Source: an uncultured Bacteroidia bacterium
GTDB lineage: Bacteria; Bacteroidota; Bacteroidia; Bacteroidales; UBA932
Direction of reading: 5' to 3'
Assembly (NCBI GenBank): GCA_902790635.1
Contig: CADASN010000005.1
Location: forward strand, 31,986 to 95,985
Length of the DNA stretch: 64,000 nt
The notes beneath the pieces are model-generated. The model worked only from the letters and a program-made list of their open reading frames with translations. It was not told the DNA's origin and searched no databases. Shown here piece after piece: positions 1 to 64,000 of the stretch. Position numbers and translations under genes: made by a program. Position 1 is the first letter of the stretch; every line of letters starts with the position of its first letter.

Positions 1-816
1 CCAGTTGCGCGGGTAGTTCGGCTCGTATTCGCGCCATTTGTCGATCTCCTCGTCGATATAGACGTTGACCACGGCGAGGGACTTGCGCGCGATCATGTCG
101 TTGAAGCCGGGGACGGCCAGCAGGGTCTCGATGATCTCCTGGCAGGCATAGCACCCGGGATTGCTGAAGAAGAGCAGGGTCGTGCCCGCCTGGACTTCGT
201 GCAGGCGGTGCGACCGGCCGCGGGCGTCCGTGAAACGGAAATCGGGCGCCACGGAGCCGACCGGGGTCAGGGCGCACATCCGGCTCTCATATTCGTAGCC
301 GGGCCGGGCGGCTTCCCGCGTGAACGGAGAAGCAGCAAGACCCTCGACGTAAGGGAGATACAGGTCTTCGTCGCGCACCGGAGAATTGGGATCGTAGAGG
401 TAGCGCGACACGATCTCCGCCATCAAGAGGAAGACGTGCGAGGACGTGTCCGCGGCCTGCCGGGCCTCAACCTGGGAGAAGAAGTGCCGCATCTTCTGCT
501 GCGCCAGCGGGAGCGGAATCTGCCGGAGCACTTCCGCATAGGTCGCCACCTGCTTCTCGACCTCCGCATGGGAAACGCCCAGCACGGCACCTGTGTCGCA
601 GGGGCCGTCGCCCGCAAGGAACTTGTCCCAGAAATGGTCCAGCAGGTAGTCCCGGCGCTCTTCCGGGTCGGTATAGACCGCCGGAATGTCCGGCAGCTGG
701 AACGCGCGCAGTTGCCGCACGGCGGGTTGCTGCGGCTGTCCGCCGCCGCCCTGCCGGCATGCCGGCAGCGCCAGCGCCGCCGACAACAGAAGCCATATGA
801 GCCCTCTCGTTTTCAT
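1..816 (-). CDS. Thioredoxin-like lipoprotein, DUF5106-type (3' end outside window)
   Basis: The reading frame is open from the ATG at 816 to base 1, giving 272 residues of an incomplete protein. It starts MKTRGLIWLL and has a lipobox-like LPAC near residue 20, so it should be an exported lipoprotein. Residues about 40-180 resemble the helical DUF5106-type region found before thioredoxin folds in Bacteroidota. From about residue 190 a thioredoxin-like domain begins (PVGSVAPDFRF), with FFSNPGCYACQE carrying a CxxC pair at C222/C225. The likely role is periplasmic thiol-disulfide chemistry, but the substrate is unknown. A TATTTTTG -7 box lies at 835-842. The family name is from recognition of the pattern, not a search. 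Confidence 0.8.
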   Translation of the reverse strand, partial: MKTRGLIWLLLSAALALPACRQGGGGQPQQPAVRQLRAFQLPDIPAVYTDPEERRDYLLDHFWDKFLAGDGPCDTGAVLGVSHAEVEKQVATYAEVLRQIPLPLAQQKMRHFFSQVEARQAADTSSHVFLLMAEIVSRYLYDPNSPVRDEDLYLPYVEGLAASPFTREAARPGYEYESRMCALTPVGSVAPDFRFTDARGRSHRLHEVQAGTTLLFFSNPGCYACQEIIETLLAVPGFNDMIARKSLAVVNVYIDEEIDKWREYEPNYPRNW

Positions 817-884
817 CCAAACCCTAAAGATAACCAAAAATAGGTTTATCTGCAAAAACCGGATCTGACCGAGGGGGCGGAGGG

Positions 885-3827
885 CTACATTTCGACGCTG
901 AACACCAGCGACACATTGTGCCGCTCCATGGGGAGATTCTTCTGAGCAAAAGCAGCAAACGAGGCTCCTCCGTTGTAATTGTAACTCACGCCGATGCGCG
1001 TCACGTAAGGAATCCAGAGGAGATTGCCCAGCACCGCGACCAGATCGGCCCCGGCACTGTAGAGATTGCCGCGTTCCTTCGCCGAAGAGAAGGCGTTGAA
1101 GTCTCCGTGCAAGGTCAGTTCGAAATTGCGCAGGTACGCGACCGGCCCCAGCAGCGCCCGGTCCACGGGCAGCAGCGGCAGCTTGTAGTCCAGCGACACG
1201 CGCTGCTGGTTGGCGTATGCGGCGAGGGCGCGGGTGACGGCGGCGGAATAGCCGCGCGGGGCCGCATTGGCGAAGCTCTCGCTGAACGTCCCTTCGTCGA
1301 AGCGGTGGGCGAGCATCCAACTCCAGCGGAGCCCGTGCGTCTCGTGCAGGCCGGGCAGGTAGCCGTACAGGTAGGCATAGGCGCTCGGTGCGATCAGCCC
1401 AGGCTTCCAGCGGAAGCTGTAGCCGGCCTCGGCGCCGATACCCACACGCGGATAGACCCGGGAAGGCGGCGTACGCTGCATCGTGTAGCCCCGCAGGCTG
1501 AAGGTCGTGCGGTGCATCGGGGACCCGTCTTCGTAGATATCATTGTTGAGGAGCAGGGTGGCCGTGGGGACGATGCCGCGCAGCCAGCCGCCGGAGGATA
1601 GGTTCCAGGGGATATAGGTCCGCAGGTGTCCGGATACCGACAGGACCGGCCGGGACGTGTGCGGATTGGTGCGGGGCCGGTTCTTGAAGGAGGATGTCTT
1701 CTTCTCCTCGTCCCGTTCGATGTAGTAGCACAGGGCATCCCGGTCGCCGGCATCTATGCCGGCTTCGATCACCGGGTACAGCCCGGTATAGGTCAGCGTG
1801 GCGTGGGCGGAATGCCGCCAGGTCTTGTCAGCATAGGCGGCGTGGTAGCCCACGAAGCCGTAACCGGTGCCCAGGTCGTTCTGCCAGAAGGCGGTGGCGC
1901 CCAGACCGGCGTTCTGCATGACCGTCTCCATGGAGAGGTTGTCCACGGAATCGAAGGCGAAGTACAGCGGCAGCCAGGAATGGAAGCGGAACAGGTGCGC
2001 GAGCTTGCCGTAGGGCTGCGGGTCGCTGACTTCGACGGGCTCCGTCCGGTCGATGGCCTGCGGCTCTCCCGCTGCCAGCTCCTCCGCGAAAGGGAAGCGC
2101 GGCAGTTGTGAGAAATCCGCCTCCTCCGGCCGCAGGTCGGACAGGGCCGTCTTGCGGATCAGCCGGCCCTCCGGCTGCAGGGCGGCATAGAACAGGGTGT
2201 CCCGTGCGATCTCGAAATCCGAAGCGCCGAAACGCGTGTCCGTGAGCCGCTGCGGAGCGGCACCGTCAGCCGGATTGAGCCGATAGAGCTCGTTCACCCC
2301 CGTGAGGTCACAGGTAAAATACAAATCGCCCCCTTCGGACCAGAGCTGCTTGATCTTGACGCGGGCGGGGGGCAGCACGGGCTGGAAATCCTCCACACGG
2401 TACAGTCCGAAACCCTCCTCCGTGATGGCGCTGGCATAGATCCGCCCGCCGGCCCAGGCGGTCTCCACGACCTGCATCCCGGCGGGAGCCTTCCACGCCT
2501 GCCGGACAGTACCGTCTTCTGCATCCAGCACCAGCACCCGGCTGGTACCGTCCACGGGATACTCCGATACGGAGAGAAGCGGTGCGTCCGGGGCTGCCGC
2601 CGGATGGAAATAGCGGGTCTTGCGGGTCAGCAGCCGGGAACGGCTGCCGTCGTACGCGCGGATCACGGAATACGACGCCATCGGCCAGCGGACATCCCGC
2701 ATGATTTCGGACCAGTAGAGGCGGCCGGACACGGCATTGTACTGCGGCCGGGACACGGAGGCGCCGAGGAGTTCCAGCGGCGTCTCTTCCCCTGCCGGGG
2801 AAATGCGCACCAGCCGCGCCGGCTTCGTGATGCCCGTGCGGACGGCGTACAGATCCTCCCCGATGCCTTCCAGGCCGGTGTATTCCGTGAAACGGGACGG
2901 GACGGCGCTGACGGCGGTCGAAGGGATGAACGGCCCACGCGCAGCATCGTCGGCCTCCCAGTAGGCCAGGAGGCCGGAAGAGACTTCCGCGAAGGCTTCG
3001 CGGAAGGATTTGCCCGTGGCTTCGCGCACGGTCTTGTCCCAGTTGAGGAAGGCCACCCCGCCGTGGTCCGTGATGCGCTGGTAGTAGCGGGCGGTCAGGT
3101 CCGGCACGCCGTAGTGCGCCCGGATGCCGCCGAGGGCGAGATACCCCGCCCGGTAGTAGTCTGGCGTGTACCAGCGTTGCGAACCATAGCGCCAGCGCCA
3201 GTAATCCCGGAAATCGCCTGCGGCGAAACTCACGCGATAATATTCGAGGAAATCGGCTGTCCGGCCGCGTCCGGCCGCCGTCAGCGCCGTCTCCGCCGCC
3301 ACGGCATCGCCTTCGAAGAAGGCCGGACCGCAATAGACGGCCGCCAGGCCGCCCGGCACCAGTTGCCCGCCGAGCACATTCAGCCAGCGGAAGGGCTTCT
3401 GGGCGCCGAACTGCATCTGCGCGATATGCCGCGACTCATGGACGGCAAGCTGCAGCATCCAGGGCGTCGGCTCCGGCGCGAAGGGATCCGGGACGGTCAG
3501 CAGTTCCAGCCGTCGCGGCGTCCAGGTCACCTGGCCGTTGGAATGGGCGGTCTCGGTATGCAGGACCACCGGCATCTTGCCGCTGTAGGCGGCATTCGGC
3601 CGCGCACCGAGGCTCCGCCCCACGGGAGAGGCCGCCTGCTCCAGCGCAACGGCGTACGCTCGGGCCAGCGAATCCAGTCCGCGGGGATACACCACCCGGT
3701 AGGTTGCCGTCTCGAGGCTGTTCCAGCGCAGGCCGCCCGGATCCGCCCCCATCGTATAGAACTGGGCGGCGGCGGGCAGCGCAGAGCACAGCAGCGTCAG
3801 CAGCAGTATGACCCCTCTCCGGGACAT
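885..3827 (-). CDS. Large exported protein: putative peptidase-MA-like metallopeptidase, beta-propeller and C-terminal beta-barrel
   Basis: 980 residues with a signal peptide (MSRRGVILLLTLLCSALPAAAQ). Residues about 30-300 hold a gluzincin-like signature: HESRH (HExxH, H130 and H134) followed by FEGDAVAAE, which could supply the third zinc ligand. Residues about 300-600 contain repeated short strands with PARLVRISPAG- and LYRLNPADG-type units, typical of a TolB-like beta-propeller. The last 350 residues are rich in alternating aromatic/polar strands and end in VSLVFSVEM, as in outer-membrane barrels. It lies 17 bp after the SGNH hydrolase gene and is probably last in that operon. No specific function can be assigned; a link to xylan use rests only on position. 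Confidence 0.7.
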   Translation of the reverse strand: MSRRGVILLLTLLCSALPAAAQFYTMGADPGGLRWNSLETATYRVVYPRGLDSLARAYAVALEQAASPVGRSLGARPNAAYSGKMPVVLHTETAHSNGQVTWTPRRLELLTVPDPFAPEPTPWMLQLAVHESRHIAQMQFGAQKPFRWLNVLGGQLVPGGLAAVYCGPAFFEGDAVAAETALTAAGRGRTADFLEYYRVSFAAGDFRDYWRWRYGSQRWYTPDYYRAGYLALGGIRAHYGVPDLTARYYQRITDHGGVAFLNWDKTVREATGKSFREAFAEVSSGLLAYWEADDAARGPFIPSTAVSAVPSRFTEYTGLEGIGEDLYAVRTGITKPARLVRISPAGEETPLELLGASVSRPQYNAVSGRLYWSEIMRDVRWPMASYSVIRAYDGSRSRLLTRKTRYFHPAAAPDAPLLSVSEYPVDGTSRVLVLDAEDGTVRQAWKAPAGMQVVETAWAGGRIYASAITEEGFGLYRVEDFQPVLPPARVKIKQLWSEGGDLYFTCDLTGVNELYRLNPADGAAPQRLTDTRFGASDFEIARDTLFYAALQPEGRLIRKTALSDLRPEEADFSQLPRFPFAEELAAGEPQAIDRTEPVEVSDPQPYGKLAHLFRFHSWLPLYFAFDSVDNLSMETVMQNAGLGATAFWQNDLGTGYGFVGYHAAYADKTWRHSAHATLTYTGLYPVIEAGIDAGDRDALCYYIERDEEKKTSSFKNRPRTNPHTSRPVLSVSGHLRTYIPWNLSSGGWLRGIVPTATLLLNNDIYEDGSPMHRTTFSLRGYTMQRTPPSRVYPRVGIGAEAGYSFRWKPGLIAPSAYAYLYGYLPGLHETHGLRWSWMLAHRFDEGTFSESFANAAPRGYSAAVTRALAAYANQQRVSLDYKLPLLPVDRALLGPVAYLRNFELTLHGDFNAFSSAKERGNLYSAGADLVAVLGNLLWIPYVTRIGVSYNYNGGASFAAFAQKNLPMERHNVSLVFSVEM

Positions 3828-3844
3828 GGATTCCCCTTCTCAGA

Positions 3845-5053
3845 TCAGTAAAACAGCGCCCGGTCGATGCTTGTGCCCATCAGGCGGTAGCCGTCGGCGT
3901 TGAGGTGCAGCCAGTCGTTCTCGAAGAGGAAAGCCGGGTTGATGCGCGTCGGATCGTCCGGCCCGGCCGTGATCCGGTCGAAGTCGATGACCCCGTCGAA
4001 TTCGCCGCTCTCGCGGATCCAGGTATTGAGCGCCTCGCGGCCTTTTCCATGCTCACCGGTGCCTTCCCGGTCGTAGAAACTGCCTTTGGCGGACGTCACC
4101 GTGGCGCCGAAGACCTTGATGCCGCGCGTGTGCGCTTCCCGGATGATGTCCCGGTACACGGCCTTGATCTCTTCGGCCGTGGCCAGTCCGTCACGGCTGC
4201 TGCCAAGGTCGTTCGTCCCCTCGAAGAGGATGATGTATTTCACCCCGCAGGGGCCGAACAGATCGCGTTCGTAGCGGCTCCGGCCGGTCGGGCCGAGACC
4301 TCCCTGCAGGACGCAGTTGCCGCCGAGGCCGAAATTCAGCACGGAAAGGTCGCGCGTGCGGGGGTCCTGCAGCAGCGAGCGGGAGAGCTGGTCGGTCCAG
4401 CGGTCCTGGCCGTTGGTGGTCGTGCCGCGGCCGTCGGTGATCGAGTCGCCGAGCACGGCGATGGCGGCAGCGGGACGGAGGGGCCTCACGTCCAGCGAGC
4501 TGATGGTGTACCAGTGGTCCGTCTTCGCGGCGGGCGCGGAGAAGTCCGAGGTGTTGCCTTCGGCGATATACGAGCTCGTCCGGGAGCCGGGATGGCTGGT
4601 CAGCGGCGAATCGGAGACGCTTCCGTAATGGATGGTAATGGCGAGGTTCTCGCGCTCAGCCAGCTCGAAGCGCACCGGGTCGGAGACGGCTTCTCCGCCG
4701 GGCGCCATCGTGACGGCACGCTGTCCGCCGAAAGTCAGCGGGACTTCCGTACCCGCGATGATGTCCGGGCTGGCGCCCATCGAGGCGGCGCGGGCGATCT
4801 CTACGCCGAGGATCTCCGTCTCCGTCTCGTTGAAAATGTTGGACAGGTGCAGGCGCAGCTCCGTGCCGCCGATCGACACCTGGATGATCTGGCGGAAGGA
4901 ATTGCCGGCGAGGCCCGGCTCGGGCGGCCGGTTATGCGGTTCGGCTACCTGCAGGGCGGTGGCCCAGGTGGTGACCCAGTCCTGGGGTTTCTGGCAGGCT
5001 GTGCAGAGGCAGGCGATGGCAGCGGCCAGGGAAAGGAGAATGCGTTTCATCAC
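3845..5053 (-). CDS. XynE-like SGNH/GDSL hydrolase lipoprotein (putative xylan-related esterase)
   Basis: 402 residues with a lipoprotein signal (lipobox CTAC, C20). The N-terminal half is a beta-rich domain. The SGNH domain starts with block I GDSITDG (nucleophile S204), then a Gly/Asn block (GLGGN), block III GTND, and block V DWLHLN (D380, H383). The longer match GDSITDGRGTTTNGQ is typical of the SGNH subfamily that includes Prevotella XynE. In this locus a role in removing acyl groups from xylan or xylo-oligosaccharides is reasonable, but the ester substrate is inferred. The start overlaps the GH67 stop by 4 bp, indicating translational coupling. Confidence 0.87.
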   Translation of the reverse strand: MMKRILLSLAAAIACLCTACQKPQDWVTTWATALQVAEPHNRPPEPGLAGNSFRQIIQVSIGGTELRLHLSNIFNETETEILGVEIARAASMGASPDIIAGTEVPLTFGGQRAVTMAPGGEAVSDPVRFELAERENLAITIHYGSVSDSPLTSHPGSRTSSYIAEGNTSDFSAPAAKTDHWYTISSLDVRPLRPAAAIAVLGDSITDGRGTTTNGQDRWTDQLSRSLLQDPRTRDLSVLNFGLGGNCVLQGGLGPTGRSRYERDLFGPCGVKYIILFEGTNDLGSSRDGLATAEEIKAVYRDIIREAHTRGIKVFGATVTSAKGSFYDREGTGEHGKGREALNTWIRESGEFDGVIDFDRITAGPDDPTRINPAFLFENDWLHLNADGYRLMGTSIDRALFY

Positions 5054-7074
5054 GGTCTGGGGCGTCTTCTAGGTTGTACGAGTACGGGATTGTGGTTTTC
5101 GTCATGGACGGGCATGCCCAGCCGGTCGCTCTGCAGCACCTTCTGCATCAGCGTATCCACGGGGACGCCCAGCGGCCGCACTTCGGCCGGCAACGGCTTG
5201 CCGGAAAGCTGCTGGAAATAGCCCACGCAGGCATCGCGCCACCACTCCGCATCATGCTTCTGGATATCCAGTTTGGCGGCTACTTCGTCAAAGAGGGCCG
5301 GCGCCACATAGGGCTTCAGGCTCTCCCAGACGGCCTGGTACTCCTCTACCTGTCCGATTCCGCGGTCATAATGCAGGCAGAGCTCATCCCACAAGCTGCG
5401 GCCAGACTTCATCTGATAGTCCCAGGGAACATGGTGGAACCACAGCAGGAGATTCTCCGGGCAGCTCTCCAGATTCTCGAATGTGGAGGCCAGGGGCTCG
5501 TGGTACTGATGCACGTTGTCAGAGCCGGCAGACGTGCGGTCGAATCCGATGCCGGCCGCATCCGCCTTGTGATAGTAGGCGGGCTGCCAGTCCGGACGGG
5601 GCGGGGTACGGTCCCAGGGGAGCGGCCCGTAATGCGTCCCGCCGAACAGATGGTGCAGTCCCAGCGGCATCTCATAATTGACCACAGCCTCCCGGGAATC
5701 CATCAGCATGTCCCGGAGCGGGTTCACGAACTTGATTTCGAAGGCTCCGGCGCTCATGCCCTCCGGGACCAGGAAAGTCTGCTTGATCCATTCGTGGGCA
5801 ATCTCTTCCGCGCTCAGGTCCGGATTCCAGGCCAGGCGGCCGAAAGCGTACCAGTTGGCCTGGGCCATCACATAACCGCAGAAATTGGGATCCTGCCCGG
5901 TATTGGCCACGCCGGCGACGGCGGTCACCATTTTCGCCACGGTGGAACCGGGACCGTCGCGATACGTGTCGCTCCGGAGGCACTCTTCCCAGGTGGTACC
6001 GTGATAGGCCAGGTGGTTGGAGAAACCGAGGTATTCCTGGGTGATCTGGAACTCCATCATCATCTTGGTGTCCCGCAATTGGCCGAAGAGCGGGCTGAAT
6101 GGCTCGCGCGGCTGGAAATCCACGGGGCCGTTCTTGATCTGGACGATCGCATTGTCGGCGAATTTGCCGTCCAACGGCAGGAACTCCTCCACGGCCTGGT
6201 TGGCCCGGTCGGGACTGGAGGGGGCATAGACGAAGGCCCGCCACATCACGATGCCGCCGTAGGGCGCCAGGGCCTCCGCAAGCATGTTCGCGCCGTCGGC
6301 GTGGGTGCGCCCGTAGTCCTGCGGACCCGCCTGCCCTTCGGAATTGGCTTTCACCAGGAAGCCGCCGAAGTCGGGAATGGCCGCGTAGATCTCGGCCGCC
6401 TTGTCCTTCCACCACTGGCGGACCTTCGGATCCAGCGGATCCCCGCTTTTCAGCCCGCTCAGGGCGATGGGAGAGGTCCACTTGATGGAGACATAGGTCT
6501 TGATGCCGTATTCCCGGAGGATGTCCGCAATCCGGGCCACGCGGTCGATGTGCTCGGCATCCAGGATCAGCGGATTGGAATTGACGTTGTTGAGGACGGA
6601 GCCGTTGATGCCCACGGAAGCGCACAATTCGCCGTAGCGGCGGATGCGTTCTTCGGGGATGGTGGGGGAGGTCCACTCCCACATCGATTCGCCAGCGTAG
6701 CCGCGCTCAACGGTGTCGTCCAGGTTGTCCCAGTGGTTGAGCAGGCGCAGCGCGTAGAACGGCGCCTCATTCAACTCCAGCCCCGGACCGGCCTGGCCAA
6801 GCGCTTCGGCACGCTGCAGGGCATATACGCCATAGCGCAGTCCTGCTTCGGAACCGGCCTCGATCACGCGCTGCCCGTCCCGGTCATAGATATGATAGCC
6901 TTCGACCGGCAGGGCAGGGTCGATGCGGGTCTGCACGGAGGACAGGACTTCCTCATACGGGCGGGCGGCGGCCAGCCAGAGCTCGGAGCCGTCCTGTGGC
7001 ACGGGAACGGGACGACTGCAGGCGGACAGCAGCGCCGCGCCGGCAAAGAGTGTCAGAAAGAATGATTTCTGCAT
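5050..7074 (-). CDS. GH67 alpha-glucuronidase (lipoprotein)
   Basis: I take the ATG at 7074 because it begins a lipoprotein signal (MQKSFFLTLFAGAALLSAC, C19); the frame is open further upstream but that part only shadows susD. The 674-residue product matches the usual GH67 length. E246 in KANSEGQ fits the general acid, and D319 (GPVDFQ) with E347 (QEYLG) fit the pair activating water; the 28-residue D-to-E spacing equals that of the Geobacillus enzyme. GH67 removes 4-O-methyl-glucuronate from the non-reducing end of xylo-oligosaccharides. It follows susD after a 151-bp gap that holds a hairpin and a likely own promoter. Confidence 0.97.
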   Translation of the reverse strand: MQKSFFLTLFAGAALLSACSRPVPVPQDGSELWLAAARPYEEVLSSVQTRIDPALPVEGYHIYDRDGQRVIEAGSEAGLRYGVYALQRAEALGQAGPGLELNEAPFYALRLLNHWDNLDDTVERGYAGESMWEWTSPTIPEERIRRYGELCASVGINGSVLNNVNSNPLILDAEHIDRVARIADILREYGIKTYVSIKWTSPIALSGLKSGDPLDPKVRQWWKDKAAEIYAAIPDFGGFLVKANSEGQAGPQDYGRTHADGANMLAEALAPYGGIVMWRAFVYAPSSPDRANQAVEEFLPLDGKFADNAIVQIKNGPVDFQPREPFSPLFGQLRDTKMMMEFQITQEYLGFSNHLAYHGTTWEECLRSDTYRDGPGSTVAKMVTAVAGVANTGQDPNFCGYVMAQANWYAFGRLAWNPDLSAEEIAHEWIKQTFLVPEGMSAGAFEIKFVNPLRDMLMDSREAVVNYEMPLGLHHLFGGTHYGPLPWDRTPPRPDWQPAYYHKADAAGIGFDRTSAGSDNVHQYHEPLASTFENLESCPENLLLWFHHVPWDYQMKSGRSLWDELCLHYDRGIGQVEEYQAVWESLKPYVAPALFDEVAAKLDIQKHDAEWWRDACVGYFQQLSGKPLPAEVRPLGVPVDTLMQKVLQSDRLGMPVHDENHNPVLVQPRRRPRP

Positions 7075-7100
7075 GGAATTCTTCGTGTTTGTATGTTGTA

Positions 7101-7108
7101 CAAATATA
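7101..7108 (-). promoter_or_regulatory. -7 box TATATTTG of a GH67 promoter
   Basis: On the minus strand this matches the Bacteroidota -7 consensus TAnnTTTG and lies 26 nt before the GH67 start. No good -33 TTTG is visible at 19-21 nt upstream. It suggests that GH67 can be transcribed apart from susCD. Confidence 0.55.
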
Positions 7109-7142
7109 CACATTTCCGTTTGATTTCCGTCCATAAGGACAG

Positions 7143-7170
7143 AACAGGCATCCCTCCCGGGGTGCCTGTT
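7143..7170 (-). terminator. Intercistronic hairpin between susD and GH67
   Basis: AACAGGCA and TGCCTGTT form a perfect 8-bp stem, extended by CCC/GGG pairing inside. On the minus strand no T-run follows, so it looks more like a 3'-end stabiliser or attenuator of the susCD transcript than a full terminator. Confidence 0.55.
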
Positions 7171-7225
7171 CCTTTCCAACCAAAACTGTTTCTTGTTTAA
7201 CCAATAGTCAAATGCCTGTATCCTG

Positions 7226-9160
7226 TTATTGTACGGTATAGCCGGGGTTCTGGTAAGCCGCCTTTTCGGCGTCTGACATGTCCATGCCGTTGAGCTGTTC
7301 CTGCGGGATCGGCCGGAGGTACATGTAGTCCTCGATGGTGCGGGTGACGGTCTCGGGCTTGTGTGCGCCCCAGCTGCTGCCGCTGATGGTGTATGTGCCG
7401 GCACGCTCCTTCCAGGTCTGCGTCCGGACGAGGTCGAACCAGCGGAAACCTTCGCCGTAGAACTCCCGCATGCGTTCATCCAGGATATAATCCAGGGTGA
7501 TGGTCGCTGGGGTAGCGGCGGCCAGTTCGTCGCTGAAGCTGGCTTTGTACTCGGCACGCTCATAGTTGCTGTAGGACCACACGCCGGCGCGGCGGCGGAG
7601 GACCAGGATGTTGTTGCGGGCCTTCGTGTTGTCGCCCAGCTTGAATGCTGCCTCCGCGGCGGTCAGGTAGAAATCGGAGAACTTCAGCACGTTGTAAGGC
7701 CGGGTGCTGGCGGCGTTCGGCGAACCGAGCTGGGAAGCCTTGTCGTAGTCGGTGCGGTAGCAGCCGAGTTTCCACAGGGACGGATAGGCGATGCGGCTGA
7801 TGCCGTTGAGGTCGAAGACATAGTCCGCACGGCCCGGAACGGTGCCGGCGCCGACATTTGCGCCGTCCTTGTTGCTCTGCGCGTCCGGATATTTGATGTC
7901 GGGCAGGACTTCGGGGATGAAGGAGATCACGCGGCCGCCCATCGGGATGATGAGCCCGTTGGCACCGGGGACGCTTTCCCGGCTGATGCCGGCTTTCTCC
8001 CAGTTGCCGTAGTAACCCGTTGTAAAGGTGCCGTCGAAACGGGAGTCCTTGGTGATGTCCTGGCTCGTGAAGACCTTGATCGCCTCGTGGGTCGGGGCCA
8101 TGCGGGTCCAGGGACGTCCAACCTCCTGGCTGGCTTCACGCTGGATGCAGCCGGTCCCGTCGATGTTGACCGTACCGTGGTTCCAGTTCATCATCCAGCC
8201 GGAGAAGTTGTCCGGAGCGCTGCCGCCGGAGTATCCGAGGCTGGCGCCGTTGTACTGCTCGCTCTTTTCGGTGTGGTCCGCCCAAAGGAGGATCTCTTTG
8301 TTGCGGTCATTCTGGGCCAGGCTGACCTCCCGGAACGTGGTGCAGAGGCCGTAGGGGCCCGGGTTGGCGATGGCCGTCTCGCAGACGGAGAGCGCCTGCG
8401 TGTAGAACCAGTTGGCATCGTGTCCGCCGAGGTCCTTGCGGTCGCACTGCGGGTAGGTGGCGATCCCTTTCGGATTCTCCAGCCACCAGCCGAAGGTCAG
8501 GTAGGCCTTGGCCAGCACGAGGCGGGCGACATTTTTCGTCACGCCGCCGGTAATGCGCGGGTTCTCCGGCAGGTCGTTCACCGCAGCGCCCAGGTCGGAG
8601 AAGATGGCCTGGTACACTTCCGGCACGGTATTGCGGACGGAGGTGCGGACCGGGGTGCTGTTGAAGGCGAGCTCACCGGAACCCAGGTCGAGCGGCACGC
8701 CGCCGAAAGTCTGGACCAGCTGGAAGTAGTACCAGCCGCGGAAGAATTTCGCCTCGGCGATCAGCGCGTTCGACAAGCCGACCTGCTCGGCGTTCTCGAT
8801 GATGCCGCTGGCCGTGTTGATGTACGGGAATACCGTGAACCAAAGCACGTCGCTCCGGGAAGAGGTAGCGTTGAGGGATCCGGCGCCGGACAAGTCGGCG
8901 TCCTTGAAGTTGTTGTCGGCGGACTGGCCGTAGGTGGCTTCATCCGTGCCGGTGGTATTGATATTATAGTAGTAAGCTTGTCCGTAGAAATAGCGGAGCG
9001 AGGCGTACAGGGCCGTCAGACCGCCTTCCACGCCGGCTTCGGTCTGGAAAAAGCCCGGCTCGAAGAAGGTGCGGGGCTGCTCGTCAAGGACCTTGGAGCA
9101 GGACACCGCAAACGTGGCGGCAGCGACGAACGCGGCGAGGATGTATGTCAACTTTTTCAT
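7226..9160 (-). CDS. SusD/RagB-type glycan-binding outer-membrane lipoprotein
   Basis: 644 residues. A lipoprotein signal (lipobox AVSC, C21) is followed by VLDEQPRTFFEPGFFQTE, the usual SusD N-terminus. Helical TPR-like segments follow (FFRGWYYFQLVQTFGGVPL), and the C-terminus has the typical LDYILDERMREFYGEGFRWFDLVR segment. SusD caps the SusC barrel and binds the oligosaccharide at the cell surface. It lies 12 bp after susC in one operon. The neighbouring GH67, GH115 and GH43 genes indicate xylan-derived ligands. Confidence 0.97.
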   Translation of the reverse strand: MKKLTYILAAFVAAATFAVSCSKVLDEQPRTFFEPGFFQTEAGVEGGLTALYASLRYFYGQAYYYNINTTGTDEATYGQSADNNFKDADLSGAGSLNATSSRSDVLWFTVFPYINTASGIIENAEQVGLSNALIAEAKFFRGWYYFQLVQTFGGVPLDLGSGELAFNSTPVRTSVRNTVPEVYQAIFSDLGAAVNDLPENPRITGGVTKNVARLVLAKAYLTFGWWLENPKGIATYPQCDRKDLGGHDANWFYTQALSVCETAIANPGPYGLCTTFREVSLAQNDRNKEILLWADHTEKSEQYNGASLGYSGGSAPDNFSGWMMNWNHGTVNIDGTGCIQREASQEVGRPWTRMAPTHEAIKVFTSQDITKDSRFDGTFTTGYYGNWEKAGISRESVPGANGLIIPMGGRVISFIPEVLPDIKYPDAQSNKDGANVGAGTVPGRADYVFDLNGISRIAYPSLWKLGCYRTDYDKASQLGSPNAASTRPYNVLKFSDFYLTAAEAAFKLGDNTKARNNILVLRRRAGVWSYSNYERAEYKASFSDELAAATPATITLDYILDERMREFYGEGFRWFDLVRTQTWKERAGTYTISGSSWGAHKPETVTRTIEDYMYLRPIPQEQLNGMDMSDAEKAAYQNPGYTVQ

Positions 9161-9172
9161 ATCCGTGTCTGA

Positions 9173-12100
9173 TTAGAAGGTGAGGTTGATTCCGAAGAGA
9201 TAGTTGCGGGTGTTCGGCGTGTTCGTACCGACCACTTTCTGCCGATAGAGATAGCCTGCGGAGGCCTGGAAGCTGCCGTCGTTACCCCGGGCGTTGGGCT
9301 CGGGATCGAGGCCGGTCTCGCGGTGGAAGGCGGAGAAGAGCACGAAGGGATTCTGTGCTGTGGCATAGACGCGGAGCCGGTCGATGCCTGCGCGCCGCAG
9401 GGCGGGAATCTTGTCAAAATTGTAGCCGAGGGTGATCGTGCCGATCTTCAGGAAAGAGCCGTTGAAATAGGCCAGCGTGGAGCCGTAGAGCGGGTTGTCG
9501 TTGCTGTTGAGTCCACCCGGACGCGGGTAGCGGGCTCCGGTGTTGGATTCGGTCCAGTAGTCCACCTGGATCTGGCCGCGACGGCCGGTCAGCATGTTGA
9601 GATAACCGCTGGAGCCGTGCAGGGTGGAGATCAGGATGCCGCCGGCTTGGAAATTGCCGAGGACGGTGAGATCCCAGTTCCTGTACTGGAGACGGGTGTT
9701 GAAGCCGCCGAGGAACTTCGGATCGGCGTTGATCGGCACCTGGTCGTTGCTGTCGATAGCGCGGACCGGCTTGCCGTCGGCACCGTACTCGCCGTGGTAT
9801 TTGACCTTGATGTCGCCAGGTGTCGCACCCGGCTGGAGAATATTCATCAGGGCCTCTTCGCCTTTCTGCCACAGACCGTCGTATTCATAGTCATACAGAC
9901 AGTTGATCGGCATGCCGACAAACCAGCGGTTGCCGCGGTCCTCTGTCTGGCCGGATGCCAGGGAGACCAGTTTGTTGCGGTTCGCATAGATGTTGATGCC
10001 GGCTTCCCACCGCCAGTCGCGGGTGTCGATGATCGTACCGTTGAGGGAGAACTCGATACCGCGGTTCTGCGTGCTGCCGATGTTCGCGGTATAGCTGCCC
10101 ACACCCGCGGTGGAGGGGAGGTTCAGGTTGAGCAGGATGTCATGCGTGCTCTGCATATAGTACTCGAGGGTACCGCTCAGGCGGCCTGAGAACAGGCCGA
10201 AGTCGAGACCGAAGTTCCAGGTGTTGGAGTACTCCCAGCCCAGGTCGCTGTTGGGCAGGGTGGATACATAATAACCCGTGGCATAGCTGTCGCCGAAGTT
10301 GTAGGGACGCGTGCCGAGGGAACCGAGGGTCTGGTACGGGTTGATGGCCTGGTTGGAGGTCTCGCCGTAGCCGGCGCGGAACTTCAACTCATCCAGCCAG
10401 CCGCGGGTGTTCTCCATGAAGGCCTCGTTGTGGATGTTCCAGCCGAGGGAAACGGCCGGATAGGTATGCCACTGGTGGCCTTTGGCCAGGCGGGAAGAGG
10501 CATCGGAGCGGACCGCCGCGGAAAGCATGTACCGGTCGGCGTAGCTGTACATCACGCGGGCCATGTAGGAAATGAGGCCGGCCTGCCAATAATTGGCGGC
10601 GTTGGGGCTCACCGTGATGTCCTCGGCGAGGGCCTGGCCGATGTTGTAGTACAGGAACTGCTCATTGGGGATGTTGCGGGCGGACATGCCGTTCTGTGTG
10701 TAGGTGGTCTGCTCGGCGGAGAACATCGCAACCGCGTTGACATGGTGCTTCTCCGCGAAGGTCCTGTCATAGGAGAGCAGGCTCTCCACCGTCCAGTTCT
10801 TGGTGTCATTCTGGCTGATGGAAGCGGTATTGGGATTGGCGACGTTGAAGCTGTTCACGCCTTTTCCCGTGAAGTTGCCGCTCTTGTTGGTGCGATAGTT
10901 GGCGCCGACCGTCTCCTTGAACGACAAGCCCTCGATCCACGGGGCTTTCACTTCGACGTACGCCGTGTTGTAGGAGCCGAAGCCGGAATTCTCGCTGACC
11001 CAGCGGTCGGAGTATTCTTCGATATTCCTGCGGGTCGGGATCCACACGTCATCCAGCGGCATGCTGGCCCGTACCAGCCAGGAACCGTCATTTGCCTTGG
11101 GATTCAGGATCGGGGTCAGCTGCAGGATGCCGTAGAGACCGAGCTGATTGCCGTGGGAAGTGTTGTAGTTGGTATTGGTGGAGAAGCCGACCTTGAGCCA
11201 GTCGGTGATATTCTGGTCGTGGCTGCCGCTCAGGGAGATGCGGTCATAATACTGCGTAGGGACGACCGCTTCATCCTTATAATAGGAGACCCCGAAACGG
11301 TAGCTGCCTTTCATCGTACCGCCGACCACGCTCAGTTCATGGTTGCGGGTGATACCGGTCCGGTAGAACAGATCCTGCCAGTCCGTATCGAGGCTCTCGT
11401 CCTCGTAGCCTTGCTTGGTGGTGAACTTGCCGGCCAGGTTGCGCATCTTGACATACTCTGCGCCATGCATCATCGGATACTTGATCGCCTTCTTGAAAGC
11501 GATATAGTTGTTGAAACTCACCTTCGGGGCCTGTCCGGAGACGCCTTTGTATGTCGTGATCAGGATGACGCCGTTCGCGCCCCGGGAGCCGTAGATCGCC
11601 GTTGAGGAAGCATCCTTGAGGATATCCATGCTCTTGATGTCTCCGGTGGCAATGTCGGAGAGGGAGCCCATGAAAGGCACACCGTCAAGCACGATGAGCG
11701 GATCGTTGGAAGCGGACAGGGACCGGTCGCCGCGGATCCGGATCTCCAGGCTGGAACCCGGGCGGGAAGAGGTCTGGGACATCTGCACACCGGCGACACG
11801 GCCGTTCAGGGAGCGGGTGAAGTCGCCGGCAGCCACCTCGCGGAGGTTGTCTCCGCCCATCGAAGCGATGGAACCGGTGACATCCGTCTTGCGGGCGGTA
11901 CCGTAACCGATCACGACGATGGCGTCCAGCGCCTGTGCATCATCGCTGAGGACGATATCGATCTGCGTGCGTCCCTGCACGGGGATACGCTGCGTCGTGT
12001 ATCCCATACACGAGACCTCGAGGGTCGCGGAAGGGCTGATCTGGAGGGAATAGGTACCATCGACGCCGGTGACGGCGCCGACCGTGGAGTTCAAGACCAT

Positions 12101-12238
12101 CACGGCTGCTCCGATGACAGTCTCTCCGCTCTGGTCCGTGACCGTACCGCGGACGGTGATGTTCTGTGCATGGGCAAAGAACGGGACCGTCAGGCAAAGG
12201 GCCGCGAGGGCGAGCGCTTTTTTAAGGTTTAATTGCAT
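9173..12238 (-). CDS. SusC/RagA-type TonB-dependent outer-membrane transporter
   Basis: I choose the ATG at 12238, which starts a signal peptide (MQLNLKKALALAALCLTVPFFAHA); an upstream in-frame start adds 19 residues without signal character. The product is 1021 residues. After cleavage comes a carboxypeptidase-regulatory-like domain (VRGTVTDQSGETVIGA), then a plug domain with a TonB-box-like region (ALDAIVVIGYGTARK) and the SusC signature SSTAIYGSRGANGVILITT, then a 22-strand-type barrel ending in YLFGINLTF. With SusD it imports oligosaccharides, energised by TonB/ExbBD. Confidence 0.97.
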   Translation of the reverse strand: MQLNLKKALALAALCLTVPFFAHAQNITVRGTVTDQSGETVIGAAVMVLNSTVGAVTGVDGTYSLQISPSATLEVSCMGYTTQRIPVQGRTQIDIVLSDDAQALDAIVVIGYGTARKTDVTGSIASMGGDNLREVAAGDFTRSLNGRVAGVQMSQTSSRPGSSLEIRIRGDRSLSASNDPLIVLDGVPFMGSLSDIATGDIKSMDILKDASSTAIYGSRGANGVILITTYKGVSGQAPKVSFNNYIAFKKAIKYPMMHGAEYVKMRNLAGKFTTKQGYEDESLDTDWQDLFYRTGITRNHELSVVGGTMKGSYRFGVSYYKDEAVVPTQYYDRISLSGSHDQNITDWLKVGFSTNTNYNTSHGNQLGLYGILQLTPILNPKANDGSWLVRASMPLDDVWIPTRRNIEEYSDRWVSENSGFGSYNTAYVEVKAPWIEGLSFKETVGANYRTNKSGNFTGKGVNSFNVANPNTASISQNDTKNWTVESLLSYDRTFAEKHHVNAVAMFSAEQTTYTQNGMSARNIPNEQFLYYNIGQALAEDITVSPNAANYWQAGLISYMARVMYSYADRYMLSAAVRSDASSRLAKGHQWHTYPAVSLGWNIHNEAFMENTRGWLDELKFRAGYGETSNQAINPYQTLGSLGTRPYNFGDSYATGYYVSTLPNSDLGWEYSNTWNFGLDFGLFSGRLSGTLEYYMQSTHDILLNLNLPSTAGVGSYTANIGSTQNRGIEFSLNGTIIDTRDWRWEAGINIYANRNKLVSLASGQTEDRGNRWFVGMPINCLYDYEYDGLWQKGEEALMNILQPGATPGDIKVKYHGEYGADGKPVRAIDSNDQVPINADPKFLGGFNTRLQYRNWDLTVLGNFQAGGILISTLHGSSGYLNMLTGRRGQIQVDYWTESNTGARYPRPGGLNSNDNPLYGSTLAYFNGSFLKIGTITLGYNFDKIPALRRAGIDRLRVYATAQNPFVLFSAFHRETGLDPEPNARGNDGSFQASAGYLYRQKVVGTNTPNTRNYLFGINLTF

Positions 12239-12385
12239 AGTGTGATTTGTATTGGGTTGAACATTTTGCCGGGTTTGAGCGGGTTTCCAACGCAATATTA
12301 TGGGTTTTTCAGACGGTCCCGAGCCGGCCCTGATACAGAAGTTATAAATTTTGTAACATGGTGTTTTTTACTTAAAACTAATTTG

Positions 12386-12393
12386 TACTTTTG
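12386..12393 (+). promoter_or_regulatory. -7 box TACTTTTG upstream of the hybrid regulator
   Basis: TAnnTTTG match 18 nt before the regulator start. It sits inside an inverted repeat, TTTGTAC (12382-12388) and GTACCAAA (12393-12400), that could be an operator. The -33 position is T-rich but not a clear TTTG. Confidence 0.5.
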
Positions 12394-12411
12394 TACCAAA
12401 TCGATTTAAAA

Positions 12412-15400
12412 ATGAGAACACGGCCTGTTTTGACCTTTCTATTTCTCCTGTTGTCGGTCCTGGGAGCGAACGCCCAGGTCGCCCGCTTATATACCTCGGA
12501 GAACGGCTTGATCAACTCGCAAATCAACCGCTTCGCCCAGGACAGCAGGGGATATATCTGGATTTGTTCGGAAGGCGGACTCACGCGCTTCGACGGCATG
12601 CGCTTCGAGACCTTCCAGCACGACAGGGAGAACACGCAGTCCCTGCCGAGCGATTCGGTGCACGACTTCCTGGAAGATTCCCACGGGACCAAGTGGGTGG
12701 GAACGGCGTCCGGACTCGCCGTTTTCGAGTCGGACTACAACCGCTTTCAGCTGTATGACCTGCAGGATGCCCGCCGCGAGAACTCGAACCAATATATCAG
12801 CCGCATCCTGGAAGTGCCGGACCGCGGGCAGGGGAGCAAGCTGTTCGTCTGCACCGGCGGATATGGCATCTATGTGATCGATCCCGACACCCGGGAGCTG
12901 CTGAACGACAAGCGGGAGCAGATCTACAAGCACCTGAGCTCCGAATATGTCGCCTGGATGCACGCGGACGCGGAAAGGCACCTGTGGATCGTCCCGGAAG
13001 GAAATGAGCCGATGACCATCCTGGATGTGGACACGCTGGAACCCGCCGGCGATATCGTCTGGGATCCGGACCTGTTCGCCGAACGCGCCCGCATCCATCC
13101 GACGGCCATAGCGGAAGACCCGGTCACGCACGACCTGCTCATCGGGACGACTTCCCACGGACTGCTCCATTATGAAGCCCCGGGAAAATATCTCCACCGC
13201 GCCCGGGGAGTCCGGACGACGGACACCGCCATCTCGTCCGCGATCTTCAACACACAGTCCGCACAACAGGATAACCGGACCTACCTGCTGGGAAGTGAAA
13301 ACGGCGGCCTGTTGGAACTGGACCTCTATAATGGTACCATCCGCCCGGCCCGCCTGCCCTCCCTCAGGCAGCCGGCAGAGAACTGGAAAGCCATGACCAT
13401 GTTCCAGGACAAGCAGGGTAACCTCTGGCTCGGACTCTACCAGACCGGCGTGCTGGTGTCACCGAGTTCGATGTTCGGCTTCTCCTACCTGGGCTTCAAC
13501 AGCCGTGGGATCCCGGGAAGCAACAGCGCCTGCGTCATGTCCATCTATGAAAACGGAGACCGGCTCTGGGTCGCAACGGACGGAGCGGGACTCTTCTGCC
13601 AGGAGGGGCAGCGGATGGTACGCAACTACACCCGGGAGAACTCCGCGCTCACCAACAACGCCATCATGGCCGTCAGGGGCGACAAGCACGGGACCCTCTG
13701 GATCGGTACGTACCTGGACGGACTGTTCTATCTGGACCCCCAGGGCGTCATGCACAAGTTTACAGGAAACATCGGCACCGAACGCATCCGTTCCCTGGCT
13801 TACGACGCCACGCGGGATCTTCTCTACGTGGGCAGCTATGGCGCAGGGCTCATCCTGGTCGATGCCGGAACCCGGAGCATTTCCGGCCAGGTAGTCAATG
13901 AAGACAACCGCTGGGTCAGCGCGCTGCATGTAGCAGACAACGGACGGCTCTGGGTCGGAACATACAACGGCCCCAAATGCTATGATCCGGCATCCGGGCA
14001 ACTGCATCCTTTTCAAATACAAGACGGGCCGCCGCTCAGAATCTACGCGATCAGCAGCCTCCCGGACGGCACCTTGTGGTTCGGCACCGGAGACGGCGTC
14101 TTCTGTGTTGACGGCGACGGAAACCTGATCCGGCAATATACGGAAAAGGACGGGCTGGCCAACAATGTCATCCGGGACATCCTCCGGACCGACTCCGGAG
14201 AGATCTGGTGCTCGACGGCCGTCGGACTCTCCCGGATTGTCCCCAGGACGGGAAATATCACCAGCTATCACGCAACGGACGGCCTCCAGGGCAATGAGTT
14301 CCGCTCCGGCGCAGCGTTTCGTTCTCCCTCAGGAAGACTATACTTCGGCGGGACCTCCGGCGTGACGGCCTTCTCGCCGCTGCTGGTGGACAGCGGTTCG
14401 CATAAAGTGCCGCAGGTTTCCCTCTCCAAACTGACCCAGATGGACAAGGAAATCTCGTTCGACCCCACACCGGGCAGCGTCAACCTGATCGACAAGCACA
14501 TCTCGGAAGCGACCAGCATCGAGATTCCGAACTCCGTGAATCTGTTCTCCGTGGAATTCTCCGTCCCGGAATACACCAATCCGCACCGGATCGTCTACGC
14601 CTACCGCCTGCGGGGTTTCGACTCCGACTGGAAGACAGTCCCGGGAGACCTGCATATGGCAACCTATACGAACGTGTCCCCGGGGCACTATCAATTGGAG
14701 GTGAAGGCCTATTTCGACGGGACGCCGGACGACTTCTCCCAGCATTCCGTCCAGGTGCATGTAGAGCCGCCCTGGTACCGCAAGGGCATCGCCTATTTCT
14801 TCTATGTACTGCTGCTCGGCTCTCTCAGCTACCTGATCTGGAAAAGCACGCGGGAACGCCGCAAACGCGCTGCAGACAAGCAGGACGCCGAACTGAAAGA
14901 ACTTCGCCTGGGCCTGTTCACCAACCTGACTCATGAGATCCGCACGCCGCTGACCCTCGTGATGGGGCCGCTCCGCTCCCTGCGGGAGGCGGAACAGGAC
15001 CCGGGGCGCAAGGACACCTACAACCTGATGTATCGCAACTGCCTCAGGATCAACAGACTGGTCAACCAGCTGATGGATATCCGAAAGATTGATGCAGGCC
15101 AGATGCCGATGCATTTCCGCCAGACGGACCTCATCTACTTCATCCAGGACATCATGCAGTCCTTCCAGGGGCTTGCCCAGACCCGGCAGATTGACTTCAT
15201 GCTGAACACGGCCCACGACGAAGAGCTTCTCTGGATCGACCAGGGCAACTTCGACAAGATCCTGTACAATCTGCTCTCCAACGCATTCAAACACACGCCC
15301 GAAGGCGGAATCGTCCGCGTATCCGTCACTGCACCCGAAGCGAACCGGGGCGAACTGGATCCGACCATCGGAGAATACGTCGCCATCGAAATCTTCAACT

Positions 15401-16533
15401 CCGGAAGCCGGATCGAGGAGGACTACATCAGCCGCGTCTTCGAACGCTTCGTGCAGGCGGATCCATACGATGCCAACACGGGCTCGGGCGTCGGGCTGAA
15501 CCTGGCCAAACTCCTGGTCGAGCTGCATCACGGCCAGATCAGCGTCAGGAATCTCGATGACGGAGTCGCCTTCCAGGTGCTCGTCCCGGTCGGGAACCTC
15601 CATCTGTCGGAAGAGGAGCTCTCCATCACCACGCACTACAAAGACTTGTATGTCAAGGGCTCCGACATTCGGACCGACAGCCACGAAGACGAAGTTTTCG
15701 CCCAGCGGAAGAGCGGCGAAGAGCGGGCAGTCAAGACGAAGAAAAACCTCATCCTGGTCGAAGACGACGCCGAAGCCCGGGAATACCTGCGCACGCTGCT
15801 GCACACCCACTACAACGTCACCGTCTGTCCGGACGCCCGGAGCGCGTGGCCGCTGATCACCACGACCATGCCCGACGCCGTGCTCACCGACCTGGTGATG
15901 CCGGGCATGAGCGGCACGGAACTCTGCGCCAGGATCCGGCAGAACCCGGGCACCAACCACATCCCCGTGCTGATCCTGACCGGACAGAACGGAGAACAGG
16001 AGGAGCAGCAGGCCAGCGACAGCGGTGCGGACAAATTCCTCTCGAAACCCATCTCCGTCGACCTGCTGCTCAGCAGCATCGCCCAAGTCATTTCAACCCG
16101 CGAGACGGTGAAAGGCAAGTTCGGCGCCGCCATGGAATACGACTATTCCGGCATCAAAATGAACTCCGCAGACGAGAAATTGCTCCGTCGTATCGTGGAA
16201 AGCATCCAAAACCACCTGGAAGATCCCGATTTCGACGTAACCGCTCTCTGCCAGGACGTCGGAATCAGCCGCGTCCACCTCAACCGGAAGCTCAAAGAGA
16301 ACGGAAACGTCCCGCCGAGCGTGCTGATCAAGTCTTTCCGGATGAAACAGGCCGCGTACCTGCTCGTCAACAACAAGGTCAACGTCTCGGAAGTCGCCTA
16401 CCGGGTGGGCTTCGCATCCCATTCCTACTTCTCCAGTTCGTTCCGCGAGTTCTTCGGCATGACGCCCCGGGAATTCGTAGCGAACTACCAGGGCAAGCCC
16501 GGCAACGAGACACTGAACAAACTTTTCGAATAG
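12412..16533 (+). CDS. Hybrid two-component system regulator (HTCS) of the xylan locus
   Basis: 1373 residues from the ATG at 12412, which begins a signal peptide. Domains in order: periplasmic Reg_prop beta-propeller repeats (about 25-700, for example GYIWICSEGGLTRFDG), a Y_Y_Y domain (about 710-785), one transmembrane helix (about 790-808), histidine kinase with phospho-acceptor H841 (LTHEIRTPLT), ATPase domain (NLLSNAFKHTPEGG), receiver with D1160 (LTDLVMPGMSG), and C-terminal AraC-type HTH (VSEVAYRVGFASHSYFSSSFREFFG). It should sense a xylan-derived oligosaccharide in the periplasm and activate the divergent susCD block and the downstream GH115 block. Ligand is inferred from neighbours. 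Confidence 0.96.
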   Translation: MRTRPVLTFLFLLLSVLGANAQVARLYTSENGLINSQINRFAQDSRGYIWICSEGGLTRFDGMRFETFQHDRENTQSLPSDSVHDFLEDSHGTKWVGTASGLAVFESDYNRFQLYDLQDARRENSNQYISRILEVPDRGQGSKLFVCTGGYGIYVIDPDTRELLNDKREQIYKHLSSEYVAWMHADAERHLWIVPEGNEPMTILDVDTLEPAGDIVWDPDLFAERARIHPTAIAEDPVTHDLLIGTTSHGLLHYEAPGKYLHRARGVRTTDTAISSAIFNTQSAQQDNRTYLLGSENGGLLELDLYNGTIRPARLPSLRQPAENWKAMTMFQDKQGNLWLGLYQTGVLVSPSSMFGFSYLGFNSRGIPGSNSACVMSIYENGDRLWVATDGAGLFCQEGQRMVRNYTRENSALTNNAIMAVRGDKHGTLWIGTYLDGLFYLDPQGVMHKFTGNIGTERIRSLAYDATRDLLYVGSYGAGLILVDAGTRSISGQVVNEDNRWVSALHVADNGRLWVGTYNGPKCYDPASGQLHPFQIQDGPPLRIYAISSLPDGTLWFGTGDGVFCVDGDGNLIRQYTEKDGLANNVIRDILRTDSGEIWCSTAVGLSRIVPRTGNITSYHATDGLQGNEFRSGAAFRSPSGRLYFGGTSGVTAFSPLLVDSGSHKVPQVSLSKLTQMDKEISFDPTPGSVNLIDKHISEATSIEIPNSVNLFSVEFSVPEYTNPHRIVYAYRLRGFDSDWKTVPGDLHMATYTNVSPGHYQLEVKAYFDGTPDDFSQHSVQVHVEPPWYRKGIAYFFYVLLLGSLSYLIWKSTRERRKRAADKQDAELKELRLGLFTNLTHEIRTPLTLVMGPLRSLREAEQDPGRKDTYNLMYRNCLRINRLVNQLMDIRKIDAGQMPMHFRQTDLIYFIQDIMQSFQGLAQTRQIDFMLNTAHDEELLWIDQGNFDKILYNLLSNAFKHTPEGGIVRVSVTAPEANRGELDPTIGEYVAIEIFNSGSRIEEDYISRVFERFVQADPYDANTGSGVGLNLAKLLVELHHGQISVRNLDDGVAFQVLVPVGNLHLSEEELSITTHYKDLYVKGSDIRTDSHEDEVFAQRKSGEERAVKTKKNLILVEDDAEAREYLRTLLHTHYNVTVCPDARSAWPLITTTMPDAVLTDLVMPGMSGTELCARIRQNPGTNHIPVLILTGQNGEQEEQQASDSGADKFLSKPISVDLLLSSIAQVISTRETVKGKFGAAMEYDYSGIKMNSADEKLLRRIVESIQNHLEDPDFDVTALCQDVGISRVHLNRKLKENGNVPPSVLIKSFRMKQAAYLLVNNKVNVSEVAYRVGFASHSYFSSSFREFFGMTPREFVANYQGKPGNETLNKLFE

Positions 16534-16565
16534 TTTTTGACCAGACCTGTTACATATTTGACACT

Positions 16566-16589
16566 GTTTGGTTCTAAAATGGAACAAAC
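16566..16589. repeat. Imperfect inverted repeat upstream of GH115
   Basis: GTTTGGTTC (16566-16574) faces GAACAAAC (16582-16589) with one bulged base and a 7-bp spacer. It lies 17 bp upstream of the GH115 -7 box, a plausible operator position for the HTCS protein. Function is inferred. Confidence 0.4.
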
Positions 16590-16605
16590 TCGATAAGGGA
16601 TTTCA

Positions 16606-16613
16606 TACATTTG
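16606..16613 (+). promoter_or_regulatory. -7 box TACATTTG of the GH115 operon
   Basis: TAnnTTTG match 28 nt before the GH115 start, in an otherwise AT-rich 108-bp gap. The -33 element is not clear, as is usual for activator-dependent promoters. Confidence 0.6.
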
Positions 16614-16641
16614 CAAAGACGTACCAAAACCCTACCCGATT

Positions 16642-19188
16642 ATGTTAGTTCGCAAAACCCTTTTCCTGTCCGGATTGCTCACCGCAGCGCTTCTCGTCTG
16701 CCAGCCGGCAGCCGGCATCGACTTCCCGGGCATCACCGAAACCAGCACCGCCGCAGACCGTTTCCCGCTCATCGAGCGCGGTGTCCCGGCAGCCGTGATC
16801 ACAGACCCCCGAGATGCGAAGGGGGTCCTTTTGGCCGCAACGAACCTGCGTTCCGATTTCGCTCGCGTCTGCGGTACGCCCGCCCCGGACACGGGTGCGT
16901 GCGCCATCCTGGCCGGCACCCTGGACAGCCCGCTCATCCAGGGACTCGCCGCACAGGGCTTCATCGATCTCTCCGTGCTCCAAGGACAATACGAGAGTTA
17001 TTTCATTTCCATTCCCGACCGTACGGTGCCGGGCTATGACCGCGCCCTGATTATCGCAGGCGCGGATATGCGCGGCACCATTTACGGTCTTTACGAGATC
17101 TCCGAGCAGCTTGGCGTCTCTCCCTGGTACTACTGGGCGGACGTGCCGGTGCGGCATCAGGAGGAGCTCTCGATGGCGGCCGGGACTTACGTCGCGCCGC
17201 AACCGGCGGTCCGATACCGCGGTATCTTCCTCAACGACGAAGCTCCCTGCCTGACGACCTGGGTGAAGAACACCTTCGGGACCGAACGCGGAGACCACCG
17301 TTTCTACGCCCGGGTCTTCGAGCTCCTGCTGCGCCTGCGCGCCAATTTCCTCTGGCCCGCGATGTGGGACTGGGCTTTCTATGCCGATGACCCGGAGAAC
17401 AGCCGTACCGCCGACGAGATGGGCATCATCATCGGCACCTCGCACCACGAACCAATGGCACGGAACCACCAGGAGTGGGTCCGCCGTCGCGGTTCCGACG
17501 GTCCCTGGGACTACACGGCCAACCGCAAGGTCCTGGACCGCTTCTTCACGGAAGGCATGCAGCGGGCCAAGGACACCGAAGACCTGATCACCATCGGCAT
17601 GCGGGGCGACGGAGATGCCGCCCTGGGCAAGGAAGGAGAAGAAGCGAAATACATCCAGCTCCTGGAATCCATCATCAAGAACCAGCGCAAGATCATCCGC
17701 AAGGTCACCGGACGCCCCGCCGAAGAGCGTCCCCAGGTCTGGGCGCTGTACAAGGAGGTACAACAATACTATGATCTCGGCCTGCGGGTGCCCGACGACG
17801 TGACCATCCTGCTCAGTGATGACAACTGGGGCGATGTCCGCAAGCTCCCGACCGCGGAAGAGCGCAAGCGCAAAGGCGGCTGGGGCATCTATTACCATGT
17901 TGACTACGTAGGCGCGCCGCGCAACTCCAAGTGGCTCAACATCACGCCGATCCAGAATATGTGGGAGCAACTCCAGCTGACCTGGGCCTACGGCGTGGAC
18001 AAGCTCTGGGTGCTGAATGTCGGCGACCTCAAACCGATGGAATATCCGATCGACCTTTTCCTCGCCATGGCCCGCCGGCCGGAAGCATTTTCAGCAGAGA
18101 ACCTGCTGGATCACACGCGCAGCTTCTGTGCGGCGGCCTTCGGCGAGGATCAGGCTGACGAAGCCGCCCGCATCCTGAACCTGTACAGCAAATACAGCGG
18201 ACGCACCACCGCCGAGATGATGGACCACAGCACCTATAACCTGTCCTCCGGCGAATTTCGCCGCGTCTGCGACGAATGGGTCCGGCTCGAAGCGGAGGCG
18301 CTGCGCCAGTTCCTGTCCCTTGCCCCGGAAGCCCGGGATGCCTACCGGCAGCTGATCCTCTTCCCGGTGCAGGCCCTGTCCAACCTCTACGAGATGTATT
18401 ACGCGCAGGCGATGAACCTTGACCTGGCGGCCAGGTCAGACCCAGCGGCAGACCGCTGGGCGGAGCGGGTGGAGCGCTGTTTTGCGCGCGACGCGTTCCT
18501 GATGCGGCAGTACAACAAGGAGATGTCCGGGGGCAAATGGGACGGGATGATGATCCAGAAGCACATCGGATACCGCTCCTGGAATGACAATTTCCCCGCT
18601 GACCGCCTGCCGGATGTGAAGCGCGTCGGTACGGTGGCGCCCGGCGGCTTCGCTTTCGCGGCGGATCCGCGCGGCTACACGTCCGTCGAGGCGGAGCATT
18701 ATTTCGCGGCGCAAGCCGCGGAAAGCGCGCAGTGGACCGTCATCGCGGACATGGGACGCACGCTCAGCGGCGTGGCCCTGATGCCCTATACCGTGCCGAC
18801 GGACGGTGCCGCCCTGCGCTACCGCATCGAATTGCCCGCGGACGTTTCGTCCGTCAAAATCCATGTGATCACCAAGTCCACCCTGGCTTTCAACAACACC
18901 GGACATCGCTACGAAGTGGTTCTCAACGGCCAGAAACAGGTCCAGCACTTCAACGCCCGCCTCAACGAGGACCCGGCCAACATCTATTCCGTCTATTACC
19001 CCACCGTCGCGCGCCGCGTGGTGGAAACGGTCTCGGAATTGCCGGCAAAAGGGGGCTGGACGGAGCTGGAACTGCGCCCGATGGACCCCGGAACCGTCTT
19101 CGAGAAGCTTGTAATCGATTATGGCGGATACGAAGCGCAATTCCTGTTCGGCGAAGAATCCCCGGCGGCACGCATGTGCGCTGAATGA
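16642..19188 (+). CDS. GH115 xylan alpha-glucuronidase
   Basis: 848 residues with a signal peptide (MLVRKTLFLSGLLTAALLVCQPAAG). An N-terminal domain (about 30-170) precedes the GH115 catalytic barrel, recognised from RYRGIFLNDEAP, LRANFLWPAMWDW and IIIGTSHHEPM. A C-terminal beta domain (about 660-845) contains AEHYFAAQAAESAQWTVI, a common GH115 C-terminal module. GH115 enzymes cleave 4-O-methyl-glucuronate from internal as well as terminal xylose residues, which complements the GH67 in the divergent operon. It is probably periplasmic or at the surface. It is first in an operon with the symporter and GH43. Confidence 0.95.
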   Translation: MLVRKTLFLSGLLTAALLVCQPAAGIDFPGITETSTAADRFPLIERGVPAAVITDPRDAKGVLLAATNLRSDFARVCGTPAPDTGACAILAGTLDSPLIQGLAAQGFIDLSVLQGQYESYFISIPDRTVPGYDRALIIAGADMRGTIYGLYEISEQLGVSPWYYWADVPVRHQEELSMAAGTYVAPQPAVRYRGIFLNDEAPCLTTWVKNTFGTERGDHRFYARVFELLLRLRANFLWPAMWDWAFYADDPENSRTADEMGIIIGTSHHEPMARNHQEWVRRRGSDGPWDYTANRKVLDRFFTEGMQRAKDTEDLITIGMRGDGDAALGKEGEEAKYIQLLESIIKNQRKIIRKVTGRPAEERPQVWALYKEVQQYYDLGLRVPDDVTILLSDDNWGDVRKLPTAEERKRKGGWGIYYHVDYVGAPRNSKWLNITPIQNMWEQLQLTWAYGVDKLWVLNVGDLKPMEYPIDLFLAMARRPEAFSAENLLDHTRSFCAAAFGEDQADEAARILNLYSKYSGRTTAEMMDHSTYNLSSGEFRRVCDEWVRLEAEALRQFLSLAPEARDAYRQLILFPVQALSNLYEMYYAQAMNLDLAARSDPAADRWAERVERCFARDAFLMRQYNKEMSGGKWDGMMIQKHIGYRSWNDNFPADRLPDVKRVGTVAPGGFAFAADPRGYTSVEAEHYFAAQAAESAQWTVIADMGRTLSGVALMPYTVPTDGAALRYRIELPADVSSVKIHVITKSTLAFNNTGHRYEVVLNGQKQVQHFNARLNEDPANIYSVYYPTVARRVVETVSELPAKGGWTELELRPMDPGTVFEKLVIDYGGYEAQFLFGEESPAARMCAE

Positions 19189-19212
19189 TTCTTGCCATCT
19201 TTTGAATCATTC
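19183..19212 (+). terminator. Hairpin between GH115 and the symporter gene
   Basis: GAATGATTC (19183-19191, containing the GH115 TGA stop) and GAATCATTC (19204-19212) form a perfect 9-bp stem with a 12-nt loop. No T-run follows, so it probably tunes or protects the GH115 mRNA end. Confidence 0.5.
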
Positions 19213-19239
19213 CCGGCAGGAGAGCAGCCGGATTCCACG

Positions 19240-19247
19240 TAAATTTG
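19240..19247 (+). promoter_or_regulatory. -7 box TAAATTTG before the symporter gene
   Basis: TAnnTTTG match 33 nt before the symporter start, just after the hairpin. It suggests an internal promoter giving the transporter and GH43 genes separate expression. Confidence 0.5.
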
Positions 19248-19280
19248 TTATCCTCAGACACTAATAACAAAACATAACCT

Positions 19281-20714
19281 ATGGCAAATTCTGCAACGGA
19301 AGCCAAAGGCTTCTACAAATTGAACTGGCTCCAGCGCATCGGCTTCGGTGCCGGAGACATGGCTCAAAACCTGATTTACCAGACCATCAGCATCTGGCTG
19401 CTCTTCTTCTACACCAACGTATTCGGCCTCAAGCCCGGCGCCGCCGCGCTCATGTTCCTGATCGTCCGCCTCGTGGACGTGCTCTGGGACCCGGTCGTGG
19501 GCACCATCGTGGACAAGGGCAACCCGAAATGGGGAAAATACCGCTCCTGGCTCATTCTGGGCGGCATTCCGCTGGTCGGTCTCGCCATCCTCTGCTTCTG
19601 GAACGGCTTCAGCGGATCGCTTCTGTACGCTTATATCACGTACGTCGGCATGTCGATGTGCTACACCCTCGTCAACGTGCCCTACGGAGCGCTGAACGCC
19701 TCGTTGACCCGCGACACCAACGAGATCACCATCCTGACTTCCACGCGCATGTTCATGGCCAACCTCGGCGCCCTCTGCGTGAAGTCCCTTCCGTTGATCA
19801 TCGCCATCTTCGCCCCGAAGGTCCTGAATCCCGAGACCGGCAAGATGACCGCCGTGTACAACACGCCCGAGGCCGCACCCGCCTGGTTCATCACGATGAC
19901 CATCTTCGCGCTGGTGGGCCTGCTCCTGCTCTTCTTCTGCTTCTCGCAGTGCAAGGAAAAGGTCGTCATGGACCAGAAGGAAGCCGCCAATGTCAAAGTG
20001 AGCGACCTCTGGATGGAGTTCGTGCGCAACAAACCCCTTCGCGTGCTGGCCTTCTTCTTCATCACCGCCTTCGCCATGATGAGCGTGGGAAATGCCGCTG
20101 ACGCCTATTTCATGAGCTACAACGTAGGCGCCACCCCGCTGCTGACCACCCTCTTCATGTGGCTCGGCACCATCCCCGCCTTCATCTTCATGCCGCTTGT
20201 CCCTGCCATCAAGCGCAAAATCGGCAAAAAGGGCATGTTCTACCTCTTCCTCGGCGTCGCCATCCTCGGCATGGCCATGATGTACACCTTCGTGTCCATC
20301 CCCGCCACCAAGACCAACTTCGTGCTCCTGTGCATCGCCCAGTTCGTCAAGAGTACGGGTATCATCACCGCCACCGGCTACATGTGGGCCCTGGTCCCGG
20401 AGGTCATCTCCTACGGTGAATACACCACCGGCAAACGCATCGCCGGTATCGTCAACGCCCTCACCGGCATCTTCTTCAAGGCCGGCATGGCCCTCGGCGG
20501 TGTCGTTCCTGGGCTCGTGCTCGCCTGGGTCGGCTTCAACGCCGACGCCGCCCAGCAGACGCCGCTCGCCGAGCAGGGCATCCTCTGGCTGGTCTGCGTG
20601 ATCCCGGCCATCCTTCTCTGCCTTGCGATCTTCATCATTAGCAAGTACGAACTCAGCGACGAGAAGATGGACGAGATCAACCACGCCATCGAAGAAAGAC
20701 ACATGAACGCATAA
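19281..20714 (+). CDS. GPH-family (MelB/XynB-like) sugar:cation symporter
   Basis: 477 residues with about 12 hydrophobic segments. The N-terminus fits the glycoside-pentoside-hexuronide:cation symporter family: GFGAGDMAQNLIY in helix 1, RLVDVLWDPVVGTIVDKGNPKWGKYR in the helix 2/loop region with the acidic cation-site residues, and later GEYTTGKRIAGIVNA. In xylan loci of Prevotella and Bacteroides such a protein carries xylose oligomers or uronate-bearing products from periplasm to cytoplasm. It precedes the cytoplasmic GH43 by 13 bp, so the pair should act on imported xylo-oligosaccharides. Confidence 0.93.
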   Translation: MANSATEAKGFYKLNWLQRIGFGAGDMAQNLIYQTISIWLLFFYTNVFGLKPGAAALMFLIVRLVDVLWDPVVGTIVDKGNPKWGKYRSWLILGGIPLVGLAILCFWNGFSGSLLYAYITYVGMSMCYTLVNVPYGALNASLTRDTNEITILTSTRMFMANLGALCVKSLPLIIAIFAPKVLNPETGKMTAVYNTPEAAPAWFITMTIFALVGLLLLFFCFSQCKEKVVMDQKEAANVKVSDLWMEFVRNKPLRVLAFFFITAFAMMSVGNAADAYFMSYNVGATPLLTTLFMWLGTIPAFIFMPLVPAIKRKIGKKGMFYLFLGVAILGMAMMYTFVSIPATKTNFVLLCIAQFVKSTGIITATGYMWALVPEVISYGEYTTGKRIAGIVNALTGIFFKAGMALGGVVPGLVLAWVGFNADAAQQTPLAEQGILWLVCVIPAILLCLAIFIISKYELSDEKMDEINHAIEERHMNA

Positions 20715-20727
20715 TAACCTATCTGCT

Positions 20728-21726
20728 ATGGCAAAGAAAGTCCAAAAACGCTACCTCTTCCCCGAGGATTATATGGCCGACCCGTCCGTGCACGTGTTTG
20801 ACGGCAAGCTCTACATCTATCCTTCCCACGACTGGGAATCCGCCGCTCCGGACGATGATTTCGGCAGCGAATATGATATGAAGGACTACCACGTCCTCTC
20901 GCTCGAAGGCCCCGACCCGATGACCTCGCCCATCAAGGACAACGGTGTCGCCCTCGACATCAAGGACATCCCCTGGGCACGCCGCCAGCTGTGGGACAAC
21001 GAGGTCGTGAAAGGTCCCGACGGCCGCTACTACATGTATTTCCCCGCAAAGGACAAAACCGACATCTTCCGCTGCGGCGTCGCCATCTCCGACAGCCCGA
21101 CCGGCCCGTTCAAGGCCATGCCGGACCCGATCCGCGGCAGCTACTCCATCGATTACGCCATCCTGCACGACGACGCTGACGGCGAGTACTACCTGTACTT
21201 CGGCGGCATCTGGGGTGGCCAGCTCCAGCGCTACGAGGACAATCTCGCCAAGGACTGCGGCACATCCTATCCCGCTGACGGCCAGCCGGCCATCCCGGCC
21301 CGCGTCGTCAAACTCGCCAAGGATATGCTCCAGTTCGCCGAAGAGCCCAAACCCGTCGTCCTCCTGGACGAGAACGGAGAGCCCATCAAGGTGGAAGACA
21401 ACGAGCGCCGCTTCTTCGAAGCCAGCTGGATGCACAAATACAACGGGAAATACTATTTCAGCTACTCCACCGGCGACACCCACAAGCTCTGCTACGCCAT
21501 CGGAGACAATCCGTACGGCCCCTTCACCTACAAGGGCGTCATCCTCACGCCGGTTTACGGGTGGACCACGCACCATTCCATCGTCGAATTCGGCGGCAAA
21601 TGGTGGCTCTTCCACCACGATAGCGGCATCTCCAAGGGCATCAACCGCCTCCGCAGTCTCAAGGTCTGCGAGCTCACCTACCGCGAAGACGGCACCATCG
21701 AGACCATCGAAGGCCTCGATGAATAA
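20728..21726 (+). CDS. GH43 beta-xylosidase/alpha-L-arabinofuranosidase (cytoplasmic)
   Basis: 332 residues and no signal peptide. The five-bladed GH43 propeller residues are visible: catalytic base D18 (YMADPSVHV), pKa modulator D142 (SIDYAIL) and general acid E231 (FFEASWMHKYNGKYYF). The sequence resembles the short, single-domain intracellular GH43 enzymes of Bacteroidota xylan loci that split xylobiose-type products or arabinosyl side chains. I cannot decide between xylosidase and arabinofuranosidase. It is the last gene of the rightward xylan operon. Confidence 0.93.
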   Translation: MAKKVQKRYLFPEDYMADPSVHVFDGKLYIYPSHDWESAAPDDDFGSEYDMKDYHVLSLEGPDPMTSPIKDNGVALDIKDIPWARRQLWDNEVVKGPDGRYYMYFPAKDKTDIFRCGVAISDSPTGPFKAMPDPIRGSYSIDYAILHDDADGEYYLYFGGIWGGQLQRYEDNLAKDCGTSYPADGQPAIPARVVKLAKDMLQFAEEPKPVVLLDENGEPIKVEDNERRFFEASWMHKYNGKYYFSYSTGDTHKLCYAIGDNPYGPFTYKGVILTPVYGWTTHHSIVEFGGKWWLFHHDSGISKGINRLRSLKVCELTYREDGTIETIEGLDE

Positions 21727-21748
21727 ACAATACTGTACTACTACCGAA

Positions 21749-21784
21749 ACCGGGGGCCGCAACAGCGGTCCCCGGTCCTATTTT
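21749..21784 (+). terminator. Terminator after GH43
   Basis: ACCGGGGGCCGC and GCGGTCCCCGGT form a strong stem with a 4-nt loop (one mismatch), followed by TATTTT. It ends the xylan operon and faces the oppositely oriented ThiL-like gene. Confidence 0.75.
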
Positions 21785-21803
21785 ACAGCTATCCCGAACA
21801 GCA

Positions 21804-22814
21804 TCAGACAGCGTCCGGCGTCCAGCCCGGCGCCGACACCGGATGCTCCAGGCCGTCCGGAGAGACCAGGACGGCGCCCACTTCGGGGCGTGCCAGGTGG
21901 CCGATGATATCGAAGGCCTGGAAGTCTTTGCGGAAACGCTCATACTGCGCAATCGGGACGACAAAGAGCACCTGGTCGTCCTCGCCGCCGTTCATCGCGG
22001 CGGACACGGGGTCCAGGTTCAGTTCCTTGCCCAGCGCGAAACTACCGCCCTCGAAGGGAATCTTGTCGGCATAGACCTTCACGCCGAGCCCGCTGTCCCG
22101 ATGCAGGCGCAAGAGCGCATCCGAGAGCCCCCGGGTGATGAAATATCCGAAGGAAGGGCTGATGCCTGCCTCCTCCAGCAACGCGGGAAGCTGCGGCGTC
22201 AGTTCCGGCCGCAGATAGGCTCCGACCAGCATCTTGTACTGCTCCAAGCCCTGCTGGTCCGTCGAACCCTGCTCGAATTTGAGGCGCTCGCGCTCCAGGA
22301 CCTGCAGGCCCAGGAACGCTGCACCCAAGGCTCCGGACACGCAGACCAGGTCACGGGACTGCGCCGCCGGGCGGGCGGCCGAGACGGCGGCACTGTGCCG
22401 GCCGGTCGCGGACAGGGCAACGGTCAAGCCGTTGCGGGACGGCTGCAGGTCCAGGCAAAGGCGCTTGTAACCATGCTCCTTCGCTGCAGCAACTACGCCC
22501 TCCCAAAGCTCCTTCACTTGCGGAAAATCCAGCTTCGCAGAGATCCCGAGCTGCACGGACAGCGTCTCAGGACGCGCCAGCACGGCGTACAACTCCCCGG
22601 TCGCCCGCAGCACGGCCTTGCGGCCGAGGTGCTTCAGCGGGAAATAGACCAGGTCGAAATCAATCCCTTCCAGCAACAGCGCGGACGCCGTCGTGATGCA
22701 CTCCTGCGGCTGGGCCTCGAACCACAACGGCTCTTCGAAGGGGCGATATCCCGTCCCTTCAAAAAGCTGTCGGATGGCATCGATCCGGCCCAGTTCCGAA
22801 AAGCTCTGCGCCAT
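21804..22814 (-). CDS. ThiL-like protein (AIR-synthase fold) lacking catalytic aspartates
   Basis: 336 residues, the usual length of thiamine-monophosphate kinase. Fold landmarks survive: LLLEGIDFDL, FPLKHLGRKA, DLVCVSGALGAAFLGLQVLERE and MNGGEDDQVLF. The metal and nucleotide ligands do not: the N-terminal GDDAA loop is absent, TTD is TTA, SDI is TGE, GGDT is replaced around LDLQP, and DISDG is FITRG. It therefore cannot be a standard ThiL kinase and is better called a pseudoenzyme or a protein with another role. Its ATG shares one base with the glyS stop, so the two are coupled. ThiL motifs are recalled from the family. Confidence 0.82.
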   Translation of the reverse strand: MAQSFSELGRIDAIRQLFEGTGYRPFEEPLWFEAQPQECITTASALLLEGIDFDLVYFPLKHLGRKAVLRATGELYAVLARPETLSVQLGISAKLDFPQVKELWEGVVAAAKEHGYKRLCLDLQPSRNGLTVALSATGRHSAAVSAARPAAQSRDLVCVSGALGAAFLGLQVLERERLKFEQGSTDQQGLEQYKMLVGAYLRPELTPQLPALLEEAGISPSFGYFITRGLSDALLRLHRDSGLGVKVYADKIPFEGGSFALGKELNLDPVSAAMNGGEDDQVLFVVPIAQYERFRKDFQAFDIIGHLARPEVGAVLVSPDGLEHPVSAPGWTPDAV

Positions 22815-24352
22815 CAGAGGTTACGCAGAAGGTTGTTGAGATTGACCTTCTTGTCGATAAGGGCGCGGAGTTCCGCGATGGGGACGCGCTGCTGCTCCAT
22901 CGTGTCGCGGTCGCGCACGGTCACGCAGTGGTCGTTGAGCGACTCGTGATCCACGGTGATGCAGTAAGGAGTTCCGATCGCATCCTGGCGGCGATAGCGC
23001 TTGCCGATGCTGTCTTTCTCCTCATACTGGCAGTTGAAATCGTATTTCAGCAGGTCCATGACCTCCTGGGCAAGCTCGGGCAGGCCGTCTTTCTTGACCA
23101 GCGGCAGGACTGCGGCCTTGACCGGCGCGAGCGGGGCGGGAATGCTCATCACAACACGGGTCTCACCGTTGTCCAGCGTCTCCTCATGCAGGGAATGGGA
23201 CAGCACCGCGAGAACCATGCGGTCCACGCCGATGGATGTCTCGATGACGTACGGCGTATAGGCGGCACCCTCCTCGGGGTCGAAATACTCGATCTTCTTG
23301 CCGGAGAACTTCTGGTGGTTGCCCAGGTCGAAATTGGTTCGGCTGTGGATACCTTCCAGCTCCTTGAAACCGAAGGGGAAATTGAACTCGACGTCCGTCG
23401 CGGCATTGGCATAGTGCGCCAGCTTCTCGTGGTCGTGGAAGCGGTAATTCTCCGCGCCCATACCGAGGTTGACGTGCCACTTCATCCGGTTCTCCTTCCA
23501 CTTGGCAAACCATTCCAGTTCCGTACCCGGCTTGATGAAGAACTGCATCTCCATCTGCTCGAATTCGCGCATGCGGAAGATAAACTGGCGGGCGACAATC
23601 TCATTGCGGAAAGCCTTGCCGATCTGGGCGATACCGAACGGGATCTTCATGCGGCCGGTCTTCTGCACGTTCAGGTAGTTCACGAAGATGCCCTGGGCCG
23701 TCTCCGGACGCAGGTAGATCGTATTGGCACCCTCGGACGTGCTGCCCATCGAAGTGCTGAACATCAGGTTGAACTGGCGGACCTCCGTCCAGTTGCAGGT
23801 GCCGCTGATCGGGCAGACGATGCCGCAATCTATGATGATCTGGCGGTATTCCGCGAAATCGGAAGCCTGCTCGGCAGCCACGTAACGGTTGTGAACCTCG
23901 TCATATTTGGCCTGTTCGCGCTGCACGTTGGGGTTGGTGGCGCGGAACTGGGCTTCGTCGAAGCTGTCACCGAATTTCTTGCGGCCTTTTTCGACCTCTT
24001 TGTTGATTTTTTCCTCGATCTTGCCAAGATAATCCTCGATGAGGACGTCGGCGCGGTAGCGCTTCTTGGAGTCTTTGTTGTCGATGAGCGGATCGTTGAA
24101 AGCGCTCACGTGGCCGGAAGCCTCCCAGATACGCGGGTGCATGAAGATGCAGGAGTCGATGCCGACGATGTTCTCGTTGAGGCGGGTCATCGCGTTCCAC
24201 CAATACTGCTTGATGTTGTTCTTGAGCTCGACACCCATCTGGCCATAGTCATACACGGCGGCCAGGCCGTCGTAGATCTCGCTGGACGGGAAAATGAAAC
24301 CGTACTCCTTGCAATGCGCCACGAGTACCTTGAACAATTCTTCTTGTGTCAT
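22814..24352 (-). CDS. glyS: Glycyl-tRNA synthetase, single-chain class II type
   Basis: 512 residues. It shows class II motifs: RPETAQGIFVNYLNVQKTGRMKIPFGIAQIGKAFRNEI (motif 2 region) and GVDRMVLAVL (motif 3), with a C-terminal anticodon-binding domain from about residue 410. The N-terminus (LVAHCKEYGFIFPSSEIYDGLAAVYDYGQMGVELKNN) is that of the dimeric alpha2 enzyme, not the alpha2beta2 enzyme. It charges tRNA-Gly. It starts its own transcript from a -7 box in the gap after folK. Confidence 0.98.
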   Translation of the reverse strand: MTQEELFKVLVAHCKEYGFIFPSSEIYDGLAAVYDYGQMGVELKNNIKQYWWNAMTRLNENIVGIDSCIFMHPRIWEASGHVSAFNDPLIDNKDSKKRYRADVLIEDYLGKIEEKINKEVEKGRKKFGDSFDEAQFRATNPNVQREQAKYDEVHNRYVAAEQASDFAEYRQIIIDCGIVCPISGTCNWTEVRQFNLMFSTSMGSTSEGANTIYLRPETAQGIFVNYLNVQKTGRMKIPFGIAQIGKAFRNEIVARQFIFRMREFEQMEMQFFIKPGTELEWFAKWKENRMKWHVNLGMGAENYRFHDHEKLAHYANAATDVEFNFPFGFKELEGIHSRTNFDLGNHQKFSGKKIEYFDPEEGAAYTPYVIETSIGVDRMVLAVLSHSLHEETLDNGETRVVMSIPAPLAPVKAAVLPLVKKDGLPELAQEVMDLLKYDFNCQYEEKDSIGKRYRRQDAIGTPYCITVDHESLNDHCVTVRDRDTMEQQRVPIAELRALIDKKVNLNNLLRNL

Positions 24353-24383
24353 ATCTTTAATACTAACTAATTGTCAAACCGGA

Positions 24384-24391
24384 CAAAGGTA
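24384..24391 (-). promoter_or_regulatory. -7 box TACCTTTG of glyS
   Basis: TAnnTTTG match on the minus strand, 31 nt before the glyS start and directly after the folK stop, so the glyS transcript probably starts independently of the suf-folK operon. Confidence 0.6.
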
Positions 24392-24392
24392 A

Positions 24393-24827
24393 TCATTTCT
24401 GCTCAAAAATCTCACGCAACGGGCGCATAACGAAGTCCCGCTGCCGCATCAGGGGATGCGGGATCTGCAGCTCGGGCGTGTCGATGCGTTCGTCACCGTA
24501 GAGCAGGATGTCAATATCAATGGGCCGGTCGTGGTAGATCCGGCGCCCATCGGCGTCGTATTCGGGCGCGTCCCGGCGCCCCATCGCCCGCTCGATGCGC
24601 TTGCAGATCCGCAGCAGCGTGTGCGGCAGCCGTGCCGTCCGGTAGCGGACCACGCAATTGAGGAAATCCGGCCCATCAAAGCCCCAGGAAGGCGTCTCGA
24701 TGATGGAAGAAAGGGCTTCGTACGGCCGCCCGATCGCAACATCCAGGCGTCGCAGCGCCTCTTCGATCCGGGCCTGACGGTCCCCTTGGTTGGTGCCCAG
24801 GGAAAAATATACCGGGACTAGCTTCAT
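24393..24827 (-). CDS. folK: 2-amino-4-hydroxy-6-hydroxymethyldihydropteridine pyrophosphokinase
   Basis: 144 residues, slightly short but complete. It has the FolK N-terminus YFSLGTNQGDRQARI, the substrate strip SWGFDGPDFLNCVV, and the catalytic/metal segment RPIDIDILLYGDERIDTPELQIPHPLMRQRDFVMRPL with the paired Asp residues. It transfers pyrophosphate from ATP to the pterin in folate synthesis. It lies 2 bp after the SufT-like gene, at the end of the suf operon. Confidence 0.96.
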   Translation of the reverse strand: MKLVPVYFSLGTNQGDRQARIEEALRRLDVAIGRPYEALSSIIETPSWGFDGPDFLNCVVRYRTARLPHTLLRICKRIERAMGRRDAPEYDADGRRIYHDRPIDIDILLYGDERIDTPELQIPHPLMRQRDFVMRPLREIFEQK

Positions 24828-24829
24828 CT

Positions 24830-25186
24830 TTAAAACTCCGGATCCCAGCCGAGCGCGACCCGCGCCTCGTCAGAAAGCATGCTCTGGTCCCAGGCCGGCT
24901 CGAAAACCAGCTCGATCTCGCAGCGCTTCACGCCGGGCGTATTCTCCACGTTGTGCTGAACATCCGCGACCACCTCGTCTGCCATCGGGCAGGTCGGTGC
25001 CGTGAAAGTCATCTTGATATAAACTTCGTGCTCCTTATTGATATGGAGCTCGTAGATCAGGCCCAGGTCATAGACATTGACCGGGATCTCCGGGTCATAG
25101 ACCTGCTTGATCGCAAGGACGACATCTTCATAGAGTGGCGCCAGTTCCTTGACGTCCTGGGGAGTCAAAACTTCTTGGGATTCCAT
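24830..25186 (-). CDS. SufT-like/MIP18-family Fe-S assembly protein (DUF59)
   Basis: 118 residues from the ATG at 25186, chosen because it leaves 4 bp after the sufE stop; an upstream in-frame ATG would overlap sufE by 38 bp. The signature is VYDPEIPVNVYDLGLIYEL and TFTAPTCPMADEV, with the conserved Asp-Pro-Glu and a single Cys typical of DUF59. Members assist maturation of Fe-S proteins. Its place directly after sufS and sufE supports this role. Confidence 0.9.
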   Translation of the reverse strand: MESQEVLTPQDVKELAPLYEDVVLAIKQVYDPEIPVNVYDLGLIYELHINKEHEVYIKMTFTAPTCPMADEVVADVQHNVENTPGVKRCEIELVFEPAWDQSMLSDEARVALGWDPEF

Positions 25187-25190
25187 CGTT

Positions 25191-25604
25191 TCAGCAGTGT
25201 TTCCGGGCCGTTTCCCGGATGGTTTCAATCATGGAGGCCAAACCGTTGGCGCGGGTCGGGGAGAGATTTTCACGCAGACCGAGCTGCTCTACGAAGGAGA
25301 AATCATCTTCCGCAATCTCCCGGGCCGTCCGGCCGGAATAGACCCCGATCAACAGGGAAATAATCCCTTTGGTGATGATGGCGTCGCTATCTGCACGGAA
25401 AACGAGCCTGTCTCCTTCTACGGCAGTATCCAGCCACACCCGCGACTGGCAGCCTTTGATCAGCCGGTCCTCGGTCTTCAACTCCTCCGGGAAAGGTTCC
25501 AGTTTGTGTCCCAGATCAATCAGGTATTCATATTTGTCCAGCCACTCGTCATACATCGAGAAGTCCTCGATGACCTCGGCCTGGGCCTCTTTCAGTGTAT
25601 TCAT
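25191..25604 (-). CDS. sufE: SufE sulfur acceptor protein
   Basis: 137 residues with the conserved acceptor cysteine C52 in LIKGCQSRVW, and the family's DSDAIITKGIISLLIGVYSG and GLRENLSPTRANGL segments. It takes persulfide sulfur from SufS and stimulates its activity. The gene overlaps the sufS stop by 4 bp. No sufBCD genes are in this window. Confidence 0.96.
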   Translation of the reverse strand: MNTLKEAQAEVIEDFSMYDEWLDKYEYLIDLGHKLEPFPEELKTEDRLIKGCQSRVWLDTAVEGDRLVFRADSDAIITKGIISLLIGVYSGRTAREIAEDDFSFVEQLGLRENLSPTRANGLASMIETIRETARKHC

Positions 25605-26830
25605 CCTTCCAGCATTTTAACCGCCCGTTCCAGCGATTTCATGAAATATTCCGCCTCTTCCAGCGTATTGTACGGGGCGAACGATACCCGCAGCATGCCG
25701 GTCACGCCGAAGCGGTCCATCAGGGGCTCGGCACACATCTGGCCGGAACGGACCGCGATACCCATTTTGTCCAGGATCAGCGCCACGTCTGCGTGGTGAG
25801 AATGTTCCACGGAGAACGAAAACAGGGGGATCTTCTCCTCCGGCGAATCCGGGATGCCGTAGAGACGCACCTTTGTGTTTTCTTGTAACTTGTTTAATAT
25901 AAACAACTTAACCGAATCAAAAGCGGCTTGTACCTCGCCGGCCCGCATCGCTTCCGCCATCTCCAGCGCAGGGCGCAAGGTCGGCGTACCGGAGATATTC
26001 TGCGTCCCGGCTTCGAACTTCTGCGGCAGCGGAGCATAGCTCGTCCCGGTCCAGCGTACGGTTCCGATCATCTCCCCGCCGCCCTGGTAAGGCGGCATCT
26101 GTTCGAGCAATTCCCGGCGCCCATAGAGGACACCGGTCCCGGGCGCAGCATAAACCTTATGCCCGGAAAAGGCATAGAAATCACAGTCCAGCGCCCGGAC
26201 ATCCACCCGCTCGTGCACAATCCCCTGGGCTCCGTCGACAAGAACCTTGCACCCCCGCTCATGGCAGATCCGGACGATCTCCCGGATCGGGTTGACGAGC
26301 CCCAGGACATTGGAAATATGGGTCACGCACAGAATACGGGTGCGGTTTGTCAGCAAGATGGGAAGCAGATCCAGGCACAGGTGGCCGCGGTCATCCACGG
26401 GAAGGACCTTCAGGGTCGCACCTTTGCGCTCGCAAAGCATCTGCCAGGGAACGATATTCGAGTGATGCTCCGCTTCCGTAACGATGATCTCATCCCCCGC
26501 CCGAACAAAGGCTTCCCCGAAACTGAATGCGACCAGGTTGATCGAAGCGGTGGCGCCGGCGGTAAAAATGATCTCTTCCCGAGACTCTGCGTTCAGGTAA
26601 TCCCGGACATAATCCCGCGTAGATTCGTATTCTTCCGTAGCCAGGGCGGCCAGGTGATGGACCGCGCGATGCAGGTTGGAATTGACCTTCGTGGACATCT
26701 CCGTCCACTTGCGCACCACGGCAAGCGGACGCTGCGAAGTAGCCGCGTTGTCCAGATAGACCAGCGGCTTGCCGTAAACCCGCTCCCCGAGTTCGGGGAA
26801 TTCCTGCCTTATTTTTTCGACTTGCATCAT
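25601..26830 (-). CDS. sufS: Cysteine desulfurase SufS
   Basis: 409 residues if the first of two adjacent ATGs (26830, 26827) is used; an upstream in-frame ATG at 26851 would lie beyond the -7 box. PLP lysine K225 is in SGHKVYAAPGTG and the catalytic cysteine C366 in RSGQMCAEPLMDRFG, matching the E. coli SufS positions almost exactly. It releases sulfur from cysteine for Fe-S cluster assembly. It leads a sufS-sufE-sufT-folK operon. Confidence 0.96.
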   Translation of the reverse strand: MMQVEKIRQEFPELGERVYGKPLVYLDNAATSQRPLAVVRKWTEMSTKVNSNLHRAVHHLAALATEEYESTRDYVRDYLNAESREEIIFTAGATASINLVAFSFGEAFVRAGDEIIVTEAEHHSNIVPWQMLCERKGATLKVLPVDDRGHLCLDLLPILLTNRTRILCVTHISNVLGLVNPIREIVRICHERGCKVLVDGAQGIVHERVDVRALDCDFYAFSGHKVYAAPGTGVLYGRRELLEQMPPYQGGGEMIGTVRWTGTSYAPLPQKFEAGTQNISGTPTLRPALEMAEAMRAGEVQAAFDSVKLFILNKLQENTKVRLYGIPDSPEEKIPLFSFSVEHSHHADVALILDKMGIAVRSGQMCAEPLMDRFGVTGMLRVSFAPYNTLEEAEYFMKSLERAVKMLEG

Positions 26831-26839
26831 AGAGAAATG

Positions 26840-26847
26840 CAAATTTA
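26840..26847 (-). promoter_or_regulatory. -7 box TAAATTTG of the sufS operon
   Basis: TAnnTTTG match on the minus strand, 9 nt before the sufS start, so the transcript leader would be very short. It lies only 4 bp from the oppositely directed ruvA box. Confidence 0.6.
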
Positions 26848-26851
26848 ACAT

Positions 26852-26859
26852 TATTTTTG
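26852..26859 (+). promoter_or_regulatory. -7 box TATTTTTG of ruvA
   Basis: TAnnTTTG match whose last base is 4 nt before the ruvA ATG, which implies an almost leaderless mRNA. Confidence 0.5.
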
Positions 26860-26863
26860 TGAT

Positions 26864-27457
26864 ATGATAGAATACATTTCAGGAAAGCTTGCGACACTGT
26901 CCCCGACCATGGCGGTGATCGACAACCAAGGGATCGGATACTGCGTGGAGATCTCGCTCCAGACCTATGATGCGCTGAACGGCAAATCCGAAGCCGTCGT
27001 GTATATCCAGCGCCAGGTCAATCCGCGGGATGGTTCGGAAGTCGATTACGGCTTCGCGACCCGCGACGAGCGGGAGTTGTTCCGCCAGATCACCAGTGTC
27101 TCCGGCATGGGCGCTGCATCCGCCCGCATGGTCCTTTCCTCGCTCAGCGCGGAAGAGCTCCGCACCGCCATCCTGAGCGAAGACGTCAACCGGCTCAAGG
27201 GAGTCAAGGGTATCGGACTGAAGACCGCGCAGCGGATGGTGCTCGAACTCAAAGACAAGATCATCAAAGGAGAAGATGCCGGCGCGGCGGTCCTATTCAA
27301 GACAGACTCCGGGGCTGCAGCAGAAGAGGCATCTACGGCACTCCAGATGCTCGGGTTCTCCAAGCCGAATATCAACAAGGCGATCCAGGCCATCCTGAAG
27401 CAAAACCCCGGCGCTTCGGTCGAGGAGATCATCAAAGCGGCGCTTCAGCGACTCTAG
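26864..27457 (+). CDS. ruvA: Holliday junction branch migration protein RuvA
   Basis: 197 residues. The OB-fold N-terminus is MIEYISGKLATLSPTMAVIDNQGIGYCVEI, the helix-hairpin-helix part includes GMGAASARMVLSS and VKGIGLKTAQRMVLELKDK, and a flexible linker leads to the C-terminal domain that contacts RuvB. It binds four-way junctions. The gene converges on mnmG with one base between the stops; ruvB is 9 kb away on the other strand. Confidence 0.97.
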   Translation: MIEYISGKLATLSPTMAVIDNQGIGYCVEISLQTYDALNGKSEAVVYIQRQVNPRDGSEVDYGFATRDERELFRQITSVSGMGAASARMVLSSLSAEELRTAILSEDVNRLKGVKGIGLKTAQRMVLELKDKIIKGEDAGAAVLFKTDSGAAAEEASTALQMLGFSKPNINKAIQAILKQNPGASVEEIIKAALQRL

Positions 27458-27458
27458 G

Positions 27459-29321
27459 CTAGCGCCCGAAATATACCAGAAGCACAGCGATATCCGCTGG
27501 CGAGACCCCGGGAATACGAGACGCCTGGGCAATCGTCAGCGGATGATATTTTTGGAATTTCTGCCGACATTCGATAGTCAGCCCGGAGACCTGATCGAAA
27601 TTAAAATCCTCCGGAATCCGTAAATCTTCCAGCCGCTGCAGTTTCGCAGCCATAGCGATCTCACGATCAATATAGCCTTTATAACGAATGGAGATCTCAA
27701 CGTTATCAACAATCTCCTGTTGATAAGTTCCACGTGGAACGATTTTCAACAACTTGGAAAGTTCCACTTCCGGACGCGTCGCCAGGTCCGCGATCCGCTT
27801 GGATTCCGAGATGGGGCTCGATCCAATCGATGTCAAGTACGGATTCGCCTGCTCCTGCGTCAGGTTCTTGATCTCGCAGTAGTGCAGCAATTCCTCCGCC
27901 TGGCGATACTTCTCCACGACCGCTGCATAGCGTTTCTCATCGACAAGACCGATCTTGTATCCGAGCGGAGTCAGGCGCTGGTCGGCGTTGTCTTGTCGGA
28001 GCAGGATGCGATACTCCGCCCGGGAAGTAAACATCCGGTACGGTTCATCCACCCCTTTCGTGACCAGGTCGTCGATCAATACTCCGATATAGGACTGGTC
28101 TCTCCGGAGCACGAACGGCTCCTCCCCGCTCAATTTCAGATGCGCATTGATTCCCGCGACTAGCCCCTGCGCGGCCGCCTCTTCGTAACCGGTCGTCCCG
28201 TTGACCTGACCGGCAAGATACAGATTGTCGATTCGTTTGGATTCCAGCGTCGGTCGAAGCAACGTCGGATCGAAGTAGTCGTATTCGACCGCATAAGCCG
28301 GGCGGAAAACCTTGGCAGACTCCAGACCCTCAATTGCATGCATCGCATCAAGCTGCACCTGCAACGGAAGCGAGGACGAAAATCCCTGCAGGTAGTATTC
28401 GTTGGTCCAGCGCCCCTCCGGTTCAAGGAACAACTGGTGCGCTTCGTTTTCCGGGAAAACACGCAACTTGTCTTCGATACTCGGACAGTAGCGCGGGCCC
28501 CGGCCGTGGATCATCCCCGTGAACAAGGGAGAATCCTCAAAGCCGGTCCGCAAGATTTCATGAACCCGCTCGTTCGTGTGCAAAATGTAACACGACATCT
28601 GCTCCCTCCCCTCCTGCACGCGGGAAGGTACCGGAAGAAAAGAGAATCGGCCCGGCTCGGTATCGCCCGGTTGAACCGGGAGCCGGGAGACATCAACGGA
28701 AGAGATATCAATCCGCGGGGGCGTTCCGGTTTTCATCCGGTCCGTCACGAGCCCCCGCTCTATCAGCTGTTCCGTCAAACCGTGCGAGGCCGGCTCACCG
28801 ATCCGCCCGCCTTCCATCTGGGTCCGGCCGATGAATAGTTTGCCTCCCAGAAAGGTCCCGGCGGTCAAAATAACCGCGCGAGACTTGAAAATAGCCCCTG
28901 TAAGGGTACGGACTCCGCTGATTTTTGAATTCTCAAAGACGAAAGACGTTGCTAAATCCGCGTAAATATCTAATTTACAGCAACTTTCGAGAATTTTACG
29001 CCATTCCAGCGAAAACTGGATTTTATCGCACTGGGCACGGGGACTCCACATGGCGGGTCCCTTGGAACGGTTGAGCATCCGGAACTGGAGGGTTGTGCGG
29101 TCCGTGACGACGCCCGTCCATCCTCCCAGTGCGTCGATCTCCCGGACGATCTGTCCTTTCGCGATTCCGCCGATCGCCGGGTTGCACGACATCTTAGCAA
29201 AACCCAACATATCCGCAGTGACGAGCAGGACAGAGGAACCGAGCGTCGCAGCCGCCATGGCGGCCTCGCATCCGGCGTGCCCTCCCCCGACAACGATGAT
29301 ATCATAGAAGCGATCCATCAC
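27459..29321 (-). CDS. mnmG: tRNA uridine-5-carboxymethylaminomethylation enzyme MnmG (GidA)
   Basis: 620 residues. The FAD-binding N-terminus is [19 protein letters not shown], followed by the family signatures [23 protein letters not shown] and [14 protein letters not shown], and the C-terminal helical domain. With MnmE it modifies U34 of certain tRNAs. The 3' part contains, in codons for [13 protein letters not shown], a parS-like palindrome and two facing TTATCAACA 9-mers. It overlaps ybeY by 4 bp and is probably co-transcribed with it. mnmG is often close to oriC in bacteria. Confidence 0.97.
27703..27726. repeat. Facing pair of DnaA-box-like 9-mers inside mnmG
   Basis: TTATCAACA (27703-27711) and its complement TGTTGATAA (27718-27726) form a perfect inverted repeat with a 6-bp spacer. 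Each differs from the DnaA consensus TTATCCACA by one base. The element directly abuts the parS-like palindrome. Confidence 0.5.
27727..27740. promoter_or_regulatory. parS-like palindrome in mnmG
   Basis: GTTCCACGTGGAAC is a perfect 14-bp palindrome equal to the core of the chromosomal ParB site TGTTNCACGTGNAACA; only the two outermost bases differ. parS sites cluster near replication origins. No parA or parB gene is in the window. Confidence 0.55.
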
Positions 29322-29737
29322 AAGGCGGCTTTCATCTCGAGATAATAGTTCTCTTTCTGGCGCATGACGGCGATCTCCTCTTCCGTATGGTCGTCATAGC
29401 CAATCAGATGCAGCACGCCATGCACCATCACCCGGTCAAGTTCGTCTTCGAAAGCCGTCCCATAGTATCGGGCATTCTCCCGGACGGAATCGATACTGAT
29501 GAAGAGATCGCCCGACAGGATATCCTTCTCGCAATAATCAAAAGTGATGATATCCGTAAAGTAGTCGTGCTGGAGGTATTTGAGATTAACCTCCAGGATA
29601 TACGGGTCCGAGCAGAAAATGATGTTGATGGCTCCCAGCCGGCGCATCTCGCTCCCGGCAACCATTTTCAACCAGCGGTTGTTCCGCATCTTCTGCTTCA
29701 GCTCAAAGCGGTTATTTTCTTGATAATAGCGTATCAT
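29318..29737 (-). CDS. ybeY: Endoribonuclease YbeY (rRNA maturation factor)
   Basis: 139 residues with the zinc-binding signature [12 protein letters not shown] near residue 108 and the preceding [21 protein letters not shown] segment. It takes part in 16S rRNA 3'-end processing and ribosome quality control. It is the first gene of a ybeY-mnmG transcript, divergent from tonB. Confidence 0.95.
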
Positions 29738-29750
29738 AGCATAGTTTTTG

Positions 29751-29758
29751 CAAATTTA
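29751..29758 (-). promoter_or_regulatory. -7 box TAAATTTG of ybeY-mnmG
   Basis: TAnnTTTG match on the minus strand, 13 nt before the ybeY start, in an AT-rich divergent gap shared with tonB. Confidence 0.6.
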
Positions 29759-29777
29759 CATGTATTAAATTAAAAAA

Positions 29778-29808
29778 TTGGATTTCAAAATAAATATTTC
29801 TATCTTTG
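29778..29808 (+). promoter_or_regulatory. Promoter of tonB (TTG-N20-TATCTTTG)
   Basis: A TTG at 29778-29780 and TATCTTTG at 29801-29808 with 20 bp between them fit the Bacteroidota -33/-7 arrangement. The predicted leader is about 25 nt. Confidence 0.65.
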
Positions 29809-29839
29809 AAACTCGAACGGATTATTAATAACCACAAAT

Positions 29840-30529
29840 ATGGAAGTCAAGAAATCACCCAAAGCAGATCTGAACAACAAGAAACTCTTGTTCGTCGAGA
29901 TTGGTTTAGTCTTGTCTCTCCTGGTGACTATCGGTGCTTTCGAGTACAAGACCAGGGAGAAGACCGCGAGCGTGTTCGATGATCAACCCACCGAACTCAT
30001 CGAGGAAGAGATCATCCCGATCACCCAGGATACTCCTCCACCGCCCCCCGAGGCGCCCAAGATCCCTATCCTCTCCGACCAGATCGACATCGTCGATGAC
30101 AACATCAAGGTCGATGACAACATCCTCAACCTCGAGGACGATTCGAACCTCGGAGTCGAGATCATGGACTATGTAGAGGAAGTTCAGGAAGAGGTTGTCG
30201 AAGAAGAAGCCATCCCGTTCGCTCTCGTTGAAGAGAAGCCGAAGTTCCAGGGTGGCGATGCCAACACATTCTCCAAGTGGGTGTCCCAGCATCTTGACTA
30301 TCCTGAGATCGCCAAGGAAAATGGTGTTTCCGGACGTGTGATGGTGCAGTTCACCGTCAACCCGAACGGCACGGTCTCCGACGTCAAGGTCCTCCGCGGC
30401 GTGGATCCTTCCCTCGACAAGGAAGCTGTCCGCGTGATCCAGAGCTCCCCGAAGTGGACTCCGGGCAAGCAGCGTGACCGCGCAGTCAAGGTGACCTACC
30501 AGTTCCCTGTGATCTTCCAGCTGCGCTAA
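29840..30529 (+). CDS. tonB: Energy transducer TonB
   Basis: 229 residues. One transmembrane helix (about 17-35) is followed by a periplasmic spacer with a Pro-run (TPPPPPEAPKIP) and an acidic stretch (about 80-128), then a TonB C-terminal domain (about 140-229) with YPEIAKENGVSGRVMVQFTVNPNG and the terminal VTYQFPVIFQLR. It couples the proton motive force to TonB-dependent transporters such as the SusC in this window. No exbB/exbD is adjacent. Confidence 0.95.
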   Translation: MEVKKSPKADLNNKKLLFVEIGLVLSLLVTIGAFEYKTREKTASVFDDQPTELIEEEIIPITQDTPPPPPEAPKIPILSDQIDIVDDNIKVDDNILNLEDDSNLGVEIMDYVEEVQEEVVEEEAIPFALVEEKPKFQGGDANTFSKWVSQHLDYPEIAKENGVSGRVMVQFTVNPNGTVSDVKVLRGVDPSLDKEAVRVIQSSPKWTPGKQRDRAVKVTYQFPVIFQLR

Positions 30530-30550
30530 TCCGCAGTTGAAAAAAGTGGA

Positions 30551-30579
30551 GGCCGTCCGTACGCGGATGGCCTTTTTTT
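30551..30579 (+). terminator. Terminator after tonB
   Basis: AGGCCGTCCG pairs with CGGATGGCCT (one G-T pair), followed by a T-run: a canonical rho-independent terminator placed immediately before hflX. Confidence 0.85.
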
Positions 30580-30586
30580 GACTGAA

Positions 30587-31771
30587 ATGGAGAACAAAAC
30601 CGAAGAAAAAGCCGTATTCGTCGGGATCATCCGGCAGGATGACGACGAGCGCAAGATCTACGAATACCTCGAAGAACTGCAGTTTCTGGCAGAGACGGCC
30701 GGTGCCGTGGGCGACAAGAAATTCGTCCAGCGCGTGGACCGGCCCGAAAAAGCCACGTATATCCGAAGCGGAAAACTCAAGGAAATTGCAGAGTATTGCG
30801 AAAACAACGCGATCAATTATGTCATTTTCGATGACGAGTTGACCGGTATGCAGCAACGCAATATCGAAAAGGTCATCAAGACCGCTTCCGTCATCGACCG
30901 TACCAGCCTGATTCTCGAGATCTTCTCCCAGCGCGCCCAGACCGCTTACGCCAAGACGCAGGTCGAACTGGCGAGATATAATTACATGCTCCCCCGCCTC
31001 GCCGGCATGTGGACCCACCTGGAGCGGCAGCGCGGCGGTATGGGGACCCGCGGCGGTATGGGTGAGACCCAGATCGAAGTGGACCGCCGCATCGTTCGCG
31101 AGCGCATCAACAAACTCAAGGAACAACTCAAGAAAGTAGACAAGCAGATGGCCACCCAGCGGGGCAACCGCGGACAGCTTGTCCGGCTCTCCCTCGTCGG
31201 ATACACCAACGTCGGGAAATCCACCCTGATGAACCTGCTGTCCAAATCCGACGTTTTCGCTGAGAACAAGCTGTTTGCGACCCTGGATACCACAGTCCGA
31301 AAGGTTGTTATCGGCAACGTTCCCTTCCTGCTCAGCGACACGGTCGGATTCATCCGGAAACTTCCTACCGAACTGATCGAAGCCTTCAAGAGCACCCTGG
31401 ATGAGGTTCGGGAGGCCGATATCCTGGTGCATGTCGTGGATATCTCCCACCCCGACTACGAAGAGCAGATGGAAGTGGTGGACAGGACACTCAAAAGCAT
31501 CTCGGCGGCCGACAAACCCGTTTACGTGGTCTTCAACAAAACCGACGCCTACACCTACGAACCCTACGACGAATTCTCCCTGGAGCCCAAGACCGAGAAG
31601 AATTTCACTCTCGAGGAGGTCAAGGCCAAGTGGATCAACGGGCGCAAGATCCCCTGTATCTTCATCTCCGCCATCAAGAAAGAAAACATCGACAAACTCC
31701 GCGACGACATCTACAAGATGGTCGCGGAAATACACGCCGGACGCTATCCTTTTAACAACTTCCTTTGGTAG
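30587..31771 (+). CDS. hflX: Ribosome-associated GTPase HflX
   Basis: 394 residues from the ATG at 30587; an in-frame TTG at 30578 lies inside the terminator and is unlikely. The N-terminal HflX domain has the Gly-rich signature RQRGGMGTRGGMGETQIEVDRR, followed by the GTPase domain with G1 GYTNVGKST, G3 DTVGF and G4 NKTD. HflX splits stalled or stressed ribosomes. Its stop is 2 bp before the next gene's start. Confidence 0.96.
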   Translation: MENKTEEKAVFVGIIRQDDDERKIYEYLEELQFLAETAGAVGDKKFVQRVDRPEKATYIRSGKLKEIAEYCENNAINYVIFDDELTGMQQRNIEKVIKTASVIDRTSLILEIFSQRAQTAYAKTQVELARYNYMLPRLAGMWTHLERQRGGMGTRGGMGETQIEVDRRIVRERINKLKEQLKKVDKQMATQRGNRGQLVRLSLVGYTNVGKSTLMNLLSKSDVFAENKLFATLDTTVRKVVIGNVPFLLSDTVGFIRKLPTELIEAFKSTLDEVREADILVHVVDISHPDYEEQMEVVDRTLKSISAADKPVYVVFNKTDAYTYEPYDEFSLEPKTEKNFTLEEVKAKWINGRKIPCIFISAIKKENIDKLRDDIYKMVAEIHAGRYPFNNFLW

Positions 31772-31773
31772 TC

Positions 31774-33162
31774 ATGAGACACGCAACAAACTTTATCAAA
31801 ACCCTGCTTCTCTGCCTGCTTTTGCCGGCCGTGTGCGCCTGCAACAAGCATTATGAGGCGAGTTATATCGCCTTTGATCCGGTGGACGTACGCGAGGCGC
31901 CTTCAGACGACGCCAAGGTCGTCCTCAAGCTCAGCTGCGGGAAAAAACCCAGCAGCTATGACAAGAAAACCGCGGAGATCCCGTATGCGTTCCTGTCTCT
32001 CGACAAGCAGGACGACCCCATCGGCGTCAGGAAGATTGACGAGAGCGAGAAGTGGGGCTATGTCGACGACTTTGCCCAGGCCTTTGTCCGCGTGAAGGGC
32101 TGGATTCCCCTGGAGGAGATGATCTGCCTCGGAGCCGGGGACGAGACGGAAAAGCTGCCGGCATTTGAAGTGAAAGGAGATGACTGGAATACCCTTTACA
32201 GGCATCCGAAAGAGGAGTTCTCGGACGGCGTCGGCACCTCTCTCCCCAAAGGAGAACTGGTGCAACGGATCACGACGTCCAAAGACTGGTCTTTCGTGCA
32301 TAGCATCGGCTACACCACGACCGGTCTTGTGGCGGACCATTATGGGTGGATTAAAACCCGTCTTCTTTCCAAGAGGGACGACCTTTCGGTGGAAGAAATG
32401 AAGGCACCCGCTTATGAACGGCTGATGGAACGGATGGGGAACCAGAAGGATACCCTCAAGCTGAGAAATATACTCTATCATATTTTCCGCTTTCTGTCCC
32501 TCCTGGCGTTGATTTTTGCGGTCGTATTCCTTATTCCGGCCCTCATACACAGGCGTCCGACGAGTGCGCTTTTCGTCTTTCCGCTGTTTGCCCTGTATAT
32601 GTTCATATTCACGGAAGTATGGACCTCTATTTCCCTTTTCTATGGTCTTCTGATGCCGATGGCCGCCTACACGGTCTTGTATCCGTTGTTATACATTCCC
32701 GGAAAGTGGAAGTTTTCCTTCTATCCCTGGGCCCTGAATGTCCTGTCCGTCATTCCGGCATTGTATGTCATGGGAGCCATTGAATTTGCGAAAAGCCCTA
32801 AACTCCTGGGACATATCGTCACGTTGATTATTTATGCGGTCCCGGTCGTTTTGTTTGCTTATTTCCTGGGCAAACTGGTCTATGAAGACATCTGCCCGCA
32901 CTGCGGATATTATGGTGGCCATCACAACGAGGGAACGCAGGACGACGGAACGACCGTCTCTGAAAGCTCGGAAGTCGAGGATGTCTATCAAGGCACCACC
33001 ACCCGCAGGGTGGGCGATACGGATATTATCACACAACATTACCAGCGGACACCTTATACGCTCGTCACCAGCGTGCATCGTTATCGAATCATCCGAAGAT
33101 GCCGAAAGTGCGATGAAATCTACTACAATTACAGATCAAATGTAAACAGAAGTAAAAAATAA
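31774..33162 (+). CDS. Unknown lipoprotein: SH3-like region, membrane helices and split zinc ribbon
   Basis: 462 residues from the ATG at 31774, which begins a lipoprotein-type signal (AVCAC, C23). Residues about 30-210 contain two units that look like bacterial SH3 domains (FDPVDVREAPSDDAKVVLKL and NTLYRHPKEEFSDGVGTSLPKGELVQRI). Residues about 235-370 hold five or six hydrophobic helices. The C-terminus has CPHC and CRKC about 70 residues apart, a split zinc ribbon. Base composition is visibly more AT-rich than its neighbours. I do not recognise the family. It could tie envelope or wall state to an inner-face zinc domain, but this is inference. Confidence 0.75.
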   Translation: MRHATNFIKTLLLCLLLPAVCACNKHYEASYIAFDPVDVREAPSDDAKVVLKLSCGKKPSSYDKKTAEIPYAFLSLDKQDDPIGVRKIDESEKWGYVDDFAQAFVRVKGWIPLEEMICLGAGDETEKLPAFEVKGDDWNTLYRHPKEEFSDGVGTSLPKGELVQRITTSKDWSFVHSIGYTTTGLVADHYGWIKTRLLSKRDDLSVEEMKAPAYERLMERMGNQKDTLKLRNILYHIFRFLSLLALIFAVVFLIPALIHRRPTSALFVFPLFALYMFIFTEVWTSISLFYGLLMPMAAYTVLYPLLYIPGKWKFSFYPWALNVLSVIPALYVMGAIEFAKSPKLLGHIVTLIIYAVPVVLFAYFLGKLVYEDICPHCGYYGGHHNEGTQDDGTTVSESSEVEDVYQGTTTRRVGDTDIITQHYQRTPYTLVTSVHRYRIIRRCRKCDEIYYNYRSNVNRSKK

Positions 33163-33181
33163 CAGGATCTCAATAATCGAA

Positions 33182-33214
33182 AAGGGCCGCAGAAGCACAT
33201 CTGCAGCCCTTTTT
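33182..33214. terminator. Bidirectional terminator between the unknown lipoprotein gene and sdhB
   Basis: AGGGCCGCAGA and TCTGCAGCCCT form an imperfect stem with flanking A- and T-runs, fitting a terminator usable from both sides of this convergent junction. Confidence 0.75.
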
Positions 33215-33234
33215 AAATTAAGTATACCCTTCTC

Positions 33235-34014
33235 TTAGTCAGAGAACTTTGCCTTGAGGAACTCGCGGTTCAAACGGGCGATATGGGAAACGTTGATGCC
33301 TTTCGGGCACTCCATCTCGCAGGCACGCGTGTTCGTGCAGTTGCCGAAGCCCAGCTCGTCCATCTTGGCAACCATCGCCTTGGCGCGGCGCTTGGCTTCC
33401 GGACGTCCCTGCGGCAGCAGGGCCAGTGAACTGACGCGGGCTGCAACAAACAGCATAGCAGAGCCGTTCTTGCAAGTCGCAACACAGGCGCCGCAACCCA
33501 CGCAGGCCGCAGCATCCATGCTCTCTTCGGCCTGGTCGTGGGAGATCAGGATCACATTGGCATCCTGGGCCGCACCGGTACGCACGGAGATGAATCCACC
33601 GGCCTGCAGGATCTTATCGAAAGCGGTACGATCTACCACCAGGTCCTTGATCACCGGGAAACCCTTGCTGCGCCAAGGCTCCACCGTGATCGTGGAACCG
33701 TCCTTGAAATGGCGCATGAACAGCTGGCAGGTCGTCACATGATCGTCCGGACCATGGGCGCGGCCATTGATATACAAGCCGCAGGCGCCGCAAATACCCT
33801 CGCGGCAGTCATGGTCGAAGGACACGGGACCGCTGCTCTGGCAGCCGCGCTCCACTGCCACCGGATCGCAACCTTCGCGGATCAGCTGCTCATTGAGAAT
33901 ATCGAGCATTTCCAGAAAAGATGCATCCTCCTCAATCCCGGCAATATGATAGGTCTCGAAATGGCCTTTGGCCTTGGCGTTCTTCTGGCGCCATATTTTC
34001 AGATTGAATTCCAT
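33235..34014 (-). CDS. sdhB: Succinate dehydrogenase/fumarate reductase iron-sulfur subunit
   Basis: 259 residues. Three cluster motifs are complete: [2Fe-2S] [10 protein letters not shown] with a later Cys (TTC), [4Fe-4S] [11 protein letters not shown], and [3Fe-4S]/[4Fe-4S] [12 protein letters not shown]. It passes electrons between the flavoprotein and the quinone site. In anaerobic Bacteroidales the complex usually works as a fumarate reductase. It lies 5 bp after sdhA. I cannot choose Sdh or Frd from sequence alone. Confidence 0.96.
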
Positions 34015-34019
34015 CTCGC

Positions 34020-35966
<1,947 letters not shown>

Positions 35967-35986
35967 TTTATCTGATTTATATATTT

Positions 35987-37006
35987 CTAAAACAGCGTAT
36001 TGGCATTATTCTGATAGGGATCCAGCCCCAGATGGTTGTACGACAGTTCGGTCGCCACGCGTCCCCGCTGCGTACGCACGATGAAACCCTCCTTGATTAG
36101 GAAAGGCTCATAGACTTCTTCATAGGTCCCCTGATCCTCGCCGATGGCGGTCGCCAGCGTATTCGCCCCGACAGGGCCTCCCTTGAAGGTAGATATGATT
36201 GTACGGAGTATCTTGTTGTCGATCGAATCCAGTCCCCGCTTGTCGATATTGAGCTTATCCAGGGCGTAGCGCGCAATCTGCAGATCGATGTGGCCATCTC
36301 CCATCACCTGCGCGAAATCGCGGACCCGGCGCAGCAGGGAATTCGCGATACGCGGCGTACCGCGGCTGCGAAGGGCGATCTCCCGCGCCGCTTGCGGTTC
36401 AATCTCGACTTTCAGGATCGCGGCGCTGCGTGTCACGATACGAACCAGGTCGTCCGTATCGTAATACTCCAAGCCCTCCGTTATTCCGAAACGGGCACGG
36501 AGCGGCGCTGTCAGCAGACCCGCACGGGTCGTGGCCCCCACAAGCGTGAAAGGATTGAGCGTAATGCGGACAGAACGCGCTCCGGGACCTTTGTCAATCA
36601 TGATGTCGATGACATAATCCTCCATCGCAGAGTAGAGGTACTCCTCCACTTCCGGCGACAGGCGGTGGATCTCATCGATGAAGAGCACGTCGCCGGTCTC
36701 CAGCGAGGTGAGAAGTCCGGCCAGATCCCCCGGTCTGTCCAGGACGGGACCGGAAGTGATCTTCATATTGACTCCCATCTCATTGGCAATGATGTGGGCG
36801 AGCGTCGTCTTTCCCAGACCCGGAGGACCATGGAAAAGCGTATGATCCAGCGATTCGCCGCGCATCTTGGCAGCCTGGATATAGATGCGGAGCCGGGACA
36901 CGATTTCCCCCTGCCCCGTGAAATCTTCCAGTTCCTGGGGCCGGATTATTCCGTCTAATTCCTTATCTTTGCTGTCGTTTGTGTTATGAGGGTCGAAGTC
37001 GGTCAT
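35987..37006 (-). CDS. ruvB: Holliday junction ATPase RuvB
   Basis: 339 residues. Walker A is GPPGLGKTT, Walker B is [12 protein letters not shown], and the sensor/arginine-finger region [18 protein letters not shown] and the C-terminal winged helix ([14 protein letters not shown]) are intact. It drives branch migration with RuvA. It is first in a leftward ruvB-sdhA-sdhB series and borders the AT-rich origin-like gap. Confidence 0.97.
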
Positions 37007-37029
37007 ACCAATCGATGGCTTTCAGATTA

Positions 37030-37037
37030 CAAATATA
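37030..37037 (-). promoter_or_regulatory. -7 box TATATTTG of ruvB
   Basis: TAnnTTTG match on the minus strand, 23 nt before the ruvB start, at the edge of the AT-rich gap. Confidence 0.55.
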
Positions 37038-37069
37038 GTTCTTTTATTTTGAAAATTTACTGTTTTATT

Positions 37070-37275
37070 TAGGCTTGTTGAAATGTTGATAAACTTAATA
37101 AAATAATGATTTTCAATTGATTATAAAAGGAACTAAAAGTTAAGAAGTCTGTTGAAACGCTGTTTTTAAGCATGTTGAAAACATCCCGCCGGATTTTATC
37201 CACCGCGCGAAAAGGAATTTCAACCGCTTATCAACACACTTTTCAACCGGTTTTTAGTGGAGAATGTTGATAAGT
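37070..37275. other. AT-rich gap with clustered DnaA-box-like repeats (candidate oriC)
   Basis: The 257-bp ruvB-mfd gap is far more AT-rich than the rest of the window. It carries TGTTGATAA/TTATCAACA at 37084-37092, 37228-37236 and 37265-37273, and TTATCCACC at 37196-37204. Related TGTTGAAA or TTTCAACC units lie at 37076, 37150, 37173, 37218 and 37241. The AT-rich stretch at about 37040-37140 could be an unwinding element. No other function is visible. dnaA is not in the window, so the origin role is unproven. Confidence 0.45.
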
Positions 37276-40200
37276 TCTAAATCTACGGAACTGTTGCGGG
37301 ACAGAATCCAATCCGGAAAGGATGTATTCTGTCGCGGACTGTTTTTGTCTGCACGCTGGTTTGTCCTGAGCCAGGTGGCGAAGGAAGGGATGCACGTGAT
37401 TGTGCTTCCGACCCAGGAAGCAGCGGAATATTGTGCCGCGGATCTCTATCACCTGATCGAGGGAGACAGGGTATTCTTCCTACCCCAGTCCGGAAAAAAC
37501 GTCGAACGGAGCAACTATAAATCCACACTCGGCGTGCAGCGCACCGCCGCGATCGGAAAGATCTTGTCTTCGGATGGAGACAACATTTTCATTGTGTCCT
37601 ATCCGGATGCACTGGCAGAGGAGATTCCGGTCACGCAGGCAATCCGCGAAGCGGTCCTGAAAGTAAAAAAGGGAGATGAGATCTCTCACGAAGAAATCAT
37701 CAGCATCCTCTCCTCCCGGGGCTTCGAAAAAGTGGACTTCGTGTCCTCTCCCGGACAATACGCCATCCGGGGATCCATCGTTGATATTTTCTCATTTTCA
37801 GACAATTATCCCTATCGGTTTTCTTTTTGGGGTAACGAGATAGAGACCATCCATTCTTTCGACTGCAACACCCAGCTTTCGAAGGAACAGGTAGATCAGG
37901 TGGATATCGTGTCCGATGTAGTCAGCGGAGCGGCGGAGTCCGGCCAGAATCTTTCCGATATTTTCCCAAAGGGGACGCGTGTATGGCTGGATTCTTCGGA
38001 CATGTATGCGACGGAGCCTTTTTTTCCGAAGCTGCAGCGCTTCCAGAATATCTACATCGATGTTCCCCTGTCCCATCAAGGAGAGGATTTTGTCAATTTT
38101 CAGATTTCACCGCAGCCTTCCTTCAACAAGAATTTCGAACTGCTCACGGAGGATATCCGCAGCCGGATCGAAAATGGCTATACCGTCTATATCTATGGTG
38201 AGAAAGCATCACAGCTGGAGCGCATCCGCTCAATCCTGTCGCAGAACGGCGGCCTGATTCCGGAATTCGTAGCGGGAAAGAATATCCACAACGGTTTCAT
38301 CGATGCGCAGGACAAGATTTGCTGCTACTCGGACCATGAGATTTTCGACCGCTTCCACCGGGTGAGCATCCGGCGCAGCGTGGAAAAAAGCGAGCAGCTC
38401 ACCATCAACGACCTCAATTCCTTCAATATCGGGGATTACGTGGTGCATATCGACCATGGTGTCGGGATTTTCGGCGGCCTGGTCCGCCTGCGCGACGATT
38501 TCGGACGGATGCGCGAGGTGGTCAAGATTACTTATAAGGACGGCGACGTCGTATTCGTGTCCGTGCACGCGCTGCACAAGATTTCGCGCTTCCGCTCCAA
38601 GGACGGCGAGCCGCCGCGCATCAATAAACTGGGTTCGAAGACCTGGACGGCGCTCAAGACCAGCGCCAAATCCAAGGTCAAGGATATTGCCAAGGACCTG
38701 ATCCAGCTTTATGCGAAGCGCCGGGCTTCCAAAGGTTTCGCCTTCTCTCCGGATACCTACCTGCAGGAAGAACTGGAATCTTCGTTCATGTTCGAGGATA
38801 CACCGGATCAGGAGACGGCAACCGCCGCCGTGAAGCGGGATATGGAGGACAACTGCCCGATGGACCGCCTGATCTGCGGGGACGTGGGATTCGGCAAGAC
38901 GGAGATCGCCGTCCGGGCGGCCTTCAAGGCCGTGGGCGACAGCAAGCAGGTAGCCATCCTGGTGCCTACCACCATCCTGGCCCTGCAGCACTACAACACC
39001 TTCAGCCAGCGGCTCCAGAACCTTCCCTGCAATGTGGAATATGTCAGCCGCCTGCGGACGGCCAAAGAGATCACCGATATCAAGAAGCGGCTTGCGGAAG
39101 GGAAGATAGACATCCTGATCGGCACGCACAAGATTCTGGGGAAAGAATTCGTCTTCCACGACCTGGGACTGCTCATCATCGACGAGGAGCAGAAATTCGG
39201 CGTCTCGGCCAAGGAAAAATTGCGCGAGATCAAATCCTCCGTGGATACGCTGACCCTGACGGCCACGCCGATCCCGCGCACCCTCCAGTTCTCCCTGCTG
39301 GGTGCCCGTGACCTCAGCATCATCAATACCCCGCCGCCCAACCGCATTCCCGTACAGACGGAGATCATCCTCTTCGACGAACGCGAGATCAAGAGCATCA
39401 TCAACTACGAACTCAACCGGGGCGGCCAGGTCTTCTTCCTGCACAACAAGGTCGAAGAACTTCCTGCCATCCACGACATCCTGCACCGCCTGATCCCCGA
39501 CATGAAAATCTGTGTCGCACACGGACAGATGGAAGCCAAGCAACTGGAAACCAAGATGCTGGACTTCATCCGGGGGGACTATGACATGATGCTCTGCACA
39601 ACCTTGATCGAGAACGGCCTGGATATCCCCAATGCCAATACGATCCTGATCAACCAGGCGCAGAATTTCGGCCTGAGCGACCTGCACCAGCTGCGCGGCC
39701 GCGTAGGACGCTCCAACAAGAAAGCATTTTGCTACCTGATCGTCCCGCCGCTGGTCAGCATCACCGACGATGCCCGCCGCCGGCTCAAGGCTATTGAGGA
39801 ATTCTCCGACCTGGGCAGCGGTTTCAACATCGCCATGCAAGACCTGGATATCCGGGGCGCCGGCAACCTGCTGGGTGCGGAACAGAGCGGTTTCATCATG
39901 GATATGGGCTTCGAGACATACCAGAAGATCCTGGCCGAAGCAATGGAAGAGCTGGGTGTAGAGACCGGCATCGTGACCAAGAGCGACCGCGGCCGCTTCG
40001 TGACGGACTGTATGATCGAGACGGACCAGCCCGCGATGATTCCGGACGATTACATCGACGTCACCGCAGAGAAGATCCGTATCTACCGGACCATCGACGC
40101 CATGTCCACGGACAAAGAAATCGACCGCTATGCCGCCCAACTGGCAGACCGTTTCGGCACTTTGCCGGCAGAAGTGGCCAACCTCTTCGAGGTGGTCAAG

Positions 40201-40446
40201 ATCCGCAACCTCGGTGCGTCCTTGGGATTTGAGAAAGTGATTGTCAAGAACGGCCTGATGATTGCTTTCTTTATCGCGAATCCGATGTCGCCGTATTACA
40301 AGTCGCAGACCTTCGCCACGGTCCTGGAGCGGACGGCGGCGATTCCCCGCTTCGAGCTGAAGCAGACGGAAAACAAACTCAAAATCGTCGTACGCGGCAT
40401 CCCTTCCCTCAAAGAGGCACACGCAGTGCTGGGGAAGTTGAGATAA
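37264..40446 (+). CDS. mfd: Transcription-repair coupling factor Mfd
   Basis: 1060 residues, complete. Order: UvrB-like N-terminal region (about 1-320), RNA-polymerase-interacting CarD-like domain (NIGDYVVHIDHGVGIFGG, about 380-450), and RecG-like translocase with Walker A GDVGFGKTE, DEEQ box, TATPIPRTLQ and the motif VI region QLRGRVGRSNKKAFCY. The C-terminal TRCF domain follows. It removes stalled RNA polymerase and recruits UvrA. Its start codon overlaps the last TTATCAACA-type repeat of the gap. Confidence 0.97.
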   Translation: MLISSKSTELLRDRIQSGKDVFCRGLFLSARWFVLSQVAKEGMHVIVLPTQEAAEYCAADLYHLIEGDRVFFLPQSGKNVERSNYKSTLGVQRTAAIGKILSSDGDNIFIVSYPDALAEEIPVTQAIREAVLKVKKGDEISHEEIISILSSRGFEKVDFVSSPGQYAIRGSIVDIFSFSDNYPYRFSFWGNEIETIHSFDCNTQLSKEQVDQVDIVSDVVSGAAESGQNLSDIFPKGTRVWLDSSDMYATEPFFPKLQRFQNIYIDVPLSHQGEDFVNFQISPQPSFNKNFELLTEDIRSRIENGYTVYIYGEKASQLERIRSILSQNGGLIPEFVAGKNIHNGFIDAQDKICCYSDHEIFDRFHRVSIRRSVEKSEQLTINDLNSFNIGDYVVHIDHGVGIFGGLVRLRDDFGRMREVVKITYKDGDVVFVSVHALHKISRFRSKDGEPPRINKLGSKTWTALKTSAKSKVKDIAKDLIQLYAKRRASKGFAFSPDTYLQEELESSFMFEDTPDQETATAAVKRDMEDNCPMDRLICGDVGFGKTEIAVRAAFKAVGDSKQVAILVPTTILALQHYNTFSQRLQNLPCNVEYVSRLRTAKEITDIKKRLAEGKIDILIGTHKILGKEFVFHDLGLLIIDEEQKFGVSAKEKLREIKSSVDTLTLTATPIPRTLQFSLLGARDLSIINTPPPNRIPVQTEIILFDEREIKSIINYELNRGGQVFFLHNKVEELPAIHDILHRLIPDMKICVAHGQMEAKQLETKMLDFIRGDYDMMLCTTLIENGLDIPNANTILINQAQNFGLSDLHQLRGRVGRSNKKAFCYLIVPPLVSITDDARRRLKAIEEFSDLGSGFNIAMQDLDIRGAGNLLGAEQSGFIMDMGFETYQKILAEAMEELGVETGIVTKSDRGRFVTDCMIETDQPAMIPDDYIDVTAEKIRIYRTIDAMSTDKEIDRYAAQLADRFGTLPAEVANLFEVVKIRNLGASLGFEKVIVKNGLMIAFFIANPMSPYYKSQTFATVLERTAAIPRFELKQTENKLKIVVRGIPSLKEAHAVLGKLR

Positions 40447-40452
40447 TTTTCG

Positions 40453-40460
40453 TAAATTTG
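40453..40460 (+). promoter_or_regulatory. -7 box TAAATTTG before coaX
   Basis: TAnnTTTG match 18 nt before the coaX start, in the 31-bp gap after mfd. It probably starts the coaX-to-lptC transcript. Confidence 0.55.
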
Positions 40461-40477
40461 CAAGAATTCGACCGACG

Positions 40478-41206
40478 ATGGCCAACCTTGTAGTAGAAGC
40501 AGGAAACACGGCGCTCAAAGCCGCATGGGTCGAGGGAATCACCCTCGGCAAGACCTTCCGGTACCAGGGCGAGAAGATGATGGATTACCTGCTTTCCCTC
40601 CTGGAGAAGGATCGCCCGGAGGTACTTACGGTGGCGTCCGCCTTTGGCGTTTCCGCCGAAGAGGAGGCCCTGCTGCGCGAACGCTGCGGCTACCTGCTCA
40701 TCCTGGACCCAGCCCATACCGACCTGCTGCTCCGCTACAATCTGCCGGAGCACCTCTCCTATGACCGGGCGGCGGAGCTTGTGGCGGCTGCTTTCCTTTT
40801 CAAGGAAAAGCCCGTTACCGTGTTCGACTTCGGCACTACGCTCACGGTTGATTTCCTGAGCCGCGAGGGGCGCTACCTGGGCGGCAACATCTCCCCCGGC
40901 TGCCGGACGCGGTTCAAGTCGCTGGAACGCTATTCGAAGAATCTCCCCCTGGTCGATACGCCCGACCAGATCCAGCCGGAAGGGCATTCGATCCGGGAAT
41001 CCGTCGCTTCCGGCGTGATTTCGGGCATAATGTTTGAAATTGAAGGGTACACCAGGCTCAGACCCGACAATATTGTGATTTTTACTGGAGGAGACGCAAT
41101 TTATTTTGCCAAAAAGATGAAAAATTCCATATTTGTAGTTTGCAATATGGTTTTGATGGGCCTGGCATTGATAACGGACGACTATGTTAAGAAAAATCTT
41201 AAATAG
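40478..41206 (+). CDS. coaX: Type III pantothenate kinase
   Basis: 242 residues. It shows the ASKHA-fold landmarks EAGNTALK, YDRAAELVAA and FDFGTTLTVDF and the later GGNISPGCRTRFKSL, as in CoaX. The first motif normally reads D-x-GNT; here the Asp is Glu (E7). The other Asp residues (DR and DFGT) are kept, so activity is likely but not certain. It catalyses the first step of CoA synthesis. The next gene starts 23 bp inside its 3' end. Confidence 0.9.
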   Translation: MANLVVEAGNTALKAAWVEGITLGKTFRYQGEKMMDYLLSLLEKDRPEVLTVASAFGVSAEEEALLRERCGYLLILDPAHTDLLLRYNLPEHLSYDRAAELVAAAFLFKEKPVTVFDFGTTLTVDFLSREGRYLGGNISPGCRTRFKSLERYSKNLPLVDTPDQIQPEGHSIRESVASGVISGIMFEIEGYTRLRPDNIVIFTGGDAIYFAKKMKNSIFVVCNMVLMGLALITDDYVKKNLK

Positions 41207-42506
41207 AACTGCGTTGACCGCGATCCTTGCCCTGTGCGCCGCATTCTGCGCGTACGGGCAGGCTGCCGGCGTCTATACGCCCTACTCCATCTATGGCGTG
41301 GGCGATCTCAGCCATCCGGGCACCGCTTACAACAAATCCATGGGTGGCGTCGGCGTGGCGCTGCGCAACAATACGGTCATCAACGTGCTGAATCCCGCCG
41401 CCGTGACGGCCCGTGACAGCCTTGCCTTCATGACGGATTTCTCCCTCTACAACGACAACAAGATTTTCAATCAGGGAGGCATCAAATCTGCCAGCAACAC
41501 GTTCAATATCAACGACCTGGTGATGTCCTTCCCCCTGTGGCACAACATGGCCATGATGGTAGGCATCATGCCTTTCAGCGACACGGGCTTCAGCTATGGT
41601 TTCGAGTACGCGGACCCGGACCTGATCGGCCGCACGGGCAACATCACCTACTCCGCCACCGGCACCGGCAGCATCTACAAGGCTTTTGCCGCCGTCGGCG
41701 TGACCTTCGCCAAGCGCATCTCCCTCGGTGCCCAGTGGAACTACCACTTCGGCAACATCGAGAAGACCTATTACACGACCTTCAACGATGCCTCGTACAA
41801 CAGCATCAAGAACAGCACAAACGCCCAGTTGACGGCGCATTCCTTCAAGTTCGGGGTCCAGTACGAGCAGCCGGTCAGCTCGCGTTTCTCCATCGGCGTC
41901 GGAGCCACGTATTCCACACCGGCGAAGATCGGCGGCACGATGGAGAGCAACCGCTTCTCCGCAGGCACCGCTGCGTCCGACACCCTCTTCCACAAGCTGG
42001 ACAACCTGGGCAAGGATGCCGTCGTGACCATCCCCAGCGAACTGGCGGTCGGCATCACCTTCAAGAACTCCGGCAAGTGGCTGGCTGAGTTCGACTACAG
42101 CCGGGCGGACTGGTCCGCATCGGGCCTGGATGCTGCCCGGGGCTTCTCCGCCAACAAGATTTTCAGTGCTTCCGTGGCGGAAGCTTTCCGCTTCGGATTC
42201 GAGATCATACCCAATCGTAACGACGTCCGATCTTACTTTATGACAGCCGCTTACAGGCTTGGTGCATACCATAGGAACGAGTACTTCCTGCTCGATGGCA
42301 AGAAAGTTGCATCTACCGGTATAACATTGGGTGTCACGCTGCCGGTTTACCTGCCCAACCTCGGTCGCAACAACGGCGTCACGCTGGGCGTAGATTTCGG
42401 ACAACGGGGATCCTTGACAGGAGAAATGATCCGTGAGCGATATGTCAACTTCTCGATCGGTTTCAATTTCTTCGACATCTGGTTCCGCAAGACCCAATAT
42501 ATGTAA
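41184..42506 (+). CDS. Outer-membrane beta-barrel protein (FadL/OmpP1-like)
   Basis: 440 residues with a signal peptide ending AYG-QAAG. The N-terminal motif YTPYSIYGVGDLSHPGTAYNKSMGG and LNPAA segment followed by many amphipathic strands resemble the FadL-type long-chain transporter fold common in Bacteroidota. The C-terminus contains RYVNFSIGFNFFDIWF. Ligand is unknown. It overlaps coaX by 23 bp and is followed by the TPR gene after 19 bp. Confidence 0.8.
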   Translation: MLRKILNRTALTAILALCAAFCAYGQAAGVYTPYSIYGVGDLSHPGTAYNKSMGGVGVALRNNTVINVLNPAAVTARDSLAFMTDFSLYNDNKIFNQGGIKSASNTFNINDLVMSFPLWHNMAMMVGIMPFSDTGFSYGFEYADPDLIGRTGNITYSATGTGSIYKAFAAVGVTFAKRISLGAQWNYHFGNIEKTYYTTFNDASYNSIKNSTNAQLTAHSFKFGVQYEQPVSSRFSIGVGATYSTPAKIGGTMESNRFSAGTAASDTLFHKLDNLGKDAVVTIPSELAVGITFKNSGKWLAEFDYSRADWSASGLDAARGFSANKIFSASVAEAFRFGFEIIPNRNDVRSYFMTAAYRLGAYHRNEYFLLDGKKVASTGITLGVTLPVYLPNLGRNNGVTLGVDFGQRGSLTGEMIRERYVNFSIGFNFFDIWFRKTQYM

Positions 42507-42525
42507 TGAATAACACTATAGCGAT

Positions 42526-43845
42526 ATGAAAAAAACAATTATCATCATTCTGACCGTTGCCGCGATGCTGGCGGGAACCAATGTGTTCGCCCAGGGCAAA
42601 TACGGCGCCGACAGCGCCCAGTGCATTACGAAGCTTTCCTTCTACAAGGAATACTTCAAGCAAAAGAACTATGATGAGTCGATTCCGAGCTGGCGTGACG
42701 CTTACCGGCTCTGCCCGCCGACGGCCAGCCAGAACCTGCTGATCGACGGCACGACCCTGATGCGCCGCCTGATCACCAAGAACGCCAAGGATGCCGCATA
42801 CCAGGGCAAGCTGGTGGATACTCTGCTGACCCTCCACGACACGCGTGCCGAGTACTATCCCAAGTACGCCGTGACCGCCTTCAACAACAAGGGCCAGGAT
42901 CTCCACAACTATGTCAAGGATCCCCAGAAGCTCTATGACGGCTTCGAGGGCATCATCAAGAACAATCAGGCCGAGACCCGTGCCACGATTCTGCTCTTCG
43001 ACATGCAGTCCGCCATCGATCTCTTCCAGGAGGGCAAGCTGGACGCCGAGACCGTGATCAACGCCTATCAGCGCAACAGCGACCTGCTCGAGAAGATCGT
43101 CCCGGCCAACGACGCCGACAAGGAGCAGGTGGCCAACGTCAAGAATGACATGGGCAGCCTCTTCGCCGGCAGCAAGGTCGCCAGCTGCGACAACCTGGTC
43201 GAACTCTACACCCCGCGCCTGGCCGCCGATCCGGACAATCTCCAGCTCGCCCAGAGCATCGTGAAGACGATGGGCATGACCGAGGGTTGCGACAACAACG
43301 ACCTCTTCCTGCAGGCCGTCACCACGATGAACAAGCTGGATCCTTCCGCCAGTTCTTCCTATTATCTGTATCGCCTGCACGGCGCCCGCGGCAATGTCAA
43401 GGAAGCCATTGTCTATATGGAGAACGCCCTGGCCAGCGAAGATGTCGAGGACAGCCGCCGCGCTGACTGGACCTACGAGCTTGCTACCTTCTGCTTCAAG
43501 AACGGTGAGAGCGCCCGCGCTTTCGAGTATGCCTCCAAGGTCGCTGCCGAGAACGAGTCCCTGGCCGGCAAGGCCTACTTCCTCATCGGCAACATCTGGG
43601 GTTCCACCCGCTGCGGTGGCGACGAGATCGCCCGCCGCGCCCCGTACTGGGTCGCCTGCGACTACATGAACAAGGCCAAGGCCGCCGATCCGTCCCTGGC
43701 GGACGAGGCCAACCGCTACATCAGCCAGTACAGCGTTTACTTCCCGGAGACCGCCGAGGCCTTCATGTACGACATCACCAAGGGACAGTCCTACACGGTT
43801 GTCTGCGGTGGCATGCGCGCCACCACCACGGTGCGTACCAGATAA
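42526..43845 (+). CDS. Periplasmic tetratricopeptide-repeat protein
   Basis: 439 residues with a signal peptide (MKKTIIIILTVAAMLAGTNVFAQ). The body is helical with TPR-like units, for example YKEYFKQKNYDESIPSWRDAYRL near the start and YYLYRLHGARGNVKEAIVYMENAL around residue 285. It sits in a series conserved in Bacteroidota with an outer-membrane barrel before and lptC after, so an envelope-assembly role is likely. The precise partner is not known. Confidence 0.8.
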   Translation: MKKTIIIILTVAAMLAGTNVFAQGKYGADSAQCITKLSFYKEYFKQKNYDESIPSWRDAYRLCPPTASQNLLIDGTTLMRRLITKNAKDAAYQGKLVDTLLTLHDTRAEYYPKYAVTAFNNKGQDLHNYVKDPQKLYDGFEGIIKNNQAETRATILLFDMQSAIDLFQEGKLDAETVINAYQRNSDLLEKIVPANDADKEQVANVKNDMGSLFAGSKVASCDNLVELYTPRLAADPDNLQLAQSIVKTMGMTEGCDNNDLFLQAVTTMNKLDPSASSSYYLYRLHGARGNVKEAIVYMENALASEDVEDSRRADWTYELATFCFKNGESARAFEYASKVAAENESLAGKAYFLIGNIWGSTRCGGDEIARRAPYWVACDYMNKAKAADPSLADEANRYISQYSVYFPETAEAFMYDITKGQSYTVVCGGMRATTTVRTR

Positions 43846-43846
43846 T

Positions 43847-44479
43847 TTGGACAGAGTCGCTAATATTCGGCGCATGCTGGCAATCACGGCTGTGATTGCC
43901 AGCATTGTCGTTTCTTGCAAAAGCCAGATCGGGGAGGCGGACAAGCTTGATTTGAGCAAGACTCCGACCCAGCGTATTTACGACATGTTTGCGGTCCAGA
44001 CCAAGAACGGGGCCGTTGCGATGCGGATCGAGTCCGACCTGATGGAGCACTACGATACCGACTCGGTCTCGTATGATGCTTTCCCGCACGGACTTTCCGT
44101 CTATGGATATACCGAGGAGGGGCTCCTCGAATCCGTCATCGTCGCGGACGATGCCCGGCACATCGTGCCCAAGGACCGCAACAAGGATGAGATCTGGGAA
44201 GCCTTCGGCAACGTCATCCTGCACAACGTCATCGAGCAGGAGACCATGGAGACGGACACGATCTACTGGGACCAGCAGAAGAAGGAGGTCTATACGGACT
44301 GCTATGTCAAGATGTACTCCCGGCAGGGCTTCCTGCAGGGGTATGGAATGCGCTCGGATGACCACGTACGCAACTCCATTCTGTACCGTCCTTTCGACGG
44401 ATACGGGGTGGTCGTGCAGGATTCTACGGCGGTAATCATTGATTCTGTGAATTTTATTGGGCCATTTCCAAAAAAATAA
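43847..44479 (+). CDS. lptC: LPS export protein LptC
   Basis: About 210 residues. I prefer the TTG at 43847, 1 bp after the TPR stop, since it gives MDRVANIRRMLAITAVIASIVVSC, a proper charged and hydrophobic N-terminus; the ATG at 43874 leaves no positive n-region. The hydrophobic stretch ends in a Cys, so it may be a lipoprotein in this group. The LptC/OstA-like beta-jellyroll features IVADDARHIVPKDRN, GNVILHNVI and ETDTIYWDQQKKEVYTD are present. It bridges LptB2FG and LptA in lipopolysaccharide transport. Confidence 0.87.
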   Translation: MDRVANIRRMLAITAVIASIVVSCKSQIGEADKLDLSKTPTQRIYDMFAVQTKNGAVAMRIESDLMEHYDTDSVSYDAFPHGLSVYGYTEEGLLESVIVADDARHIVPKDRNKDEIWEAFGNVILHNVIEQETMETDTIYWDQQKKEVYTDCYVKMYSRQGFLQGYGMRSDDHVRNSILYRPFDGYGVVVQDSTAVIIDSVNFIGPFPKK

Positions 44480-44524
44480 CTAAATTCGCACCCCCTTATC
44501 GGAAAATTATAAAAACACATAATC

Positions 44525-46600
44525 ATGGCGGTACTTGAAAAAATACGCGTTAAGTTCGGTCTCGTGATCTCCATTATCATCGCGCTGGCCCTTCTGTCCT
44601 TTATTATCGACCCTAGCACGCTGGAGTCTGCACTCAACTCGATGTCTTCGAAATACGACGTCGGACAGATTGCAGGCAAGAACATATCCTATAGTGATTT
44701 CCAGTCTGACGTCGACCGTTACACGACCATCAACGAGCTCCTCTCCGGCTCCGTCCGCGACGAGGAAACCCAGAAGCAGATCCGCAATGCTGCCTGGCAG
44801 GAACTCCTTGACAGATACATGTTTGTCAAGAACGCCAAGGAAGCGGGCATCACCGTCGGCGAAGACGAGATGCTGGCTATGATGAGCGGGGAGTTCGTCT
44901 CCCCGGCGATTGCCCAGAACCCGATCTTCATGGATGAGACCGGCAACTTCTCCGCCGACCGCCTGCGTGCATTCATCCAGAATGTCGAGAGCGATGAGAG
45001 CGGCCAGTTGCGCACCTACTGGAACTATCTCCAGAACACGGTCCACAACCAGCAGTATTATGCCAAGTACGGCGCCCTCTTCACCGCCAGCGGCAACGAC
45101 AATGCCCTGCAGCTCGCCCAGGCCATCCAGGAAGGCAACACCACCGCCGACGTGGATTACTGCCTCGCTTTCTATCCCGTGACGCAGGACTCCACCATCA
45201 CCGTGACCTCTGACGAGATCCGTGCCTACTACAAGAAGCACAAGGATTTCTTCAAGCAGAAGGCCAACCGGGAGATCGAGTATGTCGTCTATGAGGTCAT
45301 CCCGTCCGCTGCCGACATCGCTGCCGCCAGCGACGCGATGAACGAAGCCTACGAAGAGTTCGCCACGACGGACAACATGCGTACTTTCCTGTCCAAGAAC
45401 TCCGATCAGGCGTACAGCACCTACTGGTACAAGGAAGGAGAGCTCCGCACCATCAACAGCGAGATCGACGAGCAGATCTTCGGCGGCAGCAAGCTGACGC
45501 AGATCGCCACCGACGGCAACAGCTTCTACGCCGCCCGCGAGATGGACAGCAAGATGCTTCCGGATTCCGCTTTCGTCAAGCACATCCTCCTGCAGGATGA
45601 GAATGCCGCACACACGGCCGACAGCCTTGTGACCGTCATCAAGAAGGGCGGCAACCTGGCCAACCTGGCTGCCACCTATTCCGCCGACCAGGCTTCCGCC
45701 GCCGACGGTGAGCTCGGCAGCATTGGCTGGATGACCCAGTCCTACATGATCCCGGGCTTCGAGGGTGTCTTCGAGGCCAAGGTGGGCGAGCCGTTCGTGC
45801 TCACCACCCAGTACGGCACCCACGTGGTCGTCGTGAGCGAGAAGACCAAGCCGGTCGCCAAGAAGCAGGTCGCCATCCTTGAGAAGACCGCCCTGGCCAG
45901 CAAGGAGACCTTCAACAACTACTACAGCCAGGCCAACACCTTCGCCACCCTCGCCGGCGGTACCTACGAAGGCTACAAGAAGGCCCTCGACTCTACCAAG
46001 GTCTATTCCCACCCGGCCACCATCACCGAGGCGACCGCCAACTACGGCGCCATCGACAACGCCAAGGAAGTGACCCGCTGGGCCTTTGACGCCAAGGTCG
46101 GCAAGGCTTCCAACATCATCACCGTGGACAACAACTACTTCTTCGTCGTGGCCCTCAAGGATGCGACCAAGGAAGGTTACGCCCCGGTCGAGAAGATGGC
46201 TTCCCAGATCCATGACAAGCTCTACACCGACAAGCTGCAGGCCGCCAAGAACCAGGAAGTGGCCGAGAAGATCGCCGGTGCCAAGACGATCGAGGAAGTG
46301 GCTGAGCGCCTCGGCGTCCAGGTCGAGCACCGCGAAGCGATGTCCCTGGGCTCCACGAGCATCGAGCCGGCCCTCATCGGCGCCATTGCCGCTGCGAAGG
46401 AAGGCGAGGTCTACGGCCCTGTAGCCGGCATGATGGGAACCTACGTCGTCAGCGTGTCCAACAAGCAGACGGGCAGCTTCTACACCGAGGCCGACGCCAA
46501 GAACCTGGCCACCCAGAAGGCGCAGTACCTCTCCCAGCTGATCCTCTCCGTGATGCAGGACTACGACAACGTCAAGGACAACCGCGAGCGCTTCTTCTAG
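44525..46600 (+). CDS. Membrane-anchored peptidyl-prolyl isomerase (PpiD/SurA type)
   Basis: 691 residues. One transmembrane helix (about 11-28) anchors a periplasmic SurA-N-like chaperone region (IAGKNISYSDFQSDVDRY). A parvulin domain at about 340-440 includes SAFVKHILLQDENAAHTADSL and ADGELGSIGWMTQSYMIPGFE. It continues with a second helical/parvulin-like region. Role: folding of outer-membrane proteins. It follows lptC by 45 bp. Confidence 0.93.
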   Translation: MAVLEKIRVKFGLVISIIIALALLSFIIDPSTLESALNSMSSKYDVGQIAGKNISYSDFQSDVDRYTTINELLSGSVRDEETQKQIRNAAWQELLDRYMFVKNAKEAGITVGEDEMLAMMSGEFVSPAIAQNPIFMDETGNFSADRLRAFIQNVESDESGQLRTYWNYLQNTVHNQQYYAKYGALFTASGNDNALQLAQAIQEGNTTADVDYCLAFYPVTQDSTITVTSDEIRAYYKKHKDFFKQKANREIEYVVYEVIPSAADIAAASDAMNEAYEEFATTDNMRTFLSKNSDQAYSTYWYKEGELRTINSEIDEQIFGGSKLTQIATDGNSFYAAREMDSKMLPDSAFVKHILLQDENAAHTADSLVTVIKKGGNLANLAATYSADQASAADGELGSIGWMTQSYMIPGFEGVFEAKVGEPFVLTTQYGTHVVVVSEKTKPVAKKQVAILEKTALASKETFNNYYSQANTFATLAGGTYEGYKKALDSTKVYSHPATITEATANYGAIDNAKEVTRWAFDAKVGKASNIITVDNNYFFVVALKDATKEGYAPVEKMASQIHDKLYTDKLQAAKNQEVAEKIAGAKTIEEVAERLGVQVEHREAMSLGSTSIEPALIGAIAAAKEGEVYGPVAGMMGTYVVSVSNKQTGSFYTEADAKNLATQKAQYLSQLILSVMQDYDNVKDNRERFF

Positions 46601-46622
46601 CAGGATAGAAGAAATCGCCTTA

Positions 46623-46663
46623 AAACAGCCGATGTTTCCGATCCGGGACATCGGCTGTTTTTG
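46623..46663 (+). terminator. Terminator after ppiD-type gene
   Basis: AAACAGCCGATGT and ACATCGGCTGTTT form a perfect 13-bp stem with a 12-nt loop, ending in TTTTTG. It closes the envelope gene series. Confidence 0.9.
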
Positions 46664-46751
46664 TCTTGCCGGGAGCCGGACGCGGGGCGGGCCGCTTCCG
46701 TCAAAGAGGGGTGGCTTATCGTTCATTTTTACCTGTCTGAACCGCTTCGCG

Positions 46752-46794
46752 TTGCTTTATTTCCGGTCTTTTCGTAGATTTGAGTAGAAATCTA
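46752..46794 (+). promoter_or_regulatory. Promoter of the GH2 gene with overlapping inverted repeat
   Basis: TTGC (46752-46755), 19 bp, then TAGATTTG (46775-46782) fits the Bacteroidota -33/-7 pattern. TAGATTT (46775-46781) and AAATCTA (46788-46794) form a perfect 7-bp inverted repeat over the -7 box and likely start site, a plausible operator. The rest of the 205-bp gap (46664-46750) shows nothing recognisable. Confidence 0.6.
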
Positions 46795-46805
46795 CCAGAA
46801 CCGAT

Positions 46806-49643
46806 ATGAAGCACTTCTATTGCCTCCTTCTTTTATTGGCCTCCGTGCAGTGGGGCGCCCCGGCCCAGCAGACGGAGATCCGCTACCTCTCCGGTACGGG
46901 GCCGGAAGACACCGTAACCTGGGATTTCTGGTGCTCCGACGGGATGAATGCCCGCAAATGGAGCCAGATCGAGGTCCCTTCCTGCTGGGAGCAGCAGGGA
47001 TTCGGCGGCTACACCTACGGCCGTTACTACATCTATGACCGCGACTCCGAGAAAGCCTGGCGGGACTACCGCGAGCATGCTTTTACGGAGGAATACGGCA
47101 TCTACCGGCACCGTTTCGACGTGCCGCGCTCGTGGATCGGCAAGCAGGTGAAGATCGTCTTCGAAGGCGTGATGACGGACGCCGAGGTCAAAGTCAACGG
47201 CGTCAGCGCCGGCGAAGTGCATCAGGGCAGTTTCTACCGCTTCTCCTACGACATCAGCCAGCTGGTCCGGTATGGCCGGAAGAACCACCTCGAAGTGACG
47301 GTCCGCAAGCAGTCTGCGGACGCGTCCGTCAACGCCGCGGAGCGCCGGGCGGACTGGTGGCTCTTCGGCGGTATCTACCGCCCCGTGTACCTGGAGGCCC
47401 GTCCGCAGCGCCATATCGAGCGGGTGGCCGTGGACGCGCGGGCTGACGGCACCCTGCGCGCCGAGCTTCACCTCGCCGGCATTTCCGGCTCGGAAAAGCT
47501 CGAACTGCGCCTGGAGGAGATCGCTTCCGGGCAGGTGGCCGGTACGCAGGTGCTCCCCCTGGACGGTGCGCCCGTCCAGACGCTTGCGACCCGCTGGCCG
47601 GGTGTGAAGACCTGGGATCCGGAGCACCCCAACCGCTACCGCCTGCACCTGCGCCTGCTCGCCGGGGACGGAACCCTGCTGCACCAGACGGAGGAGCGCA
47701 TCGGCTTCCGGACCCTGGAGTTCCGTCCGCAGGACGGCATCTACCTCAACGGGGTCAAGCTCCTGGTCAAGGGCACCAACCGCCATTGCTTCGAGTCACG
47801 TACCGGCCGCAGCGTCAGCAAGGCGACGGACCTGCAGGACGCCCGCCTGATTAAGGCGATGAACATGAACGCCGTGCGGTCGCATTACCCGCCGGATGCC
47901 CATTTCCTGGATGTCTGCGACTCGCTGGGCCTGCTCTACCTCGACGAACTGGCTGGCTGGCAGAATGCCTACAGCGACGCGGTCGCCGCCCGGCTCCTGC
48001 CGGAAATGATTGCGCGGGATGTCAACCACCCGTGCGTCTTCCTGTGGAGCAACGGCAACGAAGGCGGATGGAACACTTCCATCGACCGGGAGTTCGACCG
48101 ATATGACCCCCAGAAACGGCACGTGGTGCATCCCTGGGCCGATTTCAACGGTCTCGACACCCGGCATTATCCGACGGCGGCGGACAACACGTACCGCCAG
48201 GAGCGGGGACAGCAGGTGTTCATGATGACGGAGTTCCTGCACGGTCTCTATGACCGCGGACAGGGCGCCGGCCTGGAAGGCCTGTGGGCCAAATTCCGGC
48301 GGAGCCCCCTGTTTGCCGGCGGCTTCCTGTGGGCCTACGTGGACGAGGCGCTGCTTCGCTCCGATACCGGCGCACTGGATACCTACGGCCCCAATGCGCC
48401 GGACGGCATCGTCAGCGCAGACCGGCAGCCGGAAGGGAGCTTCTATACGGTCCGGGAGGTCTGGTCCCCGGTGCAGGTGAAACCGTTCGTCGCCAGGGCT
48501 TCCTTCCGGGGAGATTTTCTGGTGGAAAACGCCTTCCTCTTCTCGCGTCTCCGGGAGAGCCGGATGGGCTGGAAGGTCCTCCGCCTTCCGCCACCTGAAA
48601 CGGCGGAAGCCCCGGCCTGCCTGGCCGCCGGGACGGTGATGCTGCCGGACATCGGACCGGGAGAGACGGGCAAGGCGCATTTCGACCTGCCTGCCTCCTA
48701 TGCCCGGGGAGACATCCTGGAACTCGAGGCGTACAGCGCTGCTGGCGATACGCTCTGCACATGGACCTTCCCGATCAAGACTGCCGCCGAATACTTTGCC
48801 GCCTACACGCCTGCGTCCGCAGGGCCGGGCCGCGCGAGCGTATCCACTGCAGCGGACGGCTCATACGTGCTTGCCGCAGGCGGCGCGAGCGCCCGTTTCA
48901 ACCCCAAGGACGGGACGCTGACCGAGCTGCGCAAGGACGGCAGGACGCTTCCGCTGCGCAACGGCCCGGTCGCTGTCGGGATGCAGATGCAGCTTCGCAC
49001 CGCACACCTGCACATGCAGGGCGATACGGCCGTCCTGGCGCTGAAATACGACGGCGCGGCTGACACCATCGTGTGGAAAATGACGCCGGACGGACGGCTG
49101 GGCATGGATGCGCTGGTGCTCAATTACCGCACGGACAATCAGTTCCGGGGCAGCTACCTGGACCGGGAGATCTACAACCTGGGCTTCTCGTTCGACTTCC
49201 CGGAGGAGACGGTGACCGGCATCCGCTACCTGGGCCGCGGCCCCTATCGGGTCTGGAAAAACCGCATCCAGGGGACCAACTACCAGATCTGGCAGAAAGC
49301 GAAGAACAACACCGTGACGGGCGAATACTATGAGCCGCTGGTCTATCCCGAATTCAAGGGCTACCACGCCGGCCTCTACTGGGCAACGCTGCTCACGGAC
49401 GGCCCCGACCCGGTGACGGTCCATTCCGAGACGGACGGCCTCTTCCTGCGTCTCTATACCCCCGAAGAACCGCGGGACAAGGAAGGCCGGGGCAACTCCT
49501 GGCACGCATTCCCCGAAGGGGATATCTCCTTCCTGCTGGACATCCCCGCGGTCAACTCCCAGGGAGCGGACGGCGGGAGCGCCTCCGTCAAGATGAACAA
49601 AGGGGATGAGGGTTACCACATCCGCCTTTGGTTCGACTTCTGA
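46806..49643 (+). CDS. GH2 family glycosidase (beta-galactosidase-like)
   Basis: 945 residues with a signal peptide (ends GAPAQ). Domain order: GH2 sugar-binding (about 35-195), immunoglobulin-like (about 200-295), catalytic barrel with general acid in WSNGNEGGWN and nucleophile in MTEFLHGL, and a C-terminal beta-galactosidase small-chain domain (GRGPYRVWKNRIQGTNY). The nucleophile strand differs from LacZ (EYAHAMGN), so substrate may be a galactoside in a host or plant glycan, not necessarily lactose. A periplasmic place is likely. The convergent galK gene supports galactose release. Confidence 0.88.
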   Translation: MKHFYCLLLLLASVQWGAPAQQTEIRYLSGTGPEDTVTWDFWCSDGMNARKWSQIEVPSCWEQQGFGGYTYGRYYIYDRDSEKAWRDYREHAFTEEYGIYRHRFDVPRSWIGKQVKIVFEGVMTDAEVKVNGVSAGEVHQGSFYRFSYDISQLVRYGRKNHLEVTVRKQSADASVNAAERRADWWLFGGIYRPVYLEARPQRHIERVAVDARADGTLRAELHLAGISGSEKLELRLEEIASGQVAGTQVLPLDGAPVQTLATRWPGVKTWDPEHPNRYRLHLRLLAGDGTLLHQTEERIGFRTLEFRPQDGIYLNGVKLLVKGTNRHCFESRTGRSVSKATDLQDARLIKAMNMNAVRSHYPPDAHFLDVCDSLGLLYLDELAGWQNAYSDAVAARLLPEMIARDVNHPCVFLWSNGNEGGWNTSIDREFDRYDPQKRHVVHPWADFNGLDTRHYPTAADNTYRQERGQQVFMMTEFLHGLYDRGQGAGLEGLWAKFRRSPLFAGGFLWAYVDEALLRSDTGALDTYGPNAPDGIVSADRQPEGSFYTVREVWSPVQVKPFVARASFRGDFLVENAFLFSRLRESRMGWKVLRLPPPETAEAPACLAAGTVMLPDIGPGETGKAHFDLPASYARGDILELEAYSAAGDTLCTWTFPIKTAAEYFAAYTPASAGPGRASVSTAADGSYVLAAGGASARFNPKDGTLTELRKDGRTLPLRNGPVAVGMQMQLRTAHLHMQGDTAVLALKYDGAADTIVWKMTPDGRLGMDALVLNYRTDNQFRGSYLDREIYNLGFSFDFPEETVTGIRYLGRGPYRVWKNRIQGTNYQIWQKAKNNTVTGEYYEPLVYPEFKGYHAGLYWATLLTDGPDPVTVHSETDGLFLRLYTPEEPRDKEGRGNSWHAFPEGDISFLLDIPAVNSQGADGGSASVKMNKGDEGYHIRLWFDF

Positions 49644-49667
49644 TCCCCGGAGCCGTCAATAAACGAG

Positions 49668-49706
49668 AAACGGCCGATGTCCCTTTCCCGGACACCGGCC
49701 GTTTTT
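49668..49706. terminator. Bidirectional terminator between GH2 and galK
   Basis: AAACGGCCGATGTCC and GGACACCGGCCGTTT pair with a single mismatch around a 7-nt loop and are flanked by A- and T-runs. It serves both converging genes. Confidence 0.85.
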
Positions 49707-49745
49707 CGATGAGCAGCGTTCCTTATCGGGAGTCCGCTGGAAGCC

Positions 49746-50894
49746 CTACAGCCTGCGGGCGCCGTCGGAGATGACGACGTCGTAGATCTTCGGGGCGTGG
49801 CCGAACTTGAGGGTGAACTCGGCCTTGGCGGCCGCCACGAACGGCAGGTAGAGCTCGTCCTTGACCAGGTTGATGGTGCAGCCGCCGAAGCCGCCGCCCA
49901 TCACGCGGGATCCCGTCACGCCGATGCGGCGGGCCAGGCGGTTGAGGAAGTCGAGCTCCTCGCAGCTCACTTCGTAGAGCTTGCTCATGCCGAAGTGGGT
50001 CTGGTACATCATCTCGCCGACGATCTCGTAGTCATTGCGCTCCAGGGCGTCGCAGACATCCAGCACGCGCTGCACCTCACCAATCACATACTCCGCGCGG
50101 AGGAAGTCCTCGCTGGAGATCTCGTCACGCACCTCGTCCAGCCAGACACGCTTGCAGTCGCTCAGGAAGTCCACTTCGGGGTGGTTCTTCTTGATGGCGG
50201 CGGCGGCGCGCTCGCAGCTCTGGCGGCGGTGGTTGTAGGCCGAGGAGGCCAGTTCGTGCTTCACGCAGGAGTCCACCAGCACGAGCTTGTAGCCCTTCGG
50301 GTCGAAGGGGAAATACTTGTATTCGAGCGTCTTGCAGTTGAGGCGGATCAGGCAGCCGGCCTTGCCGAAGCAGGAGGCGAACTGGTCCATGATACCGCAG
50401 TTCACGCCGCAGTAATTGTGCTCGGTGCTCTGGCCGATCTTGGCGAGCTCGAACTTGTCGATATTGTTCTGGAAGAGGTCGTTGAGCGCGAAAGCGAAGC
50501 AGCTCTCGAGGGCGGCGGAGGAGGAAAGACCCGCGCCGAGGGGCACATCGCCTGCGAAGACGGCGTCGAAGCCCTCGACCTTGCCGCCGCGCTTGATCGT
50601 CTCGCGGCAGACGCCGAAGACATAGCGGGCCCAGGCCTCTTCGGGCTTGTCCTCTTCGTTCAAGCCGAAGGAGGTGGTGGCGTCATAGTCCATCGAATAG
50701 AGGTGGACGCGCTGGGTGCCGTTGGGCTTGATCTCCGCCACGATGCCCTTGTCGATGGCACCCGGGAAGACATATCCGCCGTTGTAATCAGTGTGTTCGC
50801 CGATGAGGTTGACCCGGCCGGCCGCGGCATACATCGTACCGCCTTCGCCGAAGGAAGCGAGGAATTTCTCGTGTATTTTGGTCTGCATTTCCAT
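49746..50894 (-). CDS. galK: Galactokinase
   Basis: 382 residues. GHMP-kinase motifs are intact: galactokinase signature GRVNLIGEHTDYNGG, ATP loop PLGAGLSSSAALE, and C-terminal MGGGFGGCTINLV. It phosphorylates galactose in the Leloir pathway. No galT, galE or galM is next to it. An ATG 6 bp downstream (50888) is an alternative start. Confidence 0.96.
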   Translation of the reverse strand: MEMQTKIHEKFLASFGEGGTMYAAAGRVNLIGEHTDYNGGYVFPGAIDKGIVAEIKPNGTQRVHLYSMDYDATTSFGLNEEDKPEEAWARYVFGVCRETIKRGGKVEGFDAVFAGDVPLGAGLSSSAALESCFAFALNDLFQNNIDKFELAKIGQSTEHNYCGVNCGIMDQFASCFGKAGCLIRLNCKTLEYKYFPFDPKGYKLVLVDSCVKHELASSAYNHRRQSCERAAAAIKKNHPEVDFLSDCKRVWLDEVRDEISSEDFLRAEYVIGEVQRVLDVCDALERNDYEIVGEMMYQTHFGMSKLYEVSCEELDFLNRLARRIGVTGSRVMGGGFGGCTINLVKDELYLPFVAAAKAEFTLKFGHAPKIYDVVISDGARRL

Positions 50895-50924
50895 ATTGTG
50901 AGGTTATTAGATTTGTCGCAATCA

Positions 50925-50932
50925 CAAATGTA
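50925..50932 (-). promoter_or_regulatory. -7 box TACATTTG of galK
   Basis: TAnnTTTG match on the minus strand, 30 nt before the galK start and touching the 3' end of the EEP gene. Confidence 0.6.
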
Positions 50933-51817
50933 TCAAAAATAAACGACAAAGACAACAGGTAGGTGGTCGCTCACGCCGCCGCGGTAGCGCGGTCCGACGA
51001 AAGTGCGCCGTGGCTTCGCCCCGCCGTAGGCACTGTCCGGCTCCAGCAGCACCGGGTCCGCGAAGACCTCTTCCCGCACGCGGGAAAAGCCTTCGGCAAA
51101 GCCGCCGTCGATCTTCTCCCAATGCCCGTTGTACTTCAATGTTCCCGCCCCGCCCCACAGATCCTGGTTGAAATCCCCGACCGCCAGCGTCCGCGATACC
51201 CCCGCCGCGCGCAGCGAGTCCGTGACGGCCCGCAAGCGCGCTCGGGCCCGCTCCCGCCGGTCGTCCTTTCCCCCGATCTGCGAGGGGTGGTGGTTCACCA
51301 GGATGGCGAGGCTGTCGAATTCCGCGAGCAGGATGTCTCGCGTGGGCATCACGGTTCCGGTGCTGTCCAGGAGGTGCTTGGGTGCGCTGGCGCGCAAGGG
51401 AAGCGTGCTGCTGCGGCAGAGCAGCGCGCAGTCGATGCCCCGGTGGTCCGGGGACTCGTAGTGCACAATCCGGTAGTCCAGCTTGCGCAGCACCGTGGCG
51501 CTGAGCAGTTGGCGCAGCACGTAGCCGTTCTCGACTTCGGCGAAGCCGACCGCGTCCGGCAGCCGGCCGTAGCGGTCCGCGATGCGCAGCAGGGTCTTCG
51601 CCACGGCGTCGCACTTGGCATAGAAGCGCCCCGCCGTCCAATACTGCGGTTTGTTGTCCGAGTGATAATCGAAGAAATTCTCGACATTCCAGAAGACGAC
51701 CAGCAGGGAATCCTGCGGATCCGGGTCGTAACCGGGCGGGCGCGTGGCCCGACCGGCGGCTCCCGGCACCAGACACAGCACCTGCAGGAGCAGAAGTATA
51801 ATCATAGTTCGTTTCAT
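50933..51817 (-). CDS. Exported endonuclease/exonuclease/phosphatase-family protein
   Basis: 294 residues with a signal peptide (MKRTMIILLLLQVLCLVPGAAG). EEP-fold motifs: VVFWNVENFFDY (N site), AVGFAEVENGYVL (metal Glu), NHHPSQIGGKDD, AVGDFNQDLW (D/N pair) and the terminal GVSDHLPV (catalytic D-H). In Bacteroidota such secreted EEP proteins act as nucleases or phosphodiesterases; the substrate is not predictable here. A second minus frame over the same bases is a shadow and lacks these motifs. Confidence 0.9.
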   Translation of the reverse strand: MKRTMIILLLLQVLCLVPGAAGRATRPPGYDPDPQDSLLVVFWNVENFFDYHSDNKPQYWTAGRFYAKCDAVAKTLLRIADRYGRLPDAVGFAEVENGYVLRQLLSATVLRKLDYRIVHYESPDHRGIDCALLCRSSTLPLRASAPKHLLDSTGTVMPTRDILLAEFDSLAILVNHHPSQIGGKDDRRERARARLRAVTDSLRAAGVSRTLAVGDFNQDLWGGAGTLKYNGHWEKIDGGFAEGFSRVREEVFADPVLLEPDSAYGGAKPRRTFVGPRYRGGVSDHLPVVFVVYF

Positions 51818-51841
51818 ACCGCGAATATGGCGAAAATTGCG

Positions 51842-51849
51842 TAAATTTG
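51842..51849 (+). promoter_or_regulatory. -7 box TAAATTTG of ychF
   Basis: TAnnTTTG match 22 nt before the ychF start in the short divergent gap with the EEP gene. Confidence 0.6.
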
Positions 51850-51871
51850 CCTTGTTTTAAAAGAAAGAATC

Positions 51872-52975
<1,104 letters not shown>

Positions 52976-53005
52976 CGCGCCGCGTTCCACGGGCAACAGA
53001 ACAAC

Positions 53006-53587
53006 ATGGAGATTCAGGCAAGCTGCTCCCACTGCGGAGCGACACATACGGTCAGCGTTCCCCAGAGCGTCAACGCCGCGACGCAGCCGGACCTTCGGGA
53101 AAAGGTCCGCAGCGGCGTGCTTTTCACCTGGCGTTGCCCGCATTGCGGTACGCTGAACCTGCTGAATTTCCCCTTCCTCTACCACGATCCGTCGGAGCGC
53201 CTGATGCTCGTGCTGACGGACGCGCCGCTGGGTGCCGACGGGGTGCCGGAGGGCTACGTCGGCCGGCAGGTGCGCAGTGTCGGGGAGCTCATTGAGAAGA
53301 TCAAGATCTTCGATGCGGGCCTGGATGACTTGATCATCGAACTGTGCAAATACGTGACTTGCCAGGAACTGAAGAAAGACGTTCCGCTCAAGTTCGCGGG
53401 CACGGACGGCGCCGACGGCGAGATGACCTTCACCTATCCGGAGAAAGGACAGATGGAGATGGTCGCCGTGGGCTTCAATGTATACGAAGATTGCGCCGGC
53501 ATTCTCCGGCGCAATCCCCAGATCCGCGAGGGCGTCTCCGGCCTCGCCACGGTCGATCAGGACTGGTTGTCCCGCTATTTCCGCTAG
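53006..53587 (+). CDS. CpXC-domain zinc-ribbon protein
   Basis: 193 residues, no signal peptide. The N-terminus holds two CxxC pairs, CSHC (about residue 7) and CPHC (about residue 46), with VPQSVNAATQPDLREKVRSG between them, which fits the CpXC domain (PF14353). The rest contains alpha/beta segments of no known function. It follows ychF by 30 bp and its stop overlaps the stop of the convergent hydrolase gene by 4 bp. No biochemical role is established for this family. Confidence 0.8.
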   Translation: MEIQASCSHCGATHTVSVPQSVNAATQPDLREKVRSGVLFTWRCPHCGTLNLLNFPFLYHDPSERLMLVLTDAPLGADGVPEGYVGRQVRSVGELIEKIKIFDAGLDDLIIELCKYVTCQELKKDVPLKFAGTDGADGEMTFTYPEKGQMEMVAVGFNVYEDCAGILRRNPQIREGVSGLATVDQDWLSRYFR

Positions 53588-54135
53588 AACGCTGCGATCA
53601 GCTCGTCGTTGGACAGGGCCGGTGCGCCGTAGCAGGTCTTCAGGTAGGCAAGGCCGCCCTGATAGTCCTCTTCCGTGAAGGAGTTGGTCGCTTCCTTGGC
53701 GGCCACCACGTCATAGCCGAGGCAGTAGGCGTCGGCGGAGGTGTGGCGGCAGCACATGTGCGTGTGAAGGCCGGTGATGACGACGGTCTTCACACCTAGT
53801 TCCTTCAGCAGGATGTCCAGGTCGGTCTGGAAGAAACCGCTGTAGCGGCGTTTGGGTACGACGTAGTCTTTCTCCTGGGGGGTGAGTTCCGGGATGACTT
53901 CGGCGCCGGGCGTGCCCTTGATGGCATGGTCTCCCCAGATCTCCAGCTCCCGGTCGATGCCGGGCAGGTGGCAGTCGTTGCAGTAGATGACGGGGACGCC
54001 TTTCTCGCGGGCGGCCTCCAGCAGGCGGGCGGTAGCCGGGATGATGGCACGGGCGCGGTCGCAGCCGATCGCACCGGTCACGAAGTCGTTGAGCATGTCA
54101 ACGACCAGGATGGCAGGGTGATTCAATTTCTCCAT
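53584..54135 (-). CDS. Isochorismatase-family cysteine hydrolase (nicotinamidase-like)
   Basis: 183 residues. The catalytic triad is D13 (VVDMLNDF), K95 (VPKRRYSGF) and C128 (THMCCRHTS), each in the family's expected setting. It could be a nicotinamidase or another amide hydrolase. Canonical nicotinamidase zinc ligands (D-x-H) are not clear: the region reads CNDCHLPG. I therefore leave the substrate open. Confidence 0.87.
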   Translation of the reverse strand: MEKLNHPAILVVDMLNDFVTGAIGCDRARAIIPATARLLEAAREKGVPVIYCNDCHLPGIDRELEIWGDHAIKGTPGAEVIPELTPQEKDYVVPKRRYSGFFQTDLDILLKELGVKTVVITGLHTHMCCRHTSADAYCLGYDVVAAKEATNSFTEEDYQGGLAYLKTCYGAPALSNDELIAAF

Positions 54136-54162
54136 ATGCTGACATTTTAGTGTTCAATACAC

Positions 54163-54170
54163 CAAAGATA
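54163..54170 (-). promoter_or_regulatory. -7 box TATCTTTG of the cysteine hydrolase gene
   Basis: TAnnTTTG match on the minus strand, 27 nt before the start codon, in the gap after the LytTR gene. Confidence 0.6.
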
Positions 54171-54175
54171 AGAAA

Positions 54176-54949
54176 TTATTTCCTATTGACCGCCAGATAG
54201 TCCCGGACTTCATGGCGGTGGCTGTCTCCGACGGGGATGTGCGTCCCGTCATCGAGGGTGATGCCGCTGGCGCCCGTCACGCGGATCCGGTCGAGGTTGA
54301 CGATGTAGGAGCGATGGACGCGCAGGAAGCTCTCCGACGGCAGGCGTGCCTGCACGTTCTTCAGCCGGTCGAGCACGACCAGCGGCTCCGGGGCGTCATC
54401 CAGCCAGATCTTGACATATTCGCTCATTCCTTCGACATAGCGGATCCGGGCGGGATCGATCCGGTACTCCTTGCCCTCGGAACGGACAAACAGCGCTTCG
54501 GCCGCCGGAGCCGGGCGGGCCTTCTGCTCGTCACGCCGGCGGATCTCGGACTCCAGCTCCCGGATGCGCTTTGCCGAGCGGGAAGCCTGGATCCAATAGA
54601 AGATCCCGACGCTGGCGGCCAGCAGCAGCACGCCCAGCAGGATCTCAAACACCTCCGGACGCAGGGGTCCCGGACCGCCGGGTCCACCCGGTCCCCCCGG
54701 CAGCGGGGGTCCGCCCGGACCATCCGGGGGAAATGCCCCGTCGGGCGGCGGGGGGAAGGCACCGTCCGGCGGCATCGGCAGCCGCATCCCCGGCTCCGGC
54801 CCAGCCTGTCCCAGCAACACATAGGCGACAAAGGCTGCGAGCAGGACCAGCGTCACGGCGGCATACGCCCAGGGCTTTCTCTTGCGTACCAGCAAGGGAA
54901 GCGCCAGGAAGCCATGCAGCAGAAGCAGGAGCAGGAAAGCTACGATCAT
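54176..54949 (-). CDS. Membrane-anchored LytTR transcriptional regulator with Pro/Gly-rich loop
   Basis: 257 residues. Helix 1 (about 1-20) is followed by RKRKP, which should be cytoplasmic, then helix 2 (about 28-46). A Pro/Gly-rich segment (about 50-98, repeats of PPDGAFPP and GGPGGPGG) should be periplasmic, and helix 3 (about 102-121) leads to a charged coiled coil (RELESEIRRRDEQ). A C-terminal LytTR DNA-binding domain (about 150-255: RSEGKEYRIDPARIRYVEGMSEYVKIW, SESFLRVHRSYIVNLDRI) ends the protein. No receiver or kinase domain is present, so it would be a one-component membrane regulator. It is divergent from the Cthe_2159-type lipoprotein gene. Confidence 0.9.
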   Translation of the reverse strand: MIVAFLLLLLLHGFLALPLLVRKRKPWAYAAVTLVLLAAFVAYVLLGQAGPEPGMRLPMPPDGAFPPPPDGAFPPDGPGGPPLPGGPGGPGGPGPLRPEVFEILLGVLLLAASVGIFYWIQASRSAKRIRELESEIRRRDEQKARPAPAAEALFVRSEGKEYRIDPARIRYVEGMSEYVKIWLDDAPEPLVVLDRLKNVQARLPSESFLRVHRSYIVNLDRIRVTGASGITLDDGTHIPVGDSHRHEVRDYLAVNRK

Positions 54950-54954
54950 ATTTA

Positions 54955-54962
54955 CAAAAGTA
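54955..54962 (-). promoter_or_regulatory. -7 box TACTTTTG of the LytTR gene
   Basis: TAnnTTTG match on the minus strand with its last base 6 nt before the start codon, so the mRNA leader would be only a few bases. Confidence 0.5.
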
Positions 54963-54985
54963 ACGATTTTTCCCCGACCAACCTT

Positions 54986-55019
54986 CCCGTTTGTTGAAGA
55001 AATCTCCCCGTTCGTTGAA
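54986..55019. promoter_or_regulatory. Direct repeats resembling a LytTR operator
   Basis: CCCGTTTGTTGAA (54986-54998) and CCCGTTCGTTGAA (55007-55019) are identical at 12 of 13 positions and start exactly 21 bp apart, two helical turns. Each contains a match to the LytTR half-site [TA][AC][CA]GTTN[AG][TG] except at the first base. They lie between the LytTR regulator and the divergent lipoprotein gene. Confidence 0.65.
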
Positions 55020-55080
55020 TCGGTCCGGCGCTGGCAGGTGATTTGAAACGGAGTCCGCCGTGACTAAAACCCAAAGCAAT

Positions 55081-56853
55081 ATGAAAAAGACCTTATCTAC
55101 CCTCATGCTTCCGCTGCTGCTTTTGGGCAGCGCCTGCACCGATGACGCCTTGGCGCTGCTGTCCGGTCAGCAGACGGCCGCCACGGACGCCCCCGTCGAT
55201 CCCGCGAGCGTGGACGCGACGATTGAAGACAACTTCACCCTGGATGACGAAGGCGACAACATCGCCAATACCAGCTTCGACCGCACGGTCACCATTGTCT
55301 TCAGCGCCGCCGGCGCCAAGGTCTCTGACGCGGGCAAAGGCATCGTGACCATTGACGGCAACGCCGTGACCATCGACAACACCGGCACCGGCGAAGCTGT
55401 CCGTTTCGAGCTGTCCGGCACCGCCTCCGACGGTTTCCTCAAGATCTACGGCGACAAGAAGCAGGCCCTCGTCCTCAACGGCCTCAACCTCACCAACCCG
55501 AACGGTGCTGCCATCAACAACCAGAACAAGAAGCGCACGTTCGTCGTCGTGAACGGGACCAACCAGCTGGCCGACGGCAAGAAGTACACCCTCACGCCGG
55601 ACGACGAAGATGAGAAAGCAGCCTTCTTCAGCGAAGCCCAGCTCGTCTTCAGCGGCAGCGGTTCCCTGACCGTGACTGCCACCGGCAAGGCCGGCATCAC
55701 CTCCGATGACTACGTGCGCGTACTGAACGGCCCGGCCCTGAGCGTCAGCTCCAAGGGCGGCCACGGCATCCGTGGCAAAGACGCGGTCGTGATCGGCGCC
55801 GGCACGATCGACATCAGCGTCAGCAAGGCCGGCAAAAAGGCGATCAGCTCCGACGGCACCGTCCGCATCGACGGCGGCAAGACCACCCTCAGCGTATCCG
55901 GTGACGTGGACGACTCCGACCTCACCGACCTGTCTTCCTCCTCCGGCATCAAGGCAGACGCCGCCTTCGTGATGAACGACGGCACCCTCAGCATCACCAA
56001 CAGCGGCCAGGGCGGCAAGGGCATCAGTGGCGACGTAGCCGGCCTGATCGCCGGCGGCACCCTCGACATCCGCGTGACCGGCACCAACTACGAGATCACG
56101 GGCGCGGACGCGGTCGGTCTCGAAGACACATCTTCGTCCGCCAAGGGCATCAAGTTCGACGGGAAACTGGTCATCACCGGCGGCAGCATCCAGGTATCCG
56201 CGAAGAACCATGAGGCCATCGAGGCCAAAGGCGAAATGGTCATCACAGGCGGCGACATCTACGCCGTCTCCTCCGACGATGCCATCAACGCCGGCGGGGA
56301 CCTGATCATCAGCGGCGGCCGTCTCTGCGCCTGGTCCACCGGCAACGACGGCATCGACGCCAACGGCGACTGCTACATCCAGGGCGGCCTGGTCTATGCC
56401 ATCGGTTCCGGCAGTCCGGAAGTCGCCATCGACGCCAACACCGAGGAGGGACACAAACTCTACGTCATCGGCGGCACCCTCGTCGCCCTGGGCGGCCTGG
56501 AGAACGGCGCCCACCGCTCCCAGGCCTGCTACGCGGCCGATTGGAGCACCGGCAAGTGGTATGCACTCTATGCGGACGGACAGCCCTTATTTGCCTTTAA
56601 AACGCCCTCTGCGGGCGGAAACGGCCTCGTGGTCTCCACGGCCGGCACTCCTTCGCTCAAAGTCGGCGTGAGCGTCTCCGGCGGATCAACCCTCTTCGAG
56701 GGAATGGGAACCGTCGGCGGCAGCCTTTCCGGCGGCACCGACGTCGATCTCTCCGCCTACACCGGCGGAACGGGGATGGGCGGGCCCGGCATGGGTGGGC
56801 CCGGTATGGGCGGCCCTGGCGGCGGCCCCGGCGGCGGCCCCGGCGGGTGGTGA
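55081..56853 (+). CDS. Cthe_2159-type carbohydrate-binding lipoprotein with Gly/Pro/Met tail
   Basis: 590 residues from the ATG at 55081, which starts a lipoprotein signal (lipobox GSAC, C19). The body is a right-handed beta-helix-like series of short Gly/Asp-rich turns (GGSIQVSAKNHEAIEAKGEMVITGGDIYAVSSDDAINAGGDL), the pattern of the Cthe_2159/DUF4353 family, whose founder binds acidic polysaccharide and calcium. The last 25 residues are GGPGMGGPG-type repeats ending in W. It is probably on the cell surface. I see no TAnnTTTG box upstream; the LytTR-type repeats at 54986-55019 fit activator-dependent expression. Confidence 0.87.
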   Translation: MKKTLSTLMLPLLLLGSACTDDALALLSGQQTAATDAPVDPASVDATIEDNFTLDDEGDNIANTSFDRTVTIVFSAAGAKVSDAGKGIVTIDGNAVTIDNTGTGEAVRFELSGTASDGFLKIYGDKKQALVLNGLNLTNPNGAAINNQNKKRTFVVVNGTNQLADGKKYTLTPDDEDEKAAFFSEAQLVFSGSGSLTVTATGKAGITSDDYVRVLNGPALSVSSKGGHGIRGKDAVVIGAGTIDISVSKAGKKAISSDGTVRIDGGKTTLSVSGDVDDSDLTDLSSSSGIKADAAFVMNDGTLSITNSGQGGKGISGDVAGLIAGGTLDIRVTGTNYEITGADAVGLEDTSSSAKGIKFDGKLVITGGSIQVSAKNHEAIEAKGEMVITGGDIYAVSSDDAINAGGDLIISGGRLCAWSTGNDGIDANGDCYIQGGLVYAIGSGSPEVAIDANTEEGHKLYVIGGTLVALGGLENGAHRSQACYAADWSTGKWYALYADGQPLFAFKTPSAGGNGLVVSTAGTPSLKVGVSVSGGSTLFEGMGTVGGSLSGGTDVDLSAYTGGTGMGGPGMGGPGMGGPGGGPGGGPGGW

Positions 56854-56866
56854 TCCCGGCCCATTA

Positions 56867-58033
56867 TTATTTGATTTCGCTCCGGACGGCGGCCATCATG
56901 CCTTCGACCTGACCCAGGGCGAGCATGCGGCCGTGGAAGCTGTAGCCCGGGTTGTAGCCGACCTTCTCGTCGCCGAGCATCGTTTTGCCGTGGTCCACGC
57001 GCATCGGAAGATTTCTCCCTTCGCGCTCGAAGATGCGTACCAGTTCCACCAGGTCCGCGCGTCCGGCCGTGTGCGGCGCTTCGACGAAGTCTCCGCCCGG
57101 CAGCACGTCGCAGGAACGCAGGTGCACGAAATGCGTGCGCGGAGCGAATTCCCGCGCCATCGCGACCACATCATTGTGCGCGCCCGCAGAGAGCGAACCG
57201 GCGCAGAAGGTCACCCCGTTGTGGAAATCATCCACCGCGCCCAGGATCCAGCGGATGTCCTCCGCGTCGCAGCACAGGCGGGGCATGCCGAACACGGGCA
57301 TGGGCGGATCGTCGGGGTGGATGCACATGCGGATGTCCCACTTCCGGCAGACGGGCATCACGGCTTCGAGGAAATAGCGGAGGTTCTCCCGCAGCTGCGC
57401 CTTGGACAAGCCTGCATACGGCACCATCAGGGCACGGAATTTCTCCACCGGGGAGCCTCCGCCGCCCAGCGGGCCGTTGATGAATCCCTGGGTCTTGGTG
57501 ATGATCGTATCGATGATCTGCGCCCGGTCGGCGTCCGTCGCCGTCCGGTCCAGCGCTTCCACCTTCGCCACCACCTCCGGCGGGAAATCCTTTTCCGCGC
57601 CGGGGCGCGCCAGCACTTTCATATCGAACCACGCGAAGCGGACATAGTCGAAATAGAGCGAGAGCGTGCCGTCCGGCATCGGACGCTCCAGGTCCGTGCG
57701 CACCCAGTCGATGACGGGCATGAAGTTGTAGCAGACCGTGTGGATGCCGCAGCGACCGAGATTCTCCAGGCTCTGGATGTAGGTGTCTATCAATGCATCG
57801 CGCTCCGGTCCGGCGTATTTGATCTGTTCGCTGACGGGCAGGCTCTCCACCACCGACCAGCGCATCCCGGCAGCCTCGATCCGCTTCTGTGTTGCGCGGA
57901 TCTCTTCCTCCGGCCACAGTTCCCCGGGGGCGTACTGGTGCAGGGCGGTTACTACGCCTTCCACGCCGATCTGGCGCATCATCTCCAGCGTGACTTTGTC
58001 GGCAGGGCCGAACCATCTCCAGGTCTTCTCCAT
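56867..58033 (-). CDS. uxuA: Mannonate dehydratase
   Basis: 388 residues from the ATG at 58033 (MEKTWRWFGPADKVTLEMMRQIGVEGVVTALH). Conserved parts include CYNFMPVIDWVRTDL, the metal-binding segment IRMCIHPDDPPMPVFGMPRL with Cys and His ligands, and VHLRSCDVLPGGDFVEAPH. It converts D-mannonate to 2-keto-3-deoxygluconate in hexuronate breakdown, the route for glucuronate freed by GH67 and GH115 about 40 kb away. uxaC, uxuB and kdgK are not in the window. Confidence 0.97.
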   Translation of the reverse strand: MEKTWRWFGPADKVTLEMMRQIGVEGVVTALHQYAPGELWPEEEIRATQKRIEAAGMRWSVVESLPVSEQIKYAGPERDALIDTYIQSLENLGRCGIHTVCYNFMPVIDWVRTDLERPMPDGTLSLYFDYVRFAWFDMKVLARPGAEKDFPPEVVAKVEALDRTATDADRAQIIDTIITKTQGFINGPLGGGGSPVEKFRALMVPYAGLSKAQLRENLRYFLEAVMPVCRKWDIRMCIHPDDPPMPVFGMPRLCCDAEDIRWILGAVDDFHNGVTFCAGSLSAGAHNDVVAMAREFAPRTHFVHLRSCDVLPGGDFVEAPHTAGRADLVELVRIFEREGRNLPMRVDHGKTMLGDEKVGYNPGYSFHGRMLALGQVEGMMAAVRSEIK

Positions 58034-58057
58034 AATAAATGCGTTGGTTGTCTCCGG

Positions 58058-58065
58058 CAAAGTTA
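58058..58065 (-). promoter_or_regulatory. -7 box TAACTTTG of uxuA
   Basis: TAnnTTTG match on the minus strand, 24 nt before the uxuA start. Only 11 bp separate it from the opposite-facing box at 58077. Confidence 0.55.
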
Positions 58066-58076
58066 GAAAAATTACC

Positions 58077-58084
58077 TATCTTTG
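58077..58084 (+). promoter_or_regulatory. -7 box TATCTTTG of the YeiH-type gene
   Basis: TAnnTTTG match 31 nt before the transporter start; paired back to back with the uxuA box. Confidence 0.6.
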
Positions 58085-58115
58085 TCCACTGTATTTGAAC
58101 CAAATCCTATCAATA

Positions 58116-59471
58116 ATGGCAGACAAAAAGAACGGATCCAAACTGCTCAAGACCGAAGACTGGCTGGCCGTCTGGATTGGATTCATCATCATTGCAATCG
58201 GTTGCGTGGCCGTTCTGACCGGCGCTTTCGATTTCTCCGCACTGACATTCAAGACCTGGACCTGGGGCGAGACCCTGACTGACGCGCAGATGGCGAAGGT
58301 CATCCCCCTCGGGCAGCAGTTTGCGTCTGGCGCCTTCTGGGGCAAGCTCCTGCGCACGGTTCTCGTGCTGGGCGTCCTTTTCTCCGTGGGAGCGGCGCTC
58401 CTGGGCGAAAAAGTCAAAAAATACATCCCCGCCTTCCTCGGCGTCTTCGTGCTGGCGGTCATCGTCCGCCTGATCAGCGCCGAGTTCACGCTGAACCGCT
58501 ACCTCGAATGGGCCTTCTGGGCCTTGATCGTGGGCATGCTGATCTCCAACACGATTGGTACGCCGAAATGGCTGAAGCCCGCCGTCCGGACCGAGTTCTA
58601 CATCAAGACCGGCCTGGTGATCATGGGCTTCTCGGTGCTCTTCTCCAACATCGCCAAATTCGGCCTCTACGGCCTCGGCATTGCCTGGATCGTGACACCT
58701 GTCGTGATCCTGTTCATGTGGTGGTTCGGTACCCGCGTACTCAAGATGGACAACAAGCCACTGGTGATCACGATGGCCTCCGCGACCAGCGTCTGCGGTA
58801 CTTCCGCGGCCATCGCGACCGGCGCGGCGTCCAACTGCAAGAAAGATGACCTGACGATGACCATCTCCATCTCGATCATTTTCACGGTCCTGATGATGGC
58901 GCTCGAGCCTATCCTCATCCGTGCTACGGGCATGTCTCCTATCATGGGCGGTGCGCTCATCGGCGGCACGGTGGACAGCACCGGCGCCGTGGCCGTGGCC
59001 GGCTCCGTATTGGGCGGCGAGGCCGAGCAGGCCGCCGTACTCGTGAAGATGATCCAGAACATCCTCATCGGCTTCATCGCCTTCTTCGTGGCGCTTTTCT
59101 TTGCGACGAGCGTCAACCGGAAGGACGGCCAGAAAGTCGGTGCCGGCGAGATCTGGACCCGCTTCCCGAAATTCATCATCGGTTTCTTTGTCGCCTCCCT
59201 GGTGGCGTCCTTCATCATCCAGCCGCTCTGCGGCGCAGACCAGGTCAAGGCCATCAACGGAGTGCTCGACCAGTACAAGAACTGGGCTTTCGTGCTGGCC
59301 TTTGTCTGCATCGGCCTGGATACCAATTTCAAGGACCTTGTGAAGCAGATGCAGGGCGGTAAGCCACTCTGGCTTTACCTCGTGGGACAGTGTTTCAACA
59401 TCGCGCTGACCTTCTTCGCGGTGTGGTTGCTCCTCAGCGGCGTGCTCTTCCCGATTCCGCACCTCTCCTAA
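58116..59471 (+). CDS. YeiH-type putative sulfate exporter family transporter
   Basis: 451 residues from the ATG at 58116; upstream in-frame codons overlap uxuA antisense and are not coding. About 11-12 hydrophobic helices. The family marker is the central TMASATSVCGTSAAIATGAA and ALIGGTVDSTGAVAVAGSVLGGEAEQAAVLVKMIQN segments, as in PF03601. Members are annotated as sulfate or sulfonate exporters, with little experimental proof. It is longer than the approximately 350-residue E. coli YeiH because of N-terminal helices. It is followed after 6 bp by a small membrane protein gene. Confidence 0.9.
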   Translation: MADKKNGSKLLKTEDWLAVWIGFIIIAIGCVAVLTGAFDFSALTFKTWTWGETLTDAQMAKVIPLGQQFASGAFWGKLLRTVLVLGVLFSVGAALLGEKVKKYIPAFLGVFVLAVIVRLISAEFTLNRYLEWAFWALIVGMLISNTIGTPKWLKPAVRTEFYIKTGLVIMGFSVLFSNIAKFGLYGLGIAWIVTPVVILFMWWFGTRVLKMDNKPLVITMASATSVCGTSAAIATGAASNCKKDDLTMTISISIIFTVLMMALEPILIRATGMSPIMGGALIGGTVDSTGAVAVAGSVLGGEAEQAAVLVKMIQNILIGFIAFFVALFFATSVNRKDGQKVGAGEIWTRFPKFIIGFFVASLVASFIIQPLCGADQVKAINGVLDQYKNWAFVLAFVCIGLDTNFKDLVKQMQGGKPLWLYLVGQCFNIALTFFAVWLLLSGVLFPIPHLS

Positions 59472-59477
59472 ACGGCC

Positions 59478-59756
59478 ATGTCCAAGCGCAAGACGGCAGC
59501 CAGGATTGCCCTTCTCATCGTGGGAGGTGCCATCCTGGCTGCCGCTGTCTATATCATGGCCCGGCGCATCGGGCTCAACCCGGAGCTGGATTTCGGCGCG
59601 GGGGCTTACTACTATGCGGACATCCCGGAATTCGAAAAGCAGCTGGACTGGGATACTTACCAGGCGCAGCTGCCTTTCTGGGTCTATGTCGTGCTCTTCC
59701 TGGCCTGGGGTGCCCTGATGTATTGGCTCTGGAAAGTCATTGACCGGCGGAAATAG
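59478..59756 (+). CDS. Small two-helix membrane protein, unknown
   Basis: 92 residues: helix 1 (about 8-27), a tyrosine/acid-rich middle (GAGAYYYADIPEFEKQLDWDTYQ), helix 2 (about 66-86) and a basic tail VIDRRK. It starts 6 bp after the YeiH-type stop, so it is co-translated with that transporter and may be an accessory subunit. I do not recognise a family. Confidence 0.75.
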   Translation: MSKRKTAARIALLIVGGAILAAAVYIMARRIGLNPELDFGAGAYYYADIPEFEKQLDWDTYQAQLPFWVYVVLFLAWGALMYWLWKVIDRRK

Positions 59757-59826
59757 AATCAACCCGGCGTCGTCAATGTCCCCGGCGCGGTGCCAAAGGC
59801 AGCAATAAGTGGAATTGGGTGAGGAA

Positions 59827-62800
59827 TCACTTGTGGGCGACGGAGTAGGCCAGGCCGAGCTTCCGGAGGGCGGAGATGAACTCTTCGCAGACGTGGATGG
59901 CGAACTTCTTGGATTTGAATTCGAGGTTGTAGCCGGTGCTCTTGTCGTGCAGGAACAGGTTGAGCGGCGTCTTTCCCTTGAAGGCCTTGAGGGTCTTGAC
60001 GAGCCGGGCGCGAAAGTCCGGGGAGAGCCGGTCGGAATCGAGGATGAGGTTGAAAGCCGTGATCAGGTCCTCTCCGAGATTGCCCAGCAGGGTGATTTTC
60101 TTGATCTTGAAGGTATAGGAAGGCCGCTTGCCCTGGGCGCGCTCCTCGGGGCTCACGAAATAGCGGGGTGCGATCTCTCCTTCGATGAAGATCTGGGCGT
60201 GCAGTTGCATGTATGGCAGCCAGGCCTGGTAGTCCTTGCCGAAGAGGGCGAATTCGTAGGTGCCGCTGTAGTCCTCTACGATGACGCGGGCGCCCTGGGA
60301 GCCGTTGCGGGTGGTGAGGGTCTTGATGTCCGTCACGATGCCGGCCACGGCGGCCTTGCCGGCTTTGTCTTTTTGCTCACATTCGTCGATGAGGGCCTGC
60401 AGGCCGGACATCTGGCAGTCGGCGAAGGTCTCGATCTCGAAGCGGTAGCGGTCCAGCGGGTGCGATGAGAGGTACATGCCGACGTATTCCTTCTCCTGCT
60501 GGAGCAGGGCGAGAAGGTCTTCCTCGCCGGACATGACCGGCGCTTCCGGACGGACGGGCTTGAGCTCCTCGACCTCGCCGAAGAGCGAGTTGGCGGAGTC
60601 CAGTTGGTCGTTGCGGTAGAGGTAGGCGTATTTGACGACTTCGTCGATGAACAGTTCGTCATTCTTGCAGGGCAGGAAATACTGCGAACGCTTGTAGCCG
60701 AAGGAGTCGAGGGCGCCGGAATAGACCAGCGTCTCGACGCTGCGGCGGTTCAGCATCTCCGCCATGCGCTCCACGAAGTCGAACAGGTCCGCGAAAGCCC
60801 CGTTCTCGGAGCGTTCCTTGATGATCGCCTGCACGACATTCTCGCCGAAGCCCTTGAGCCCGCCCAAGCCGTAGCGGATGTCACCGTTCTTGTTGACGGA
60901 GAAGTCTTTGTCGGATTCGTTGACATCGGGGCTGAGGACCTTGATGCCGGCCTTGCGGCAGTCCGCCATGATCTCCTTCAGCTCATCCATGTTGGAGATG
61001 TTCTGCGTCAGGTTGGACGCTTGGAACTCCGACGGATAGTGGGCCTTGATCCACGCCGTCTGGTAGCTGACCCAGGCATAGCAGGTGGCGTGCGACTTGT
61101 TGAAGGCGTATTTCGCGAAAGCCTCCCAGTCGGACCAGATCTTGGTCAGGATGCTCTCCGGATGCCCGTTGGCGAGCGCCCCCTTCATGAAGGACTCCTT
61201 GAGGGAGTCGAGCACGGCCTTCTGCTTCTTGCCCATCGCCTTGCGGAGCTTGTCGGCCTTGCCTTTGGAGAAGCCGGCGAGTTTCTGCGACAAGCGCATG
61301 ACCTGCTCCTGATAGACCGTCACGCCGTAGGTCTCCCGGAGGAGCTCCTCCATCTCGGGGAGGTCATAGTGGATTTTGGACGGGTCGTTCTTGCCGGCCA
61401 CGAAGTCCGGGATGTACTCCATCGGGCCCGGACGGTAGAGGGCGTTCATGGCGATGAGGTCCTCGAAACGCTCGGGCTGCAGGCGGATCAGCCATTCCTT
61501 CATGCCGCCGGATTCGAACTGGAAGATGCTCTTGGTGTCGCCGCGGGCGTAGAGTTCGTACACTTCCGGATCGTCGATGGGGATCTTCTCGATGTCGATG
61601 TCCTTGCCGAAGCGCTTCTTGACCAGGGCCAGGGCCCGGTCGATGATGGAGAGGGTCTTCAGGCCGAGGAAATCCATCTTGAGCATGCCCACGTCCTCGA
61701 TCTTGGTGCCCTCGTACTGGCTGACCCAGACTTCCTGCCCCGTGGCCTTGTCGGTGCCCATCGTGATGGGGATGTAGTCCGTGAGGTTGCCGCGGCCGAT
61801 GATCATCGCGCAGGCGTGGATGCCTGTCTGGCGGATGCAGCCTTCGAGCTTGAGGGCGTACTCGAGCACTTCCCGTACCAGCGGTTCGCCCGCTTCGTAT
61901 TCGTGCTTGAGCTCCTTGACGTATTTGATGCTGTTGGCCAGGGTGGGCTTGTATTCTTTCTCCTCGCCGTTCTCCCGGACCACGATGGGGCGGTCGGGGA
62001 TCATCTTGGTGAGGCGGTTGGACTCCGGGATGGGGAGGTTGGAGATGCGCGCGACATCCTTGACCGCCAGTTTGGCGGCCATGGTGCCGAAGGTGATCAC
62101 GTGGGAGATGTGGTCTGCGCCGTAGTGGTCCTGCACATACTGGATGACGCGGTAGCGCCCCTCATCGTCGAAATCCACGTCGATATCCGGCATCGAGATG
62201 CGCTCCGGGTTGAGGAAGCGCTCGAACAGGAGGTCGTAGCGGATCGGGTCGAGGTTGGTGATGCCGAGGCAGTAAGCCACGCAGGAGCCGGCGGCTGAGC
62301 CGCGCCCCGGGCCTACGGACACGCCGTGCCGGCGGCCCCAGTTGATGAAGTCCTGGACGATCAGGAAATAGTCCGGGAAGCCCATGTACGAGATCGTCAT
62401 CAGCTCGAAGTGCAGGCGGTCGCGCTGTTCGTCCGTGAGCGTGTCTCCGTAGCGCTTCCGGGCACCCTCATAGGCGAGGTGGCAGAGATAGGCCACGGAG
62501 CGGCAGAATTCGTCGCCGCGGTAGTTCTTCACTTCCTGTCCGTCCGCATCTTTGGAGATGTCGTATTTGCCGTTCTCGATGATGTCGGCGTATTTCTCCA
62601 GGTGCTTGTCAATCTCCGCCAGGAAGTCCTCCGGGAGCTCGAATTTCGGCAGGACGTGCCCGCGGTTGATCTCGTAGCGCTCCACCTTGTCCAGGACTTC
62701 CAGGGTGTTGGCCAGGGCTTCCGGGTGCTCCGGGAACAGGGCGGCCATCTCTTCTTCGCTCTTGAGGTACTCCTGCTGGGTGTAGCGCAGGCGCTTGGGG

Positions 62801-63522
62801 TCATCCACGGCGGAGTTGGTGGTCAGGCAGATGAGCCGGTCGTGGGCGGGGCCGTCCTCCTTTTGCACGAAGTGCACGTCGTTGGTGGCCACGACCTTCA
62901 CGCCGTGCTCCTTCGCCAGCTCGAAGATGCGGGCGGTGTATTCCTTTTGGCGCTCGTACAGCTCCAGGCCCATCCCGGGGACCTCCGTCTTGTGGAGCAT
63001 CACCTCGAGGTAATAATCCTCCCCGAAGACGCGCTTGTGCCATTCGATGGCCTTGTCCACGCCTTCCGCGTCACCGGCGAGGATGCCGCGGGGGACCTCC
63101 CCGGCCATGCAGGCGGAGCAGCAGATCAGGTCTTCGTGGTAGCGCTCCAGCACCTCGTGGCTCACGCGCGGGCGGTAGTACATGCCCTCGATGTGTCCGG
63201 TGGACACGATCTTCATCAGGTTCTTGTAGCCGTTGTAGTTCTTGGCGAGCAGGATGAGGTGATAATACTTCTTGTGCTCGTTGTCCTTGAGCTTGTGGTC
63301 GTAGTGCTGGGTGACGTAGATCTCGCAACCGAGGATGGGCTTGACGTCCGGATGCTTCTTGGCGATGTCGCTGAAGTCCTTGATACCGTACATGTTGCCG
63401 TGGTCGGTGATCGCCAGGCCGGGCATGCCCAGCTCCTCCGCGCGGCGGAAGAGCTTCTCGATATCGCTCATCCCGTCGAGGATGGAGTACTGGGTATGGA
63501 CATGCAGGTGGACGAAAGACAT
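59827..63522 (-). CDS. dnaE: DNA polymerase III alpha subunit
   Basis: 1231 residues from the ATG at 63522 (MSFVHLHVHTQYSILDGMSDI, the PHP domain start); an upstream in-frame ATG adds 6 residues that overlap the -7 box. The palm holds GPGRGSAAGSCVAY and the catalytic Asp residues in MPDIDVDFDDEGR. Fingers, helix-hairpin-helix and OB domain (VAGIVTDIKTLTTRNGSQGARVIVEDYSGTYE) follow. It is the replicative polymerase. The 70 bp between its stop and the small membrane gene show no clear terminator. Confidence 0.98.
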   Translation of the reverse strand: MSFVHLHVHTQYSILDGMSDIEKLFRRAEELGMPGLAITDHGNMYGIKDFSDIAKKHPDVKPILGCEIYVTQHYDHKLKDNEHKKYYHLILLAKNYNGYKNLMKIVSTGHIEGMYYRPRVSHEVLERYHEDLICCSACMAGEVPRGILAGDAEGVDKAIEWHKRVFGEDYYLEVMLHKTEVPGMGLELYERQKEYTARIFELAKEHGVKVVATNDVHFVQKEDGPAHDRLICLTTNSAVDDPKRLRYTQQEYLKSEEEMAALFPEHPEALANTLEVLDKVERYEINRGHVLPKFELPEDFLAEIDKHLEKYADIIENGKYDISKDADGQEVKNYRGDEFCRSVAYLCHLAYEGARKRYGDTLTDEQRDRLHFELMTISYMGFPDYFLIVQDFINWGRRHGVSVGPGRGSAAGSCVAYCLGITNLDPIRYDLLFERFLNPERISMPDIDVDFDDEGRYRVIQYVQDHYGADHISHVITFGTMAAKLAVKDVARISNLPIPESNRLTKMIPDRPIVVRENGEEKEYKPTLANSIKYVKELKHEYEAGEPLVREVLEYALKLEGCIRQTGIHACAMIIGRGNLTDYIPITMGTDKATGQEVWVSQYEGTKIEDVGMLKMDFLGLKTLSIIDRALALVKKRFGKDIDIEKIPIDDPEVYELYARGDTKSIFQFESGGMKEWLIRLQPERFEDLIAMNALYRPGPMEYIPDFVAGKNDPSKIHYDLPEMEELLRETYGVTVYQEQVMRLSQKLAGFSKGKADKLRKAMGKKQKAVLDSLKESFMKGALANGHPESILTKIWSDWEAFAKYAFNKSHATCYAWVSYQTAWIKAHYPSEFQASNLTQNISNMDELKEIMADCRKAGIKVLSPDVNESDKDFSVNKNGDIRYGLGGLKGFGENVVQAIIKERSENGAFADLFDFVERMAEMLNRRSVETLVYSGALDSFGYKRSQYFLPCKNDELFIDEVVKYAYLYRNDQLDSANSLFGEVEELKPVRPEAPVMSGEEDLLALLQQEKEYVGMYLSSHPLDRYRFEIETFADCQMSGLQALIDECEQKDKAGKAAVAGIVTDIKTLTTRNGSQGARVIVEDYSGTYEFALFGKDYQAWLPYMQLHAQIFIEGEIAPRYFVSPEERAQGKRPSYTFKIKKITLLGNLGEDLITAFNLILDSDRLSPDFRARLVKTLKAFKGKTPLNLFLHDKSTGYNLEFKSKKFAIHVCEEFISALRKLGLAYSVAHK

Positions 63523-63529
63523 GGTTCTA

Positions 63530-63537
63530 CAAATATA
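63530..63537 (-). promoter_or_regulatory. -7 box TATATTTG of dnaE
   Basis: TAnnTTTG match on the minus strand, ending 7 nt before the dnaE ATG; the leader would be about 4 nt. Confidence 0.55.
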
Positions 63538-63540
63538 CAC

Positions 63541-63572
63541 AAAAACACCCGACCTTCCGCAGGCCGGGTGTT
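63541..63572 (-). terminator. Terminator of the secDF transcript
   Basis: AACACCCG and CGGGTGTT (with inner CCT/AGG pairing) form the stem; read on the minus strand it is followed by TTTTTG. It lies between the secDF stop and the dnaE promoter. Confidence 0.85.
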
Positions 63573-63576
63573 CGAT

Positions 63577-63585
63577 TGTTGATAA
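63577..63585 (-). repeat. Single DnaA-box-like 9-mer upstream of dnaE
   Basis: TGTTGATAA, the complement of TTATCAACA, the same 9-mer as in mnmG and the ruvB-mfd gap. It is 55 bp upstream of the dnaE start. Confidence 0.35.
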
Positions 63586-63597
63586 CTTTTGGCGGGC

Positions 63598-64000
63598 TTA
63601 CTTCTTGGCAGCCTTCGAAGCGGCAGCGGCCTTCTTGCGGGCGGCCATCTCGGCGTCGTACATGATCGGGGTACCGATCATGATGGAGGCGTAGGTACCG
63701 ATGAGGACACCGAGGCAGAGGGCGACGGACAGACCGCGGATGGACTCACCGCCGAAGATCGCGATCGCGAGCATCGGGAGGAGGGTGGAGACCGAGGTGT
63801 TGACCGTACGGGTCAGGGTCGCGTTGAGGGACTTGTTGACCGTCTCCTTGAAGTTGTCGCTCGGGTGGAGCGCAAGGTTCTCACGGATACGGTCGAAGAT
63901 AACCACGTTGTCGTTGATGGCGTAACCGATGATCGTCAGGATAGCGGCGATGAAGGTCTGGTCCACGTCCAGGTTGAACGGCAGGATGCCGCTGAACAGG
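63598..64000 (-). CDS. secDF: Protein-export membrane protein SecDF, C-terminal end (5' part outside window)
   Basis: 134 C-terminal residues, open to the window edge. The segment FIAAILTIIGYAINDNVVIFDRIREN is the SecF signature, followed by NKSLNATLTRTVNTSVSTLLPMLAIAIFGG and two more helices, then an Ala/Lys-rich cytoplasmic tail. SecDF uses the proton gradient to assist Sec translocation. In Bacteroidota SecD and SecF are usually fused, which I assume here but cannot see. Confidence 0.9.
   Translation of the reverse strand, partial: LFSGILPFNLDVDQTFIAAILTIIGYAINDNVVIFDRIRENLALHPSDNFKETVNKSLNATLTRTVNTSVSTLLPMLAIAIFGGESIRGLSVALCLGVLIGTYASIMIGTPIMYDAEMAARKKAAAASKAAKK

Follow-up and report, generated by a model that had tools for sequence, protein, structure and literature searches.

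The locus described here lies in the window, by which we mean the whole 64,000-nucleotide stretch of DNA analysed, and consists of two genes read in opposite directions from a 131-bp gap. The reverse strand (54176-54949) encodes a 257-residue one-component membrane LytTR regulator with full-length relatives in congeners. Its gene neighbours are an isochorismatase-like gene and, across the gap on the forward strand (55081-56853), the gene for a 590-residue Cthe_2159 (PF14262) lipoprotein, the presumed target, recognised from its reading frame and from Pfam. Neither the regulator nor the lipoprotein had a match in NCBIfam.

The LytTR domain (PF04397; 54.9 bits against a curated cut-off of 22.6) was the sole Pfam match of the regulator at an E-value of 0.001, and the scan found no receiver, kinase, 5TMR_LYT or MHYT (PF03707) domain. 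The DNA-binding domain spans Pfam residues 162-252 (54194-54466, reverse strand), is related by tree and alignment to that of the response regulators described below, and resembles the AgrA LytTR domain 4xqj_A in Foldseek (TMt 0.82). Hydropathy and an AlphaFold2 model put three helices N-terminal of it, all on the reverse strand: residues 2-21 (54887-54946; also from the kinase alignment described below), residues 26-47 (54809-54874; likewise aligned), and a last membrane helix that continues into a charged cytoplasmic helix, residues 98-144 (54518-54658; from the kinase alignment and the model). A Pro/Gly-rich loop, residues 48-97 (54659-54808, reverse strand; alignment and model), separates the second helix from the third; its model confidence is low (block pLDDT 54-75 over most of the loop), and the positive-inside rule suggests that it is periplasmic. 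Pfam, hydropathy and the model thus bear out the build given in an earlier, sequence-only reading of this DNA, namely three helices, a Pro/Gly-rich loop and a LytTR domain without receiver or kinase. Predicted helices and a DNA-binding domain in one frame, with no kinase or receiver, is the architecture of the transmembrane transcription regulators (TTRs).

The lipoprotein matched PF14262 with an E-value of 7.8e-49 (166.7 bits against a curated cut-off of 25.8), the domain covering residues 92-401 (55354-56283, forward strand). Its start is likely the ATG at 55081 and not the GTG at 55060, judging from a signal peptide and an LLGSAC lipobox read by eye. The founding Cthe_2159 protein was reported to bind pectic or cellulosic polysaccharide (PMC6712302). 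A sequence search of the PDB with the lipoprotein returned nothing at an E-value of 0.01.

The gap had been claimed to hold two 13-bp direct repeats, identical at 12 of 13 positions and exactly 21 bp apart, and its sequence confirms this. Half-site 1, CCCGTTTGTTGAA (54986-54998), and half-site 2, CCCGTTCGTTGAA (55007-55019), both on the forward strand and 21 bp apart from start to start, form a putative operator identified from sequence, alignment, a genome scan and shuffles. In 3000 dinucleotide-preserving shuffles of the gap, a 12/13 pair never occurred at 21 bp and occurred 11 times at any spacing of 13-59 bp. With up to three mismatches allowed, the paired site was found once in the 2.24-Mb assembly (83% complete), and a reversed control pattern was found nowhere in it. 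Two direct-repeat half-sites about 21 bp apart, as found here, are a trait of the LytTR family; canonical sites are described as 9-bp repeats with a spacing of 10-13 bp (PMC11347149), and LRS repeats as spaced mostly by 12 bp (PMC6193735). Two further blocks follow on the forward strand: GGC (55033-55035, +14 to +16 from half-site 2), with G, G and C present in 36, 37 and 32 of 42 aligned loci, and TTTG (55042-55045), whose TTG at +24 to +26 has T, T and G in 35, 32 and 39 of the 42. The TTG-containing block lies at a fixed 22 bp downstream of the operator in most of the aligned loci, and TTTG may be a -33-like promoter element.

We compared the window with related loci in a set of 101, comprising 23 one-component loci (window included), 32 in which the linked regulator is a histidine kinase with a LytTR response regulator, and 46 without a linked regulator. 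These yielded 111 upstream segments (25 one-component, 39 two-component and 47 neither), the two-component segment L139 being left out as too short. The paired site lies upstream of the lipoprotein gene in 40 of the 55 loci with a linked regulator and in 2 of the 46 without (Fisher p 3e-13). Persistence of the 21-bp pair in orthologous gaps had been named as a check; the pair is indeed conserved among related gaps, and most loci that have no linked regulator lack it. This comparison supports a regulatory circuit. L183 and L201 carry the operator although their fetched regions contain no LytTR gene. Among the 15 regulator-bearing loci with no pair at the threshold is L139, for which there was no upstream sequence to scan. 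A pair was missing from 24 regulator-bearing segments; 9 of these stand before a second lipoprotein gene further downstream, and at least five others (L132, L145, L170, L176, L203) carry a looser TTCRYTGA-type pair at 21 bp. Among Prevotella-type two-component loci, only L262 has a recognisable pair.

Loci L116-L210 were picked by their lipoprotein match, so a lipoprotein neighbour there is no independent evidence of pairing. L211-L215 (G062, G317, G168, G165, G305) were found by regulator match, and all five have an adjoining lipoprotein gene, in G317 a 98-residue piece only. The proposed association of helix-LytTR proteins with Cthe_2159 genes that share the 21-bp repeats is supported by comparison. 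In these gut bacteria, control of a surface-lipoprotein gene appears to rest with one DNA-binding protein anchored in the membrane. Control could be by repression instead of activation, as in the membrane LytTR protein CoxC, a repressor whose operator overlaps the -35 box (PMC11347149). We regard this as possible but rather unlikely, given the fixed distance at which the operator precedes the TTG block, read as promoter, in most of the 42 loci, and given that most LytTR regulators are described as binding upstream of the -35 box and activating (PMC11347149).

Sequence matches point to a two-component origin of the regulator, which the sequence-only reading overlooked, as it did the presence of the Pro-rich loop in the kinases. 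In eight sister loci, described below, the same position is held by two-component systems. Pfam scans of sister loci gave PF06580, with no 5TMR_LYT or GAF domain, for the two kinases examined, and PF00072 with PF04397 for the two response regulators examined; the other two-component loci were sorted by their matches to the window regulator. Both halves of the window protein are homologous to such systems. Residues 2-137 match the G015 kinase at 50%. For residues 125-253 the matches are to response regulators, with 67 of 126 positions for G015 and 68 of 129 for G089. The first helix of the regulator aligns with the second helix of the kinases, whose own first helix has no counterpart in the window protein, and its second helix aligns with their third. 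Residues 98-144 resemble the part of the kinases that immediately precedes the H-box, and the fusion joint falls near this box. The kinase alignments run past this joint at low similarity (85/204 over residues 2-239 for G015, and likewise for L126, L133 and L139), so the joint was placed by reading. Elsewhere among the relatives, the single G019 protein and the response regulator of G231, which has kinase and regulator, share 98 of 141 residues over the LytTR part, and their last 14 residues are identical. No other match to the sensor part of the G015 kinase was found in the 2.24-Mb assembly, where two further matches cover the kinase core only; because the assembly is 83% complete, a separate kinase could sit in the missing sequence.

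We consider it likely, at roughly 80%, that a two-component system collapsed into this regulator: a kinase membrane sensor was fused to a LytTR domain, the kinase core and receiver being lost and the operator and target kept. Membrane-LytTR one-component proteins are known, namely CoxC (PMC11347149) and the Bacteroides LRS-like regulators (PMC6193735), and the window protein might instead have been assembled on its own from unrelated sources, as perhaps they were, two-component control being the choice of other species. We consider such an assembly very unlikely: both halves group with kinases and response regulators from one set of eight loci, and operator, target and dnaE neighbourhood are common to both states. 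The dnaE gene is in the fetched flank of all seven one-component loci of the window clade, of seven of the eight sister two-component loci and of the regulator-free L116, and of none of the 86 other loci.

The fused gene could also be a decaying remnant without a regulatory role, as its relative L122 has a split reading frame and two clade relatives (L116, L121) lack a LytTR gene at the locus. However, four aligned orthologues have open frames at 64-69% identity, and the window gene differs from three orthologues at 0.20-0.23, 0.16-0.25 and 0.48-0.50 of first, second and third codon positions, which argues for protein-level constraint. The operator is moreover kept where the fused gene is kept, and the genomes of L116 and L121 (G307 and G331) have no site anywhere, which makes decay quite improbable. 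Of the 23 one-component loci, 19 provided a full-length regulator frame for analysis; the others are L119 (truncated at a contig end), L122 (the split frame), L135 (Ns) and L212 (without its N-terminus).

Trees of the LytTR domain (22 one-component rows, without L119, and 32 response regulators), of the membrane part (48 of 53 rows used) and of the lipoprotein all put the window clade next to one set of eight two-component loci. Support was 95/91 in the first LytTR tree, which contained two outgroup rows from the wrong strand, 95/90 in the tree rebuilt without such rows, 98/87 for the membrane part and 94 in the quick lipoprotein tree. The eight are named from the first and the outgroup-rooted LytTR trees, the rebuilt tree giving their number only; in the rooted tree, two more response regulators (L188, L264) join them. 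A single clade of the 22 one-component rows was rejected (p-AU 0.000365), and the supported branches of the genus tree force at least three changes of state, so the state has changed more than once. Rooting on the Prevotella-type loci forces seven changes, with eight in the best trees and two-component systems at the base; this tree carries few-column and long-branch warnings, the LytTR alignment having 115-116 columns. The membrane-part tree forces only two changes and separates G019 and G231, sisters in the LytTR and lipoprotein trees. Treating the window clade and G034/G106 as one conversion, a group picked after viewing the tree, was not rejected (p-AU 0.071).

The conversion seems to have happened several times in relatives, with the DNA site unchanged. 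A similar pattern could arise from a single early conversion after which two-component cassettes were exchanged or regained, as the change counts are unsigned, loci may be exchanged between species, and only three changes are forced in the genus tree and two in the membrane-part tree. We find this improbable: regain would require a kinase core and receiver to be reinserted between the same two halves, the root falls among two-component loci, and the lipoprotein and LytTR trees concur on G019/G231 and on G149 with G339/G177. A fuller account stands at about even odds. It holds that within a single Bacteroidales genus, and in one case beyond it (L249), two-component systems became one-component repeatedly (the seven changes of the rooted tree) as kinase core and receiver were lost, operator and target surviving each time, and that the sensor was then cut from four helices to three to two around a conserved Pro-rich periplasmic hairpin, so that the phosphorelay would be repeatedly dispensable and the hairpin alone able to signal to LytTR. 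A Pro-rich loop precedes the last helix in all 18 aligned one-component forms; hydropathy at one threshold gives fewer helices than the alignment suggests in L199, L214, L145, L152 and L213.

The ancestral lipoprotein gene would have had as its partner an operon that encoded a multi-helix histidine kinase and a receiver-LytTR response regulator. The last two helices of this kinase would have flanked a Pro-rich loop, and the response regulator would have bound a pair of GTTCGCTGAA-type half-sites, 21 bp apart, in front of the lipoprotein gene. Loss of the kinase core and receiver, probably by an in-frame deletion and in this direction, would then have joined the sensor to the LytTR domain while leaving operator and target unchanged. 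The signal would pass without phosphate transfer from the membrane helices through the short cytoplasmic helix to the DNA-binding domain, with the protein perhaps dimerising through this linker, the Pro-rich hairpin reading some signal, and LytTR binding the operator and presumably activating.

Two-component systems are usually held to have grown out of one-component regulators, the older and simpler form. Here the opposite route can be traced, because close relatives have both states at one promoter and the DNA site serves as an internal control. This opens two questions to direct test: whether phosphate transfer contributes anything at this promoter, and which part of a membrane sensor suffices to control a DNA-binding domain.

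In the literature searched, which took in few subscription papers, neither this regulator nor a Cthe_2159-LytTR pairing was described, and no repeated conversion of two-component into one-component systems was reported. That TTRs, which likewise carry sensor, membrane anchor and DNA-binding domain on a single polypeptide, descend from two-component systems has already been proposed (PMC10269533); TTRs are a class by architecture, whereas here both states occur at the same promoter in close relatives. Rsp of Neisseria gonorrhoeae, an Nps/PilS-type sensor fused to an Npa/PilR-type DNA-binding part, similarly joins a kinase membrane sensor to the DNA-binding part of its own response regulator at the native locus (PMC10269533, PMC6528607), but is of the PilR (RpoN-activator) type and is described from one species, whereas the system here is of LytTR type, occurs in many species and has retained its operator and target; the two reports dispute the role of the Rsp target. 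CoxC resembles the window protein in its membrane sensor set directly on LytTR and in its direct-repeat operator, and differs in its seven-helix MHYT domain, CO sensing with copper, three repeats and repressor action; the passages of PMC11347149 consulted describe no two-component descent. The window regulator, lacking a PF03707 match, is not a CoxC-like MHYT-LytTR protein. The Bacteroides LRS-like regulators are likewise from Bacteroidota, with membrane segments before LytTR and direct repeats upstream of the promoter, but are paired with an NfeD/DUF2154 membrane protein and use 11-bp repeats with an 11-bp spacer (22-bp period) (PMC6193735). An LRS proper, with a soluble LytTR protein and a separate membrane inhibitor gene in one operon, does not fit a regulator that has its own helices and the neighbours given above. 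LytS/LytTR systems (BtsSR, PyrSR/YpdAB) share the kinase and receiver-LytTR regulator of the window's two-component relatives; the window protein has neither kinase nor receiver, and the two scanned kinases lack the 5TMR_LYT input domain said to mark all LytS-like kinases (PMC10653868), as well as GAF.

The sequence-only reading had further suggested that the regulator perhaps senses the lipoprotein, whose Gly/Pro/Met-rich C-terminal tail (56776-56850, forward strand; defined by composition) is of similar low complexity to the regulator's loop. Its pairing of a one-component membrane LytTR protein with the lipoprotein through a 21-bp operator is supported by the comparison of loci; the sensing is not, because such tails are frequent without a linked regulator, although their higher frequency in one-component loci means that a link may exist. 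At least half of the last 30 residues are Gly, Pro or Met in 25 of 47 lipoproteins without a linked regulator and in 21 of 40 from two-component loci, an equal frequency, and in 21 of 25 from one-component loci, where the mean fraction is also higher (0.58, against 0.48 in each of the other two groups).

The gap between the two divergent genes (54950-55080) carries two half-sites read from the sequence, CCCGTTTGTTGAA at 54986-54998 and CCCGTTCGTTGAA at 55007-55019. Re-reading bore out the sequence-only reading that these repeats are 12/13 identical and 21 bp apart. When the gap was shuffled 3000 times with dinucleotides preserved, such a pair never arose at this spacing and arose in 11 shuffles at any spacing of 13-59; with up to three mismatches allowed, the 2.24-Mb assembly (83% complete) contains the paired site only once. 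The regulator gene on the minus strand (54176-54949) encodes a 257-aa product for which the same reading had claimed neither receiver nor kinase; its Pfam matches indeed consist of LytTR alone. The product of the plus-strand gene (55081-56853) is a Cthe_2159 lipoprotein (PF14262).

We fetched 100 congener regions, 95 around the lipoprotein and 5 around the regulator. Including the window, these 101 loci comprise 23 with the one-component form (a single membrane LytTR protein), 32 with a kinase and a response regulator, and 46 whose fetched region contains no LytTR gene. Two copies of CCGTTCGCTGAA, each matching at least 9/12 positions, were sought in 111 upstream segments; a pair at exactly 21 bp was present in 18/25 one-component, 22/39 two-component, and 2/47 regulator-free segments. 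Pairs at other spacings of 12-44 bp numbered three in total, and 200 shuffled consensus words, used as a control, averaged 0.01 segments containing a 21-bp pair. Counted by locus, the repeats are conserved in related gaps upstream of the lipoprotein, as their proposed role as an operator had implied: the 21-bp pair was found in 40/55 loci with a linked regulator and 2/46 regulator-free loci (Fisher p 3e-13). A consensus-free self-match of at least 11/13 also peaked at 21 bp (16/25 one-component segments, one of the 25 being a run of Ns that scores at every spacing; 20/39 two-component; 4/47 regulator-free), and any other spacing of 14-39 gave at most 5/25, 3/39, and 3/47, respectively. In a screen of 400 genomes from the genus, which may be Cryptobacteroides, the operator pattern occurred at 55 sites in 48 genomes, and its reversed control at 7. 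Among the 30 sites with surrounding sequence, 26 had a lipoprotein and/or regulator match beside them and four had neither. G307 and G331, two window-clade genomes without a regulator at the locus, lack the operator site genome-wide. In most of the 42 operator-aligned loci, one- and two-component alike, half-site 2 is followed by GGC at positions +14 to +16 and by TTG at +24 to +26; a minority deviate at these blocks (e.g., L123, L141, L144, and L152). At two loci (L183:10193-12775 and L201:5489-8167), the operator lies upstream of the lipoprotein without a LytTR gene in the fetched region, and the regulator may act there from another genome position.

The two halves of the window protein resemble the two partners of the two-component form. 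Pfam scans of two such loci showed a kinase gene (PF06580) with a separate response-regulator gene (PF00072 and PF04397) directly after it. Residues 2-137 of the window protein match a relative's kinase (G015) at 50%; the match starts at that kinase's second membrane helix, spans its Pro-rich loop and last helix, and runs into the charged residues that immediately precede the H-box. Residues 125-253 match response regulators over the linker and LytTR parts. Compared with these relatives, the window protein is without the kinase core and the receiver; because the two adjoin in the operon, a single in-frame deletion removing both could have yielded the fused regulator. The same pattern appears at closer range between G019 (one protein) and G231 (kinase and regulator), which are identical at 98/141 positions of the LytTR part and throughout the last 14 residues. 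In L122:7267-8062 (G223), the regulator frame is split in two, which we attribute to a recent frameshift or a sequencing error.

In the LytTR tree, six one-component rows of the window clade (the window locus and its closest relatives) grouped with eight response regulators (95/90), and constraining all 22 one-component rows to one clade cost 88 log units (p-AU 0.000365). The membrane-part tree placed the five usable window-clade rows with eight kinases (98/87), and a quick lipoprotein tree set the clade beside eight two-component loci (94); the eight partner loci are identical by name in all three. When an outgroup was added to the LytTR tree, two further regulators joined the eight. The gene dnaE lies in the fetched flank of 7/7 one-component window-clade loci, 7/8 sister two-component loci, and one regulator-free clade locus, and in none of the fetched flanks of the other 86 loci. 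Since this neighbourhood is confined to these loci, the window clade and the eight two-component loci probably occupy the same chromosomal site.

A GTDB scan with the regulator alignment supplied the best 80 of 479 confirmed matches. The lipoprotein lies beside the regulator in 34 of these 80 (30 two-component and 4 one-component, with contigs of the window genus among both); most remaining matches are Prevotella- and Bacteroidaceae-labelled, and the 80 include the isolates Xylanibacter ruminicola D31d and Prevotella sp. P6B1. We added 16 GTDB rows, 14 of them two-component, mostly as outgroup. The resulting rooted LytTR tree, which has few columns for its row number and drew a long-branch warning, has the two-component form at its base, with 8 unsigned changes in the best tree and 7 forced by supported branches; the genus-only tree forces 3, likewise unsigned. 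We read these changes as losses of kinase and receiver because regain in place is implausible. A single event covering the window clade and G034/G106 was not rejected (p-AU 0.071). Outside the genus, a Bacteroidaceae MAG (L249:5477-6619) carries a one-component form with a lipoprotein neighbour and 21-bp repeats; it falls among the outgroup in the rooted tree and groups with a Muribaculaceae response regulator.

The literature describes CoxC and the Bacteroides LRS-like proteins as membrane LytTR one-component regulators, like the window protein, and one natural kinase-sensor/response-regulator fusion, Rsp of Neisseria; descent of membrane regulators from two-component systems is already proposed in PMC10269533. 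The pieces are therefore of known kinds. The sequence comparisons suggest that conversion happened repeatedly at a single promoter while its operator and target were retained; as far as our literature search shows, this is new.

Judged by hydropathy and alignment, the number of membrane helices differs among one-component forms: four are kept in some (L191, L147, and L137), and others have three (window clade and G218/G105) or two (G252, G338, G062, and G385). The Pro-rich loop between the last two helices is kept in 18 aligned one-component forms, and a Pro-Glu ahead of the last helix is invariant in them. That both persist while helix number varies from four to two suggests that this hairpin is the minimal sensor. 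An AlphaFold2 model of the regulator built from 18 sequences (mean pLDDT 84, pTM 0.48) has three helices (residues 2-21, 26-47, and 98-144), and its residues 153-255 adopt a LytTR fold; Foldseek matched it to 3d6w, a LytTR domain from B. cereus (TMt 0.78), and to AgrA LytTR, 4xqj (TMt 0.82). Besides Pro, the loops of Prevotella-type kinases (L283, L270, L279, L280, and L255) contain many His, Met, and charged residues, a composition that might point to binding of metals or polyanions.

Judging from a positive-inside reading of its RKRK stretch, the regulator would most likely sit in the inner membrane with its loop in the periplasm; changes at the hairpin would most likely affect how two LytTR domains pair on the half-sites. 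Most LytTR regulators activate and CoxC represses, according to PMC11347149. We put the probability that the regulator activates the lipoprotein gene at about three in four, activation being favoured by the fixed spacing of the operator to the TTG block upstream of the start.

The founding Cthe_2159 protein binds cellulose and polygalacturonic acid, as stated in PMC6712302, and its window counterpart is, by analogy, likely a surface polysaccharide binder. Its Gly/Pro/Met tail is most frequent in one-component loci (21/25) but is also frequent where a regulator is absent (25/47). In nine loci (L123, L124, L130, L132, L133, L135, L141, L144, and L152), the first Cthe_2159 gene is followed by another, longer one encoding 708-1130 aa, and L134 has a long single lipoprotein with a BACON domain. 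Convergent to the window lipoprotein gene lies a mannonate dehydratase (UxuA) gene (56867-58036, minus strand). That uronate metabolism adjoins a putative pectin binder here could be coincidental, because uxuA lies in the fetched flank of only L128 and L134 among the 100 other loci.

Six of the 55 genus sites, in four genomes with the two-component form, consist of two copies of a sibling motif, GTTCGTCGAA, 21 bp apart (G274:C7:87141, locus L231; G274:C31; G008:C19; G008:C31; G082:C46; and G228:C42). This motif may serve another LytTR system as its operator; the L231 site is flanked on one side by a YebC-like frame and on the other by a short ATPase-like frame, as read by eye from translations.
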